Assembly: GCA_029051735.1 (NCBI GenBank)
Contig: JAIDKZ010000060.1
Coordinates: 1-49,735, forward strand
Length of the DNA: 49,735 nt
Reading direction: 5' to 3'
Source of the DNA: Anaeroplasmataceae bacterium
GTDB lineage: Bacteria; Bacillota_I; Bacilli_A; Acholeplasmatales; Anaeroplasmataceae
Numbering within the stretch: position 1 is the first letter of the stretch; every line of letters begins with the position of its first letter. A program made the translations under genes and the position numbers. The notes under the pieces were generated by a model. That model worked only from the letters and a program-made list of their open reading frames with translations. It was not told the origin of the DNA and did not search any database. Positions 1 to 49,735 of this stretch are shown piece by piece.

Positions 1-459
1 ACTTAATATTATAGTAAGAAGAATTAATTTAGAGTTATAAGGAATAACAATTGTTTTACTTTCGGTTTTTTGATAAACATATAAAAGGTTAATTATACAA
101 TAAATGATGATTAAAAATAGCATAATTTTTAAGCATTCAAAAGTATACCCATACAATATGGTTAAAACAATGAAGGCAGTTAATGTACTGATTAAATATA
201 CCCCTAACGCATAAAATCGATTTTTTTTAGCAAAGGGGTATAAGGCTACATGATATACAAGTGCACTTAATAAAAGATATATATAATTTGGCGGCAAATA
301 AAAACATAATACAATAGGAAGAATAATATAAAATATATTTTCTAAAGCCAATATGGATATTAAAAAAATACCAACAAACAAAGCAATTTCTTTAGGTAGA
401 AACAATAAACAAGTTATAAAAAAACAATAATGCAATAAAAGAAATAAATACTTTTTCAT
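1..459 (-). CDS. Partial hydrophobic membrane protein, N-terminal part; gene runs off the left edge
   Basis: Absent from the ORF track. Reverse strand is open from ATG at 459 to base 1 (MKKYLFLLLHYCFFITCLLFLPKEIALFVGIFLISILALENIFYIILPIV...), 153 codons with no stop, with GGTGATT upstream as RBS. Several hydrophobic helices. Confidence 0.75.
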   Translation of the reverse strand, partial: MKKYLFLLLHYCFFITCLLFLPKEIALFVGIFLISILALENIFYIILPIVLCFYLPPNYIYLLLSALVYHVALYPFAKKNRFYALGVYLISTLTAFIVLTILYGYTFECLKIMLFLIIIYCIINLLYVYQKTESKTIVIPYNSKLILLTIILS

Positions 460-587
460 ATTTCAATCACCTAATCCAATATTATAAAAACTAGAATTTA
501 AAAATAATGTCTTTATTTGATATGTTTGAAGAATTATTGATTTGATTTATTTTTTCTATTTTGATAGAATATCTAACGGTGATGAGA

Positions 588-1157
588 ATGAAAAACATTA
601 TATTAAGAAGCGCTTCTCCAAGAAGAAAAGATTTATTGAAGCAGGCTGGATATACATTTACTATTGAACCTGCAGATATTGATGAGACCATAGATTTTAA
701 TCAGCCTCCTTTTGAAAATGTAAAAAAATTGGGATTGATGAAGGCCATAGAACAACAAAATAAAGATTATGGAAATATTTTAATTGGTTGTGATACAATT
801 GTTGTTTTAAATCAAAAGATATATGGAAAGCCAAAATCAGAAAATGATGCGTTTGAAATGCTTAAAAGTTTATCTGGAAAAATGCATGAGGTTATGAGTG
901 GAGTTGGCATTGTTTATAAGGAAAAAATATATAATTTTGGAGTTATATCTAAAGTATATTTTAAGGAACTATCAGATCAACAGATATGGGATTATATTCA
1001 AACAAAAGAATGCTTTGGCAAAGCAGGAAGCTATGCCATACAAGGAATTGGCAAGAATTTAATAGAAAAATATGAGGGGTCCTTAAATAATATTATTGGA
1101 TTACCAATCGAAGAAGTTTCGGAGGTTCTTAAAAAAATATATGAAATGGAAGATTAG
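588..1157 (+). CDS. maf: Maf-like nucleotide pyrophosphatase
   Basis: MKNIILRSASPRRKDLLKQAGY...GCDTIVVLNQKIYGKP matches the Maf family. ATG 588 is preferred over the track's upstream TTG start. Confidence 0.93.
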   Translation: MKNIILRSASPRRKDLLKQAGYTFTIEPADIDETIDFNQPPFENVKKLGLMKAIEQQNKDYGNILIGCDTIVVLNQKIYGKPKSENDAFEMLKSLSGKMHEVMSGVGIVYKEKIYNFGVISKVYFKELSDQQIWDYIQTKECFGKAGSYAIQGIGKNLIEKYEGSLNNIIGLPIEEVSEVLKKIYEMED

Positions 1158-2109
1158 AGACATAGAAATACCAAACCAATTTGTATTAGCTCCTATGGCT
1201 GGAATTACGAATGAAGCTTTCCGTAAAATATGCAAGGAAATGGGATGTGGACTCATGGTGGCAGAAATGGTAAGTGATAAGGCGATTGGATTCCAAAATG
1301 AAAGAACCCTAAAAATGACCAAAGTTAATCCTGTTGAGCATCCAATAAGTATGCAAATTTTTGGTGGAGATGTTGAGTCTTTGGTTCAGGCTGCCAAGTA
1401 CATTGATCAGTTTAGTGATGCAGATATTATTGATATTAACATGGGGTGTCCAGTAAACAAAGTTGCAAAAAAAAGTCATGCAGGAGCATCTTTACTACAA
1501 GATCCTAATTTGGTTTATGAAATTGTTAAAAATGTTGTTGATAATGTAAAAAAACCTGTAACTGTAAAAATAAGAATTGGTTGGGATTTTGATCAAATCA
1601 ATGCGGTTGACAATGCCAAAATGATTGAAAAAGCAGGGGCAAGTGCTATTACGGTACATGGCAGGACACGGAGTCAATTTTATAGTGGCAAAGCAGATTT
1701 AGAATGGATAAAAAAAGTGAAAGAAGCTGTATCTATTCCAGTTATTGGCAATGGAGATATTATAGATGTAGAATCTGCAAAGCGGATGCTAGAGTATACA
1801 GGAGTAGATGCTATTGCAATTGGTAGAGGTGCTTTAGGGAATCCGTTTATTTTTCGTGAGCTTTTGGCATATTTTGAAAAAGGGGAGTATATTCATCAAC
1901 CTTCTCATGAGGAGATTTATCAAACAATTTTAAAGCAATATTCATATCTTTTAGAATTAAAGGGAGAAAAAATTGCTTTGTTAGAAATGCGAGGCCATGT
2001 GGCGTGGTATTTAAAAGGAATGCCAGGTAGCGCCAAAATAAAGGATTTATGTAATAAACAAACTGATTTTACATCAGTAAAGCAAATTTTAAAAGAGTAC
2101 TTATTTTAA
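1141..2109 (+). CDS. dusB: tRNA-dihydrouridine synthase
   Basis: APMAGITNEAFRKICKEMG, DINMGCPVNKVAKKSHAGASLL, TVHGRTRSQFYSG. Likely start ATG 1141, overlapping the end of maf. Confidence 0.93.
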   Translation: MKWKIRDIEIPNQFVLAPMAGITNEAFRKICKEMGCGLMVAEMVSDKAIGFQNERTLKMTKVNPVEHPISMQIFGGDVESLVQAAKYIDQFSDADIIDINMGCPVNKVAKKSHAGASLLQDPNLVYEIVKNVVDNVKKPVTVKIRIGWDFDQINAVDNAKMIEKAGASAITVHGRTRSQFYSGKADLEWIKKVKEAVSIPVIGNGDIIDVESAKRMLEYTGVDAIAIGRGALGNPFIFRELLAYFEKGEYIHQPSHEEIYQTILKQYSYLLELKGEKIALLEMRGHVAWYLKGMPGSAKIKDLCNKQTDFTSVKQILKEYLF

Positions 2110-2209
2110 CAAATAAATTTGCTTATAAAAACGCTCTCATATTTTTATATGACAATGATTATGCTATAATATTTTTGAAGAAAATGAGATAATGGAGGGT
2201 ATATTTCTC

Positions 2210-3193
2210 ATGGCAATCTTATTAGGAAAAAAAGTAAAAATTTTCAGTTTATCTGCAAATAGACCTTTAGCAGAAGAAATCGCAGAATCTATTGGTGTGC
2301 CACTATCTAGTTGTGACATTATGCATTTTGCTGATGGTGAAATTAATGTGCAAATTAATGAGACTGTAAGAGGGCATAATGTTTTTATTATACAGCCAAC
2401 ATCAAATCCTGTGAATGATAACTTAATGGAAGTATTGATTATGTGTGATGCTTTAAAAAGAGCATCTGCTAAAACAATCAATTTAGTTATTCCTTATTAT
2501 GGTTATTCTCGTCAGGATAGAAAAAGTAGAAGTCGTCAACCAATTTCAGCAAAGTTAGTTGCAGATTTATTACAGGTTGCAGGAGTGAATCGAATTATTT
2601 GTATGGACATTCATGCCGCACAAATTCAAGGATTTTTTAATATCCCAGTTGATAATTTTATAGGATTACCAATTCTTGTAAACTATTTATTAGATAAAAA
2701 TTTAAGTGATGTTGTTGTTGTATCTCCAGATCATGGTGGAACAACAAGAGCACGTGAATTTGCCAAGGTACTTGATACAACAATTGCAATTATAGATAAG
2801 CGTCGTCCTGAACCAAATAAGGCTGAGGTTATGAATATTATTGGTACCGTTGAAGGAAAAACTTGTATATTAGTTGATGATATGGTAGATACTGCTGGAA
2901 CATTAACTGCTGGAGCTGCTGCATTAATGGCTGCTGGAGCTAAAGAGGTTTATGCTGCATGCACACATGGTGTTTTATCTGGTTCTGCAATTGAACGAAT
3001 TCAAAATTCATGTTTAAAGGAAATGATTATTACCAATACAATACGTCTAGATGAAAGCAAACAAATTGATAAGATTAAGGTTTTATCTGTTGGTACATTA
3101 TTAGGACATGGTATTTTGAGAATCTTATCTGATGAACCTTTGTCTGGATTATTCACATACTCCTATGATAAATCAAAAAGAGAATTATTATAA
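2210..3193 (+). CDS. prs: Ribose-phosphate pyrophosphokinase
   Basis: [56 protein letters not shown]. The track start 2192 lies in the RBS (ATGGAGGG); ATG 2210 is preferred. Confidence 0.95.
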
Positions 3194-3759
3194 TGAAATT
3201 AATTGTTGGATTAGGTAATCCTGGAAAGGATTATGAAAGAACAAGGCATAATGTTGGCTTTATGGCACTGGATGGTTTTGCTCAAAAGCATTCTATAGAA
3301 TTTAAACTTGAACCTAAATTTAAAGGTATGCTTGCAACTATAAATTTAAATGGGAATAAAGCTTTATTGTTAAAGCCTATGACCTATATGAATTTATCAG
3401 GAGAAAGTGTCAAAGCAGTAATGAGTTTTTACAAGATTAACATTGAAGATATCCTAGTTATATCAGATGATCTTGATAGTAAAACTGCTAGAGTTCGGCT
3501 TCGTGCAAATGGTAGTGCTGGTGGGCACAATGGCCATAAAAGCATTATGATGAATTTGAAGACAGAGGAGTATAAGCGAATAAAAATAGGTATTGATCGT
3601 AGTTCGGTTATTCCTGTTGTAGACTGGGTATTACAGAAATTTTCTTCAGATGAAATTTTAGCATTACAAAATTCATTTGAAAAAAGCACAGCTGCGATTG
3701 AGGATTTTATTAATGAAATCCCTTTTAATAAAATCGCATCTTTGTATTCTTCTAAATAA
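3193..3759 (+). CDS. pth: Peptidyl-tRNA hydrolase
   Basis: [23 protein letters not shown]...LKPMTYMNLSGESV...GSAGGHNGHKSI. TAATG overlap with prs. Confidence 0.96.
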   Translation: MKLIVGLGNPGKDYERTRHNVGFMALDGFAQKHSIEFKLEPKFKGMLATINLNGNKALLLKPMTYMNLSGESVKAVMSFYKINIEDILVISDDLDSKTARVRLRANGSAGGHNGHKSIMMNLKTEEYKRIKIGIDRSSVIPVVDWVLQKFSSDEILALQNSFEKSTAAIEDFINEIPFNKIASLYSSK

Positions 3760-3765
3760 AATTTG

Positions 3766-3807
3766 GCCTTTCATGCTTATAAAAAGCATTTAAGGCTTTT
3801 CTTTTTT
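3766..3807 (+). terminator. Rho-independent terminator after pth
   Basis: GCCTTTCATGCTT-ATAAA-AAGCATTTAAGGC followed by a T-rich tract. Confidence 0.7.
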
Positions 3808-3878
3808 ACAAAAAACATTATTATTTTACGATAATTTAATGTATAATAAAATATGCTACTTAAAAAGGGGGAACTCAT

Positions 3879-4922
3879 ATGTTAGCATCAACATTAACGG
3901 GAGTACAATATTTTTTAAATGCTTTGTTTTTAGTGGCAGGAATTGTTTTTTTAGTCAAAGGAGCTGACTATTTTGTAGATTCTGCTTCAGTAATTGCAAA
4001 AAGATTGAAGATACCACCAATCATTATAGGACTTACCATTGTATCTTTTGGAACATCCGCACCAGAGTTAGCAGTAGGAATAGCTTCAAGTATTAAAGGA
4101 GAAGCTGGGCTTTCTTTGGGAAATGTGGTTGGGTCAAATATAGCAAATTTGACACTTGTTTTAGGAATGTCAATCTTGATCCATCCAATTATTGTAAAAA
4201 AGGGATTATGTAAAAAGGAAATTCCATTTTTGATTATAGCGACTGTACTTTTAATTGTATTTTCCATGGACAACCTTTTATCTGGTTTTTCTGGTGTACA
4301 AAATATAATTTCACGAGGAGAGGCCGTTGTTTTTATTTTAGGAATTGTTTTATTTTGTATTATGTCAATCAAAGGGGCTCAACAAGAGGAACTGAAATTA
4401 GAAAAAGAAGAAATTGAAACATTTGATCCATTGTGGAAAACCTTATTGTTATTGTTTATTGGTCTAATTGGAATTATTGCTGGAGCTGAATTTGTTACAA
4501 CTCCTGCATCTAAAATTGCAACATCTATTGGGGTTACTGTAGGTATTGATGAGGCATTAATGCTCAATGTGGTTGGATTAACTGTTGTTGCGGTTGGAAC
4601 TTCTTTACCAGAGTTAGTTACTTCAGCAATAGCGGCAAAACGTAAACAAAATGAAATTGCGATTGGTAATGTGATTGGATCAAATGTTTTCAATATTTTA
4701 TTCATTTGCGGTATAACTGGTATGATTCGACCACTCACCCTAACACCAGACATTATTACTGATATGATTATCTCTTTATTATTTACTATTCTTGTTTTTG
4801 GGTTTGCAAAAACAGGATTATTAAAAAAATGGTATGGAGCAATTTTATTGGGTGGATATGTCCTTTATATTATGTACATCATTTTGAGATTGTTTTACCC
4901 TAATGCTTTACTTCCACTATAA
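3879..4922 (+). CDS. Calcium/sodium antiporter (CaCA family, YrbG-like)
   Basis: Duplicated alpha-repeats: GLTIVSFGTSAPELAVGIASS...GNVVGSNIANL and GLTVVAVGTSLPELVTSAIAA...GNVIGSNVFN. Confidence 0.92.
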   Translation: MLASTLTGVQYFLNALFLVAGIVFLVKGADYFVDSASVIAKRLKIPPIIIGLTIVSFGTSAPELAVGIASSIKGEAGLSLGNVVGSNIANLTLVLGMSILIHPIIVKKGLCKKEIPFLIIATVLLIVFSMDNLLSGFSGVQNIISRGEAVVFILGIVLFCIMSIKGAQQEELKLEKEEIETFDPLWKTLLLLFIGLIGIIAGAEFVTTPASKIATSIGVTVGIDEALMLNVVGLTVVAVGTSLPELVTSAIAAKRKQNEIAIGNVIGSNVFNILFICGITGMIRPLTLTPDIITDMIISLLFTILVFGFAKTGLLKKWYGAILLGGYVLYIMYIILRLFYPNALLPL

Positions 4923-4949
4923 CAATTACAAAATTAGAGGTGTTAAACA

Positions 4950-5792
4950 ATGATAAAAGCAAACTATCATAGTCATTTATTTTATTGTAATCATGCTGTT
5001 GGGAATGCAAAAGATTATATTGAAGTTGCACTTAAGGCGGGATTTAAAGAAATTGGAATTACAGATCACGCACCTGTTTTTGCGTTTACCATGACAGAAC
5101 AAGAGTATCATAAGGTGTTTTATCATAAGCCTATGCTTTTAGATCAAATGTATCAGCAATATTTACCAGAGCTTGAGGTAGCAAAAAAAACTTATAAAAA
5201 TCAAATAAAAGTTTTATCTGGTTTTGAAACAGAATACATTCCTGCCAATGCTTTTTTTCTTCCAGTTTTAAGAAAAGCAGTAGACTATTTAAATTTAGGA
5301 GTTCACTATTTTGAATATAAAAATAAAATATATGATACGTATCATGATGTAAATTATGAAACAATTTATGGATATTTAGATGCCTGTATTAAAGGAATGG
5401 AAACGCATCTTTTTAATACATTGGTACATCCAGATTTATTTATGTTTTCGTATCAATCAGAAAATGGAAAAAGAGTGTTTGATGAGCATTGTGAATATGT
5501 AACAAAAAGAATAATAGAATGTGCAATTCAAAATGATGTTTATTTAGAGATTAATGCCAATGGGATTAAAAATTCAAAACGATTCTCAAAAGAAGGTGTT
5601 TGGTTATATCCTAATAAAGAGTTTTGGATGCTGGTAAAGCAATATCCATCAGCTAAAATTATTATTGGTGCTGATGCACATTCACCTGATGATTTAGCAG
5701 GAGATAATGTATTAAAAGTAGAACAATTTGCAAAAGATCTTAAATTAAATGTATTATCCTTTATGGAGGTAAAAAAATATGAAAATTTATAA
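4950..5792 (+). CDS. PHP-domain histidinol-phosphatase-like protein
   Basis: MIKANYHSHLFYCNHAVG..., GITDHAPVFAF, VHPDLF, IIGADAHSPDDL, as in the PHP family (HisK/HisJ-like). Confidence 0.82.
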   Translation: MIKANYHSHLFYCNHAVGNAKDYIEVALKAGFKEIGITDHAPVFAFTMTEQEYHKVFYHKPMLLDQMYQQYLPELEVAKKTYKNQIKVLSGFETEYIPANAFFLPVLRKAVDYLNLGVHYFEYKNKIYDTYHDVNYETIYGYLDACIKGMETHLFNTLVHPDLFMFSYQSENGKRVFDEHCEYVTKRIIECAIQNDVYLEINANGIKNSKRFSKEGVWLYPNKEFWMLVKQYPSAKIIIGADAHSPDDLAGDNVLKVEQFAKDLKLNVLSFMEVKKYENL

Positions 5793-7104
5793 TATAAAAA
5801 AGAATTGGGAATATTGGTTTTTTGAAGAACAAGAAGAATTCTATGAAGTTTTAGAAAATACATTAAATAAAGGTTATCAAATTATTGATTCTTTTCATCT
5901 TTGTGTTGAGGTAAAAAAAGATAGCCATAAAATTATTTTCTCTTTTATTGAACAAGAAGTTGTGGATGAAACAATTAAAGATAGAATAAAAGAAATGGAT
6001 AAGTCTTATCAATTAGTATATCCAAGTTATGAGACATGTATATTAAATACAATTTCTTCCATCAGGAAAAGTTATAATAGACCTATTTATTATGATACTG
6101 ATCCTAAAATTGACTCAATTTTAGCAGAAAAAAAATATAAAAATATTATTATAATGCTATTAGATGGATTAGGAGAAAATATTTTAGATAAACATAGTAA
6201 AGATAATGCTTTTTTAAAGAGATATCATAGTTTTACAAATACTGCTATTTATCCATCTACGACAGCTGCTTCTACCACTTCAACTAAAAATGGCTTGGCC
6301 CCTATTTGTACAGGATGGTTAGGATGGGAAAATTATTTTAAAGAAATTGATCGTAATATTATCTTATTTAATGGCAAAAATTATTTTACAGAAGAGCCCA
6401 CAGGCTTTAATGTTTATAAGGCACTTCCTTATACTTTCTTTTATGATGATTTGGATGTGAATGGAAGTATTATAGAACCAGATTTTTCTAAAGAGGAAAG
6501 AGATTTTAAAGAAATTCTTCAAAATAGTTTAAAGAACTTAAAGAAGAATCGAGATAATATCCAGTATGTATATTTTACAGATCCAGATGGATTATTACAT
6601 GAGTTTGGTACAAGAGACATTCAAATCACAAAATGCATTGATGAAATAAATAATGCCTTAGAGGAATACGTTTCAAAACTACCTTCAGATACTCTATTAA
6701 TTATTTCTGCTGATCATGGACATACTGATGTCAAACCAATTGAACTTCATGCATGTAAAACAATACAAAAGATGTTGAAACGGAGTCCATCCAATGATTC
6801 TAGATGTATTACATTCTGCGTATTAGATGAATATAAAGAATCTTTTATGGAAACCTTTAAAGCATTATTTGGCTATGCTTATGATATTTATCCATCTAGT
6901 GAATTAATTGATAAAGAATTTTTTGGAAAAAGAACAGATGTTCCATCTCCATATGTTAAGGATTTTTTAGCAGATTTTGTTGCGGTTGCAAAAAACGAAT
7001 ATTATTTTAATTATAAATCAAACGATAATATGGTTTTTAAAAGTCATCATGCAGGGATAACTGCAGATGAAATGTTAGTTCCTGTTATTATATATAGGAA
7101 ATAA
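5779..7104 (+). CDS. Alkaline-phosphatase-superfamily / nucleotide pyrophosphatase-like protein with an N-terminal extension
   Basis: IIIMLLDGLGENIL, TAIYPSTTAASTTSTKNGLAP, LLIISADHGHTD, FKSHHAG metal-site motifs. Start overlaps the end of the PHP gene. Confidence 0.82.
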   Translation: MKIYNIKKNWEYWFFEEQEEFYEVLENTLNKGYQIIDSFHLCVEVKKDSHKIIFSFIEQEVVDETIKDRIKEMDKSYQLVYPSYETCILNTISSIRKSYNRPIYYDTDPKIDSILAEKKYKNIIIMLLDGLGENILDKHSKDNAFLKRYHSFTNTAIYPSTTAASTTSTKNGLAPICTGWLGWENYFKEIDRNIILFNGKNYFTEEPTGFNVYKALPYTFFYDDLDVNGSIIEPDFSKEERDFKEILQNSLKNLKKNRDNIQYVYFTDPDGLLHEFGTRDIQITKCIDEINNALEEYVSKLPSDTLLIISADHGHTDVKPIELHACKTIQKMLKRSPSNDSRCITFCVLDEYKESFMETFKALFGYAYDIYPSSELIDKEFFGKRTDVPSPYVKDFLADFVAVAKNEYYFNYKSNDNMVFKSHHAGITADEMLVPVIIYRK

Positions 7105-7201
7105 GCGTTACTAAGAAGTATGTTGAGGTTTATTTATAGACTATCATATAAATTCAAATATTTTTTTAGTTAATGGAAATCAATCATTAGGAAGTGAAAT
7201 T

Positions 7202-8701
7202 ATGACTGCATATAAAGGAACAGTGCTTTCAGAAGGTGTAGCAATAGGAAAGTTACATCTTATACAAGAACGCTATGAAACACTGCCTAGTAAATCTGTA
7301 AATAGGGAAAGAGAAATATTAAGAAAAGGGCTTTGTAAAACGATTCTTGAATTAAAGGAATTAATTAAAAGTAATCAAGAAAACGAAGAATATTTAAACT
7401 TTCAGATTATGATGCTTGAGGATAAAACCTTAACTGAAGAGGCAGAGATTTTTTTAATCCAAGGAGAATCTGCAATAGAAAGTATAACAAAAGTATTTCA
7501 AAATTATCAAGAACAGTTAAAAATATCTTCAAGTTTTTATTTACAGCAAAGAGCAGTAGATTTTTCAGATATAGAGCATAGGATTATACGTAATATTTCT
7601 GGAAACCCTTATAAAACACTACAAGAGAAGTTTATTTTATTTGCAGAGGATTTACCCCCATCTTATTTAATTCAAAATAAGGAAAATTTATTAGGTGTAA
7701 TTACAAGAACTGGTGGAGATAGTACACATGGAGCAATTCTTTGTAGGCAGTTAAATATACCATATATAGTAGCCTCAATTCTTGCACATGAAGATGATCT
7801 CATCATTTTAGATACAAGAAAACAACAAGTAATGGTTCATCCAAATCAAAAAACAATTCTTCATTATGAAAGAATTATTAAGGAAATATCAGAAGAAAAA
7901 TTGTATTCTATTCCTCATTTGGGATACCATTTTTTAGCAAATGTTTCTTCTAATACAGAAATAAATAAAGTATTAGAATATGGATTTGATGGAATAGGAT
8001 TATATCGAACTGAAATGATTTTTATGAATGCAAATCATCCTCTTAGTTATGAAGAGCAATATGAAATTTATAAAGAAGCTGTTGATAAGTGTAAGGATAA
8101 ACCCATCTGCTTTCGAACCTTTGATATAGGAGATGATAAGCAATTGTCTTATGTAAAATCATATCATAAAGGAATTGATAATTATAAGAACAATAAAGAG
8201 TTATTTATTACCCAAATAAAGGCTTTATTAATGGCTAACCAGTATAATAATATGAAAATTATGTTTCCTATGGTTTCTGATGTAGATGAATTCATTTATC
8301 TAAGAGATTGGGTATATAAGATAAAAGAAGAGTTAAACAATTCTAATACTTTAAAAATAGGGATCATGTTGGAAACGAAATCCGCATTAGCAAGTATTAA
8401 AGATTTTAAGGATGTTGATTTTGTTTCTATTGGTACAAATGATTTGGTATTAGATATTTACCATATTCATAGAGATACACAGACTAAAGCGATGAAGAAA
8501 TATTTAAATGACTTAGTTTCAAAATTATCTGAGGTTGTTGATTTTTGTGAAGAAAATCATATAGAGCTATCCATTTGTGGAGAATTAGCTGCTATAACAA
8601 CGGCATTAAAAAAATTTATGAAAATTGGATTTAAAAGTTTTTCTGTTGCTGCCCCTGCTATACGCATATTAAATAAGATATATAAAGAGGTAAATAAGTA
8701 A
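7202..8701 (+). CDS. PTS enzyme I-like (PEP-utilising) protein, divergent
   Basis: TRTGGDSTHGAILCRQLNIPYIVA (phospho-His region), GFDGIGLYRTEMIFM, CFRTFDIGDDK, VSIGTNDL, CGELA. 499 aa, shorter than a typical EI. Confidence 0.78.
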   Translation: MTAYKGTVLSEGVAIGKLHLIQERYETLPSKSVNREREILRKGLCKTILELKELIKSNQENEEYLNFQIMMLEDKTLTEEAEIFLIQGESAIESITKVFQNYQEQLKISSSFYLQQRAVDFSDIEHRIIRNISGNPYKTLQEKFILFAEDLPPSYLIQNKENLLGVITRTGGDSTHGAILCRQLNIPYIVASILAHEDDLIILDTRKQQVMVHPNQKTILHYERIIKEISEEKLYSIPHLGYHFLANVSSNTEINKVLEYGFDGIGLYRTEMIFMNANHPLSYEEQYEIYKEAVDKCKDKPICFRTFDIGDDKQLSYVKSYHKGIDNYKNNKELFITQIKALLMANQYNNMKIMFPMVSDVDEFIYLRDWVYKIKEELNNSNTLKIGIMLETKSALASIKDFKDVDFVSIGTNDLVLDIYHIHRDTQTKAMKKYLNDLVSKLSEVVDFCEENHIELSICGELAAITTALKKFMKIGFKSFSVAAPAIRILNKIYKEVNK

Positions 8702-8765
8702 AAGTTCATCATCTTGAATGAAATTACAAAATTTGTCAATAATAGTAGTAATGGAAGTGATTATT

Positions 8766-9284
8766 ATGAAAATGGCAGGTATTGTCAGAAGAATAGATGA
8801 ACTTGGAAGAATTGTAATTCCTAAGGAAGTAAGGAAACGACTACGAATGGATAGCGGAGATTTGGTGGATATTAGTATATTAGATGAAAATGTTGTTTTG
8901 ACTAAATTTCATCCCTTAAATCACGATGCAATGCTGTTATCTTCTTTTTGTGAATCTTTAAAGGAAACATTCAGAAGTGATATTATTATAACAAATGAAA
9001 ATACTATCATTTATAATACATTGGATGAATGCTTGAATAATGAAGATTTAGATCAAGAATTTAAAAAGCGTGTTAATTCTTATTTGGAAAAAGAAATGTC
9101 TGCATTGACGAAATTAAATTTGACAGATTCATATTATCTCAATCGTGATTTTATAATTTTTGAAATAAAAATTGCAGAAGAGCATTATGGATATTTGTTG
9201 TTATTAGATGATATGATAGGAAAAAAACAAAAGGATCTTGCATCTTTAATTTTAAACTATGTGAATAAAATTTTAAAAAATTAA
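8766..9284 (+). CDS. AbrB-family transition-state regulator, SpoVT-like
   Basis: MKMAGIVRRIDELGRIVIPKEVRKRLRMDSGDLVDI is the SpoVT/AbrB swapped-hairpin DNA-binding domain; C-terminal GAF-like region. ATG 8766 preferred. Confidence 0.85.
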   Translation: MKMAGIVRRIDELGRIVIPKEVRKRLRMDSGDLVDISILDENVVLTKFHPLNHDAMLLSSFCESLKETFRSDIIITNENTIIYNTLDECLNNEDLDQEFKKRVNSYLEKEMSALTKLNLTDSYYLNRDFIIFEIKIAEEHYGYLLLLDDMIGKKQKDLASLILNYVNKILKN

Positions 9285-9320
9285 AAAAATATGATACAAT
9301 CATAATATGGAGGAAATATT

Positions 9321-9722
9321 ATGGATTGTGTTTTTTGTAAAATTGTAAATCATGAAATACCTAGTTTTAAAATATATGAGGATGAATACACCTATGCTTT
9401 TTTAGATATTGCAAAAGATATTGATGGACACACGTTAGTCATACCTAAAAAACATGTATTAAATATATTGGATTGTGATAATGAGACTTTAACTCATGTA
9501 ATAAGAACGATTCATTTAATTTCAAAGCATTATGTAGAAGATTTAGGGTTTGATGGAGTTAATGTGCTAAATGCTTCTGGCCAGGCTGCAGAGCAGAGTG
9601 TATTCCATTTGCATTTTCATATTATCCCTAGAAAAAAAGATGATGGATTAACTACCTTTCCAGTCTTGCCAGGGACAAAAAAAGATTTAGAAGAAATGCA
9701 GAACTATTTAAAATTAAATTAA
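9321..9722 (+). CDS. HIT family protein
   Basis: MDCVFCKIVNHEIPSFKIYEDE...VFHLHFHIIPR, the HIT triad HxHxH. Confidence 0.95.
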   Translation: MDCVFCKIVNHEIPSFKIYEDEYTYAFLDIAKDIDGHTLVIPKKHVLNILDCDNETLTHVIRTIHLISKHYVEDLGFDGVNVLNASGQAAEQSVFHLHFHIIPRKKDDGLTTFPVLPGTKKDLEEMQNYLKLN

Positions 9723-9750
9723 ACAGAAAATAGTATTATTAAAGTGGTAA

Positions 9751-9792
9751 GATGTTTATAAACATAAAAAAACGTTTATGAGCATCTTTTTT
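9751..9792 (+). terminator. Rho-independent terminator
   Basis: GATGTTTATAAAC...CGTTTATGAGCATC followed by TTTTTT. Confidence 0.7.
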
Positions 9793-9888
9793 CTTTATTT
9801 ATACATATTTTGATGAAAGCGTGCATATACTTAATGTGTAAACTATATTTATAGTAATGTACAAGCTGTTAAATAAAGGAGATATTAT

Positions 9889-10617
9889 ATGAATCAATTA
9901 ATTAGAAGATGTATAGCAGAATGTATTGGTACATTTGTTTTAGTATTTTGTTCTTGTGGAGTGGCGGCTGTTTCTGGCGGGAATTTAGTGGCAACCTCCT
10001 TAACCTTTGGATTATCCTTAATTGCTATGGCATATTCCATTGGGAAAATATCAGGATGCCATATTAACCCAGCAGTTTCCTTTGGATGTTTTCTTGCAAA
10101 AAGAATGAATATTAAGGATTGTATCTGTTATATGCTATCTCAGTTTGTGGGAGGATTTCTAGGTGCATTAGTGGTTTTTGGATTATTTAAAATGTCTAAT
10201 GTTACATTGGCAGGAGATGCTTGTAATTATTTTGTTGGATATGATGCTGTAACGAATGCCAATTTAAATCAAGGTGGAGTATGGGCAGCACTTATTGCAG
10301 AAATGTTACTTACTCTTGTGTTTGTCTATGTTATTTTAAATGTTACAGATGAACATGCTGGCTATAAAAAGATTGCAGGTATTATTATAGGTCTTACCTT
10401 AGCATTGGTACATTTAATTGGTATTCAGTTGACTGGAACATCTGTCAATCCTGCTAGAAGTTTAGCTGCCGCAATTTCAGCAGCGATTTATAATCATAGT
10501 CTTGCTGCATTGTCTCAGGTTTGGATATTTATTCTGGCACCTCTTATTGGTGGAGGTTTAGCTGCTGGTCTTTATGGTATGTTACATAAGGATGAAGAAT
10601 TGTTAGATTTTGAATGA
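9889..10617 (+). CDS. MIP/aquaporin family channel
   Basis: Two NPA boxes: GCHINPAVSFG and GTSVNPARSLA; six hydrophobic segments. Confidence 0.93.
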   Translation: MNQLIRRCIAECIGTFVLVFCSCGVAAVSGGNLVATSLTFGLSLIAMAYSIGKISGCHINPAVSFGCFLAKRMNIKDCICYMLSQFVGGFLGALVVFGLFKMSNVTLAGDACNYFVGYDAVTNANLNQGGVWAALIAEMLLTLVFVYVILNVTDEHAGYKKIAGIIIGLTLALVHLIGIQLTGTSVNPARSLAAAISAAIYNHSLAALSQVWIFILAPLIGGGLAAGLYGMLHKDEELLDFE

Positions 10618-10634
10618 TCCAAGTTAGTATTAGA

Positions 10635-10667
10635 AAGTTCTTAGATATTTTGTCTAAGAACTTTTTT
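10635..10667 (+). terminator. Rho-independent terminator
   Basis: AAGTTCTTAGA-TATTTTG-TCTAAGAACTT then T-run. Confidence 0.8.
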
Positions 10668-10682
10668 AATTTTTGAATATAA

Positions 10683-10725
10683 TTAAGAAATTCTTAAGGA
10701 TTTATCCATTGAGAAATGATATAAT
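10683..10725 (+). promoter_or_regulatory. Putative response-regulator operator plus -10 (TATAAT 10720-10725) in front of the TCS
   Basis: TTAAGAAATTCTTAAGGATTT (10683-10703), TTAAG repeats 11 bp apart; 18/21 identical to 12697-12717 before the ABC genes. Confidence 0.6.
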
Positions 10726-10746
10726 GGTTGAATATGGAGGTACTTT

Positions 10747-11427
10747 ATGAAATTTAATTGCTTGATTATAGATGATGAGAAAATACTGGCTGATAGCACT
10801 GCAGAATATTTTAATCTTTTTGGTGTTGCTACGCATGTTGCTTATAGTGTTTTAGATTGTTATAAATTTTTTAAAGAACATACAACAGATTTAATTTTAC
10901 TTGATATCAATTTGGAAGATGGAAGTGGGTTTGATTTATGTAAGGATATTAGACAATCAAAAGATATTCCTATATTATTTGTATCAGCAAGAACAAGTGA
11001 TGATGATAAAATTATTGCACTTAATATTGGTGGTGATGACTATATTCAAAAGCCCTATTCCCTTGGTGTTTTGCTTGCAAAAGTTAAAGTTGTATTAAAA
11101 AGATATGGAGGACTTGGTAATATAGAATATGTAGATGATAATTTACATATCAACTTTGAGGCTAAGCAGGTTAAGGTAAATGGTAATAAAATTAAACTTA
11201 CAATGCTTGAATTTAAATTATTATCTTATCTTGTTGAGCATAAAGGCAAGGTAATTTCTAAAAAAGAACTTTTTGAGAAAGTTTGGGAAGATAAGTTTGT
11301 TGGTGATGGAACGCTTAATGTTCATATCAGAAGATTACGTGAGGCAATAGAAAATGATCCCAATAATCCAAAATATATTGTTACCGTTTGGGGCGATGGT
11401 TACAAATTTTTGGGAGGTAATGAATGA
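10747..11427 (+). CDS. OmpR/PhoB-family response regulator
   Basis: Receiver LIIDDEK...LILLDINLEDGSGFD...QKPYS and winged-helix C-terminus LTMLEFKLLSYLVEHKGKVISKKELFEKVW...TVWGDGYKF. Confidence 0.95.
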   Translation: MKFNCLIIDDEKILADSTAEYFNLFGVATHVAYSVLDCYKFFKEHTTDLILLDINLEDGSGFDLCKDIRQSKDIPILFVSARTSDDDKIIALNIGGDDYIQKPYSLGVLLAKVKVVLKRYGGLGNIEYVDDNLHINFEAKQVKVNGNKIKLTMLEFKLLSYLVEHKGKVISKKELFEKVWEDKFVGDGTLNVHIRRLREAIENDPNNPKYIVTVWGDGYKFLGGNE

Positions 11428-12689
11428 AAAAGCAACTTCTTTTAATAGGCTTTCTTTTTGTTTTTTTAGTTGAAATCCTTGTACTTATTATTTTTGCTAT
11501 CCAAACGCCTAATTTTTCACAAGATACTGTTGCAGTAAATGAAGTAGTACAATCTGTAACACAAGATTTTAATTCTTTAGAAGATCATAAAAACTCTACT
11601 ATACTTGATTATGTTGTTTTAGATGAATTTGATAATATACTTTACAAAACACAATCAAATTTATCTGAAAGTGTGAATCAGGCTATTGCGCACAGAGATA
11701 CCATACTAGATATTACAATTGATAATGAATTGGTTGGTAAGGTGATTATTTATAACAAGGGAGCACAAACTCTACAAACGCAAAAGCAAACAGCAATCAT
11801 TATTTTGTTAGTTGCAATCATCATTCAATGTGGATTATGTATTGGGTATACAGTATATATGCATTTTACGATGATTAGACCATTTAAAAAACTAAAAAGT
11901 TTTGCTATGCGTGTTGCAGGTGGGAATCTTGATATTCCGCTTGAAATGGATAGAAAGAATTTATTTGGTGCATTTACGGAAAGCTTTGACATTATGCGTT
12001 CTGAACTGAAAAAAGCACGTATCTCTGAAGCACAAGCAAATGCAAGCAAGAAGGAACTTATTGCTAAAATTTCTCATGATATAAAAACGCCAATTGCAAG
12101 CATTAAAGCTGTTTCTGAAGTGGGACTTGCTGTAACAGGCAATGAGAAAGATAAGGCAAACTATACGCAAATTATAGGTAAGGCTGATCAAATTAATACG
12201 CTTATAACAAATCTATTCACGGCAAGTCTTGAAGAGTTACAACAGCTTACTGTTACACCTACTTATATTAGAAGTGGCAAAATAAAAGTTATGATTGAAA
12301 ACGCTGATTATCTACATCGTGCTACCATTCCTGATATTCCTGAATGTTTGCTATATGCGGATGGTTTACGATTGCAACAGGTTTTTGATAATATATTTGC
12401 AAATTCTTACAAATATGCAAACACAAATATAACTGTTATGATAGAAAAATCTGAAACTAATATCCACATCATTATAGAAGATTTTGGTGGTGGTGTTCTT
12501 CAAGAAGAAATACTTACGTTAAAAGAAAAATTTAAACGTGGCAGCAATTCTACAAACATTGAAGGTGCAGGATTAGGTCTTTATATTTCTGACTACTTTA
12601 TGAATGAGATGGATGGTAAACTGAATGTTAAGAATGGTGCACATGGATTAAAGGTAACCATCAGTTTACGTTTAAGCAGAAAGAATTAA
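11424..12689 (+). CDS. Sensor histidine kinase (HAMP, HisKA, HATPase_c)
   Basis: Two TM segments, ELIAKISHDIKTPIASIKAV H-box, DNIFANSYKYA N-box, GAGLGLYI G-box. Overlaps the regulator by 4 nt. Confidence 0.95.
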   Translation: MKKQLLLIGFLFVFLVEILVLIIFAIQTPNFSQDTVAVNEVVQSVTQDFNSLEDHKNSTILDYVVLDEFDNILYKTQSNLSESVNQAIAHRDTILDITIDNELVGKVIIYNKGAQTLQTQKQTAIIILLVAIIIQCGLCIGYTVYMHFTMIRPFKKLKSFAMRVAGGNLDIPLEMDRKNLFGAFTESFDIMRSELKKARISEAQANASKKELIAKISHDIKTPIASIKAVSEVGLAVTGNEKDKANYTQIIGKADQINTLITNLFTASLEELQQLTVTPTYIRSGKIKVMIENADYLHRATIPDIPECLLYADGLRLQQVFDNIFANSYKYANTNITVMIEKSETNIHIIIEDFGGGVLQEEILTLKEKFKRGSNSTNIEGAGLGLYISDYFMNEMDGKLNVKNGAHGLKVTISLRLSRKN

Positions 12690-12740
12690 GAATTATTTAA
12701 GAAATCATTAAAGATTTTTAAGAATTACTTATCATATAAT
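12686..12740 (+). promoter_or_regulatory. Putative promoter/operator of the ABC operon: four TTAA(A)G direct repeats and -10 TATAAT (12735-12740)
   Basis: TTAAG/TTAAAG at 12686, 12697, 12708 and 12718 (steps of 11, 11, 10 bp), upstream of TATAAT. Confidence 0.6.
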
Positions 12741-12763
12741 GCATATGTAAAAAGGAGGTTTCT

Positions 12764-13525
12764 ATGAAAAAAAATATACTACTTAAAACCGAAAAATTAT
12801 GCAAGTCTTTTTCTAATGGTGGTCATCAACAGCACGTTTTGAAAAATATCGATTTAGAACTTTATCAAGGTGATTTTACTGTGATAATGGGGACAAGCGG
12901 CGCAGGCAAATCTACGCTTTTATATGCACTATCAGGAATGGATACACCATCAATAGGTACAATTACATTTGGAGATAAGGTTATATCTAATTTATCACAA
13001 GATGGGCTTGCCGTGTTTCGTCGTGATCATTGTGGTTTTGTGTTTCAACAAATTTATCTTATTGACGGAATGTCTGTTATGGATAATGTGCTTTCTGCAG
13101 GACTACTTGTAAATAAAGATAAAAAGGCTCTAGTTGTAAAGGCAAAGGAGCTTTTTGCAGCAGTTGATATTTCTGAAGATACGCAAAAAAAATTCCCTTC
13201 ACAAATATCAGGTGGTGAGGCGCAACGTGTAGGAATTGTACGTGCCCTTATTAACAACCCAGAAATTCTTTTTTCTGATGAGCCTACGGGTGCACTTAAT
13301 TCAAAGACAGGACTTGATGTACTCAACACGCTCACAAAATTTAATGAGCAAGGTCAAAGTGTTGTTATGGTAACACATGATATGCGATCTGCTCGTCGTG
13401 GCAATCGTATACTTTATTTAAAAGATGGAGTTATTTTGGGTGAGTGTGATTTGGGGAGATATCAACACGGTGATATGGCAAGACACGAAAAGCTTTCTGC
13501 TTTTTTAAAAGAAATGGGGTGGTGA
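12764..13525 (+). CDS. ABC transporter ATP-binding protein (LolD/MacB/BceA-type)
   Basis: Walker A GTSGAGKST, signature ISGGEAQRVGIVRAL, Walker B ILFSDEPTGALN. Confidence 0.94.
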   Translation: MKKNILLKTEKLCKSFSNGGHQQHVLKNIDLELYQGDFTVIMGTSGAGKSTLLYALSGMDTPSIGTITFGDKVISNLSQDGLAVFRRDHCGFVFQQIYLIDGMSVMDNVLSAGLLVNKDKKALVVKAKELFAAVDISEDTQKKFPSQISGGEAQRVGIVRALINNPEILFSDEPTGALNSKTGLDVLNTLTKFNEQGQSVVMVTHDMRSARRGNRILYLKDGVILGECDLGRYQHGDMARHEKLSAFLKEMGW

Positions 13526-13526
13526 T

Positions 13527-15869
13527 ATGGAAAAGTTGTTTCTTATCGCTCGCTCTAATATGCGGAAAGCAAAAGGACAGACCATAGCCATAGTCGTGCT
13601 TATTTTGCTTGCGGCGATGCTGTTAAATCTTTGGCTTATGCTGTCTATGGACTATAAAGCCAATTTTGATAGATACCACGACAAGCTCAATGCCGAACAC
13701 ATTACGCTTACGGTGGACGACAGCGATGGCGCAGTTTATGAATTTTTATCACAAATGCTTGATAGCGACGACGAGGTGAAAGAGTACCGTCTAGATAACG
13801 CTATGCATATGTTTGGCACGTTCCCCTATAACGGCGGAATGATGAACGGTGATTTTATCTTTATGGATAAACAAACGGCTGTAACGCGCACGATAGGAAA
13901 AGCCGAAATCGTTGAGGACGGCAATTTTGCAAGCGGTGTTTATCTGCCTATGTTATATAAATCAGACGATTTTTCCGTGGGTAAAACTGTCGAAATATCT
14001 ATCGGCAGCTATCCCGTAGCATACACGATATGCGGATTTTTCAACAGTGTAATGATGGGTTCGCACAACTGCGCGTTAACGCAGATTATACTTACGGCGG
14101 ACAAATATGCTGAGCTTGAAGCTTTGAATTACGCCCCTCGGACAATGTTATGTTCAGTGCGCTTAAATAATAAATCAACCAATCTTAACTATGAGGCAAA
14201 GTTAAAGTCGGTTGTTTCCAAACGTTTTCCCAACACCCGTATGACCAGCAACTGTTACGATATCGTTGTACAGTCGCGGTATATCTCGCAGGGGATATGC
14301 TCCACTATTATGAGCGTTATGGCGTTTTTGGTTCTGTTGATTGCGCTTGTGGTAATTGTTTCGAATATCATCAATTATATACAGGTAAATATTAAAAACC
14401 TCGGCGTGCTTAAAGCCGTAGGTTACACATCAAGGCAACTTATTTGCTCACTTTTATTGCAGTTTTTGGGACTGACTGTTTTAACGGCAATCGTGGGCGC
14501 GGCACTGTCGTATGCGCTGTTTCCGGCAATAAATATGATGATGATAGCGCAGACGGGAATACCGTATGCCATTAGCTTTTTGCCGTTGCCCGTTATTATC
14601 TCGCTTGCAATTTTGGGCGGTGCAGTTGCACTTTCTGTTTGGCTTTCCGCTCGCAGAATCAAAAAAATAGAACCCATCGTCGCGTTAAGGTCGGGCGTTC
14701 AAACGCACAATTTCAAGAAAAACCATGTTCCGCTTGAAAGGACGAAAGTTTCGCTTAATTTTGCGCTTGCTTTAAAAACAACACTTTCAGGGGTAAAACA
14801 TAATATTACTGTTTGTATAACAATGTTTGTGCTTTCGCTCGTCGTGGTGTTTTCGGGGCTTATGACGGAAAATATGATTGTCGATATGGCGCCTTTTATA
14901 AACCTGATAGTCGGCGAAACGGCAGACAGCGCAATAAATGTGCAGGCAGAAGCTGAAGATGATTTTCTTGAAGTATTGAATTCAGACGGTCGGGTGGAAA
15001 AGGTCTATCTTTACAACTCTTTGAACATATCGCACGTTGGCGGGGCGGAGCTTATGGCAACGCTTTGCGACGATTTTTCAAAGGTGAACAATAGTAGCGT
15101 CGTGTTCAAAGGCAGATTCCCCAAGTACGACAACGAAATTGCAATTGCCGCAAAATACGCAAAGGAGAATGGGTTTTCAATTGGTAACGAAATTGAAATT
15201 ACGGCGAACGGCAAAATAGAAAAATACCTTATCAGTGGTTTTACGCAAATTACAAACAATCTGGGGCGCGACTGTTTATTGACCAGGCAGGGGTATGAGC
15301 GGTTGGGAACGTTACAAAACGTTACTTATTATATCAATCTTGCGGATGGCACGGATATAGACGCTTTCAACGAAGAAATATTAAACAATTTTATGGGTGG
15401 CGTAAACGGTGTTATAAACGTGTTGGCTACGGTTGAAGCTGCGGGTAGCGTTTACGTTTCACTTGTGACCATCATTGTAATTGCCATACTCGTGCTTTCT
15501 ACGATTATCATAGCGTTTGTGCTGTATCTGTTGGTGCGCACAATGCTCAACAATAAAAAGCGTGACTACGGAATTTTAAAATCGTTGGGCTTTACAACGC
15601 GGCAACTCGTTTTGCAAACGGCTATTTCGTTTATGCCTGCTATCATTTTTTCAACCGTTTTAGGCATTATTATAAGCTGTCTTGCTATCAATCCGCTTAT
15701 GTCGCTGTTTTTCAGTAGTATGGGAATTGTAAAGTGTACTTTTAATATACCCTTCATATTCGCTATGGTTGCAGGTGTTGGTCTTATTATTATTTCTTTT
15801 GGCATTGCAAGTTTACTTTCATTTAAAGTTAAGAAAATTTCACCTTATACTTTACTTATAGGGGAATAA
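13527..15869 (+). CDS. FtsX-like ABC transporter permease
   Basis: 780 aa with two FtsX-type TM modules (NLGVLKAVGYTSRQL... and DYGILKSLGFTTRQL...). Adjoins the ATPase gene. Confidence 0.92.
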   Translation: MEKLFLIARSNMRKAKGQTIAIVVLILLAAMLLNLWLMLSMDYKANFDRYHDKLNAEHITLTVDDSDGAVYEFLSQMLDSDDEVKEYRLDNAMHMFGTFPYNGGMMNGDFIFMDKQTAVTRTIGKAEIVEDGNFASGVYLPMLYKSDDFSVGKTVEISIGSYPVAYTICGFFNSVMMGSHNCALTQIILTADKYAELEALNYAPRTMLCSVRLNNKSTNLNYEAKLKSVVSKRFPNTRMTSNCYDIVVQSRYISQGICSTIMSVMAFLVLLIALVVIVSNIINYIQVNIKNLGVLKAVGYTSRQLICSLLLQFLGLTVLTAIVGAALSYALFPAINMMMIAQTGIPYAISFLPLPVIISLAILGGAVALSVWLSARRIKKIEPIVALRSGVQTHNFKKNHVPLERTKVSLNFALALKTTLSGVKHNITVCITMFVLSLVVVFSGLMTENMIVDMAPFINLIVGETADSAINVQAEAEDDFLEVLNSDGRVEKVYLYNSLNISHVGGAELMATLCDDFSKVNNSSVVFKGRFPKYDNEIAIAAKYAKENGFSIGNEIEITANGKIEKYLISGFTQITNNLGRDCLLTRQGYERLGTLQNVTYYINLADGTDIDAFNEEILNNFMGGVNGVINVLATVEAAGSVYVSLVTIIVIAILVLSTIIIAFVLYLLVRTMLNNKKRDYGILKSLGFTTRQLVLQTAISFMPAIIFSTVLGIIISCLAINPLMSLFFSSMGIVKCTFNIPFIFAMVAGVGLIIISFGIASLLSFKVKKISPYTLLIGE

Positions 15870-15870
15870 A

Positions 15871-15905
15871 AAAAGGTAGAATTAAATTTCTACCTTTTGT
15901 TTTTT
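15871..15905. terminator. Bidirectional terminator between the convergent permease and spo0A
   Basis: AAAAGGTAGA-attaaatt-TCTACCTTTT flanked by A and T tracts. Confidence 0.75.
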
Positions 15906-16686
15906 AATATGCTACTTTATGTGCTAATCTTAATTTATCAGCAATCATTGCAATAAATTCTGAATTAGTAGGTTTGCTTTTATTATAACTAATTGTATAA
16001 GCAAAGATTTGAGAAATTGCATCTACATTTCCTCTATTCCATGCAACCTCTATAGAATGGCGAATGGCACGCTCTACTCTAGAAGAAGTAGTTTTATATT
16101 TTAAAGCAATAGAAGGATAAAGAACTTTAGTTATTCCTCCTAATACCTCAACATTGTTATATACCATAGTTATTGCTTCTCTTAAATACAAATACCCTTT
16201 GATATGAGCTGGAACACCAATTTCATGTAACAATTCTGTTATTTCAGTGTCAAGATCTTCATTTGTGTTTTTGATTTTTTCTTTTAGGTTATATGTAGCT
16301 CCTTTGGCTAATTTTTCACTCATTAAACCAACAATTGTTTTATAAAGATTATTTAAATCTACTGGTTTTAGAATGAAATAATCTGCACCTAATGATGATG
16401 TTCTTGCCATCAAAGCTTCAGTGCTAAATGCAGTTAACACAATAATTTTTTCAGGTCTTTTGTATTTTGGATTATCTCTCAGCTCCGCTAATGTGTTTAC
16501 TCCATCTAAATCAGGCATAAAGATATCTAATAGAAGAATATCAGCAGTATTAGTTTCTAGATACTCTAATAAATCCTTGCCACCTGAGAAAGTTTGCACA
16601 ACCTCCATATTTGGTTGCATTTTCAAGAATTCGCTGATCATACATAACAATTCTTTATTGTCATCAGCAATGATTATCTTGGTCAT
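15904..16686 (-). CDS. spo0A: Sporulation response regulator Spo0A
   Basis: Receiver domain ([17 protein letters not shown]...[13 protein letters not shown]) and Spo0A_C ([23 protein letters not shown]...[32 protein letters not shown]). Confidence 0.95.
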
Positions 16687-16781
16687 TTGTATATTACCCC
16701 CTTAAATTTACACTGCTATGATAATAGAAAAAATCTTGAAATGCAAGTGTTTTTTAACATTTTTATAAAACTTTTTCTACG

Positions 16782-16788
16782 TTCGACA
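16782..16788 (-). promoter_or_regulatory. Candidate 0A box upstream of spo0A
   Basis: + strand TTCGACA, i.e. TGTCGAA on the spo0A strand, about 96 bp upstream of the spo0A start. Confidence 0.45.
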
Positions 16789-16966
16789 AAATATTTCAAG
16801 TATTGACATAAATAGAAAAAATTATTTATTTTAATTTGAAATAATTTATTTAAAGTTGTTTTATTATATTTTGTAAAGAAGAATGTATGATGGAATGCAT
16901 TACAAATTTCTTTTAATTTTTAAATAAATAATGTATAATGAATATAATCGAAAAGAGGGATAGATT

Positions 16967-18199
16967 ATGTTTGAAAAACTAACTAGAACAAAGGTTTTCC
17001 GTGATCCTTTATATGGCTATATAGAGGTTGATTATGTTTTAATTGCAAAGCTTATTGACTCTAAGGAAGTACAAAGATTGAGAAGAATACGTCAATTAAG
17101 CGGTGTTTCTATGGTGTTTCAGACAGCAGAACATTCAAGATTTACGCATGCACTAGGTGCATATCATATGGCAAATTTGGTTTTGAAAAACGTAGAAGGA
17201 ATTGACTGTTTAAGCGAATATGAACGAATTTTATTTTTAGCTTCAGCTTTATTACATGATGTGGGGCATGGTCCATATTCACATGCTTTTGAGAATGTTT
17301 TACATACGCATCATGAAGAAATGACGATAAAGCTTATTTTATCTCCTTTGACTACGATTCATCAAATTTTATCAGAGTTTACTGGATTGGCAGAGGATAT
17401 TGCAGGAATCATTTCTCATAGTGGAAAATATCCTTTGATTGAATCTTTTGTTTCTTCACAATTAGATGTAGATCGTATGGATTATTTATCAAGAGATGCT
17501 TATTTTACAGGAGCTACTTATGGAACGATTGATATGCATAGACTACTTCGTAGTATGCAAGTCAAGGATCAACAAGTATTATTTAGAGCCTCTGGTGTTC
17601 ATTCTATTGAGTCTTACTTGATGAGTCGATATCATATGTATTTTCAGGTGTATTATCATCCAATCGCAAGAGCTTATGAATTAGTATTAGAAAGTATATA
17701 TAAAAGAATCCACGATTTAACTAAGATGGGTGTGAAGATAGAAGCAAGTATAGAATCTTTTTTAAATGTTGTTAAGAATAATAGTGATGTTCTATCTTAT
17801 ATTGAATTAGATGATGCTTATGTAAATGGATTCATTAAGCAACTTATAAAATCATCTGATCCTGTATTAAATCGTTTAGCAAATGCATTTAATGATCGAT
17901 TATTATTTAAATATATTGATTTAGCAAATGAGCCAAATAAAATTTTTATTGATCAATTAAAAAGTAATGCTAGTCAACATCCATATGGTAAATATTATTA
18001 TTATGAGAATGCTGTTTCTGCTGTAGCATATTTGCAAAATGGAAATCAATCTAATCAAGATATTCGTGCTATTAAAATTGTATTACCTAATGGTGATATT
18101 AAAGATTTAGAACAATATTCTCCCATTATGGAATCTTTGATTTCTTCAAGTTATAAAAAGGTAGAAAGAATTTATTATTTTGAGGATTTAAATGAATAG
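16967..18199 (+). CDS. HD-domain phosphohydrolase (dGTPase-like / YwfO-like)
   Basis: FRDPLYGYIEVD..., SRFTHALGAYHMA, LLHDVGHGPYSHAFE HD motif. Confidence 0.92.
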   Translation: MFEKLTRTKVFRDPLYGYIEVDYVLIAKLIDSKEVQRLRRIRQLSGVSMVFQTAEHSRFTHALGAYHMANLVLKNVEGIDCLSEYERILFLASALLHDVGHGPYSHAFENVLHTHHEEMTIKLILSPLTTIHQILSEFTGLAEDIAGIISHSGKYPLIESFVSSQLDVDRMDYLSRDAYFTGATYGTIDMHRLLRSMQVKDQQVLFRASGVHSIESYLMSRYHMYFQVYYHPIARAYELVLESIYKRIHDLTKMGVKIEASIESFLNVVKNNSDVLSYIELDDAYVNGFIKQLIKSSDPVLNRLANAFNDRLLFKYIDLANEPNKIFIDQLKSNASQHPYGKYYYYENAVSAVAYLQNGNQSNQDIRAIKIVLPNGDIKDLEQYSPIMESLISSSYKKVERIYYFEDLNE

Positions 18200-18740
18200 T
18201 ATAATCATAGTTGAGGGAATCCATGATGAGGATCGTATTAGAAGTATTTATCCTAATGCACAAGTAATTACTACAAATGGAAGAGAAGTAAAAAAAGAAA
18301 CAATAGAATTGATTCAATTATTGTCCAAAACAAATCAGATTATTATTTTTACAGATCCTGATACGCCTGGTGAAAAAATCAGGGAAATTATTTCTAACGC
18401 AGTACCAGAGGCTGCTCATGCTTTTTTACGAAAAAAAGATGCTATAAGTAGAAATAAAAAGAAAGTAGGAATTGAGCATGCAACAAAGGATTGCATTATT
18501 GAATCTCTATCTCAAATTTATCAGCCTCATCAAAATGAAGATAAGATTAAGAGAGTAGATTTGTATGAATTGAAATTAAGTGGTTTTGAACAAAGTAGAA
18601 AACTTAGAGACAAGGTTTCTTCTTATTTAAATATTGGAAGACCAAATGCGAAAACATTTTTAAATCGTGTCAACTTGATACAAATTGAAAAGAAGGAATT
18701 AGAACAGATATGTCAAAAATTGGAACAGCAGGATTTGTGA
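18192..18740 (+). CDS. rnmV: Ribonuclease M5
   Basis: TOPRIM domain IIVEGIHDEDRI...IIIFTDPDTPGEKIR. Lies next to rsmA as in B. subtilis. Confidence 0.92.
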   Translation: MNSIIIVEGIHDEDRIRSIYPNAQVITTNGREVKKETIELIQLLSKTNQIIIFTDPDTPGEKIREIISNAVPEAAHAFLRKKDAISRNKKKVGIEHATKDCIIESLSQIYQPHQNEDKIKRVDLYELKLSGFEQSRKLRDKVSSYLNIGRPNAKTFLNRVNLIQIEKKELEQICQKLEQQDL

Positions 18741-19567
18741 ATAAATCTTTAAAACATAATCAGCTTACTGCAAAAAAGAAATATGGTCAGAATTTTTTGA
18801 TAGATCAAAATATTTTGGGAAGAATTGTTGATGTTGCTGATATTTCAAAAAAAGATGCTATTATTGAAATCGGACCAGGACTAGGTTCTTTAACTGAGGT
18901 GTTATGTGAAAGAGCTGGATATGTTTTGGCTTATGAGATTGATTCAGATTTATTAGAGCCATTAAAAGAAAATTTAATAGGATTTTTGAATTATAAAATC
19001 ATCAATCAAGATATTTTAAAGGCGAATATCAAGCAGGACATAGAACAATACCTAAAGGGATATGATCATGTTTATGTAGTAGCTAATTTACCCTATTACA
19101 TAACAACGCCTATCATTTTAGGTTTATTGTCTCAAGAACTTAACATTCAAAGATATGTTATGATGATGCAGTTAGAGGTTGCTGACAGGATATGTGGAAA
19201 ACCTCAAACAAAAGATTATAATGCACTAAGTTTGATGATTCAATATAAAGCAACAGCGAATAAAGTATTAAAGGTGCCAAGAACTGTATTTGTACCTGCT
19301 CCTAATGTTGATAGTGCTGTTGTCCGTTTAGATGTATATGATGTTCCTCCTTTAAAAGCGAAAGATGATCAAGTGCTTTATGAAGTGCTAAGGAATTGTT
19401 TTATACAAAGGAGAAAGACTTTATATAACAATTTGATTGTATCTTATGATAAATCATTTGTTGACCAAATGCTAAAGGATTTACATATTTCTCCTAGTGT
19501 TCGTGCTGAGGCACTTGACCTGGCAGATTTTATTTCGATTAGTGATTATATAACACAAAAAAGGTGA
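18710..19567 (+). CDS. rsmA: 16S rRNA (adenine1518-N6/adenine1519-N6)-dimethyltransferase
   Basis: KKKYGQNFLIDQNILGRIVD...IEIGPGLGSLTEVL...NLPYYITTPI. Exact start uncertain (overlap with rnmV). Confidence 0.94.
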   Translation: MSKIGTAGFVNKSLKHNQLTAKKKYGQNFLIDQNILGRIVDVADISKKDAIIEIGPGLGSLTEVLCERAGYVLAYEIDSDLLEPLKENLIGFLNYKIINQDILKANIKQDIEQYLKGYDHVYVVANLPYYITTPIILGLLSQELNIQRYVMMMQLEVADRICGKPQTKDYNALSLMIQYKATANKVLKVPRTVFVPAPNVDSAVVRLDVYDVPPLKAKDDQVLYEVLRNCFIQRRKTLYNNLIVSYDKSFVDQMLKDLHISPSVRAEALDLADFISISDYITQKR

Positions 19568-19589
19568 AAAATTCATACCATATTTATAG

Positions 19590-20366
19590 GTGATGAATTT
19601 GAAAAAGGGAGATGTTGTTGCTAGAATTTCTCATAATCAGGATATTATTTTTGTGATAACTGAGATTAGAGAAAACATAGCAATATTACAAGGATTATAT
19701 ACCCGTTTGATTGCGGATAGTGATTTAGAAGATTTGGTGTTAGTAGATGCAAGCAGTTTAACAAGGGTTAATGAAATAAAAAGCGAGTATGAAAAGAAAA
19801 TAATTTCTTCTTACAAAAAGAAAATAGGTCATGTTACAGGAAAGATATTACATTTAGATAGTGATGCTTTCTTTATGTCAAAATGTATGAATTTATATAA
19901 GTCTTTAGGTATTTACGCATATGGTGTTGAACTTTCTGAAAGTTTAATGCCTATACAAATATTGGGATATATTCAAAGAATTAGGCCAAATATAATTGTA
20001 ATAACAGGACATGATTCTTATAATAATCGTGGCATTGATGATTTAAGAAATTACAAAAACACAATCAATTTTATTAAAACGATTGTAGCTATTCGTAGCA
20101 GATATGATTTGGATGATGTTTGTATTTTTGCAGGAGCATGTGGAAGTAATGCTGAAAGTCTCATAGCTGCTGGAGCAAATTATGCATCTTCCTTTGATAG
20201 AAAAAATATAGAAGCATATGATCCTGCAATTGTAGCTATCATGGTTGCAATAACTCCATTTAATCAAATTGTAGATATTGATGATATTTATAATTTTTCA
20301 AAGATGCAAAAGGGAAGTATTGGTGGAGTGGAGTCTTATGGAAAAATGAGATTACTTGTTAGATAA
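19590..20366 (+). CDS. yabG: YabG-like sporulation protease
   Basis: KKGDVVARISHNQDIIFVI...GKILHLDSD...IRPNIIVITGHDSYNNRG...FAGACGSNAESLIAAGANYASS. Position between rsmA and ispE agrees with Firmicutes synteny. ATG at 19590 or 19593. Confidence 0.9.
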   Translation: MMNLKKGDVVARISHNQDIIFVITEIRENIAILQGLYTRLIADSDLEDLVLVDASSLTRVNEIKSEYEKKIISSYKKKIGHVTGKILHLDSDAFFMSKCMNLYKSLGIYAYGVELSESLMPIQILGYIQRIRPNIIVITGHDSYNNRGIDDLRNYKNTINFIKTIVAIRSRYDLDDVCIFAGACGSNAESLIAAGANYASSFDRKNIEAYDPAIVAIMVAITPFNQIVDIDDIYNFSKMQKGSIGGVESYGKMRLLVR

Positions 20367-20378
20367 GGGTGTGAAATT

Positions 20379-21200
20379 ATGATTTATGAAAAAGCTTATG
20401 CTAAATTAAATTTTGCTTTAGCAGTTGGAAAAGAACATGATGGATATCACGAAGTGGAAAACCTTATGGTACCAATCAGCTTATATGATGAACTTTTTTT
20501 CCATAAATCCGAGGATGTGAGAATAGAGTGCGAGATTGAAATAAAGGATAATATTTGTTTAAAGGCAATTCAACTATTTAAAGAAAAATTTCATATTTCT
20601 GAAGGGGTGACTGTTTTTTTAAATAAAAACATACCTATCATGGCTGGACTAGCAGGAGGAAGCAGTGATGCTGCTGCAACGTTGCGAGGATTGAATCGAC
20701 TTTTTGAAACGAACGCAACCAAAGATGAATTAAATGAGATTGCATGTAAGCTAGGATCTGATGTTCCATTTTTTTTGCAGAATAAAGCTGCTTTATGTAT
20801 AGGAAGAGGAGAAATTGTTCATCCAATTGATGCCGATTTTAAAAATATAAGTTTTTTATTGATTAAACCAAATTTTGGTTTGTCCACAAAAGAAGTGTAT
20901 CAGAATTTTAAAGAAAGTAATAAAGATCGCACTTCAATAGTTAAACAAATTATTGAAGCTGCAAATGAAAAAGATATTCAAGAGTTAGACCAATTGATAT
21001 TTAATGATTTGGAGAATGTTGCTTTAGATTTGTCTAAAGAATTAAAGGTACTTTTTGATAAAATCGATAGTTTGAGTTATCATCCTCACATCAGCGGAAG
21101 TGGACCATCCATTTTCATTTTGAATGCAAAAACAAAAGATTTAGAAAACATAAGACAATTAGATTCGCAATTAAATTTATTTTTGTGTCATACAATTTAA
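20379..21200 (+). CDS. ispE: 4-diphosphocytidyl-2-C-methyl-D-erythritol kinase
   Basis: YAKLNFALAVGKEHDGYHEVENLMVPI...NIPIMAGLAGGSSDAAATLRGL GHMP-kinase motif. Confidence 0.94.
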   Translation: MIYEKAYAKLNFALAVGKEHDGYHEVENLMVPISLYDELFFHKSEDVRIECEIEIKDNICLKAIQLFKEKFHISEGVTVFLNKNIPIMAGLAGGSSDAAATLRGLNRLFETNATKDELNEIACKLGSDVPFFLQNKAALCIGRGEIVHPIDADFKNISFLLIKPNFGLSTKEVYQNFKESNKDRTSIVKQIIEAANEKDIQELDQLIFNDLENVALDLSKELKVLFDKIDSLSYHPHISGSGPSIFILNAKTKDLENIRQLDSQLNLFLCHTI

Positions 21201-21223
21201 GCACTTGATTAAAGTGCTTTTTT
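21199..21223 (+). terminator. Rho-independent terminator after ispE
   Basis: AAGCACTT-gatta-AAGTGCTT TTTT. Confidence 0.75.
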
Positions 21224-21314
21224 CTTCAAAAAACTTAATAAATTATTTTGTCAAAAAATAGGATTTATTGCATAAAAACAAGAGTGATTTGATAGAATAT
21301 ATATTGGTGAAACT

Positions 21315-22412
21315 ATGACAATTTTAATTCTATCAGTTTGTTTAATTTTATATTTTGCTGCAATGTATACATTGATTGAATTAACGTTGCGTGCTTTTCA
21401 AACTAAGTATCGTTGCACTTGGATGCTGATACTTTTAGTATGTTTTTGTATTCCTATGTTTTGTGTGTTAGATTATGTTCATCGAGGTATATTTTTTATA
21501 GAGATTTTGGCAACAATAGGCTATTTGATATTGGCTTTTTTAATCTATTATTTATTGTCATTGCTTGTAATTATTGTCATTCGATTTATTATCAATGTGA
21601 TAAAAAAACAAAAGACATATTGGTATGATAAAACAACTATATTTATAGGAACAGGAATGAGTATTGTTGTTTGTATTATTGGAATTGTTTGTGCCCAAGT
21701 TCCTGTTTATTCTGAGTATAAATTAAACATTGGACTTAAGGAGCCGTTGAAGGCTGTTGTGGTATCCGATATTCATTATAAATCAACAGGATCATTGTTA
21801 TCTTTGAGTCATATGGTTGAACAGATTAATTCACAAAATCCAGATGTGATTTTTATGGTTGGTGATGTTTTTGATAATCATGTTGAATATATAGATAAAG
21901 AAGAATTTATTATGATAACAAATCAATTAAATGCAAAATATGGAATTTATGCTGTTACTGGGAACCATGAATTTATTAATAATTCTTTAGAACAAATACA
22001 ATCATTTTATGTTGGTAGTCAAATAAGATTATTGGTAGATGAAGAAATTACGATAGCAAATCAATTTAGAGTTTATGGTAGAATGGATTATAAATGTAGA
22101 AGGGAAAACTCTAACCTATATTTATCAAAAAGTCAATTACCATTAATTGTTTTAGATCATCAGCCACAGTTTTTTAGAGATGCAAAAGAAAGTGGTGCAG
22201 TTTTACAATTTTCTGGTCATACACACAATGGGCAGATTTTTCCTGGAGATATATTTCTTTATTTTATGAATCTAATCATGTACCAAAGTCCTTCAAATGG
22301 AACTCATTCTTATGACGATTTTACACTTGCAATTACCAGAGGTTATGGGACATGGGGATTTCCAATGAGACTTACAGGAGCAAGTCAAATTATGATTTAT
22401 CATTTAACTTAA
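21315..22412 (+). CDS. Membrane-anchored metallophosphoesterase
   Basis: Four N-terminal TM segments, then VVVSDIHYKS, FMVGDVFDN, AVTGNHEF, FSGHTHNGQIFPG. Confidence 0.92.
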   Translation: MTILILSVCLILYFAAMYTLIELTLRAFQTKYRCTWMLILLVCFCIPMFCVLDYVHRGIFFIEILATIGYLILAFLIYYLLSLLVIIVIRFIINVIKKQKTYWYDKTTIFIGTGMSIVVCIIGIVCAQVPVYSEYKLNIGLKEPLKAVVVSDIHYKSTGSLLSLSHMVEQINSQNPDVIFMVGDVFDNHVEYIDKEEFIMITNQLNAKYGIYAVTGNHEFINNSLEQIQSFYVGSQIRLLVDEEITIANQFRVYGRMDYKCRRENSNLYLSKSQLPLIVLDHQPQFFRDAKESGAVLQFSGHTHNGQIFPGDIFLYFMNLIMYQSPSNGTHSYDDFTLAITRGYGTWGFPMRLTGASQIMIYHLT

Positions 22413-22463
22413 AATAAACATTTCTAAACTAAGTATTGCATAGTCTTTATTAGGTGATGAAGA

Positions 22464-23702
22464 TTGAATGTTAAGGTTACTGGTGGTGGAATGATAAAAG
22501 GAAATGTCTCTTGTTCAGGAGCAAAGAATGCAAGTATACCGCTTTTATGTGCAAGTTTGCTTGCGAAAGGAAAAGTATTGTTAAGAAATGTTCCAAGAAT
22601 AAGTGATGTTTTTGATATATGTGGTATATTGAAACGATTGGATTGTAAAGTCGTATTTAAAGGACATACCATGCTCATAGATAATACAAATTTAAAATAT
22701 AGGCCCCTATTATTTGAGGAATGCCAAAGAATTAGAGGGTCATATTATTTGATTGGTGTTTTTTTAACCTTATTTTCTAAATGTGAGATTTTACTTCCTG
22801 GAGGGTGTAAAATAGGTGCACGTCCGATTGATATTCATTTAGAGGCTTTTTCTGATTTAGGGTATGAATATCAAATCACAGATAATGTTTTATGGGTTTA
22901 TAAAAAAAAGGCAGTAAAGGAAGCAAACATTGTTTTGAAAAACAAAAGTGTTGGCGCATCAATTAATGCTTGCTTTGCAGGATTATCATTAAATCATTTT
23001 GTTATGCATAATATTTTATTTGAACCAGAAGGGAAAGATGTTTTAGATTTTTTAAATAAACTTGGATATCCTGTAGTTTTAAATGATGATAATATCGCAT
23101 ATACAAAAAAGAATTTAGAATTTAAATTGACAAAGCACACGATTGTTTCAGATCGTATAGAGGCGATTACCTATATGGTTTTGGGATTGCTTGCTGGAGA
23201 TATTACAATTAAGAAAATTGAAACAAAAAATTTAGAGACACCTTTGAAAATATTGAAAGATGCGGGATATAATGTTTTATATAATGATTCTGAAATTCAT
23301 GCAAAAAAAAGTATAGGAGCACCTATGGAAGTGAAAACTGAAGTTTATCCTGGATTTCCTACAGACGCTCAATCAATGTTTGGTGTATTATTTGCTCGAA
23401 CAACTGGAAAATCAAGCATGCAAGAAGCTATTTTTGAAAATCGTATGCATATCTATTATGATTTATTAGATTCAGGGGTGGAATGTTTAATTAAAAATAA
23501 TAAAGCTATCGTAGAAGGAACAAAAACAATCTATTTAAAAAACTATAAGGCATATGATTTAAGACATGGAGCAGCTTTATTATTGCTTGCTTTATCAAAT
23601 GAAGGAGAAGCATTGATATCAAATTTTGATTATGTGTTAAGAGGTTATGATGATTTTATTAATAAGATAAGGGCTCTGGGAGGCAAAATAGAGATTATTT
23701 AA
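22464..23702 (+). CDS. murA: UDP-N-acetylglucosamine 1-carboxyvinyltransferase
   Basis: VTGGGMIKGNVSCSGAKNASIPLL..., catalytic PGGCKIGARPIDIHLEAF, YPGFPTDAQSMFGVL. TTG start. Confidence 0.94.
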   Translation: MNVKVTGGGMIKGNVSCSGAKNASIPLLCASLLAKGKVLLRNVPRISDVFDICGILKRLDCKVVFKGHTMLIDNTNLKYRPLLFEECQRIRGSYYLIGVFLTLFSKCEILLPGGCKIGARPIDIHLEAFSDLGYEYQITDNVLWVYKKKAVKEANIVLKNKSVGASINACFAGLSLNHFVMHNILFEPEGKDVLDFLNKLGYPVVLNDDNIAYTKKNLEFKLTKHTIVSDRIEAITYMVLGLLAGDITIKKIETKNLETPLKILKDAGYNVLYNDSEIHAKKSIGAPMEVKTEVYPGFPTDAQSMFGVLFARTTGKSSMQEAIFENRMHIYYDLLDSGVECLIKNNKAIVEGTKTIYLKNYKAYDLRHGAALLLLALSNEGEALISNFDYVLRGYDDFINKIRALGGKIEII

Positions 23703-23710
23703 TCTTGCAT

Positions 23711-23739
23711 AAAAAGGAAGTTAAGTTCTTCCTTTTTTC
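23711..23739 (+). terminator. Rho-independent terminator after murA
   Basis: AAAAAGGAAG...CTTCCTTTTTT. Confidence 0.75.
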
Positions 23740-23965
23740 TTTATTATGGTATAATATTAGGTGGTAAAGGCAAGGAGATAGTATGTATTATATAATTTTA
23801 AACTCATCAGAATGAAGCTTTATGACCAAAATAAATAAGATCATAGATTTAGAAATAAATCAACTTAAAAAAAGTCTAAATTTTTAATGATTATGATGCT
23901 CTCCTTATGTGCGTTATTAATAGCTTCAATAGAAAGTATTTTGTTGTCTTTTGATTTTACGCTCA
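23740..23965 (+). pseudogene. Decayed partial tandem duplicate of the downstream gene at 24044
   Basis: 23829-23871 matches 24192-24234 exactly (AAATAAATAAGATCATAGATTTAGAAATAAATCAACTTAAAAA). Flanking similarity upstream (AAGCTTTATGACCAAAATAAATA vs AAACTTTATCAACAAAATAAATA) and downstream (TTGCGTTAT...CTTTAGAAAGTAT-like). Reading frame is interrupted. Confidence 0.75.
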
Positions 23966-24043
23966 TGTCTAGTTTTGTCGAAACTCTTTTTTTGTTTTAG
24001 GGAATATGGTATCCTAGATAAAACAAGAAAAGAGATAGTATAT

Positions 24044-24712
24044 ATGAAAAAGATTCTAAAATTAGTAAAGACCAAACTTTATCAACAAAATAAATATGAT
24101 AAAAAAATCTATGAAAAATTAACAAAACAAGCTATTGAGGAATATGAGAGCGGTTTAAAAAAAGGAATGTCAAAAGAAGAGTCTTTAGAGGAAATAAATA
24201 AGATCATAGATTTAGAAATAAATCAACTTAAAAAGAAACCCAAATTCCTATTTCTTATGAGTATCTCTTTACTTGCGTTATTTTTATCCTCTTTAGAAAG
24301 TATATTATTGGCTTTTAATGCAACATCATATATAGAAGTGGAATTAGGGTTTGTTGCTGCAGTATGGCTGGGAGTTTTTATTTATGCGATGATATTTAAA
24401 AAGAATAAAACCAAATGGAATATTGCAATTTTGATTTTGTTGTTATCTTGGGTTGGATCTTTTCTTTTTTTAGAGTTATCTTTTTTAAAATGTCGGTATA
24501 CTTCTTTTGAAACATCAGTCTGGGAATATATATTTCCTTGTGTGTTTAAGGTGTCTCGTTATTTAATAGGTGAGAACCGTGTTATTGTATCTGGCCTTGC
24601 ACCACGGAGTGTGCTATATGATGTTTATTTAAATTGGTTAATTTCACTGATTATGTGTATAGGAGCTGTTAGCCTTTATATAAAAGAATTGTTGAAGTTA
24701 AAAAAGAAGTAG
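24044..24712 (+). CDS. Small multi-pass membrane protein with an N-terminal helical domain (DUF1700/HAAS-like; tentative)
   Basis: MKKILKLVKTKLYQQNKYDKKIYEKLTKQAIEEYESGLKKGMSKEESLEEINKIIDLEINQLKKK followed by several TM helices. ATG 24044 with GAGATAG upstream. Confidence 0.7.
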   Translation: MKKILKLVKTKLYQQNKYDKKIYEKLTKQAIEEYESGLKKGMSKEESLEEINKIIDLEINQLKKKPKFLFLMSISLLALFLSSLESILLAFNATSYIEVELGFVAAVWLGVFIYAMIFKKNKTKWNIAILILLLSWVGSFLFLELSFLKCRYTSFETSVWEYIFPCVFKVSRYLIGENRVIVSGLAPRSVLYDVYLNWLISLIMCIGAVSLYIKELLKLKKK

Positions 24713-24732
24713 AATTTTAATTCATTTATCAT

Positions 24733-24755
24733 GGAAGCAATTTGCTTCCTTTTTC
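24733..24755 (+). terminator. Rho-independent terminator
   Basis: GGAAGCAA-t-TTGCTTCC TTTTT. Confidence 0.7.
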
Positions 24756-24779
24756 TTTTGAAAAAATTAAAATTTATTC

Positions 24780-24808
24780 TTGAAATTATTTTAAAAATGG
24801 TATATAAT
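24780..24808 (+). promoter_or_regulatory. Sigma-A promoter of the S10-spc-alpha ribosomal operon
   Basis: TTGAAA (24780-24785), 17-bp spacer, TATAAT (24803-24808). Confidence 0.8.
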
Positions 24809-24814
24809 ATGAAA

Positions 24815-24947
24815 GCTTGCGTGCAAGCATATATTAGCTGTGAAGTGGGAGGTTGCCGACACACTGAGAAACGTTGTCATTGCAATGTATCGGGTTTTCC
24901 CATGGAGCAAGTCTATACAAGATTATAGGCGAAAGGAGTTTAAAAAA
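24815..24947 (+). promoter_or_regulatory. Structured 5' leader of the S10 operon (candidate ribosomal-protein leader)
   Basis: About 133 nt untranslated leader with hairpin GCTTGC-GT-GCAAGC, internal palindrome CATTGCAATG, and possible closing helix TGGGA/TCCCA. Confidence 0.5.
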
Positions 24948-25253
24948 ATGGCAAAATCAAAAATTAGAATTCGTTTAAAATCTTATGATCACAGATTGTT
25001 AGATTTATCAGCAAAGAAAATTGTTGATAGTGTAAAGAAGACAGGTTCAACAGTAAATGGACCAGTACCTCTTCCAACTGAAAAGGAAATCTTTACAATC
25101 TTACGTTCACCTCACGTTAATAAGGATTCTCGTGAACAATTTGAACGTAGAACACATAAGAGATTAATTGAAATCGTGGATCCAACTCCACAAACAATTG
25201 ATGCTTTAATGCATATTGATTTACCTTCTGGTATTGATATTGTTTTAAAGTAA
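24948..25253 (+). CDS. rpsJ: 30S ribosomal protein S10
   Basis: [33 protein letters not shown]... True start 24948, not 24840. Confidence 0.97.
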
Positions 25254-25287
25254 AAAAAGAAAATAAAAGAAAAGAGGAAAAATTTCA

Positions 25288-25929
25288 ATGGCTAAGGGAA
25301 TCTTAGGTAGAAAATTGGGCATGACTCAAATTTTCGATGCAGCTGGAAGTTTGGTTCCAGTGACTATCATTGATGCAACTCCAAATGTTGTTTTACAGCA
25401 TAAGACAGTTGAAAATGATGGATATGTAGCTGTTCAAGTTGGTTTCTGTGATAAGAGAGAAAACTTATCTAACAAACCTGAACAAGGCCATGTTGCAAAG
25501 GCTAACACTGCTCCTAAGCGCTTCATAAGAGAATTCCGTTTCTCAGAAGCACAAGGAAATGAGTTATTATCTTACAACGTTGGTCAAGAAATTAAATGTG
25601 ATATATTTGCTGCTGGTGATGTAGTGGATGTAACTGGTACTTCAAAGGGTAAAGGATTTGCTGGTACAATTAAACGTTACAATCATGCTCGTTTAAGAAT
25701 GAGCCATGGTACATCAGCTTGTCATCGTATCGTTGGTTCTATGGGTCCTATCAAAGGAAATATGAAGGGCAAGAAAATGCCTGGTCATATGGGACATGAA
25801 ACCGTAACATTACAAAATTTAGTTATTGCTGCTGTAGATACAGAAAGAAACTTAATCTTAGTTCGTGGTAATGTACCAGGACCTAAGAAGGGGTTAGTTG
25901 TTATCAAAACAGCTGTAAAGGCTAATTAA
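25288..25929 (+). CDS. rplC: 50S ribosomal protein L3
   Basis: [17 protein letters not shown]...[22 protein letters not shown]. Confidence 0.97.
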
Positions 25930-25958
25930 TTAAAGAGATTGTAGAAAGGAGATTTACT

Positions 25959-26588
25959 ATGCCAACTATAGCATTATTAAATCAGTCTGGAGAAAAAGTT
26001 AAAAATTTAAAGTTAAGTGATGAAATCTTCGGAATTGAACCTAATACACAAGTTATTTATGATGTTGTAAATGCACAAAGAGCTGCTATGCGTCAAGGTA
26101 CACATGATACTAAAGGTCGCAGCGAAGTTCGCGGTGGTGGACGTAAGCCTTGGAGACAAAAGGGAACTGGACGTGCTCGTCAAGGTTCTATCCGTGCTCC
26201 ACAATGGCGTGGTGGTGGAGTTGTTTTTGGACCTACTCCAAGAAGCTATGCATTTAAATTAAATAAAAAGGTTAAGCAATTAGGTTTAAAATCAGTTTTA
26301 TCTTATAAGGTAAAGGAAAGCAAATTTGTTGCAGTAGAAGCAATCAAATTTGAAGAAATTAAAACTAAGAATTTCTTAAAGTTCTTAAGTGATATTAAGG
26401 TTGAAGGAAAGACAATTGTTGTTTGTACTCCTGAGGAATTAACTGTTGAAGCAGTTATGTCTTCAAGAAACATTCCTGGCGTTTTCCTTACACCAGTAAA
26501 CAACGCTAGTGTTTATGAAATCTTATGTTATGATAAGATGGTTGTAACAGCAGGCGCTGTAGCATATTATGAGGAGGAATTGAAGTAA
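25959..26588 (+). CDS. rplD: 50S ribosomal protein L4
   Basis: [42 protein letters not shown]. Confidence 0.97.
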
Positions 26589-26589
26589 T

Positions 26590-26877
26590 ATGACAAAAGC
26601 ATTTGATATTATTCAAGGTCCAATCATTACTGAAAAATCAATGGCATTAAAAGAAAAAGAAAATAAGTATACTTTTAAAGTTGCTAAAAGCGCAAATAAA
26701 GTAGAAATTAAAAAGGCTGTTGAAGAAATATTTAAAGTAAAGGTTGAAAGCGTAAATACAATCAATGTATTACCTAAGCGTAAAAAGGTTGGAAAATATG
26801 AGGGATTTGCTCCTGCATATAAGAAAGCAATCTGCAAATTAGCTAAGGATAATAAGATTGACGCCTTCGAAATCTAA
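26590..26877 (+). CDS. rplW: 50S ribosomal protein L23
   Basis: [40 protein letters not shown]. Confidence 0.96.
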
Positions 26878-26895
26878 TTAGGAGGAACTATTAAC

Positions 26896-27729
26896 ATGGC
26901 AGTTAGAAAATATAAGCCAACGTCAAATGGTAGACGTAATATGTCTGTATTAACTTTTGACGAAATTACAACAGATACTCCTGAGAAATCATTGTTAGCC
27001 CCTTTAAATAAAAAAGGTGGTCGTAACAATTCAGGAAAAATAACAGTTCGTCATCAAGGTGGCGGAAATAAGAGAAAATACCGTATAATTGATTTTAAAA
27101 GAAATAAAGATGGTATTCCAGCTACTGTTAAGACAATTGAGTATGATCCTAACAGAAGCGCAAACATCGCATTGCTATTCTATGCTGATGGTGAAAAGAG
27201 ATATATCCTAGCTCCTAAGGGTTTAAAGGTTGGAGATGTATTACTTTCTGGAGAAAAAGCAGATATCAAACCTGGTAATGCTATGGTGATTAATCAAATT
27301 CCAGTAGGTAGTTTAATTCATAATATTGAATTACATCCTGGTAAGGGTGGACAAATTGCACGTAGTGCTGGTGTTTCTGCTCAGATTTTAGGACGTGTTG
27401 ATAATTATGTTCTTGTACGTCTTGGTAGTGGTGAGGTTCGTAAGATTTTAGCTACTTGTAAGGCTACAATTGGTGAGGTTGGAAATGAATCTCATGAGTT
27501 AGTTAGAATTGGTAAGGCAGGTAAAGCCCGTCATATGGGATTACGTCCTGAGGTACGTGGTTCAGTTATGAACCCTAACGATCACCCACATGGTGGTGGT
27601 GAAGGTAAGTGTCCAATTGGTCGTCCAACTCCTGTTACTCCATGGGGCAAGCCAGCTCTTGGTCTAAAAACTCGTAACACTAAGAAAGCTTCTACTAAGT
27701 TAATTGTACGTAGAAGAAACGACAGATAA
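26896..27729 (+). CDS. rplB: 50S ribosomal protein L2
   Basis: [19 protein letters not shown]...[35 protein letters not shown]. Confidence 0.98.
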
Positions 27730-27744
27730 TAAGGAGGAAATATT

Positions 27745-28023
27745 ATGGCTCGTTCAATTAAAAAAGGACCTTTTTGTGATGACCATTTAATGAAAAAGGT
27801 AGAAGCACAAAAAGAAAATCATGAGAAAAAGGTAATTCAAACTTGGTCTCGTAGATCAACAATTTTCCCTGCATTTATTGGTTTTACCATTGCAGTATAT
27901 AACGGTCGTGAGCATGTTCCTGTTTATATTACAGAAGATATGGTAGGTCACAAGTTAGGTGAATTTGCTCCTACAAGAACTTACCGCGGACATGGCGCAG
28001 ATGATAAGAAAGCAAAGAAATAG
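27745..28023 (+). CDS. rpsS: 30S ribosomal protein S19
   Basis: [20 protein letters not shown]...[51 protein letters not shown]. Confidence 0.98.
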
Positions 28024-28043
28024 TCTAAAGGAGGATTAATAAT

Positions 28044-28385
28044 ATGGAAGCAAAAGCAACTGCAAGTACTGTTAGAATCACTCCTCGTAAGGCTCGTCTT
28101 GTTGTAGATTTAATTCGTAATAAGGATGTAGCTGAAGCAAAAGCTATTTTAAAGCTTACAAACAAGAGAGCTTGTGAAGTGGTATCTAAAGTATTAAATT
28201 CTGCATGTGCAAATGCAGAGCACAATTATAATATGGATTCTAGTAATCTATATGTTAAAACAGCATACGCTAATGATGGTATTCGTATGAAAAGAATGTT
28301 ACCTCGTGCAAAGGGTAGAGGAGACGTTATTTTAAAAAGAACTTGCCACATTACAGTTATCGTAGCTGAAAAAGAAAGCAAGTAA
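28044..28385 (+). CDS. rplV: 50S ribosomal protein L22
   Basis: [28 protein letters not shown]...[14 protein letters not shown]. Confidence 0.97.
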
Positions 28386-28398
28386 GGAGGATATTCAC

Positions 28399-29145
28399 AT
28401 GGGTCAAAAAGTAAGTCCTACTGGTCTACGTGTTGGTATTAATCGTGACTGGGATGCTGCATGGTATGCTGCAAAAACAGATGTAGCTGATCTTTTATTA
28501 GAAGATTTAAAGATTCGTGATTATTTAAACGAAGTTTATAAAAAAGCTGCAATTTCACGTGTTATTATTGAACGTTTAAAGGGAACTAACAAGGATCGTG
28601 TTAAAATTACACTATACACTGGTAAACCTGGTGTTGTAATTGGTCATGAAGCTGAAACTAAAAACAAAGTTGTTAAAGAATTGGCTTATAAGACTAAAAA
28701 AGAAATTATTTTAAATGTTGTAGAAATTAAGAAACCTGAATTGGATGCAACATTAGTAGCAAAATCAATTGCTGAGCAACTTGAAGCACGTGCATCATTC
28801 CGTCGTGTTCAAAAAGTTGCTATTCAAAGAGCTTTAAAGGCTGGCGCTAAGGGTGCTAAAACATTAATTTCTGGTCGTTTAGGCGGTGCAGAAATGGCAC
28901 GTAGTGAAGGATACAATGAAGGACAAGTTCCTCTACAAACTTTACGTGCAGATGTTGATTATGCTGTAGCAGAAGCACATACAACTTATGGTAAGTTGGG
29001 TGTTAAGGTTTGGATTTATAAGGGTGAGGTTTTTGAGTTAACTCCAAGAAGTTTAACTGAAAAAAGACCAGCTAAACCTGTAAATAAAGGACCAAAGAAA
29101 CCAGCTAAGGAAGTTAAAGAGACAAGCTCTAAAGGAGGTAAATAA
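28399..29145 (+). CDS. rpsC: 30S ribosomal protein S3
   Basis: [24 protein letters not shown]...[41 protein letters not shown]. Confidence 0.98.
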
Positions 29146-29147
29146 TT

Positions 29148-29570
29148 ATGTTAATGCCTAAAAGAGTTAAATATCGTCGTCCTCATAGAGTTTATTATAA
29201 GGGTAGAAAAGCAAAGGGTGGAACTGAAATCGCATTTGGTGAATGGGGATTAGTTGCTACTGAAGGATGTTGGTTAACAAACCGTCAAATTGAAGCAGCC
29301 CGTATTGCAATTACTCGTCATATGAACCGTCAAGGACAAGTATGGATTAAAGTATTCCCTCATCTAGCTAAGACTAAGAAACCTCTAGAAGTACGTATGG
29401 GTTCTGGTAAAGGTGCTCCTGAGACTTGGGTAGCTGTAGTTAAGGAAGGATTAATATTGTTTGAGGTTGCAGGTGTTTCTGAGGAGATTGCACGTGAAGC
29501 TTTACGTTTGGCTTCTCATAAATTACCATGTTTAACTAAAATCGTTAAAAAAGTAGGTGACGAGCAATAA
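29148..29570 (+). CDS. rplP: 50S ribosomal protein L16
   Basis: [35 protein letters not shown]...[17 protein letters not shown]. Confidence 0.97.
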
Positions 29571-29830
29571 TGAAAGCACAAGATATTCGTAAGTTAACAA
29601 AAGATCAAATTGAAAAGAAGATTTCTGATTTAAAAGAAGAGTTATTCAATTTAAGATTTCAAGCTTCTCTTGGCAATTTAGAAAAGCCTGCTCGTATGAA
29701 TGAAGTAAAGAAAGACATTGCTAGAATGAAGACTATTTTAACTGAAGGTTCTTATAATAAGGAAGATGCTCCTAAAAAGAGAACTAGAGCTAAAAAAGCT
29801 GTTGAAGAAACTAGCAATGGAGCAGAATAG
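29570..29830 (+). CDS. rpmC: 50S ribosomal protein L29
   Basis: [57 protein letters not shown], with a short basic/acidic C-terminal extension. Confidence 0.95.
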
Positions 29831-29841
29831 GAGGAGACAGC

Positions 29842-30102
29842 ATGGAACGTAATACTCGTAAATATTTTACAGGAACAGTTGTTTCTGATAAGATGGAAAA
29901 AACAATCGTTGTATCTGTTGATACTTTTGGTGTAGCTAAGCTTTATAAAAAGCGTGTTAAGAAATCAACAAAGTTTCACGTTCATGATGAAAACAATACG
30001 GCTCATGTTGGCGATGTTGTAAAATTCATGGAGACTAGACCTCTATCTAAGACAAAGTGTTATACACTTGTTGAGATAGTTAAGGCTAAAGAGACTCTTT
30101 AA
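29842..30102 (+). CDS. rpsQ: 30S ribosomal protein S17
   Basis: [24 protein letters not shown]...[25 protein letters not shown]. Confidence 0.96.
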
Positions 30103-30129
30103 TATCGGTTCCTGAAAGGAGGTACTATC

Positions 30130-30498
30130 ATGGTTCAACAAGAAACTAGATTAGCCGTTGCAGATAATAGCGGCGCTCGTGAATTATTAATTATTAAAGT
30201 ATTAGGTGGAGCATTACATCGATATGCCAACGTTGGTGATATTGTTGTTTGTTCTGTAAAATCTGCAGCTCCAAATGGTGCTGTAAAAAAAGGTGATGTA
30301 GTTAAGGCAGTTATTGTACGTACAAAGGCTGGCTTAAGAAGAAATGATGGCTCTTATATCAAATTTGATGAGAATGCAGCCGTTATCATTCGTGAGGATA
30401 AAACCCCACGTGGAACTCGTATTTTCGGACCAGTTGCTAGAGAATTGCGTGATAAAGATTATATGAAAATTATTTCTTTAGCACCCGAAGTACTATAA
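30130..30498 (+). CDS. rplN: 50S ribosomal protein L14
   Basis: [27 protein letters not shown]...[26 protein letters not shown]. Confidence 0.98.
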
Positions 30499-30512
30499 GG
30501 AGGTGCACATAA

Positions 30513-30854
30513 ATGCATATTAAAACTGGTGATACTGTTGTTATCATTGCTGGTAAAAACAGATTTACAAAAGATAAAAAAGGGAATATGGTCCCTACAA
30601 CAGGAAAGGTAATTAAGGTTTATCCTAAAACTAACAAAGTTGTTGTTGAAGGCTATAATATGATTAAGAAGCATCAAAAGCCAACTCAGGCAAATCAAAA
30701 TGGTGGCATTATTGAAAGAGAAGCTCCAATTGATGCATCTAATGTTATGTTATTAGATCCAAAGGAGAACAAGCCTGTTCGTGTTGGAATCAAAATCAAT
30801 GAAGATGGCAAAAAAATCAGAGTTTCTAAAAAATCTGGTTATGAGTTTGATTAG
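30513..30854 (+). CDS. rplX: 50S ribosomal protein L24
   Basis: MHIKTGDTVVIIAGKNRFTKDKKGNM...VEGYNMIKKHQKPTQANQNGGIIEREAPI. Confidence 0.96.
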   Translation: MHIKTGDTVVIIAGKNRFTKDKKGNMVPTTGKVIKVYPKTNKVVVEGYNMIKKHQKPTQANQNGGIIEREAPIDASNVMLLDPKENKPVRVGIKINEDGKKIRVSKKSGYEFD

Positions 30855-30880
30855 TCTACTTGGAGAGGAGGTAAACAATA

Positions 30881-31420
30881 GTGAATCGTTTACAAGAAAA
30901 ATATCAAAATTCTGTTAAAGCAGAATTAGCGAATAAATTCGCATATAAATCTTCTATGCAAATTCCAAAGGTTGAAAAAATCGTTATTAATATGGGAGTT
31001 GGTGATGCAGTTGCTAATTCTAAGGTATTAGATGATGCAGTTGAAGAATTAACACAAATTACCGGCCAAAAACCAGTAGTTACTAAAGCTAAGAAATCAA
31101 TTGCGAACTTCAAACTACGTGAAGGTATGCCTATTGGTTGTAAGGTTACTTTAAGAGGCGAAAGAATGTATCAATTCTTAGATAAGCTTGTATCAATTGC
31201 ATTACCTCGTGTACGTGATTTCCATGGTGTTAATGGGAATAGCTTTGATGGACGTGGAAATTATACATTAGGTGTTAAGGAACAATTAATTTTCCCTGAA
31301 ATTAATTTCGATAAGGTTAAAAAAGTTCGTGGTATGGATATTGTTATCGTAACTACAGCTAAAACAGATGAGGAAGGTCGTACTTTATTACAATTAATGG
31401 GTATGCCTTTTAGAAAGTAA
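30881..31420 (+). CDS. rplE: 50S ribosomal protein L5
   Basis: GTG start; [19 protein letters not shown]...[16 protein letters not shown]...[34 protein letters not shown]. Confidence 0.97.
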
Positions 31421-31435
31421 GAAAGGATATAAACT

Positions 31436-31621
31436 ATGGCAAAAACATCAATGGTTGTTAAAAATCATAGAAAACCTAAATATAGTTCTCGTGAATATAC
31501 ACGTTGCGAGCGTTGTGGTCGTCCACATGCTGTAATTAGTAAATTCAAGTTATGTCGTATTTGTTTCCGTGAATTAGCATACAAAGGACAAATTCCAGGC
31601 GTTAAAAAAGCAAGCTGGTAA
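31436..31621 (+). CDS. rpsN: 30S ribosomal protein S14, zinc-binding type
   Basis: 61 aa with [38 protein letters not shown] (CxxC...CxxC). Confidence 0.97.
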
Positions 31622-31654
31622 TTTTTCTTAGAATAGGTAAGGAGGAATAAAATT

Positions 31655-32047
31655 ATGATGACAGATCCAATTGCGGATATGTTAACCCGCATTAAAAATG
31701 CAAACACAATGCGTCATGAAACTGTAACTATGCCAACGTCTAAAACAAAAACAGCAATGTTAAATGTTTTAAAGACAGAAGGATATATTGCAGATTTCAA
31801 TGTTACAAATGATGTTAAAAGTGTTACAACTGTTACATTAAAATACACTGCTGATAACCAAAGAGTTATTAAGGGGTTAAAGAGAATTTCTAAGCCTAGT
31901 CTTCCAGTTTATACAACTGCTGAAGATCTTCCAAGAGTATTAAATGGATTAGGTGTTGCAATTATCTCAACTTCTAAGGGTATTATGACAGATAAAGAAG
32001 CTCGTAAGTTAAAAATTGGTGGAGAAGTTTTAGCTTACGTTTGGTAA
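31655..32047 (+). CDS. rpsH: 30S ribosomal protein S8
   Basis: [31 protein letters not shown]...[33 protein letters not shown]. Confidence 0.98.
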
Positions 32048-32076
32048 GATTAATTAAAAATATGGAGGTGTTGTAA

Positions 32077-32619
32077 ATGTCTCGTATTGGTAATAAGGCT
32101 ATCACATTACCTGCAGGCGTTAGCGTAAATGTTGCTGAAGGAAATTTCACAACTGTTAAAGGCCCTAAGGGTGAGTTAAGCTTTCAATTCAATAGTGAGC
32201 TAGAAATTGCTACAGAAGGTAGCGAATGTGTAGTTAAGCGTCCAAACGATACAAAACTAATGAAAATGATGCATGGTACAACTCGTGCATTATTACATAA
32301 CATGGTTGTTGGTGTATCTGATGGATTTAAAAAGACGCTAGAAATTAACGGTGTAGGTTACCGTGCTCAATTACAAGGAAATACAGTTGTTGTATCTGCT
32401 GGTTATTCTCATACAGTAGAAAAACCTATTCCAGAAGGATTAAAGGTAGAAATGCCTAAGAATACAACAATTATCATTTCTGGTATTGATAAACAAAAAG
32501 TAGGACAATTTGCGGCAGAGATTCGTGAGATTCGTAAGCCTGAACCTTATAAAGGTAAAGGTATTAAGTATGCTGATGAGCATATTCGCCGTAAGGAAGG
32601 TAAAACTGCTAAGAAGTAG
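32077..32619 (+). CDS. rplF: 50S ribosomal protein L6
   Basis: [15 protein letters not shown]...[11 protein letters not shown]...[24 protein letters not shown]. Confidence 0.98.
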
Positions 32620-32638
32620 TAGAAAGGAGTGCTAGTAT

Positions 32639-33001
32639 ATGATTAATAAGGTATCTAAAAATGTAAGCCGTCAAAAAAGACACTTACGTATTCGTCAAAC
32701 TTTAGCTGGTACATCAGAAAAACCAAGACTAAATGTTTTCCGTTCAAATAAGCAAATATATGCACAAATCATTGATGATACTACAGGTAAAACATTATGC
32801 TGTGCTTCTTCTCTAGAAAAAGAAGCAGGTTTAAAGAATGGTTCAAATGTAGAAGCTGCAACTAAAGTTGGTGCTTTAATTGCAAAGCGTGCATTAGATT
32901 TAAAAATTGAGGCTGTTGTTTTTGACCGTGGTGGTTATTTATATCATGGACGTGTTAAGGCTTTAGCTGAAGCAGCAAGAGCTGCAGGATTAAAATTCTA
33001 A
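32639..33001 (+). CDS. rplR: 50S ribosomal protein L18
   Basis: [32 protein letters not shown]...[28 protein letters not shown]. Confidence 0.97.
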
Positions 33002-33016
33002 GGAGGGTAAAACTTT

Positions 33017-33532
33017 ATGCGTCAAGATAAAAAAGAACGTAAGGAAGTTGAACAACCAGAGTTTGAAGAGCGTGTTGTTACGATTAACCGCGTAACTAAG
33101 GTTGTTAAAGGCGGTAGACGTTTCCGTTTCGCTGCATTAGTTGTAATCGGCGATAAGAAAGGAAATGTAGGCTTTGGTACTGGTAAATCTCAAGAAGTAC
33201 CTGAGGCAATTAAGAAAGCCGTTGAAAATGCAAAGAAGAATATGATTTCTGTTGCCACTGTGAAAACTACTATTCCTCATGAAGTAACTGGTGTTTATGG
33301 AGCAGGTCGTGTAATTCTTAGACCAGCTAGTGAAGGTACCGGAGTTATTGCCGGTGGTCCAGTACGTGCTGTTGTAGAATTAGCAGGCATCAGTGACATC
33401 TTATCTAAATCATTGGGTTCAGCTACACCTATCAATGTAGTTCGAGCTACAATAGAAGGGTTAAAGAGTTTAGAGACTGTTGAACAAGTTGCTTTAAGAC
33501 GTGGTAAGACAGTTGAAGAAATTCTTGGGTAA
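33017..33532 (+). CDS. rpsE: 30S ribosomal protein S5
   Basis: [49 protein letters not shown]...[13 protein letters not shown]. Confidence 0.98.
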
Positions 33533-33538
33533 TTGAAT

Positions 33539-33712
33539 ATGTATAAAATTACATTAGTTAAGAGTTTAATTGGTCGTAAGCCTAATCAAGTTGCAACAGC
33601 AAAGGCTTTAGGTTTAACTAAGATCGGTCAAACCGTTACAAAAGAGGAAAATGATGCAATCCGTGGTATGATCGTTACTATCGCTCATATCGTTAAGGTT
33701 GTTCAAGAATAG
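33539..33712 (+). CDS. rpmD: 50S ribosomal protein L30
   Basis: Below the ORF-track size cutoff: [57 protein letters not shown], 57 aa between rpsE and rplO. Confidence 0.96.
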
Positions 33713-33729
33713 TAGGAGGTTTTCAGACT

Positions 33730-34167
33730 ATGTTAAATGAATTAAAGCCTGTAGAGGGCGCAAGACATGCAAAGAAACGTGTAGGACGTGGAATTGGTAG
33801 CGGTCTTGGAAAAACAGCTGGTAAAGGTTCAAAGGGACAAAATGCTCGTTCTGGTGGCGGAGTTCGTCCTGGTTTTGAGGGTGGTCAATTACCTTTATTC
33901 CAACGTTTACCAAAGATTGGTTTCCACAGTCATTCTCACAAGTTCTATGCAATTGTTAATATTGAAAAATTAAATTGTTTTGAAGATGGTGCTACAGTTG
34001 ATGCAAAGAGCTTAATTGAAGCAGGATTAATCAAAGAAACATTAGATGGTGTTAAAGTATTAGGTCAAGGAGAGCTTTCAAAGAAATTAACAGTTAAGGT
34101 TAATAAGGTATCAAAATCAGCACAAGCAGCTATTGAAAATGCTGGTGGTACTGTAGAGGTGATCTAA
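33730..34167 (+). CDS. rplO: 50S ribosomal protein L15
   Basis: [65 protein letters not shown]. Confidence 0.98.
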
Positions 34168-34168
34168 T

Positions 34169-35470
34169 TTGTTTGAGAAATTGAAAAAAATTTTAAGCAA
34201 TCGTGAGATTGTCCTTAAAATAATTTTTACCTTTGCAATTTTATTTGCATTTAAGGTAGGAACTTATATTCCAATTCCACTTGTGTCAACTACAAGTATT
34301 CGTCAGGTAATTGCAGGAAATGATTTTTTAACAGTTTTAAATGCTTTTTCTGGTGGAGGTTTATCTAATTTCTCTATTTTGGCATTAGGTATTTCACCAT
34401 ATATTACTTCATCCATTGTTGTTCAAATGCTTCAGCTTTTAATTCCAAAATTAAAGGAATGGAGTGAGCAAGGAGAAGTTGGAAAGCAAAAAACAAATCG
34501 TGTAACACGATATGTTACAATTGCTCTTGCAATGGTTCAGGCATTGGTACTTATCTTTGGTCTTGGATCAAAGCCAGAGAATGTCTTAGTTGATTCCTTG
34601 ATTCAATATAAAAACTTTTATTGGTTGTTCTATGTATATATGGCAATTGTAGTAACTGCTGGTTCTTGTTTAACCATGTGGTTGGCAGATTTAATTACAC
34701 GTCATGGTGTAGGAAATGGATCTTCTATGATTATTTCTGCTGGTATTGTATCATCTATTCCAGCAATGTTTAGTGCATTAAATGCACAATATTTAGGAAA
34801 TAATTTTTCAGGATTAAATGTATTCCTATATATATTAGTAATTTTGTTATATATTGGTATGATACTTGCTGTAGTGTTCTTTGAAGGTGCAGTAAGAAAA
34901 ATTCCAGTTCAATATGCTAACCGTCAGGCTTCACAAGGATCTGATATTCCAGTAAAATTAAATAGTGCAAACGTAATTCCAGTTATCTTTGCATCTACAT
35001 TGTTGAGTATTCCACTTACGATTGTTGGTGTTATGGGATTATCTACAACAAGTTCTACTGGTGCATTTTGGGTGAATGAAATATTCTCCTCTGCTAAGCC
35101 AATTGGCTGTATATTATATATTGTATTAATTGTGTTCTTTAGTTTCTTTTATTCTTTTATGACAGTTGATCCTGATAAAATAAGTGATAACCTTGATAAA
35201 CAAGGAGCATTTATTCCAGGATATCGTCCAGGAGAAGATACTAAAGTTCAATTATCAAGAATGCTATTTAGAATCACTTTAATTGGTGCTGCATATTTAG
35301 TATTTGTTGCATTAGTGCCAATCATTGTTACAGCTGCATTTGGATTTACTTCATCTGCAATAACAGTTGGTGGTACATCTTTAATTATCGTTGTAGGTGT
35401 GGCTATTGAGACATTCCGTCAAATTGAAACTGCATCTGAAACAAAGGATTATAAGGGCTTCTTAGACTAA
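34169..35470 (+). CDS. secY: Preprotein translocase subunit SecY
   Basis: TTG start with [60 protein letters not shown]. Confidence 0.97.
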
Positions 35471-35489
35471 GCTTAAGGAGGAGTTACCA

Positions 35490-36134
35490 ATGAAACTATT
35501 AATAATGGGTAGACCAGGTGCTGGAAAAGGCACGCAAGCTGCAAATATAAAGGAATACTTTGGAATTCCACATATTTCTACAGGAGATATGTTTCGTGCA
35601 GCAATAAAAAATGGTACTAAGCTTGGTTTAACAGCTAAAGAATATATGGACAAAGGCTTACTAGTTCCTGATGAGGTGACAATAGGCATTGTCAAAGAAA
35701 GATTATTAGAGCCAGATTGTAAAAAGGGATTCTTATTAGATGGATTTCCTCGTACAATAGCTCAAGCAGAAAGCTTAGAAAGCTTTTTAAAAGAAAATAA
35801 GATTGAACTAGATGCAGTTTTAGATGTTGATGTTCCTGTAGAAATTTTGGTAAGACGTATGGTTGGAAGACGTGTATGTAAAGGCTGTGGAGCTACATAT
35901 CATGTTGAATTCAATGCGCCAAAGAAGAACGGAATTTGTGATGTATGTGGTACACCATTAATTCAAAGAGCTGATGATACAGAAGCAACAGCAGAAAATC
36001 GTTTGGCTGTATATGATAATAATACAGCTCCTTTATTAAATTTTTACAAGGAAAGAAATTTATTAAAAACTGTAAATGGAAATCAATCTTTAGAAAAAGT
36101 TTTTGAGGAAATTAAAGCTGTATTAGGTGCTTAA
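35490..36134 (+). CDS. adk: Adenylate kinase, zinc-binding LID type
   Basis: [34 protein letters not shown]...DGFPRT...[34 protein letters not shown]. Confidence 0.97.
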
Positions 36135-36136
36135 AT

Positions 36137-36886
36137 ATGATTGAAATCAAAAGCGAACGTGAAATAGCGCTATTAAAAGAGGCGGGACGTATTGTAGCAT
36201 TGTGTCATGAGGAAATGAAAAAACAGGTTCGACCTGGTATTTCAACTCAAGAACTAAATGATATTTGTGAAAAAATCATTCTATCTCATGGTGCAACTCC
36301 ATCCTTTAAAGGATATGGTGGGTTCCCCTCTGCTGTTTGTGCGTCTGTAAATGAAGTAGTTATTCATGGTATACCAAATAAAAAAACGATATTAAAGGCA
36401 GGAGATATCATTGCTATTGATATTGGTGCTTGTTATAAGGGATACCATGGTGATTCTGCTTGGTCATATGCAGTTGGACAAATCAGTGAAAAGGATAAGC
36501 TTCTATTAGAGGTGACACACGATAGTCTGTTCAAAGGTTTAGAACAGATAAGAGAAGGCGCTCATCTTGGAGATGTGAGTGCTGCAATTGGAAATTATGC
36601 TACATCCTATGGTTTTGGAGTAGTAGAAGAATTTACTGGTCATGGTGTAGGAAAAAAACTCCATGAAGATCCGCCAATTTTTAATTTTGGTATTGCTGGA
36701 ACTGGACCTATTTTAAAGGAGGGTATGGTTTTAGCTATTGAACCAATGATTAATGCAGGTACCAAAAGGGTGCGTGTTTTAAAAGATGGTTGGACTACGG
36801 TAACTCGTGATAATTCAAAAAGTGCTCACTATGAGCATACAATTGTAGTGCGTAAAAATGGTTATGAGATATTAACTACGCTATAA
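36137..36886 (+). CDS. map: Type I methionyl aminopeptidase
   Basis: [23 protein letters not shown]...[20 protein letters not shown]...[23 protein letters not shown]...[16 protein letters not shown]. Confidence 0.97.
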
Positions 36887-36899
36887 TAAGGAGACAAAC

Positions 36900-37121
36900 A
36901 TGGCAAAAAAAGACGACGTTATTGAAATGGAAGGGAAAGTACTTGAAGTACTACCTAATACACAATTTATAGTTAAACTTGAAAACGATCATCAAGTTTT
37001 GGCCCACGTTTCTGGTAAAATCCGCATGAATAACATACGCATCTTACCAGGGGATAAGGTAACATTAGAGTTATCAACATATGATTTAACACGTGGCAGA
37101 ATTACTTACAGACATAAATAA
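36900..37121 (+). CDS. infA: Translation initiation factor IF-1
   Basis: [73 protein letters not shown]. Confidence 0.98.
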
Positions 37122-37138
37122 TATTGGAGGTATTTAAG

Positions 37139-37252
37139 ATGAAAGTAAGACCATCAGTAAAACCAATTTGCGATAAATGCAAGGTAATTAAACGCAAGGG
37201 CCGTGTAATGGTTATTTGTGAAAACCCTAAGCATAAGCAAAGACAAGGATAG
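37139..37252 (+). CDS. rpmJ: 50S ribosomal protein L36, zinc-binding type
   Basis: Below the ORF-track cutoff: [37 protein letters not shown], 37 aa between infA and rpsM. Confidence 0.97.
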
Positions 37253-37272
37253 AAAGTAGGAGGCAATAAAAT

Positions 37273-37638
37273 ATGGCACGTATTGCAGGAATTGATATTC
37301 CAAGTGAAAAGCGTATTGTTATTTCATTACAATATATCTATGGTATTGGTGAAACAACATCAAAGAAAATTTTAAAAGCTGCGGGTGTTTCTGAGGATAT
37401 CCGTACAAAAGATTTAACTGAAGAACAACTTCAGGCAATTCGTACAGAAGTTTCTAAAGTTAAAGTAGAGGGTGACCTTCGTAGAGAAGTTGCTTTAAAC
37501 ATTAAGCGTTTAATGGAAATTGGATGCTATAGAGGTATGCGTCATAGAAGAAACCTACCAGTTCGTGGACAGAATACAAGAAACAACGCACGTACTCGTA
37601 AGGGACCTAGACATACTATCGCAAATAAGAAGAAATAA
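37273..37638 (+). CDS. rpsM: 30S ribosomal protein S13
   Basis: [34 protein letters not shown]...[32 protein letters not shown]. Confidence 0.98.
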
Positions 37639-37657
37639 TAAGAGGAGGATATAAATT

Positions 37658-38041
37658 ATGGCACGTAAAGTTACAAAACGTCGTGTGAAGAGAAATTGCC
37701 CATCTGGCGTTGCACATATTCATTCGACTTTCAATAATACAATCGTTACTATCACTGATCCAGATGGAAATGTTATTTCTTGGAGCAGTGCAGGTGCATT
37801 AGGCTTTAAGGGTAGTCGTAAGTCAACTCCTTTTGCCGCACAAATGTGTAGTGAAGCAGCTGCAAAGGCTGCAGTGGATGCAGGTGTATCCAAAGTTGAA
37901 GTTTCAGTAAAAGGACCTGGTCAAGGTCGTGAGGCTGCAATCCGTTCTTTAACAGTAGCTGGTCTAGAGATAACTGCTATTACAGATGTTACACCAGTTC
38001 CACATAATGGCTGCCGTCCACCTAAACGTCCAAGAGGATAA
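37658..38041 (+). CDS. rpsK: 30S ribosomal protein S11
   Basis: [46 protein letters not shown]...[12 protein letters not shown]. Confidence 0.98.
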
Positions 38042-38093
38042 TAATTTAGATGTATTTTTTAACAAGTAAAAAAATATAACAGGAGGCCCATTA

Positions 38094-39053
38094 ATGAAAG
38101 ATTTAAAATTCGAAAAACCTAGAACAAGCATTGAAGAGATTGCTGATCAAGGTAATTATGGTAAATTTGTTGTTTCACCATTAGAAAGAGGATTTGGTAT
38201 TACCTTAGGTAATGCGTTAAGAAGAACTTTACTTTCTTCTTTACCAGGTGCTGCCTTTGTCAATGTGAAAATAGATGGTGCAGAACATGAATTTCAAAAT
38301 GTTGATGGTGTAGTTGAGGATGTAATCACAATTATTTTAAATTTAAAGCGTATTGTATTAGCTGTGGATAGTGATGATCCTGACTTTGAAGCTATTGTTG
38401 AAATTCATAAAGGAGAAGGAGAAGTTACTGCTGGGGATATCATCCATAGCAATGAAGTAACTATCGTTAATCCTGAACAACACATTGCCACAGTATCAGC
38501 TGGTGGAGATTTACATATGTTCCTAACAGTTCGTAAGGGCGTAGGATATGTATCTTCAGCTGCAAATAAAGAATATAATCAATCTGTTGGCGTGATTTCA
38601 ATTGATTCTATTTATACACCAATTGTAAATGTTGCATTTAATGTTGAAAAAACACGTGTTGAAAATGTTAATGTAGCATCATTTGACAAACTTGAAATAG
38701 AAGTACAAACAAATGGTTCTATTACAGCAAAAGAAGCTTTAGCAATTGCTTCTAAAATGATGATAGAACATTTACAGGTTGTAGTTGAATTAAGTGAGAA
38801 AGCATCCGTTACAGATTATATGACAGAGACTGAGGATGACACTCAAAATCGTAAACTTGAAATGACAATAGATGAACTTGATTTATCTGTTCGTTCTTAT
38901 AATTGCTTAAAGCGTGCAGGGCTAAATACAGTTGCTGAGCTAGCTGCTAAGTCAGAAGAAGATATGATGAAGGTTCGTAATCTTGGTAGAAAGTCATTAA
39001 AAGAAATTAAAGAAAAATTAGAAGCCTTAGGATTAGGCTTTAAAAAAGATTAA
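38094..39053 (+). CDS. rpoA: DNA-directed RNA polymerase subunit alpha
   Basis: KFVVSPLERGFGITLGNALRRTLLSSLPGAAF...ELDLSVRSYNCLKRAGLNTVAELAAKSEEDMMKVRNLGRKSLKEIKEKL. Confidence 0.98.
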   Translation: MKDLKFEKPRTSIEEIADQGNYGKFVVSPLERGFGITLGNALRRTLLSSLPGAAFVNVKIDGAEHEFQNVDGVVEDVITIILNLKRIVLAVDSDDPDFEAIVEIHKGEGEVTAGDIIHSNEVTIVNPEQHIATVSAGGDLHMFLTVRKGVGYVSSAANKEYNQSVGVISIDSIYTPIVNVAFNVEKTRVENVNVASFDKLEIEVQTNGSITAKEALAIASKMMIEHLQVVVELSEKASVTDYMTETEDDTQNRKLEMTIDELDLSVRSYNCLKRAGLNTVAELAAKSEEDMMKVRNLGRKSLKEIKEKLEALGLGFKKD

Positions 39054-39075
39054 TCTATAAGGAGGATTTAATAAA

Positions 39076-39435
39076 ATGGCATATAGTAGACTACGTCGTA
39101 GTTCAGATCAAAGAAAAGCTTTATTAAGAGACTTAGTAACAGATTTAATTTTAAATGGTCGTATTGAAACTACAGAAGCAAAAGCCAAGGAATTAAAAAA
39201 ATTGGCTGATAAAATGGTAACTTTAGGCAAAAATGATACTCTTCATTCTCGTCGTCAAGCAGCATCTTTTATTCGTTTTGAAAAAGATGAAGAAGGACAT
39301 TATGCTGTTCAAAAGTTATTTAGTGAAATCGCCCCTAAATTTGCAAGCCGCAACGGAGGATATACTCGTGTAATTAAAACGGGATTCCGTAGAGGAGATT
39401 CAGCTCCTATGGCTATTATTGAGTGGGTTGAATAA
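39076..39435 (+). CDS. rplQ: 50S ribosomal protein L17
   Basis: [47 protein letters not shown]...[26 protein letters not shown]. Confidence 0.98.
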
Positions 39436-39450
39436 AAGTTCTTTTCCAAT

Positions 39451-39479
39451 AGGTGCTATTACAACAATAGCATCTTTTT
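39451..39479 (+). terminator. Rho-independent terminator at the end of the ribosomal operon
   Basis: GGTGCTATT-acaac-AATAGCATC then TTTTT. Confidence 0.7.
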
Positions 39480-39512
39480 GGCTTTTTTGCAGTAAGGATG
39501 TGAGTAGACCAA

Positions 39513-40052
39513 GTGAAAGGTGACGTAAAAGAAATCAATAAGCTAATACTTCGAATTTCAAAGAATGATGAAATGGCTTTAGAAACATTATTTAATATTA
39601 CAAAAGAAAAAATGTATTTTATTGCTTATGAAATTTTAACAAATTCAAATTATGTTGATGACGTATTATCAGAGGCTTATTTAAAAATCTATAAGAATGC
39701 TAAATACTTTAATCCAAAATTGAATGGATTTAATTGGATCTATGAAATTGTTAAAAATACTGCAATAGATTTAAATCGAAAAACAAAGAACGAAAAAATA
39801 GTTAAATTAGATGAGAGTATAATTAGCAATTATACATCGCATACTTACAAAATGGATAATAAAGTTTTAAGAAGTGCATTAAAAAGTTTAACTCAAGAAG
39901 AACAACAAATTATCTATTTGAAAATATGGGAACGATATACTTTAAAAGATATTGCAAAGCGATTGGATAAGAACTTAACTTATGTTCATAGGAAGTATAT
40001 TCAATCCCTAGAAAAATTAAAATCCTTAATGGATGAGGAATATGGGGGATAG
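39513..40052 (+). CDS. ECF-like sigma-70 family RNA polymerase sigma factor
   Basis: Region 2-like YFIAYEILTNSNYVDDVLSEAYLKIYKNAKYFNPKLNGFNWIYEIVKNTAIDLNRK and region 4-like LKSLTQEEQQIIYLKIWERYTLKDIAKRLDKNLTYVHRKYIQSLEKLK. GTG start. Confidence 0.87.
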   Translation: MKGDVKEINKLILRISKNDEMALETLFNITKEKMYFIAYEILTNSNYVDDVLSEAYLKIYKNAKYFNPKLNGFNWIYEIVKNTAIDLNRKTKNEKIVKLDESIISNYTSHTYKMDNKVLRSALKSLTQEEQQIIYLKIWERYTLKDIAKRLDKNLTYVHRKYIQSLEKLKSLMDEEYGG

Positions 40053-40053
40053 T

Positions 40054-40719
40054 ATGAAATATAAAAAAATTGAAACAGAAATAAATCAAAGGATTGATAA
40101 AAGTAATCAAGTCTCTAAATCTATTTTGGATAAAGCTAAAATGGAAATGCAAAATGAAAGAGTTCAATTATTTTTACAAGGAAAGATTGGAAATCGTAAA
40201 AGAAGTTTGTTTTCTATTTGTTTAATGCCAATTATGGCAGCTATTATAGTAATCATGTCTATTTTTTCTTTAATTAATTTATATAAAAGAGAACCTATTT
40301 TAAGAGGAACAGACATTTTTGCTTATAATTTTACTAAGCTTAGTCGAAAAGAAACAATTTCTATAGAAGAATACAATCATAACTACAATCAAAAAGTAAA
40401 ATGGGTACAAAACGCTACACCTAAGGTTACTTATGAGTATTATTATAGAAACAAAACGATTTTATTAGAAGAACAATATGAATTAGAAGAAATTCAAGTG
40501 AATTTATTTGTTTCTTCTTTATTACTGCCAACTGATTTTAGAGATTTCAATGATTTTTCTAATCGAATAAACATAGAAGAATTATATATTTATTATGATT
40601 ATGTTGATGGAATGTTTATAGCAAGAATGTCAATAATGCAATATATTTATTGTTTTGAGATGAATAATATAGATGTAGAAGAAGCAATCACATTTCTGGT
40701 AGATTTTTCAAAGAACTAG
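40054..40719 (+). CDS. Single-TM protein next to the ECF sigma, putative anti-sigma factor
   Basis: About 50-aa charged cytosolic N-terminus, TM LFSICLMPIMAAIIVIMSIFSLINLY, about 135-aa exported C-terminus. Follows the sigma gene directly. Confidence 0.6.
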   Translation: MKYKKIETEINQRIDKSNQVSKSILDKAKMEMQNERVQLFLQGKIGNRKRSLFSICLMPIMAAIIVIMSIFSLINLYKREPILRGTDIFAYNFTKLSRKETISIEEYNHNYNQKVKWVQNATPKVTYEYYYRNKTILLEEQYELEEIQVNLFVSSLLLPTDFRDFNDFSNRINIEELYIYYDYVDGMFIARMSIMQYIYCFEMNNIDVEEAITFLVDFSKN

Positions 40720-40738
40720 GGCTTTCCCTAGTTTTTTA
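40714..40738 (+). terminator. Rho-independent terminator after the putative anti-sigma gene
   Basis: AACTAGGG-cttt-CCCTAGTT TTTT; overlaps the stop codon. Confidence 0.75.
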
Positions 40739-40754
40739 CATTTTTTTACAAAAA

Positions 40755-40798
40755 TTTCACAAAAAGTGAAAAAAATTGAAAGATTTTACGTATATAGT
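40755..40798 (+). promoter_or_regulatory. Candidate ECF-type promoter and inverted repeat upstream of the secreted-protein gene
   Basis: TTTCAC-N5-GTGAAA perfect inverted repeat (40755-40771). GAAAA (from 40767), 17 bp, CGTA (40789-40792) resembles a GAAAC/CGTM ECF promoter layout. Confidence 0.4.
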
Positions 40799-40827
40799 GT
40801 GTAGAAAGGAGGAAAAGTTTAGTATTT

Positions 40828-42063
40828 ATGAAAAAAGTTGGTTTATTTGCTTTAATGAGTGTTTTAATAGTCGTATCAGTTTTATTTGGTTTTAAAGCAG
40901 CTGCACAGGAATTAAGTCCTTACCAGAAGTGCTTAGAGATAAATGAATATCTATTATCAAATTTCAGTGAATTAAAAAATAGCTATAATTCTAATCATGA
41001 GGACAAGCTTTCTGCAGATAGTCTTGAAGGTTTTTCTTTAATTAAAATATTAGATGATGAATGTTATGGAATATATGCAGACTTTAATGATAATTTTGGC
41101 TATATGTTGATGGATTTTGATTTTAGAGTATATGAAATAAAAACAGTTGGAGATTTAGAGTATTTAAAAGATGTGAAATTTGCTTATTATCATACTGTAG
41201 ATGGATTTATGTATGAACAAGATGGCAAGCTTGTGAAGTATAATGAGATTGAGACTGAAGAGGTCACACTAGATGGTGCTGGGCAACTTGGAAGCGGAGA
41301 AGGTTTGATTTATAGTTTGTCAACATATGTTGCTGATCAATATCCAAACGCAACACTAGCAGAAACTCAAGAGAAGGCTTTGGCTAAGTATGCATTTACA
41401 ACTAGCCAAATCAGAACATCATATTATGTAATTGAGAAAGGTGCAACAGTAAAGCCTGAAGATAATTGTGCAATTACAGCGGCATTTAATGTTTTAACCG
41501 CACTTCATTATATGGATTTTATGCCAGGTGTTCCAGACAAATCAGATACAGTAGATTTATCCTTGATAGTCATTGTGGATCAATTTTATGATGATTATGG
41601 AACAGGAAATAATTCTAAAGGATATACAGTAAATAATAAAGAATATTTAAGAAAAACTTATGAAACTTATAGAATTATAAGAAATTATGCTGTACAGAAT
41701 TTAGGGTATAAGCCAGATCATGGATTAACAACTAGTCAAACAAAAACACTTATAGATTATGGTTCTAGTCATTATAATCATCCTGTAAACTGGAAGCAAG
41801 AAAGTACATTTTCAAATGCTAAAAATAGTTTAGATGAAGGACGTGCAGTTCTTGTAGGACTTGTCAATAGTAAAGATTATGGAAATCATGCTGTAGCTGC
41901 ATTAGGATATAGACGATATACAGTTACTACAAATTGGGGCTCTTATACTAGCACAACAAACTATTACTTTTTAGTGTTAGATGATGGCGTAAATAGTATG
42001 TTTGTTTATTATGATTTAGCGAAGGCAACAGGAAGTATAAAGACCGAATATATTTTTTATTAA
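40828..42063 (+). CDS. Secreted papain-fold (C39/C10-like) cysteine-peptidase-like protein
   Basis: Signal peptide MKKVGLFALMSVLIVVSVLFGFKAAAQ; putative catalytic Cys in EDNCAITAAFNVLTALHY; putative His in KDYGNHAVAALGYRRY; then YYFLVLDDG. Family assignment tentative. Confidence 0.6.
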   Translation: MKKVGLFALMSVLIVVSVLFGFKAAAQELSPYQKCLEINEYLLSNFSELKNSYNSNHEDKLSADSLEGFSLIKILDDECYGIYADFNDNFGYMLMDFDFRVYEIKTVGDLEYLKDVKFAYYHTVDGFMYEQDGKLVKYNEIETEEVTLDGAGQLGSGEGLIYSLSTYVADQYPNATLAETQEKALAKYAFTTSQIRTSYYVIEKGATVKPEDNCAITAAFNVLTALHYMDFMPGVPDKSDTVDLSLIVIVDQFYDDYGTGNNSKGYTVNNKEYLRKTYETYRIIRNYAVQNLGYKPDHGLTTSQTKTLIDYGSSHYNHPVNWKQESTFSNAKNSLDEGRAVLVGLVNSKDYGNHAVAALGYRRYTVTTNWGSYTSTTNYYFLVLDDGVNSMFVYYDLAKATGSIKTEYIFY

Positions 42064-42132
42064 AAAGAAGTTGTTATTCGACAAAGAATTATCTTTTTTA
42101 TTAAATTGTCAGTGTATTATATTAATGTTCGA

Positions 42133-42281
42133 ATGAACGATAGAATGTTAGGGAAATGTTTGTTGTTAGAAATGGATAAAAAAATTAATATGTTAATATA
42201 TAAGGCCGGAACACGTTAAAAGCGATTCTTGGACATGATGGCATGTCAATAATGATTTGGGTAACTTTGTATAAAAGATGA
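42133..42281 (+). pseudogene. Remnant of a tyrosine recombinase (integrase) C-terminus
   Basis: Frame 1 MNDRMLGKCLLLEMDKKINMLIYKAGTR*, then shifted frame (42213-42281) TLKAILGHDGMSIMIWVTLYKR*. Resembles the integrase C-terminal pattern 'xxAGxxLKxILGHxxxxxTxxxYxxV'. Confidence 0.45.
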
Positions 42282-42385
42282 GGGGGACATATTAATTTTT
42301 AGTTGAATTTATGAATCAACAGCAAATATAAAATTTTATATAGGTTTAATGGATATAATACACTTTGAACCTTAGCATTTTATCC

Positions 42386-42414
42386 TTATCTAATATTTTT
42401 ATAATATTAGATAA
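42386..42414 (+). repeat. 12-bp perfect inverted repeat
   Basis: TTATCTAATATT-tttat-AATATTAGATAA. Confidence 0.85.
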
Positions 42415-42421
42415 ATTTAAT

Positions 42422-42457
42422 AGACCATAGAAAAACTCTATGGTCTTTTTATTTTTT
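42422..42457 (+). terminator. Strong Rho-independent terminator
   Basis: AGACCATAGA-aaaac-TCTATGGTCT followed by TTTTTATTTTTTT. Confidence 0.85.
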
Positions 42458-42499
42458 TAAATTTATTATATAATAAGGAATGTTTAGGGGTGACATTCC

Positions 42500-44251
42500 A
42501 TGTTTAAAAGATTTATTAGTTATTATAAGCCTTATAAAAAATTGTTTTTTTTAGATATGCTAGCAGCATTATTTATTTCGTTGATTGGTCTTCTGTATCC
42601 AATTTTAACAAATTATATTTTAAAGAAACTTATCCCTGAAGAGAAGTTGAATTGGATAATTATATTGGGTTTGGTTTTGCTAGGAATATATTTTATTCGT
42701 ATGCTTTTAAGATATTTTGTTCAGTATTATGGACATGTGATGGGAGTGCGTATGCAAGCAGATATGAGAAGTCAGATGTTCAAAAAATTACAAAAGTTAC
42801 CATTTACATATTATGATGAGCATGAAACAGGTAAAATAATGAGTCGAATGACAAATGATTTAATGCAGGTTTCAGAACTCGCACATCATGGTCCTGAAAA
42901 TATTTTTATTTGTGGTGCAACCGTTATTCTATCATTTGCTTATTTGCTTACATTAAATTGGCTTTTAACATTGATTATATTTGCTTGTGTTCCTATCTTG
43001 ATTATCATTAGTTTATTTTTAAGAAAAAGAATGAATAGAGCTTTTATGGATACTAGAAAAAGTGTAGCAGAAATTAATGGTGCACTAGAATCATCTATTA
43101 CAGGGATTCGAGTAACTAAAGCTTTTAATAATAGTGAGGAAGAATTAAGGAAATTTGAATCAGGAAACAAGCAATTTGTTAAGGCTCGAAGTAAAGCATA
43201 TAAAGCTATGGGACTCTTTGGCTCATCAACTTCTTTTGTTACAGATTTATTTTATTTAGTAGTATTAATTGTGGGCGCAATTTTTATTTCTAAAAAGTTT
43301 AATGTAGATTATGCAATATTGACTACATTTGTAGTATCCATCAGTATGTTTATAAACCCTTTAACCACACTGATCAATTTCGTTGAACAATATCAAGAAG
43401 GGGTTACAGGATTCAAACGATTCATTGAAATTATTGATGAACCTGAGGAACAAGAATTTGAGGATGCAGTTGATTTAACAAATGTAAAAGGAGATATAAC
43501 TTTTTCAGATGTTTATTTTGATTATGAAACTACCAAAGGGGTGTTAAATGGAATTTCATTTCATATTCCTAGTGGAAAGACGATTGCGTTTGTAGGTCCT
43601 TCAGGTGGTGGAAAAACAACAATTTGTCATTTAATTCCTAATTTTTATCCAATCACAAAAGGTGAAATCAAAATAGATGATTATAATATTCAATCCTTAA
43701 GCTTTCAATCGCTAAGAGATAGTATTGGTATTGTTCAACAAGATGTGTTTTTGTTTACAGGTACAATTTTAGAAAATATACGTTATGGAAGATTGGATGC
43801 CTCAGTTGAAGAAGTTTATGAAGCTGCAAAAAAAGCTAAAATACATGATTATATATTAGAACTTCCAAATGGATATAATACTGAAATAGGAGAACGGGGA
43901 ATCAAGCTCTCTGGTGGTCAAAAACAGCGTTTATCCATAGCTAGGGTATTTTTAAAAAATCCTGCAATATTGATTTTAGATGAAGCCACTAGTGCTTTAG
44001 ATAATGTTACAGAAGCTTATATTCAAGAATCTTTAGAAGAACTTTCTAAAGGCAGAACTACATTGGTAGTTGCACATCGGTTATCTACAATTAAAAATGC
44101 AGATTATATTTATGTAATTGATGAAGGTAAAATTAAAGAAGAGGGAAATCATATAGAATTAATTTCACAAAATGGAGAATATGCTAAACTCTATCAACAA
44201 CAATTTCATAATGAAGAATTGCTCATCAATTCCTCTAAACTTAAAAAGTAG
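42500..44251 (+). CDS. ABC transporter, fused permease/ATP-binding (MsbA/LmrA type)
   Basis: Six-TM domain plus NBD: GPSGGGKTT, KLSGGQKQRLSIARVFLKNPAILILDEATSALD. Confidence 0.95.
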   Translation: MFKRFISYYKPYKKLFFLDMLAALFISLIGLLYPILTNYILKKLIPEEKLNWIIILGLVLLGIYFIRMLLRYFVQYYGHVMGVRMQADMRSQMFKKLQKLPFTYYDEHETGKIMSRMTNDLMQVSELAHHGPENIFICGATVILSFAYLLTLNWLLTLIIFACVPILIIISLFLRKRMNRAFMDTRKSVAEINGALESSITGIRVTKAFNNSEEELRKFESGNKQFVKARSKAYKAMGLFGSSTSFVTDLFYLVVLIVGAIFISKKFNVDYAILTTFVVSISMFINPLTTLINFVEQYQEGVTGFKRFIEIIDEPEEQEFEDAVDLTNVKGDITFSDVYFDYETTKGVLNGISFHIPSGKTIAFVGPSGGGKTTICHLIPNFYPITKGEIKIDDYNIQSLSFQSLRDSIGIVQQDVFLFTGTILENIRYGRLDASVEEVYEAAKKAKIHDYILELPNGYNTEIGERGIKLSGGQKQRLSIARVFLKNPAILILDEATSALDNVTEAYIQESLEELSKGRTTLVVAHRLSTIKNADYIYVIDEGKIKEEGNHIELISQNGEYAKLYQQQFHNEELLINSSKLKK

Positions 44252-44260
44252 GTGATAAAC

Positions 44261-45424
44261 ATGCTAAAGGTTTTTTTAAATAAAGAGGAAGAAAAAAATG
44301 TTTTAAATGGATTTCCTTGGGTGTATAATAATGAAGTAAACCATTTTGAAGGTACAATCGAAAATGGTAAGGTCTGTAGTGTATATTCCTTTGAATCTAT
44401 ATTTATAGGATATGGTTTTTTTAATATAGATTCAAAAATAATGATACGCATTTTAACATTAAACGAGGATGAGCAAATTGATAAAGCTTTCTTTAAAAAG
44501 AGAATAGCTTATGCAATAGATCATAGAAGAAAACTAGGGTGGAAAGCAACTAGACTTGTGTTTAGTGAAGCAGATTTTTTACCAGGTTTGGTAGTAGATC
44601 AATATGGAGATTATTTATCAGTTCAGTTCATGTGTTTAGGTATGGATTTAATAAAGCAAGATATTGTAGATATTTTAGTTGAACTTACAAATTGTAAAGG
44701 TATTTATGAGCGTTCAGATATGCCTGTTCGTGAAAAAGAAGGATTGAAACAGATTAAGGGCTTTTTATATCAAACCTTTAACCCAAGAGTTGAAGTAGAA
44801 GAAAATGGAATTCGCTTTATTGTAGATTTAGAAAACGGACAAAAAACAGGTTATTTTTTAGATCAAAAATTAAATAGAGATATTGTAAAGTTTTATGTTA
44901 AAGATCAAGTAGTGTTAGACTGTTTTTCAAATGTTGGTGGATTTGCATTACATGCTTGTAAATATGGGGCGAAGCACGTTGATGCCTGTGATATATCCAA
45001 AAAAGCCTGTGATGATATTTTATTTAATGCAAAGCTGAATGGATATAAAAATTTAAATGTTATTTGTACTGATGTGTTTGATTATTTAAGATCAAATCAA
45101 ATACAAAATAAATATGATGTAATTATTTTAGATCCCCCAGCTTTTACAAAGGATAAAACAACAGTAAAAAAAGCATATAAAGGATATAAGGAAATTAATC
45201 TTCAAGCTTTGAAGTGGATTAAAAGTGGAGGATATTTACTAACGTTTAGTTGTAGCCAGCATATGACAGCTAATTTGTTTTACGAAATGATAAAAGATGC
45301 TGCACATGATGCCCATAGAAAGGTTCAGTTCTTGGATTTTAGAATCCAGGCTCCAGATCACCCTGCATTACTAGATAGTCAAGAACAATTATATTTAAAA
45401 TGTTTAATTCTGCGTGTACAATAG
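44261..45424 (+). CDS. PUA-domain class I SAM-dependent rRNA methyltransferase (RlmI-like)
   Basis: N-terminal PUA-like region (GFPWVYNNEV), VLDCFSNVGGFALHACKYGAKHVDACDIS, VIILDPPAFTKDK. Confidence 0.9.
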   Translation: MLKVFLNKEEEKNVLNGFPWVYNNEVNHFEGTIENGKVCSVYSFESIFIGYGFFNIDSKIMIRILTLNEDEQIDKAFFKKRIAYAIDHRRKLGWKATRLVFSEADFLPGLVVDQYGDYLSVQFMCLGMDLIKQDIVDILVELTNCKGIYERSDMPVREKEGLKQIKGFLYQTFNPRVEVEENGIRFIVDLENGQKTGYFLDQKLNRDIVKFYVKDQVVLDCFSNVGGFALHACKYGAKHVDACDISKKACDDILFNAKLNGYKNLNVICTDVFDYLRSNQIQNKYDVIILDPPAFTKDKTTVKKAYKGYKEINLQALKWIKSGGYLLTFSCSQHMTANLFYEMIKDAAHDAHRKVQFLDFRIQAPDHPALLDSQEQLYLKCLILRVQ

Positions 45425-45432
45425 GAGGACAT

Positions 45433-46644
45433 ATGGATAAGAGTGTATTTGTAAAACATCGTAGTGAAATTGAAAAATTAATGATGGAGTCATCTTTACT
45501 TGTAGTTTTTTCAAAACCTAAAATAGATGTAAAAAAGGATGTTGATCGCAATTATTATTATTTAAGTGGAAATTTTGAGTATAATAATATTGTATTATTG
45601 TGTAAACACAAACAGCAATATAAAGAAATAATATTTATAGAGCCTTATGATGAAGTAAAAGCAAAATGGGTAGGAGCTCCTCATTCTAAAGAAGAAATAC
45701 AAAAGGAATCTGGAATTCAAGATGTTCGTTATATTGATGAATTTGATTCCGTGGTAAAAACATATCTAAGGGATTTGACAAAAGTCTATTTAGATTTCAA
45801 AGATGAAAAAGATTCATATAGTAAAGAAATGTTACTTGCAAAAAGTTTTAAAGAAATGTATCCCCATTTAGTTATATATAATGCAGAAAGTTTATTTAAG
45901 ACTGCTCGAACAATAAAACATCCATTAGAAATAGAGCAGATAAAAAAGGCAATAGGAATTACTAAGTTGGGAATTGAAGCTATTCTTAAAAATATGAAAG
46001 AAAGTTATGAGTATCAGTTAGAAAGCTATTTTGACCAAGCAATAAAATATCATGGAGCAACAGGATATGCATTTCCAACGATTGCAGCAAGTGGAAAAAA
46101 TGCTTGTTGTTTACATTACATGGATAATGAAGATTTTGCGAAGAATGGAGATTTAATTTTATTTGATTTAGGCTGCTCTTATAATATGTATTGTTCAGAT
46201 ATTTCTAGAACATTCCCAGTAAATGGAAAGTTTACCTCAAGGCAAAAACAGATTTACTCAATTGTTTTAGAAGGACAAGAATTTGTAATGAAGCATATTA
46301 AGCCAGGAATTACAACAAAAGAATTAAATCAAATTTTAGTTGAATTTTACGCTAAAAAGTTAAAAGAGATTGGTTTGATTCAGAAGGATCAAGAAGTAAT
46401 GAAGTATTACTATCATGGCGTATCTCATCATATAGGATTAGACTGCCATGACCTTTGTGAATACACACCACTTAGACCAAATAGTATAATATCTTGTGAA
46501 CCAGGATTATACATTGCAGAAGAAGGAATTGGAATACGTATAGAAGATGATATTTTAGTGACTGAGGATGGGTGTGTAAATTTAAGTCAGGATATATTAA
46601 AAACAATAGATGAAATAGAAAAATTTATGGAGGAAAGAAAATGA
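45433..46644 (+). CDS. M24 family Xaa-Pro peptidase
   Basis: GDLILFDLGCSYNMYCSDISRTFPVNG, YHGVSHHIGLDCHD, SCEPGLYIAEEGIGIRIEDDILVTEDG. ATG 45433 with AGGAGG upstream. Confidence 0.94.
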   Translation: MDKSVFVKHRSEIEKLMMESSLLVVFSKPKIDVKKDVDRNYYYLSGNFEYNNIVLLCKHKQQYKEIIFIEPYDEVKAKWVGAPHSKEEIQKESGIQDVRYIDEFDSVVKTYLRDLTKVYLDFKDEKDSYSKEMLLAKSFKEMYPHLVIYNAESLFKTARTIKHPLEIEQIKKAIGITKLGIEAILKNMKESYEYQLESYFDQAIKYHGATGYAFPTIAASGKNACCLHYMDNEDFAKNGDLILFDLGCSYNMYCSDISRTFPVNGKFTSRQKQIYSIVLEGQEFVMKHIKPGITTKELNQILVEFYAKKLKEIGLIQKDQEVMKYYYHGVSHHIGLDCHDLCEYTPLRPNSIISCEPGLYIAEEGIGIRIEDDILVTEDGCVNLSQDILKTIDEIEKFMEERK

Positions 46645-47870
46645 AAGAAGAGATTTTAAAAAATTATGCTAAACTTATCGTAGAGATTGGTGTAAATGTA
46701 CAAAAAGGGCAAGATGTAGTTATTAATGCTTCTGTTGATGATGCATACTTTGTAAAATATGTGGTGGAAGCTGCATATCAAGCTGGTGCTCGTGAGGTTT
46801 CAGTAGATTGGAGCTACCAACCAATTACTAAGCTAGATTATGCATATCAAAGTGTGGAAACTTTAAAAGAACTTCCAGAATGGTTTTTAAAGAAAAAAGA
46901 ATATAGAGTACAGCAACTTCCAGCAATGATTCATATTGTATCAGAAGATCCTGATGGCCTTTCTGGAATAGACCAAACTAAAATTTTAGAAGTCCAAAAG
47001 GCAATAGGACCAACTTTAATGAAATATCGTGAACAAATGGATAATAAATTTCAATGGACAATTGTTGGAATTCCAGGTGAAAAATGGGCAGAAAAAATTT
47101 TCCCAAATCTACCAAAAGAAAAAGCTATGGAATCATTATGGGATGCAATATTGAAAGTTACACGCGTTTATGGCAATCCTATTGAAAACTGGAAGGAACA
47201 TAATGCAAATTTATCTATCAAAACAAAGAAACTAAATGAATTAGGAATAAAAACTATGCGTTATGCTTCTAAAAATGGAACTAATTTTACAGTAGATATT
47301 CACTCAGAGATGAACTTCTTAGCAGGAGGAGAAACAACGTATAGTGGAGTTTTCTATAATCCAAATATGCCTACAGAAGAATGCTTTACATCTCCAATTA
47401 AAACAAGTGCTAATGGTATAGTTATGGCAACTAAGCCGCTTTCTGTACGTGGAGTTTTAGTGGATAATTTTGGCTTTCGTTTTGAAAATGGCAAGGTTGT
47501 TGAAGTTCTTTGTGAGAATCAAGAATATAAGGATGTTTTAATGAACCTTGTTTCCACAGATGAAGGCGCTTCTATGTTAGGAGAGGTTGCTCTTGTTCCA
47601 TTTGATTCTCCAATCAATCAAACCAATCTTCTTTTCTATAATACATTATATGATGAAAATGCGTGTTGTCACTTGGCAATAGGACGTGCATTTAATGAAT
47701 GTATTAAAGACTATCAAAATAAAACAGAAGAACAAATTAAAGCTATTGATTTAAATAATTCTATGATTCATGTTGATTTTATGATTGGAAGTCAAGATTT
47801 ATCTATTATTGCAGAAACATATGATGGAAAAACTGTTCAAATCTTTAAAGATGGAACTTGGGCAATCTAA
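46641..47870 (+). CDS. M29 family aminopeptidase (AmpS/PepS-like)
   Basis: NYAKLIVEIGVNVQKGQDVVINASVDDAYFV..., AGGETTYSGVFYNPNMPTEECFTSP, HLAIGRAFNEC, IHVDFMIGSQDLSI. Confidence 0.94.
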   Translation: MKEEILKNYAKLIVEIGVNVQKGQDVVINASVDDAYFVKYVVEAAYQAGAREVSVDWSYQPITKLDYAYQSVETLKELPEWFLKKKEYRVQQLPAMIHIVSEDPDGLSGIDQTKILEVQKAIGPTLMKYREQMDNKFQWTIVGIPGEKWAEKIFPNLPKEKAMESLWDAILKVTRVYGNPIENWKEHNANLSIKTKKLNELGIKTMRYASKNGTNFTVDIHSEMNFLAGGETTYSGVFYNPNMPTEECFTSPIKTSANGIVMATKPLSVRGVLVDNFGFRFENGKVVEVLCENQEYKDVLMNLVSTDEGASMLGEVALVPFDSPINQTNLLFYNTLYDENACCHLAIGRAFNECIKDYQNKTEEQIKAIDLNNSMIHVDFMIGSQDLSIIAETYDGKTVQIFKDGTWAI

Positions 47871-47874
47871 TAGT

Positions 47875-47913
47875 AAAAGTACTCATTTCTTTTTTAAATG
47901 AGTACTTTTATTT
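47875..47913 (+). terminator. Rho-independent terminator
   Basis: AAAAGTACTCATTT...AAATGAGTACTTTT, 14-bp perfect stem. Confidence 0.8.
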
Positions 47914-47966
47914 TTGACAGCAATTCAGTTAAATGATACAATATTACTATGTAAGGATGTGAAATC

Positions 47967-49370
47967 ATGAAAAAAGTTAAGGTGATGGTCCAAAACAAAA
48001 ATACACTTGTTTTAGAAGAGGATGCAGTCAAAGGAGATTTTATAGATTTAACCTCCTTAAATACACTTGATTTTAGTAATATAGAAAAAATAATAGAAGA
48101 AGGAAAAGATCAAATCTATAATAAGAAAGTAGATGAAATAAGGAATTCCTTGAAAGTTTTGCACCAAAAGGATTTGCAAGAGCTTCAAGCTAAAATTACT
48201 TTATTGAGTCAACAGCATCAATCTGAATTGCAAACTAAGGAATATGAACTTACAAGTAAATTCAATCAAGAAAAAAGACAACTTGATTTAAATTTAGAAC
48301 TATTAAAACAAAAAAGCATAACAGATACTGAGTTATTGAAAACCAATTTACATTTAGAATATCAAAAGCAGATTGAAGAGTTAAAACATAAAGTAAGAGA
48401 ATTACAACAAAACCAAGATCTAGTTTTGGAAAATTTAAAAAATGAGCAAGAAGTAAAAATAAAAGAATTGACATTAGAAAATCAAGAGAAATTAAATGCT
48501 CAAAAAGAACAATTCTCAAAAGAATTGTCAGAAAAAAATCAGCAATTGAAATTAAAAGAAGAAGCTTATAATTTATTACAACGCCAAAAAGCTGTATTAA
48601 ATATTAAACAAACGGGTGAGGATTTAGAAGCCTGGTGTGATAATGAAGTTAAATCCTATATGCAAAACGGATTGTTTAATTGTGTATGGAAAAAAGATAA
48701 TATTGTTGTAAAAGAAGATGGTGAGATAAAGGGAAGTAAGGCTGATTATCTATTTATGATTTATGCTAATGAAACGCATCTTCCAGAAGAACTCTTAGCT
48801 TCTATATGTTTAGATATGAAAGATGAAAATCCAGACTCAGTGAATAAAAAGAAGAATTCTGATTATTATTCTGCATTAGATAAGAACAGAATAAAAAAGA
48901 ATTGTAAATATGCTGTTTTAGTTTCTAATCTTGAAACAGATAAAGCAAATGATGTGCCAATCTTAAAAGTGACTGAATATAGTGATATGTATGTAGTACG
49001 TCCTGCGTATTTAATGACTTTTTTAAATATGGTAACTTCTTTAACCAAACGATTTGCAGATTTAATTTTAGCAGATGAACAAGAAAAAATTGAATTGATG
49101 AATTCAAAAGAATTATTGGATAAGTTTAATGAACTTAAATACTCCTATCTTGATAAACCAATTATGGCAATAAAGGATAATATTGAAAAAATAAAAAAGA
49201 ATAATGATGTAATAATAAAAGCATCTAAAGCAATAGAAGATTCTTGTTATGATATCATTCATAAACAAATGGAAGCTATTGAAGAAAAATTAAACCGATT
49301 TGAGATTAAAATAACATCTGCATATAAGAAATTTGACAAGAAGGAAAGACAAACAATCTCTATAAAGTAG
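47967..49370 (+). CDS. DUF2130-like coiled-coil protein with a putative PD-(D/E)XK-type core
   Basis: Long Q/E/K/L coiled coil, then KQTGEDLEAWCDNEVKSYM...GSKADYLFMIY...ASICLDMKDENPDS...KNCKYAVLVSNLE. Confidence 0.75.
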   Translation: MKKVKVMVQNKNTLVLEEDAVKGDFIDLTSLNTLDFSNIEKIIEEGKDQIYNKKVDEIRNSLKVLHQKDLQELQAKITLLSQQHQSELQTKEYELTSKFNQEKRQLDLNLELLKQKSITDTELLKTNLHLEYQKQIEELKHKVRELQQNQDLVLENLKNEQEVKIKELTLENQEKLNAQKEQFSKELSEKNQQLKLKEEAYNLLQRQKAVLNIKQTGEDLEAWCDNEVKSYMQNGLFNCVWKKDNIVVKEDGEIKGSKADYLFMIYANETHLPEELLASICLDMKDENPDSVNKKKNSDYYSALDKNRIKKNCKYAVLVSNLETDKANDVPILKVTEYSDMYVVRPAYLMTFLNMVTSLTKRFADLILADEQEKIELMNSKELLDKFNELKYSYLDKPIMAIKDNIEKIKKNNDVIIKASKAIEDSCYDIIHKQMEAIEEKLNRFEIKITSAYKKFDKKERQTISIK

Positions 49371-49377
49371 AGCAAAG

Positions 49378-49409
49378 AAGGGGACTAATTTTACAATAGT
49401 CCCTTTTTA
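49378..49409 (+). terminator. Rho-independent terminator
   Basis: AAGGGGACTA...TAGTCCCTTTTT. Confidence 0.7.
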
Positions 49410-49442
49410 TAGTTTTCTATAAGAAAAAAATAAAAATTTTCC

Positions 49443-49471
49443 TTGCATTTATAAGATAAATAAAGTAAAAT
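49443..49471 (+). promoter_or_regulatory. Sigma-A-like promoter for tRNA-Gln
   Basis: TTGCAT (49443-49448), 17 bp, TAAAAT (49466-49471), about 27 bp upstream of the tRNA. Confidence 0.55.
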
Positions 49472-49497
49472 AAAAAGGAACTAAAAAAAATATAATT

Positions 49498-49572
49498 AGG
49501 ACTATAGCCAAGCGGTAAGGCAAGGGACTTTGACTCCCTCATTCACAGGTTCAAATCCTGTTAGTCCTGCCA
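49498..49572 (+). tRNA. tRNA-Gln (anticodon TTG), CCA encoded
   Basis: Acceptor AGGACTA/TAGTCCT-GCCA, anticodon arm AGGGA-CTTTGAC-TCCCT, T-arm ACAGG-TTCAAAT-CCTGT. Confidence 0.95.
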
Positions 49573-49584
49573 TTAGAAATGTAT

Positions 49585-49607
49585 AGGCTTGTAATCAAGC
49601 CTTTTTT
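49585..49607 (+). terminator. Rho-independent terminator after tRNA-Gln
   Basis: AGGCTTG-taat-CAAGCCT TTTTT. Confidence 0.8.
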
Positions 49608-49632
49608 CTTAATTTTTAAGAAGTTATTAAAT

Positions 49633-49735
49633 ATGCAAAAAGAGATTTTATTGTCAAATATAGATAAACTACACACTACTGAGATGGGAATAAATAGAAT
49701 AAAAAAACTTAAAATTAGAAGTATTAGATAGCAAT
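49633..49735 (+). pseudogene. DUF3781-like ORF, N-terminus only, apparently frameshifted; continues off the window
   Basis: MQKEILLSNIDKLHTTEMGINRIKK then a stop after LKIRSIR in frame. The shifted frame from 49709 reads LKLEVLDSN and is open to the edge, consistent with a frameshift in the A7 tract 49701-49707. Confidence 0.5.

Follow-up and report, generated by a model that had tools for sequence, protein, structure and literature searches.

A probable ECF sigma switch for a secreted papain-like protease in the Anaeroplasmataceae

Three genes behind the ribosomal operon of an Anaeroplasmataceae bacterium, encoding an ECF sigma factor, a single-span membrane protein and a secreted papain-fold protein, are best explained as an ECF switch in which the sigma factor and a probable membrane anti-sigma factor control a secreted papain-like protease. 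We consider this explanation likely. The genes were studied in a stretch of 49,735 nucleotides, hereafter the window; the window and all loci compared with it are metagenome-assembled (MAG) sequence. A sequence-only reading had placed three open reading frames within positions 39440–42063 and taken them for a small signalling module. The frames were borne out and that interpretation largely holds. Its taxon, Erysipelotrichia, was wrong: the named relatives are Anaeroplasmataceae, such as Anaeroplasma bactoclasticum, and uncultured Mollicutes MAGs. The Anaeroplasmataceae lineage is known as wall-less. The features are as follows, in window coordinates.

39451..39475, + strand: terminator-like hairpin behind rplQ, AGGTGCTATT-ACAAC-AATAGCATCT with a T-rich tail (-14.3 kcal/mol, z -5.3)
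39513..40052, + strand: ECF sigma factor, 179 aa, GTG start (TIGR02937; Pfam r2 and r4; genus orthologues)
40054..40719, + strand: one-span membrane protein of 221 aa, probably an anti-sigma factor (adjoins sigma; AlphaFold2 model; weak RseB-like matches)
40710..40737, + strand: intrinsic terminator overlapping the 3' end of the membrane-protein gene (-12.5 kcal/mol, z -4.6)
40767..40794, + strand: ECF-type promoter TGAAAA-N16-CGTATA (-35 at 40767–40772, -10 at 40789–40794)
40807..40812, + strand: possible ribosome-binding site AGGAGG, read from the sequence, 15 nt before the protease ATG
40828..42063, + strand: secreted papain-fold protein, 411 aa (AlphaFold2, Foldseek, alignments)
41467..41469, + strand: putative catalytic Cys214 codon (EDNCAITAAFN), first helix residue in the model, as in papain
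41887..41889, + strand: putative catalytic His354 codon (GNHAVAALGY), kept in 32/32 aligned family sequences
41983..41985, + strand: putative third active-site residue, Asp386 codon (LDDG), Asp or Asn in 32/32

The three genes are conserved together. They occur in the same order, sigma, membrane protein, protease, in five genomes of the genus (G000, G002, G005, G008 and G010, that is, the window and four others), the sigma gene of G008 lying at a contig end with its start not intact in the assembly. These triads occupy two chromosomal sites. One is before RlmI-/PepP-like genes, from which an ABC transporter gene separates the triad in the window and G008; the other is flanked by a pyruvate kinase/MarR/phosphoesterase cluster on one side and comEA/comEC-like genes on the other. 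In the window, a 436-nt AT-rich gap (42064–42499) with no significant RNA-family match separates the protease gene from the ABC transporter gene. The protease is present in 10 of the 11 genus genomes and in 16 of 160 genomes of the whole order. Counting against a switch, four genus genomes (G004, G006, G007 and G009) carry the protease without a cis-linked sigma gene, so that the protease can function independently of an adjoining sigma; where the protease is at a contig end, as in G001, one G006 copy and a second copy each in G002 and G007, linkage is unreadable. G004 does encode related sigmas elsewhere in its genome. No plasmid-borne relatives were found.

The sigma factor is assigned with confidence, as the sequence-only reading had it. 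Its sequence scores 75.0 bits against the NCBIfam profile TIGR02937 (sigma70-ECF; cut-off 42.9), 30.5 against Pfam Sigma70_r2 over residues 33–92 (cut-off 24) and 34.4 against Sigma70_r4 over residues 122–170 (cut-off 24.1). Sigma2 and sigma4 domains with no sigma3 between them, in a protein within about 160–200 aa, place it among the ECF (group 4) factors. Orthologues in the genus are 41–48% identical. The sigmas of the genus triads form one clade (97/92) with those of three Clostridia loci (L115, L130 and L183), apart from the other sampled ECFs of the order; the sigma of a fourth, L124, is too diverged for placement in the tree. A second ECF locus in G005 (contig C49; L068, reverse complement, 3038–6489) has a sigma that branches beside this clade. 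It also encodes a 454-aa membrane protein, whose ectodomain carries the RsgI-like motif 'MDINPSV', and a 503-aa lipoprotein carrying 'LDINPAIEL', which resembles that motif.

How the sigma gene itself is expressed differs between the genomes. In the window no promoter can be recognised for it, and it lies downstream of the rplQ terminator, confirmed by folding; this points to read-through from the ribosomal operon. The proposed place behind rplQ holds for the window and is not common to the relatives with readable upstream DNA, so the rplQ neighbourhood is incidental. By inspection, three sigma genes, those of G002 and G005 plus the orphan in G004, have TTGNNA/TATAAT-type promoters, with no ECF motif seen upstream of any of them. 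As sigma genes with readable upstream DNA are not preceded by an ECF site, and the window's assembly has a single such site, before the protease gene, the window's switch looks, from its sequence, like a one-target, non-autoregulated device.

The second gene most likely starts at ATG 40054, one base past the sigma stop codon and just downstream of GGGGGA; a start at 40033 was rejected in its favour. Its product had been read as a single-TM protein of the size and layout of an anti-sigma factor, and one membrane-spanning helix is indeed predicted, at about residues 54–77. The AlphaFold2 model (pLDDT 72) places a cytoplasmic helix at about residues 2–44 and a mixed alpha/beta ectodomain at about residues 95–221. 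Beside an ECF sigma, with a single TM and an ectodomain, the protein has the layout of class I ASD-type anti-sigma factors. Foldseek relates the predicted ectodomain weakly to the RseB fold (prob 0.7–0.9, TM-score about 0.25, E about 0.4). Besides the weakness of these matches, the following weigh against the switch: the cytoplasmic helix is modelled at low confidence (pLDDT about 50–65); neither Pfam nor NCBIfam gives the protein a significant match, to an anti-sigma domain model or any other; and it has no HxxxCxxC motif.

The missing anti-sigma domain is also what would be expected if the membrane protein were not an anti-sigma factor at all but an unrelated exported sensor or a partner of the protease, with sigma controlled by its amount or by other regulators. 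Two homologues in G004 adjoin protease genes with no sigma gene next to them, as this alternative would have it; G004, however, has its related sigmas elsewhere. Moreover, in all five genus triads the membrane-protein gene lies directly 3' of sigma with tight or overlapping spacing, the short cytoplasmic part, one TM and ectodomain are the layout of membrane anti-sigmas, and a similarly placed one-span protein stands beside sigma in Clostridia loci. We therefore regard this alternative as very unlikely and the membrane protein as a probable anti-sigma factor. The G004 homologues form a duplicated membrane-protein and protease pair (contig C6; L058:4126-8369) in which the first protease copy is broken.

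A link between the sigma factor and the third gene is supported by the promoter. In 5/5 triads (two by eye) a terminator lies between the sigma/membrane-protein pair and the protease gene: that of the window, at 40710–40737, was confirmed by folding, equivalent terminators fold in L053 and L054, and similar hairpins were seen by eye in L055 and L056. Beyond it, [TG]GAAAA-N16/17-CGTATA lies 51–66 nt upstream of the protease ATG in every triad, within intergenic regions that are otherwise diverged (56–69% identical). One base separates the motif from the SigW consensus published for B. subtilis, TGAAACN16,17CGTA (PMC2375139). In order-1 Markov shuffles of the same regions, the chance of a match was at most 6e-4 (0.06%) per region, and across 398 kb of strand sequence from the window and the compared loci, five of the six sites matching the pattern are those of the protease genes.

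Genome-wide regulon scans were made as pattern searches. In the 1.55 Mb assembly that contains the window, TGAAA-N16-19-CGTATA has a single match, the site before the protease gene; a reversed control pattern has 11. A looser GAAAAA pattern finds three sites in G000, two in G005, one in G010 and four in G008, one in each genome being upstream of the protease gene; it misses the intergenic site of G002 because that site reads TGAAAAG, but the TGAAA pattern recovers it. The promoter at 40767–40794 is established by conservation, and the neighbouring sigma would be the factor that uses it. The claim that sigma drives the third gene is strongly supported at the level of sequence by this ECF-type promoter, present in 5/5 triads and unique in the window's genome.

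The same data bear on whether the neighbourhood is fortuitous, with the protease expressed independently of sigma and the promoter match an AT-rich coincidence. The region is very AT-rich, and the protease lacks sigma linkage in several genus members and in most distant relatives. Against coincidence stand the single genome-wide site, the 5/5 conservation within diverged flanks, and the fact that a Christensenella-like genome again shows both sigma linkage and ECF-like sites; chance is, in our view, extremely improbable. Two further candidates were set aside. Repeated TGAAAAAAATCGTCGTTTCACTCGTATA sites in G004 were considered as promoters and, on inspection, read as the coding starts of signal peptides (MKKIVVSLV...). 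An RNA element between the genes was also rejected, Rfam giving just one weak, meaningless match.

The third gene encodes a signal peptide (about residues 1–26), an N-terminal domain (about 31–140) and a papain-like domain (about 164–411). The AlphaFold2 model, built from an alignment of 25 relatives, has a pLDDT of 89.4 and a pTM of 0.85, and the best Foldseek matches in the PDB are staphopain B (prob 0.99), falcipains and calpains, at E values of only around 1e-3. Model and matches agree on the papain fold first suggested by the Cys and His motifs, specifically the papain-like fold of clan CA. In the model, Cys214 starts a helix (214–228), His354 lies in a strand (352–370) and Asp386 follows the next strand (373–385), an arrangement also seen in papain. 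Of the 32 aligned sequences, L115 alone has lost Cys214, carrying Tyr instead, and just two have Asn rather than Asp at position 386. With Cys, His and Asp all present, the inactive papain-fold protein that had been offered as an option is unlikely here. We infer that the secreted protein, whose Cys-His-Asp set is complete, is a papain-like cysteine peptidase and would carry out proteolysis outside the cell. The N-terminal domain, alpha/beta in the model, holds many of the most-conserved columns (Y83, D85, F86, G91, G108) and is probably a propeptide.

The family to which this protein belongs has no name. Its matches to Pfam Peptidase_C39_2 (PF13529; E=0.0057, 17.7 bits, cut-off 24) and Peptidase_C10 (PF01640; E=0.033, 14.8 bits, cut-off 26) are weak and fall below the curated cut-offs, and membership of either was rejected; 10 of the 25 relatives match C39_2 at E<=0.01. 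A PDB sequence search returned no meaningful relative. The earlier remark that no named system has this combination stands: family libraries name neither the membrane protein nor the secreted protein, and our literature search found nothing on a combination of sigma, membrane protein and papain-like protease, nor, in the library consulted, any link from Anaeroplasma bactoclasticum to extracellular proteolysis. An anti-phage defence system was rejected, PADLOC matching none of the three proteins.

Relatives of the secreted protein were found at 31 loci in GTDB genomes, mostly Clostridia MAGs, and a sigma with a one-span membrane protein stands beside the family in four Clostridia loci. The gene order in L115 is sigma, membrane protein, radical SAM and a protease-like protein with the C to Y change. 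In L183 (G160, contig C16) and L130 (G163), sigma and membrane protein are followed by the N-terminal domain alone, and in L124 the sigma pair is divergent from radical SAM, protease and lipoprotein genes. Same-clade sigmas lie beside exported-family members in two Clostridia genomes. Sigma-linked members fall in separate subclades of the protease tree with unlinked lineages between them; hence, there has been more than one gain or loss of linkage. In G161, GAAAAA-N14/15-CGTCTA sites precede the membrane-protein, radical-SAM and protease genes; they are 3 of 20 genome-wide matches to a loose pattern, two of them intergenic, and the one before the membrane-protein gene falls within the coding end of sigma. 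The targets in L115 and L130 are preceded by similar, less clear sequences. A small lipoprotein gene lies 3' of the protease-like gene in most distant relatives (L110, L114, L116, L117, L118, L121, L124, L125, L129, L132, L181 and L182), in several tandem copies in L124, L129 and L182, and is absent from the window's branch.

Since the peptidase part can be inactive (C to Y) or missing in distant Clostridia modules, catalysis is not always the output. This bears on the main rival explanation, in which the exported protein serves for feedback, either instead of acting as an effector or in addition to it, and the sigma/anti-sigma pair is built around its N-terminal domain, which might bind the anti-sigma ectodomain or report on export or folding outside the cell. 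The Tyr in L115, the L130 and L183 triads that keep only this domain (encoded at L130:5840-6607 and, in reverse complement, L183 1373-1975, with no papain domain) and its wealth of most-conserved columns all fit such a role. A propeptide would equally be an N-terminal domain, however, and the intact Cys/His/Asp in 5/5 Anaeroplasmataceae triads argues against feedback being the whole story. The idea that the exported N-terminal domain shares its ancestry with the anti-sigma ectodomain was rejected, hhalign finding no relation between the exported protein and the anti-sigma, which speaks to origin and not to binding. On balance we judge the feedback role distinctly unlikely and prefer the ECF switch for a secreted protease.

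A radical-SAM/SPASM maturase accompanies one branch (L115:6449-7795, L124:6314-7657, L129:10816-12114 and, on the reverse strand, L206:3234-4514). Its best NCBIfam match is PapB-like, at about 131–135 bits and far under the cut-off of 340, and the copies are 55–61% identical to that of L115. The maturase was found in four genomes only, G160, G161, G162 and G544, with no further example in a sample of 396 genomes from the order of G161. Papain-like proteins with a C-terminal -[PSA]RC are encoded in precisely the same four genomes; there are five of them, one being a distant relative whose gene adjoins that of the maturase in G544. This co-occurrence suggests that the maturase may modify the C-terminal Arg-Cys of an exported protein. 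A broader proposal would join these strands into a new family of ECF switches in Mollicutes-related bacteria and Clostridia, each serving one exported papain-family protein whose constant N-terminal domain feeds back on the anti-sigma ectodomain, with the peptidase active, dead or lost and, in one Clostridia branch, radical-SAM modification of the C-terminal -Arg-Cys. We offer it tentatively, as unlikely in its entirety.

For the window, we propose the following course of events. Sigma and the membrane protein would be made together at a basal level, by read-through in the window and from the housekeeping-type promoters seen in its relatives. The short cytoplasmic N-terminus of the anti-sigma would keep sigma at the membrane, while its possibly RseB-like ectodomain would sense something outside. 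On a signal, the anti-sigma would be cleaved, probably first by a site-1 protease and next by the genome's M50 protease (present in 11/11 genus genomes) acting as site-2 protease. Released sigma would transcribe the protease gene from the ECF promoter, and the product would be exported as a zymogen-like protein, a probable propeptide joined to a papain-like peptidase, to be activated and to act outside the cell. With no ECF site seen before the sigma genes, the switch seems to operate without self-amplification.

Parts of this scheme have counterparts in known systems. Like Bacillus SigW-RsiW and SigV-RsiV, the window has an ECF sigma with its membrane partner directly downstream, and its promoter is almost identical to the SigW consensus. 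Unlike the Bacillus pairs, it has one recognisable target rather than a broad regulon, that target is papain-like, no ECF site precedes the sigma genes, no anti-sigma domain is recognised and the host lineage is one known as wall-less. E. coli RseA/RseB, which controls sigma-E, shares the membrane anti-sigma layout and, weakly in the model, the RseB-like ectodomain, whereas in the window the membrane protein would itself contain the RseB-like part, as a fusion, if the weak resemblance is real. Staphopain (C47) and other papain-like secreted zymogens share the papain fold, the Cys/His/Asp-or-Asn set, secretion and an extra N-terminal domain; the window's protein, in contrast, has no detectable sequence similarity to solved proteases, a different, conserved N-terminal domain and an ECF-type promoter. 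ECF regulons are usually broader and autoregulated. The window's system is of a known kind, an ECF switch with an adjoining exported target, and is unusual in its apparent single target and apparent lack of autoregulation, and in its unnamed protease family.

The triad would provide a minimal, testable circuit from an uncultured gut lineage, comprising one sigma, a membrane partner, a promoter and a secreted protease. Its single-site regulon would be a clean case for studying sigma specificity and may also help to identify the surface cues that such a bacterium perceives. Finally, it reveals an unnamed family of exported papain-like proteins that is repeatedly linked to regulatory genes and, in one branch, to a radical-SAM enzyme.
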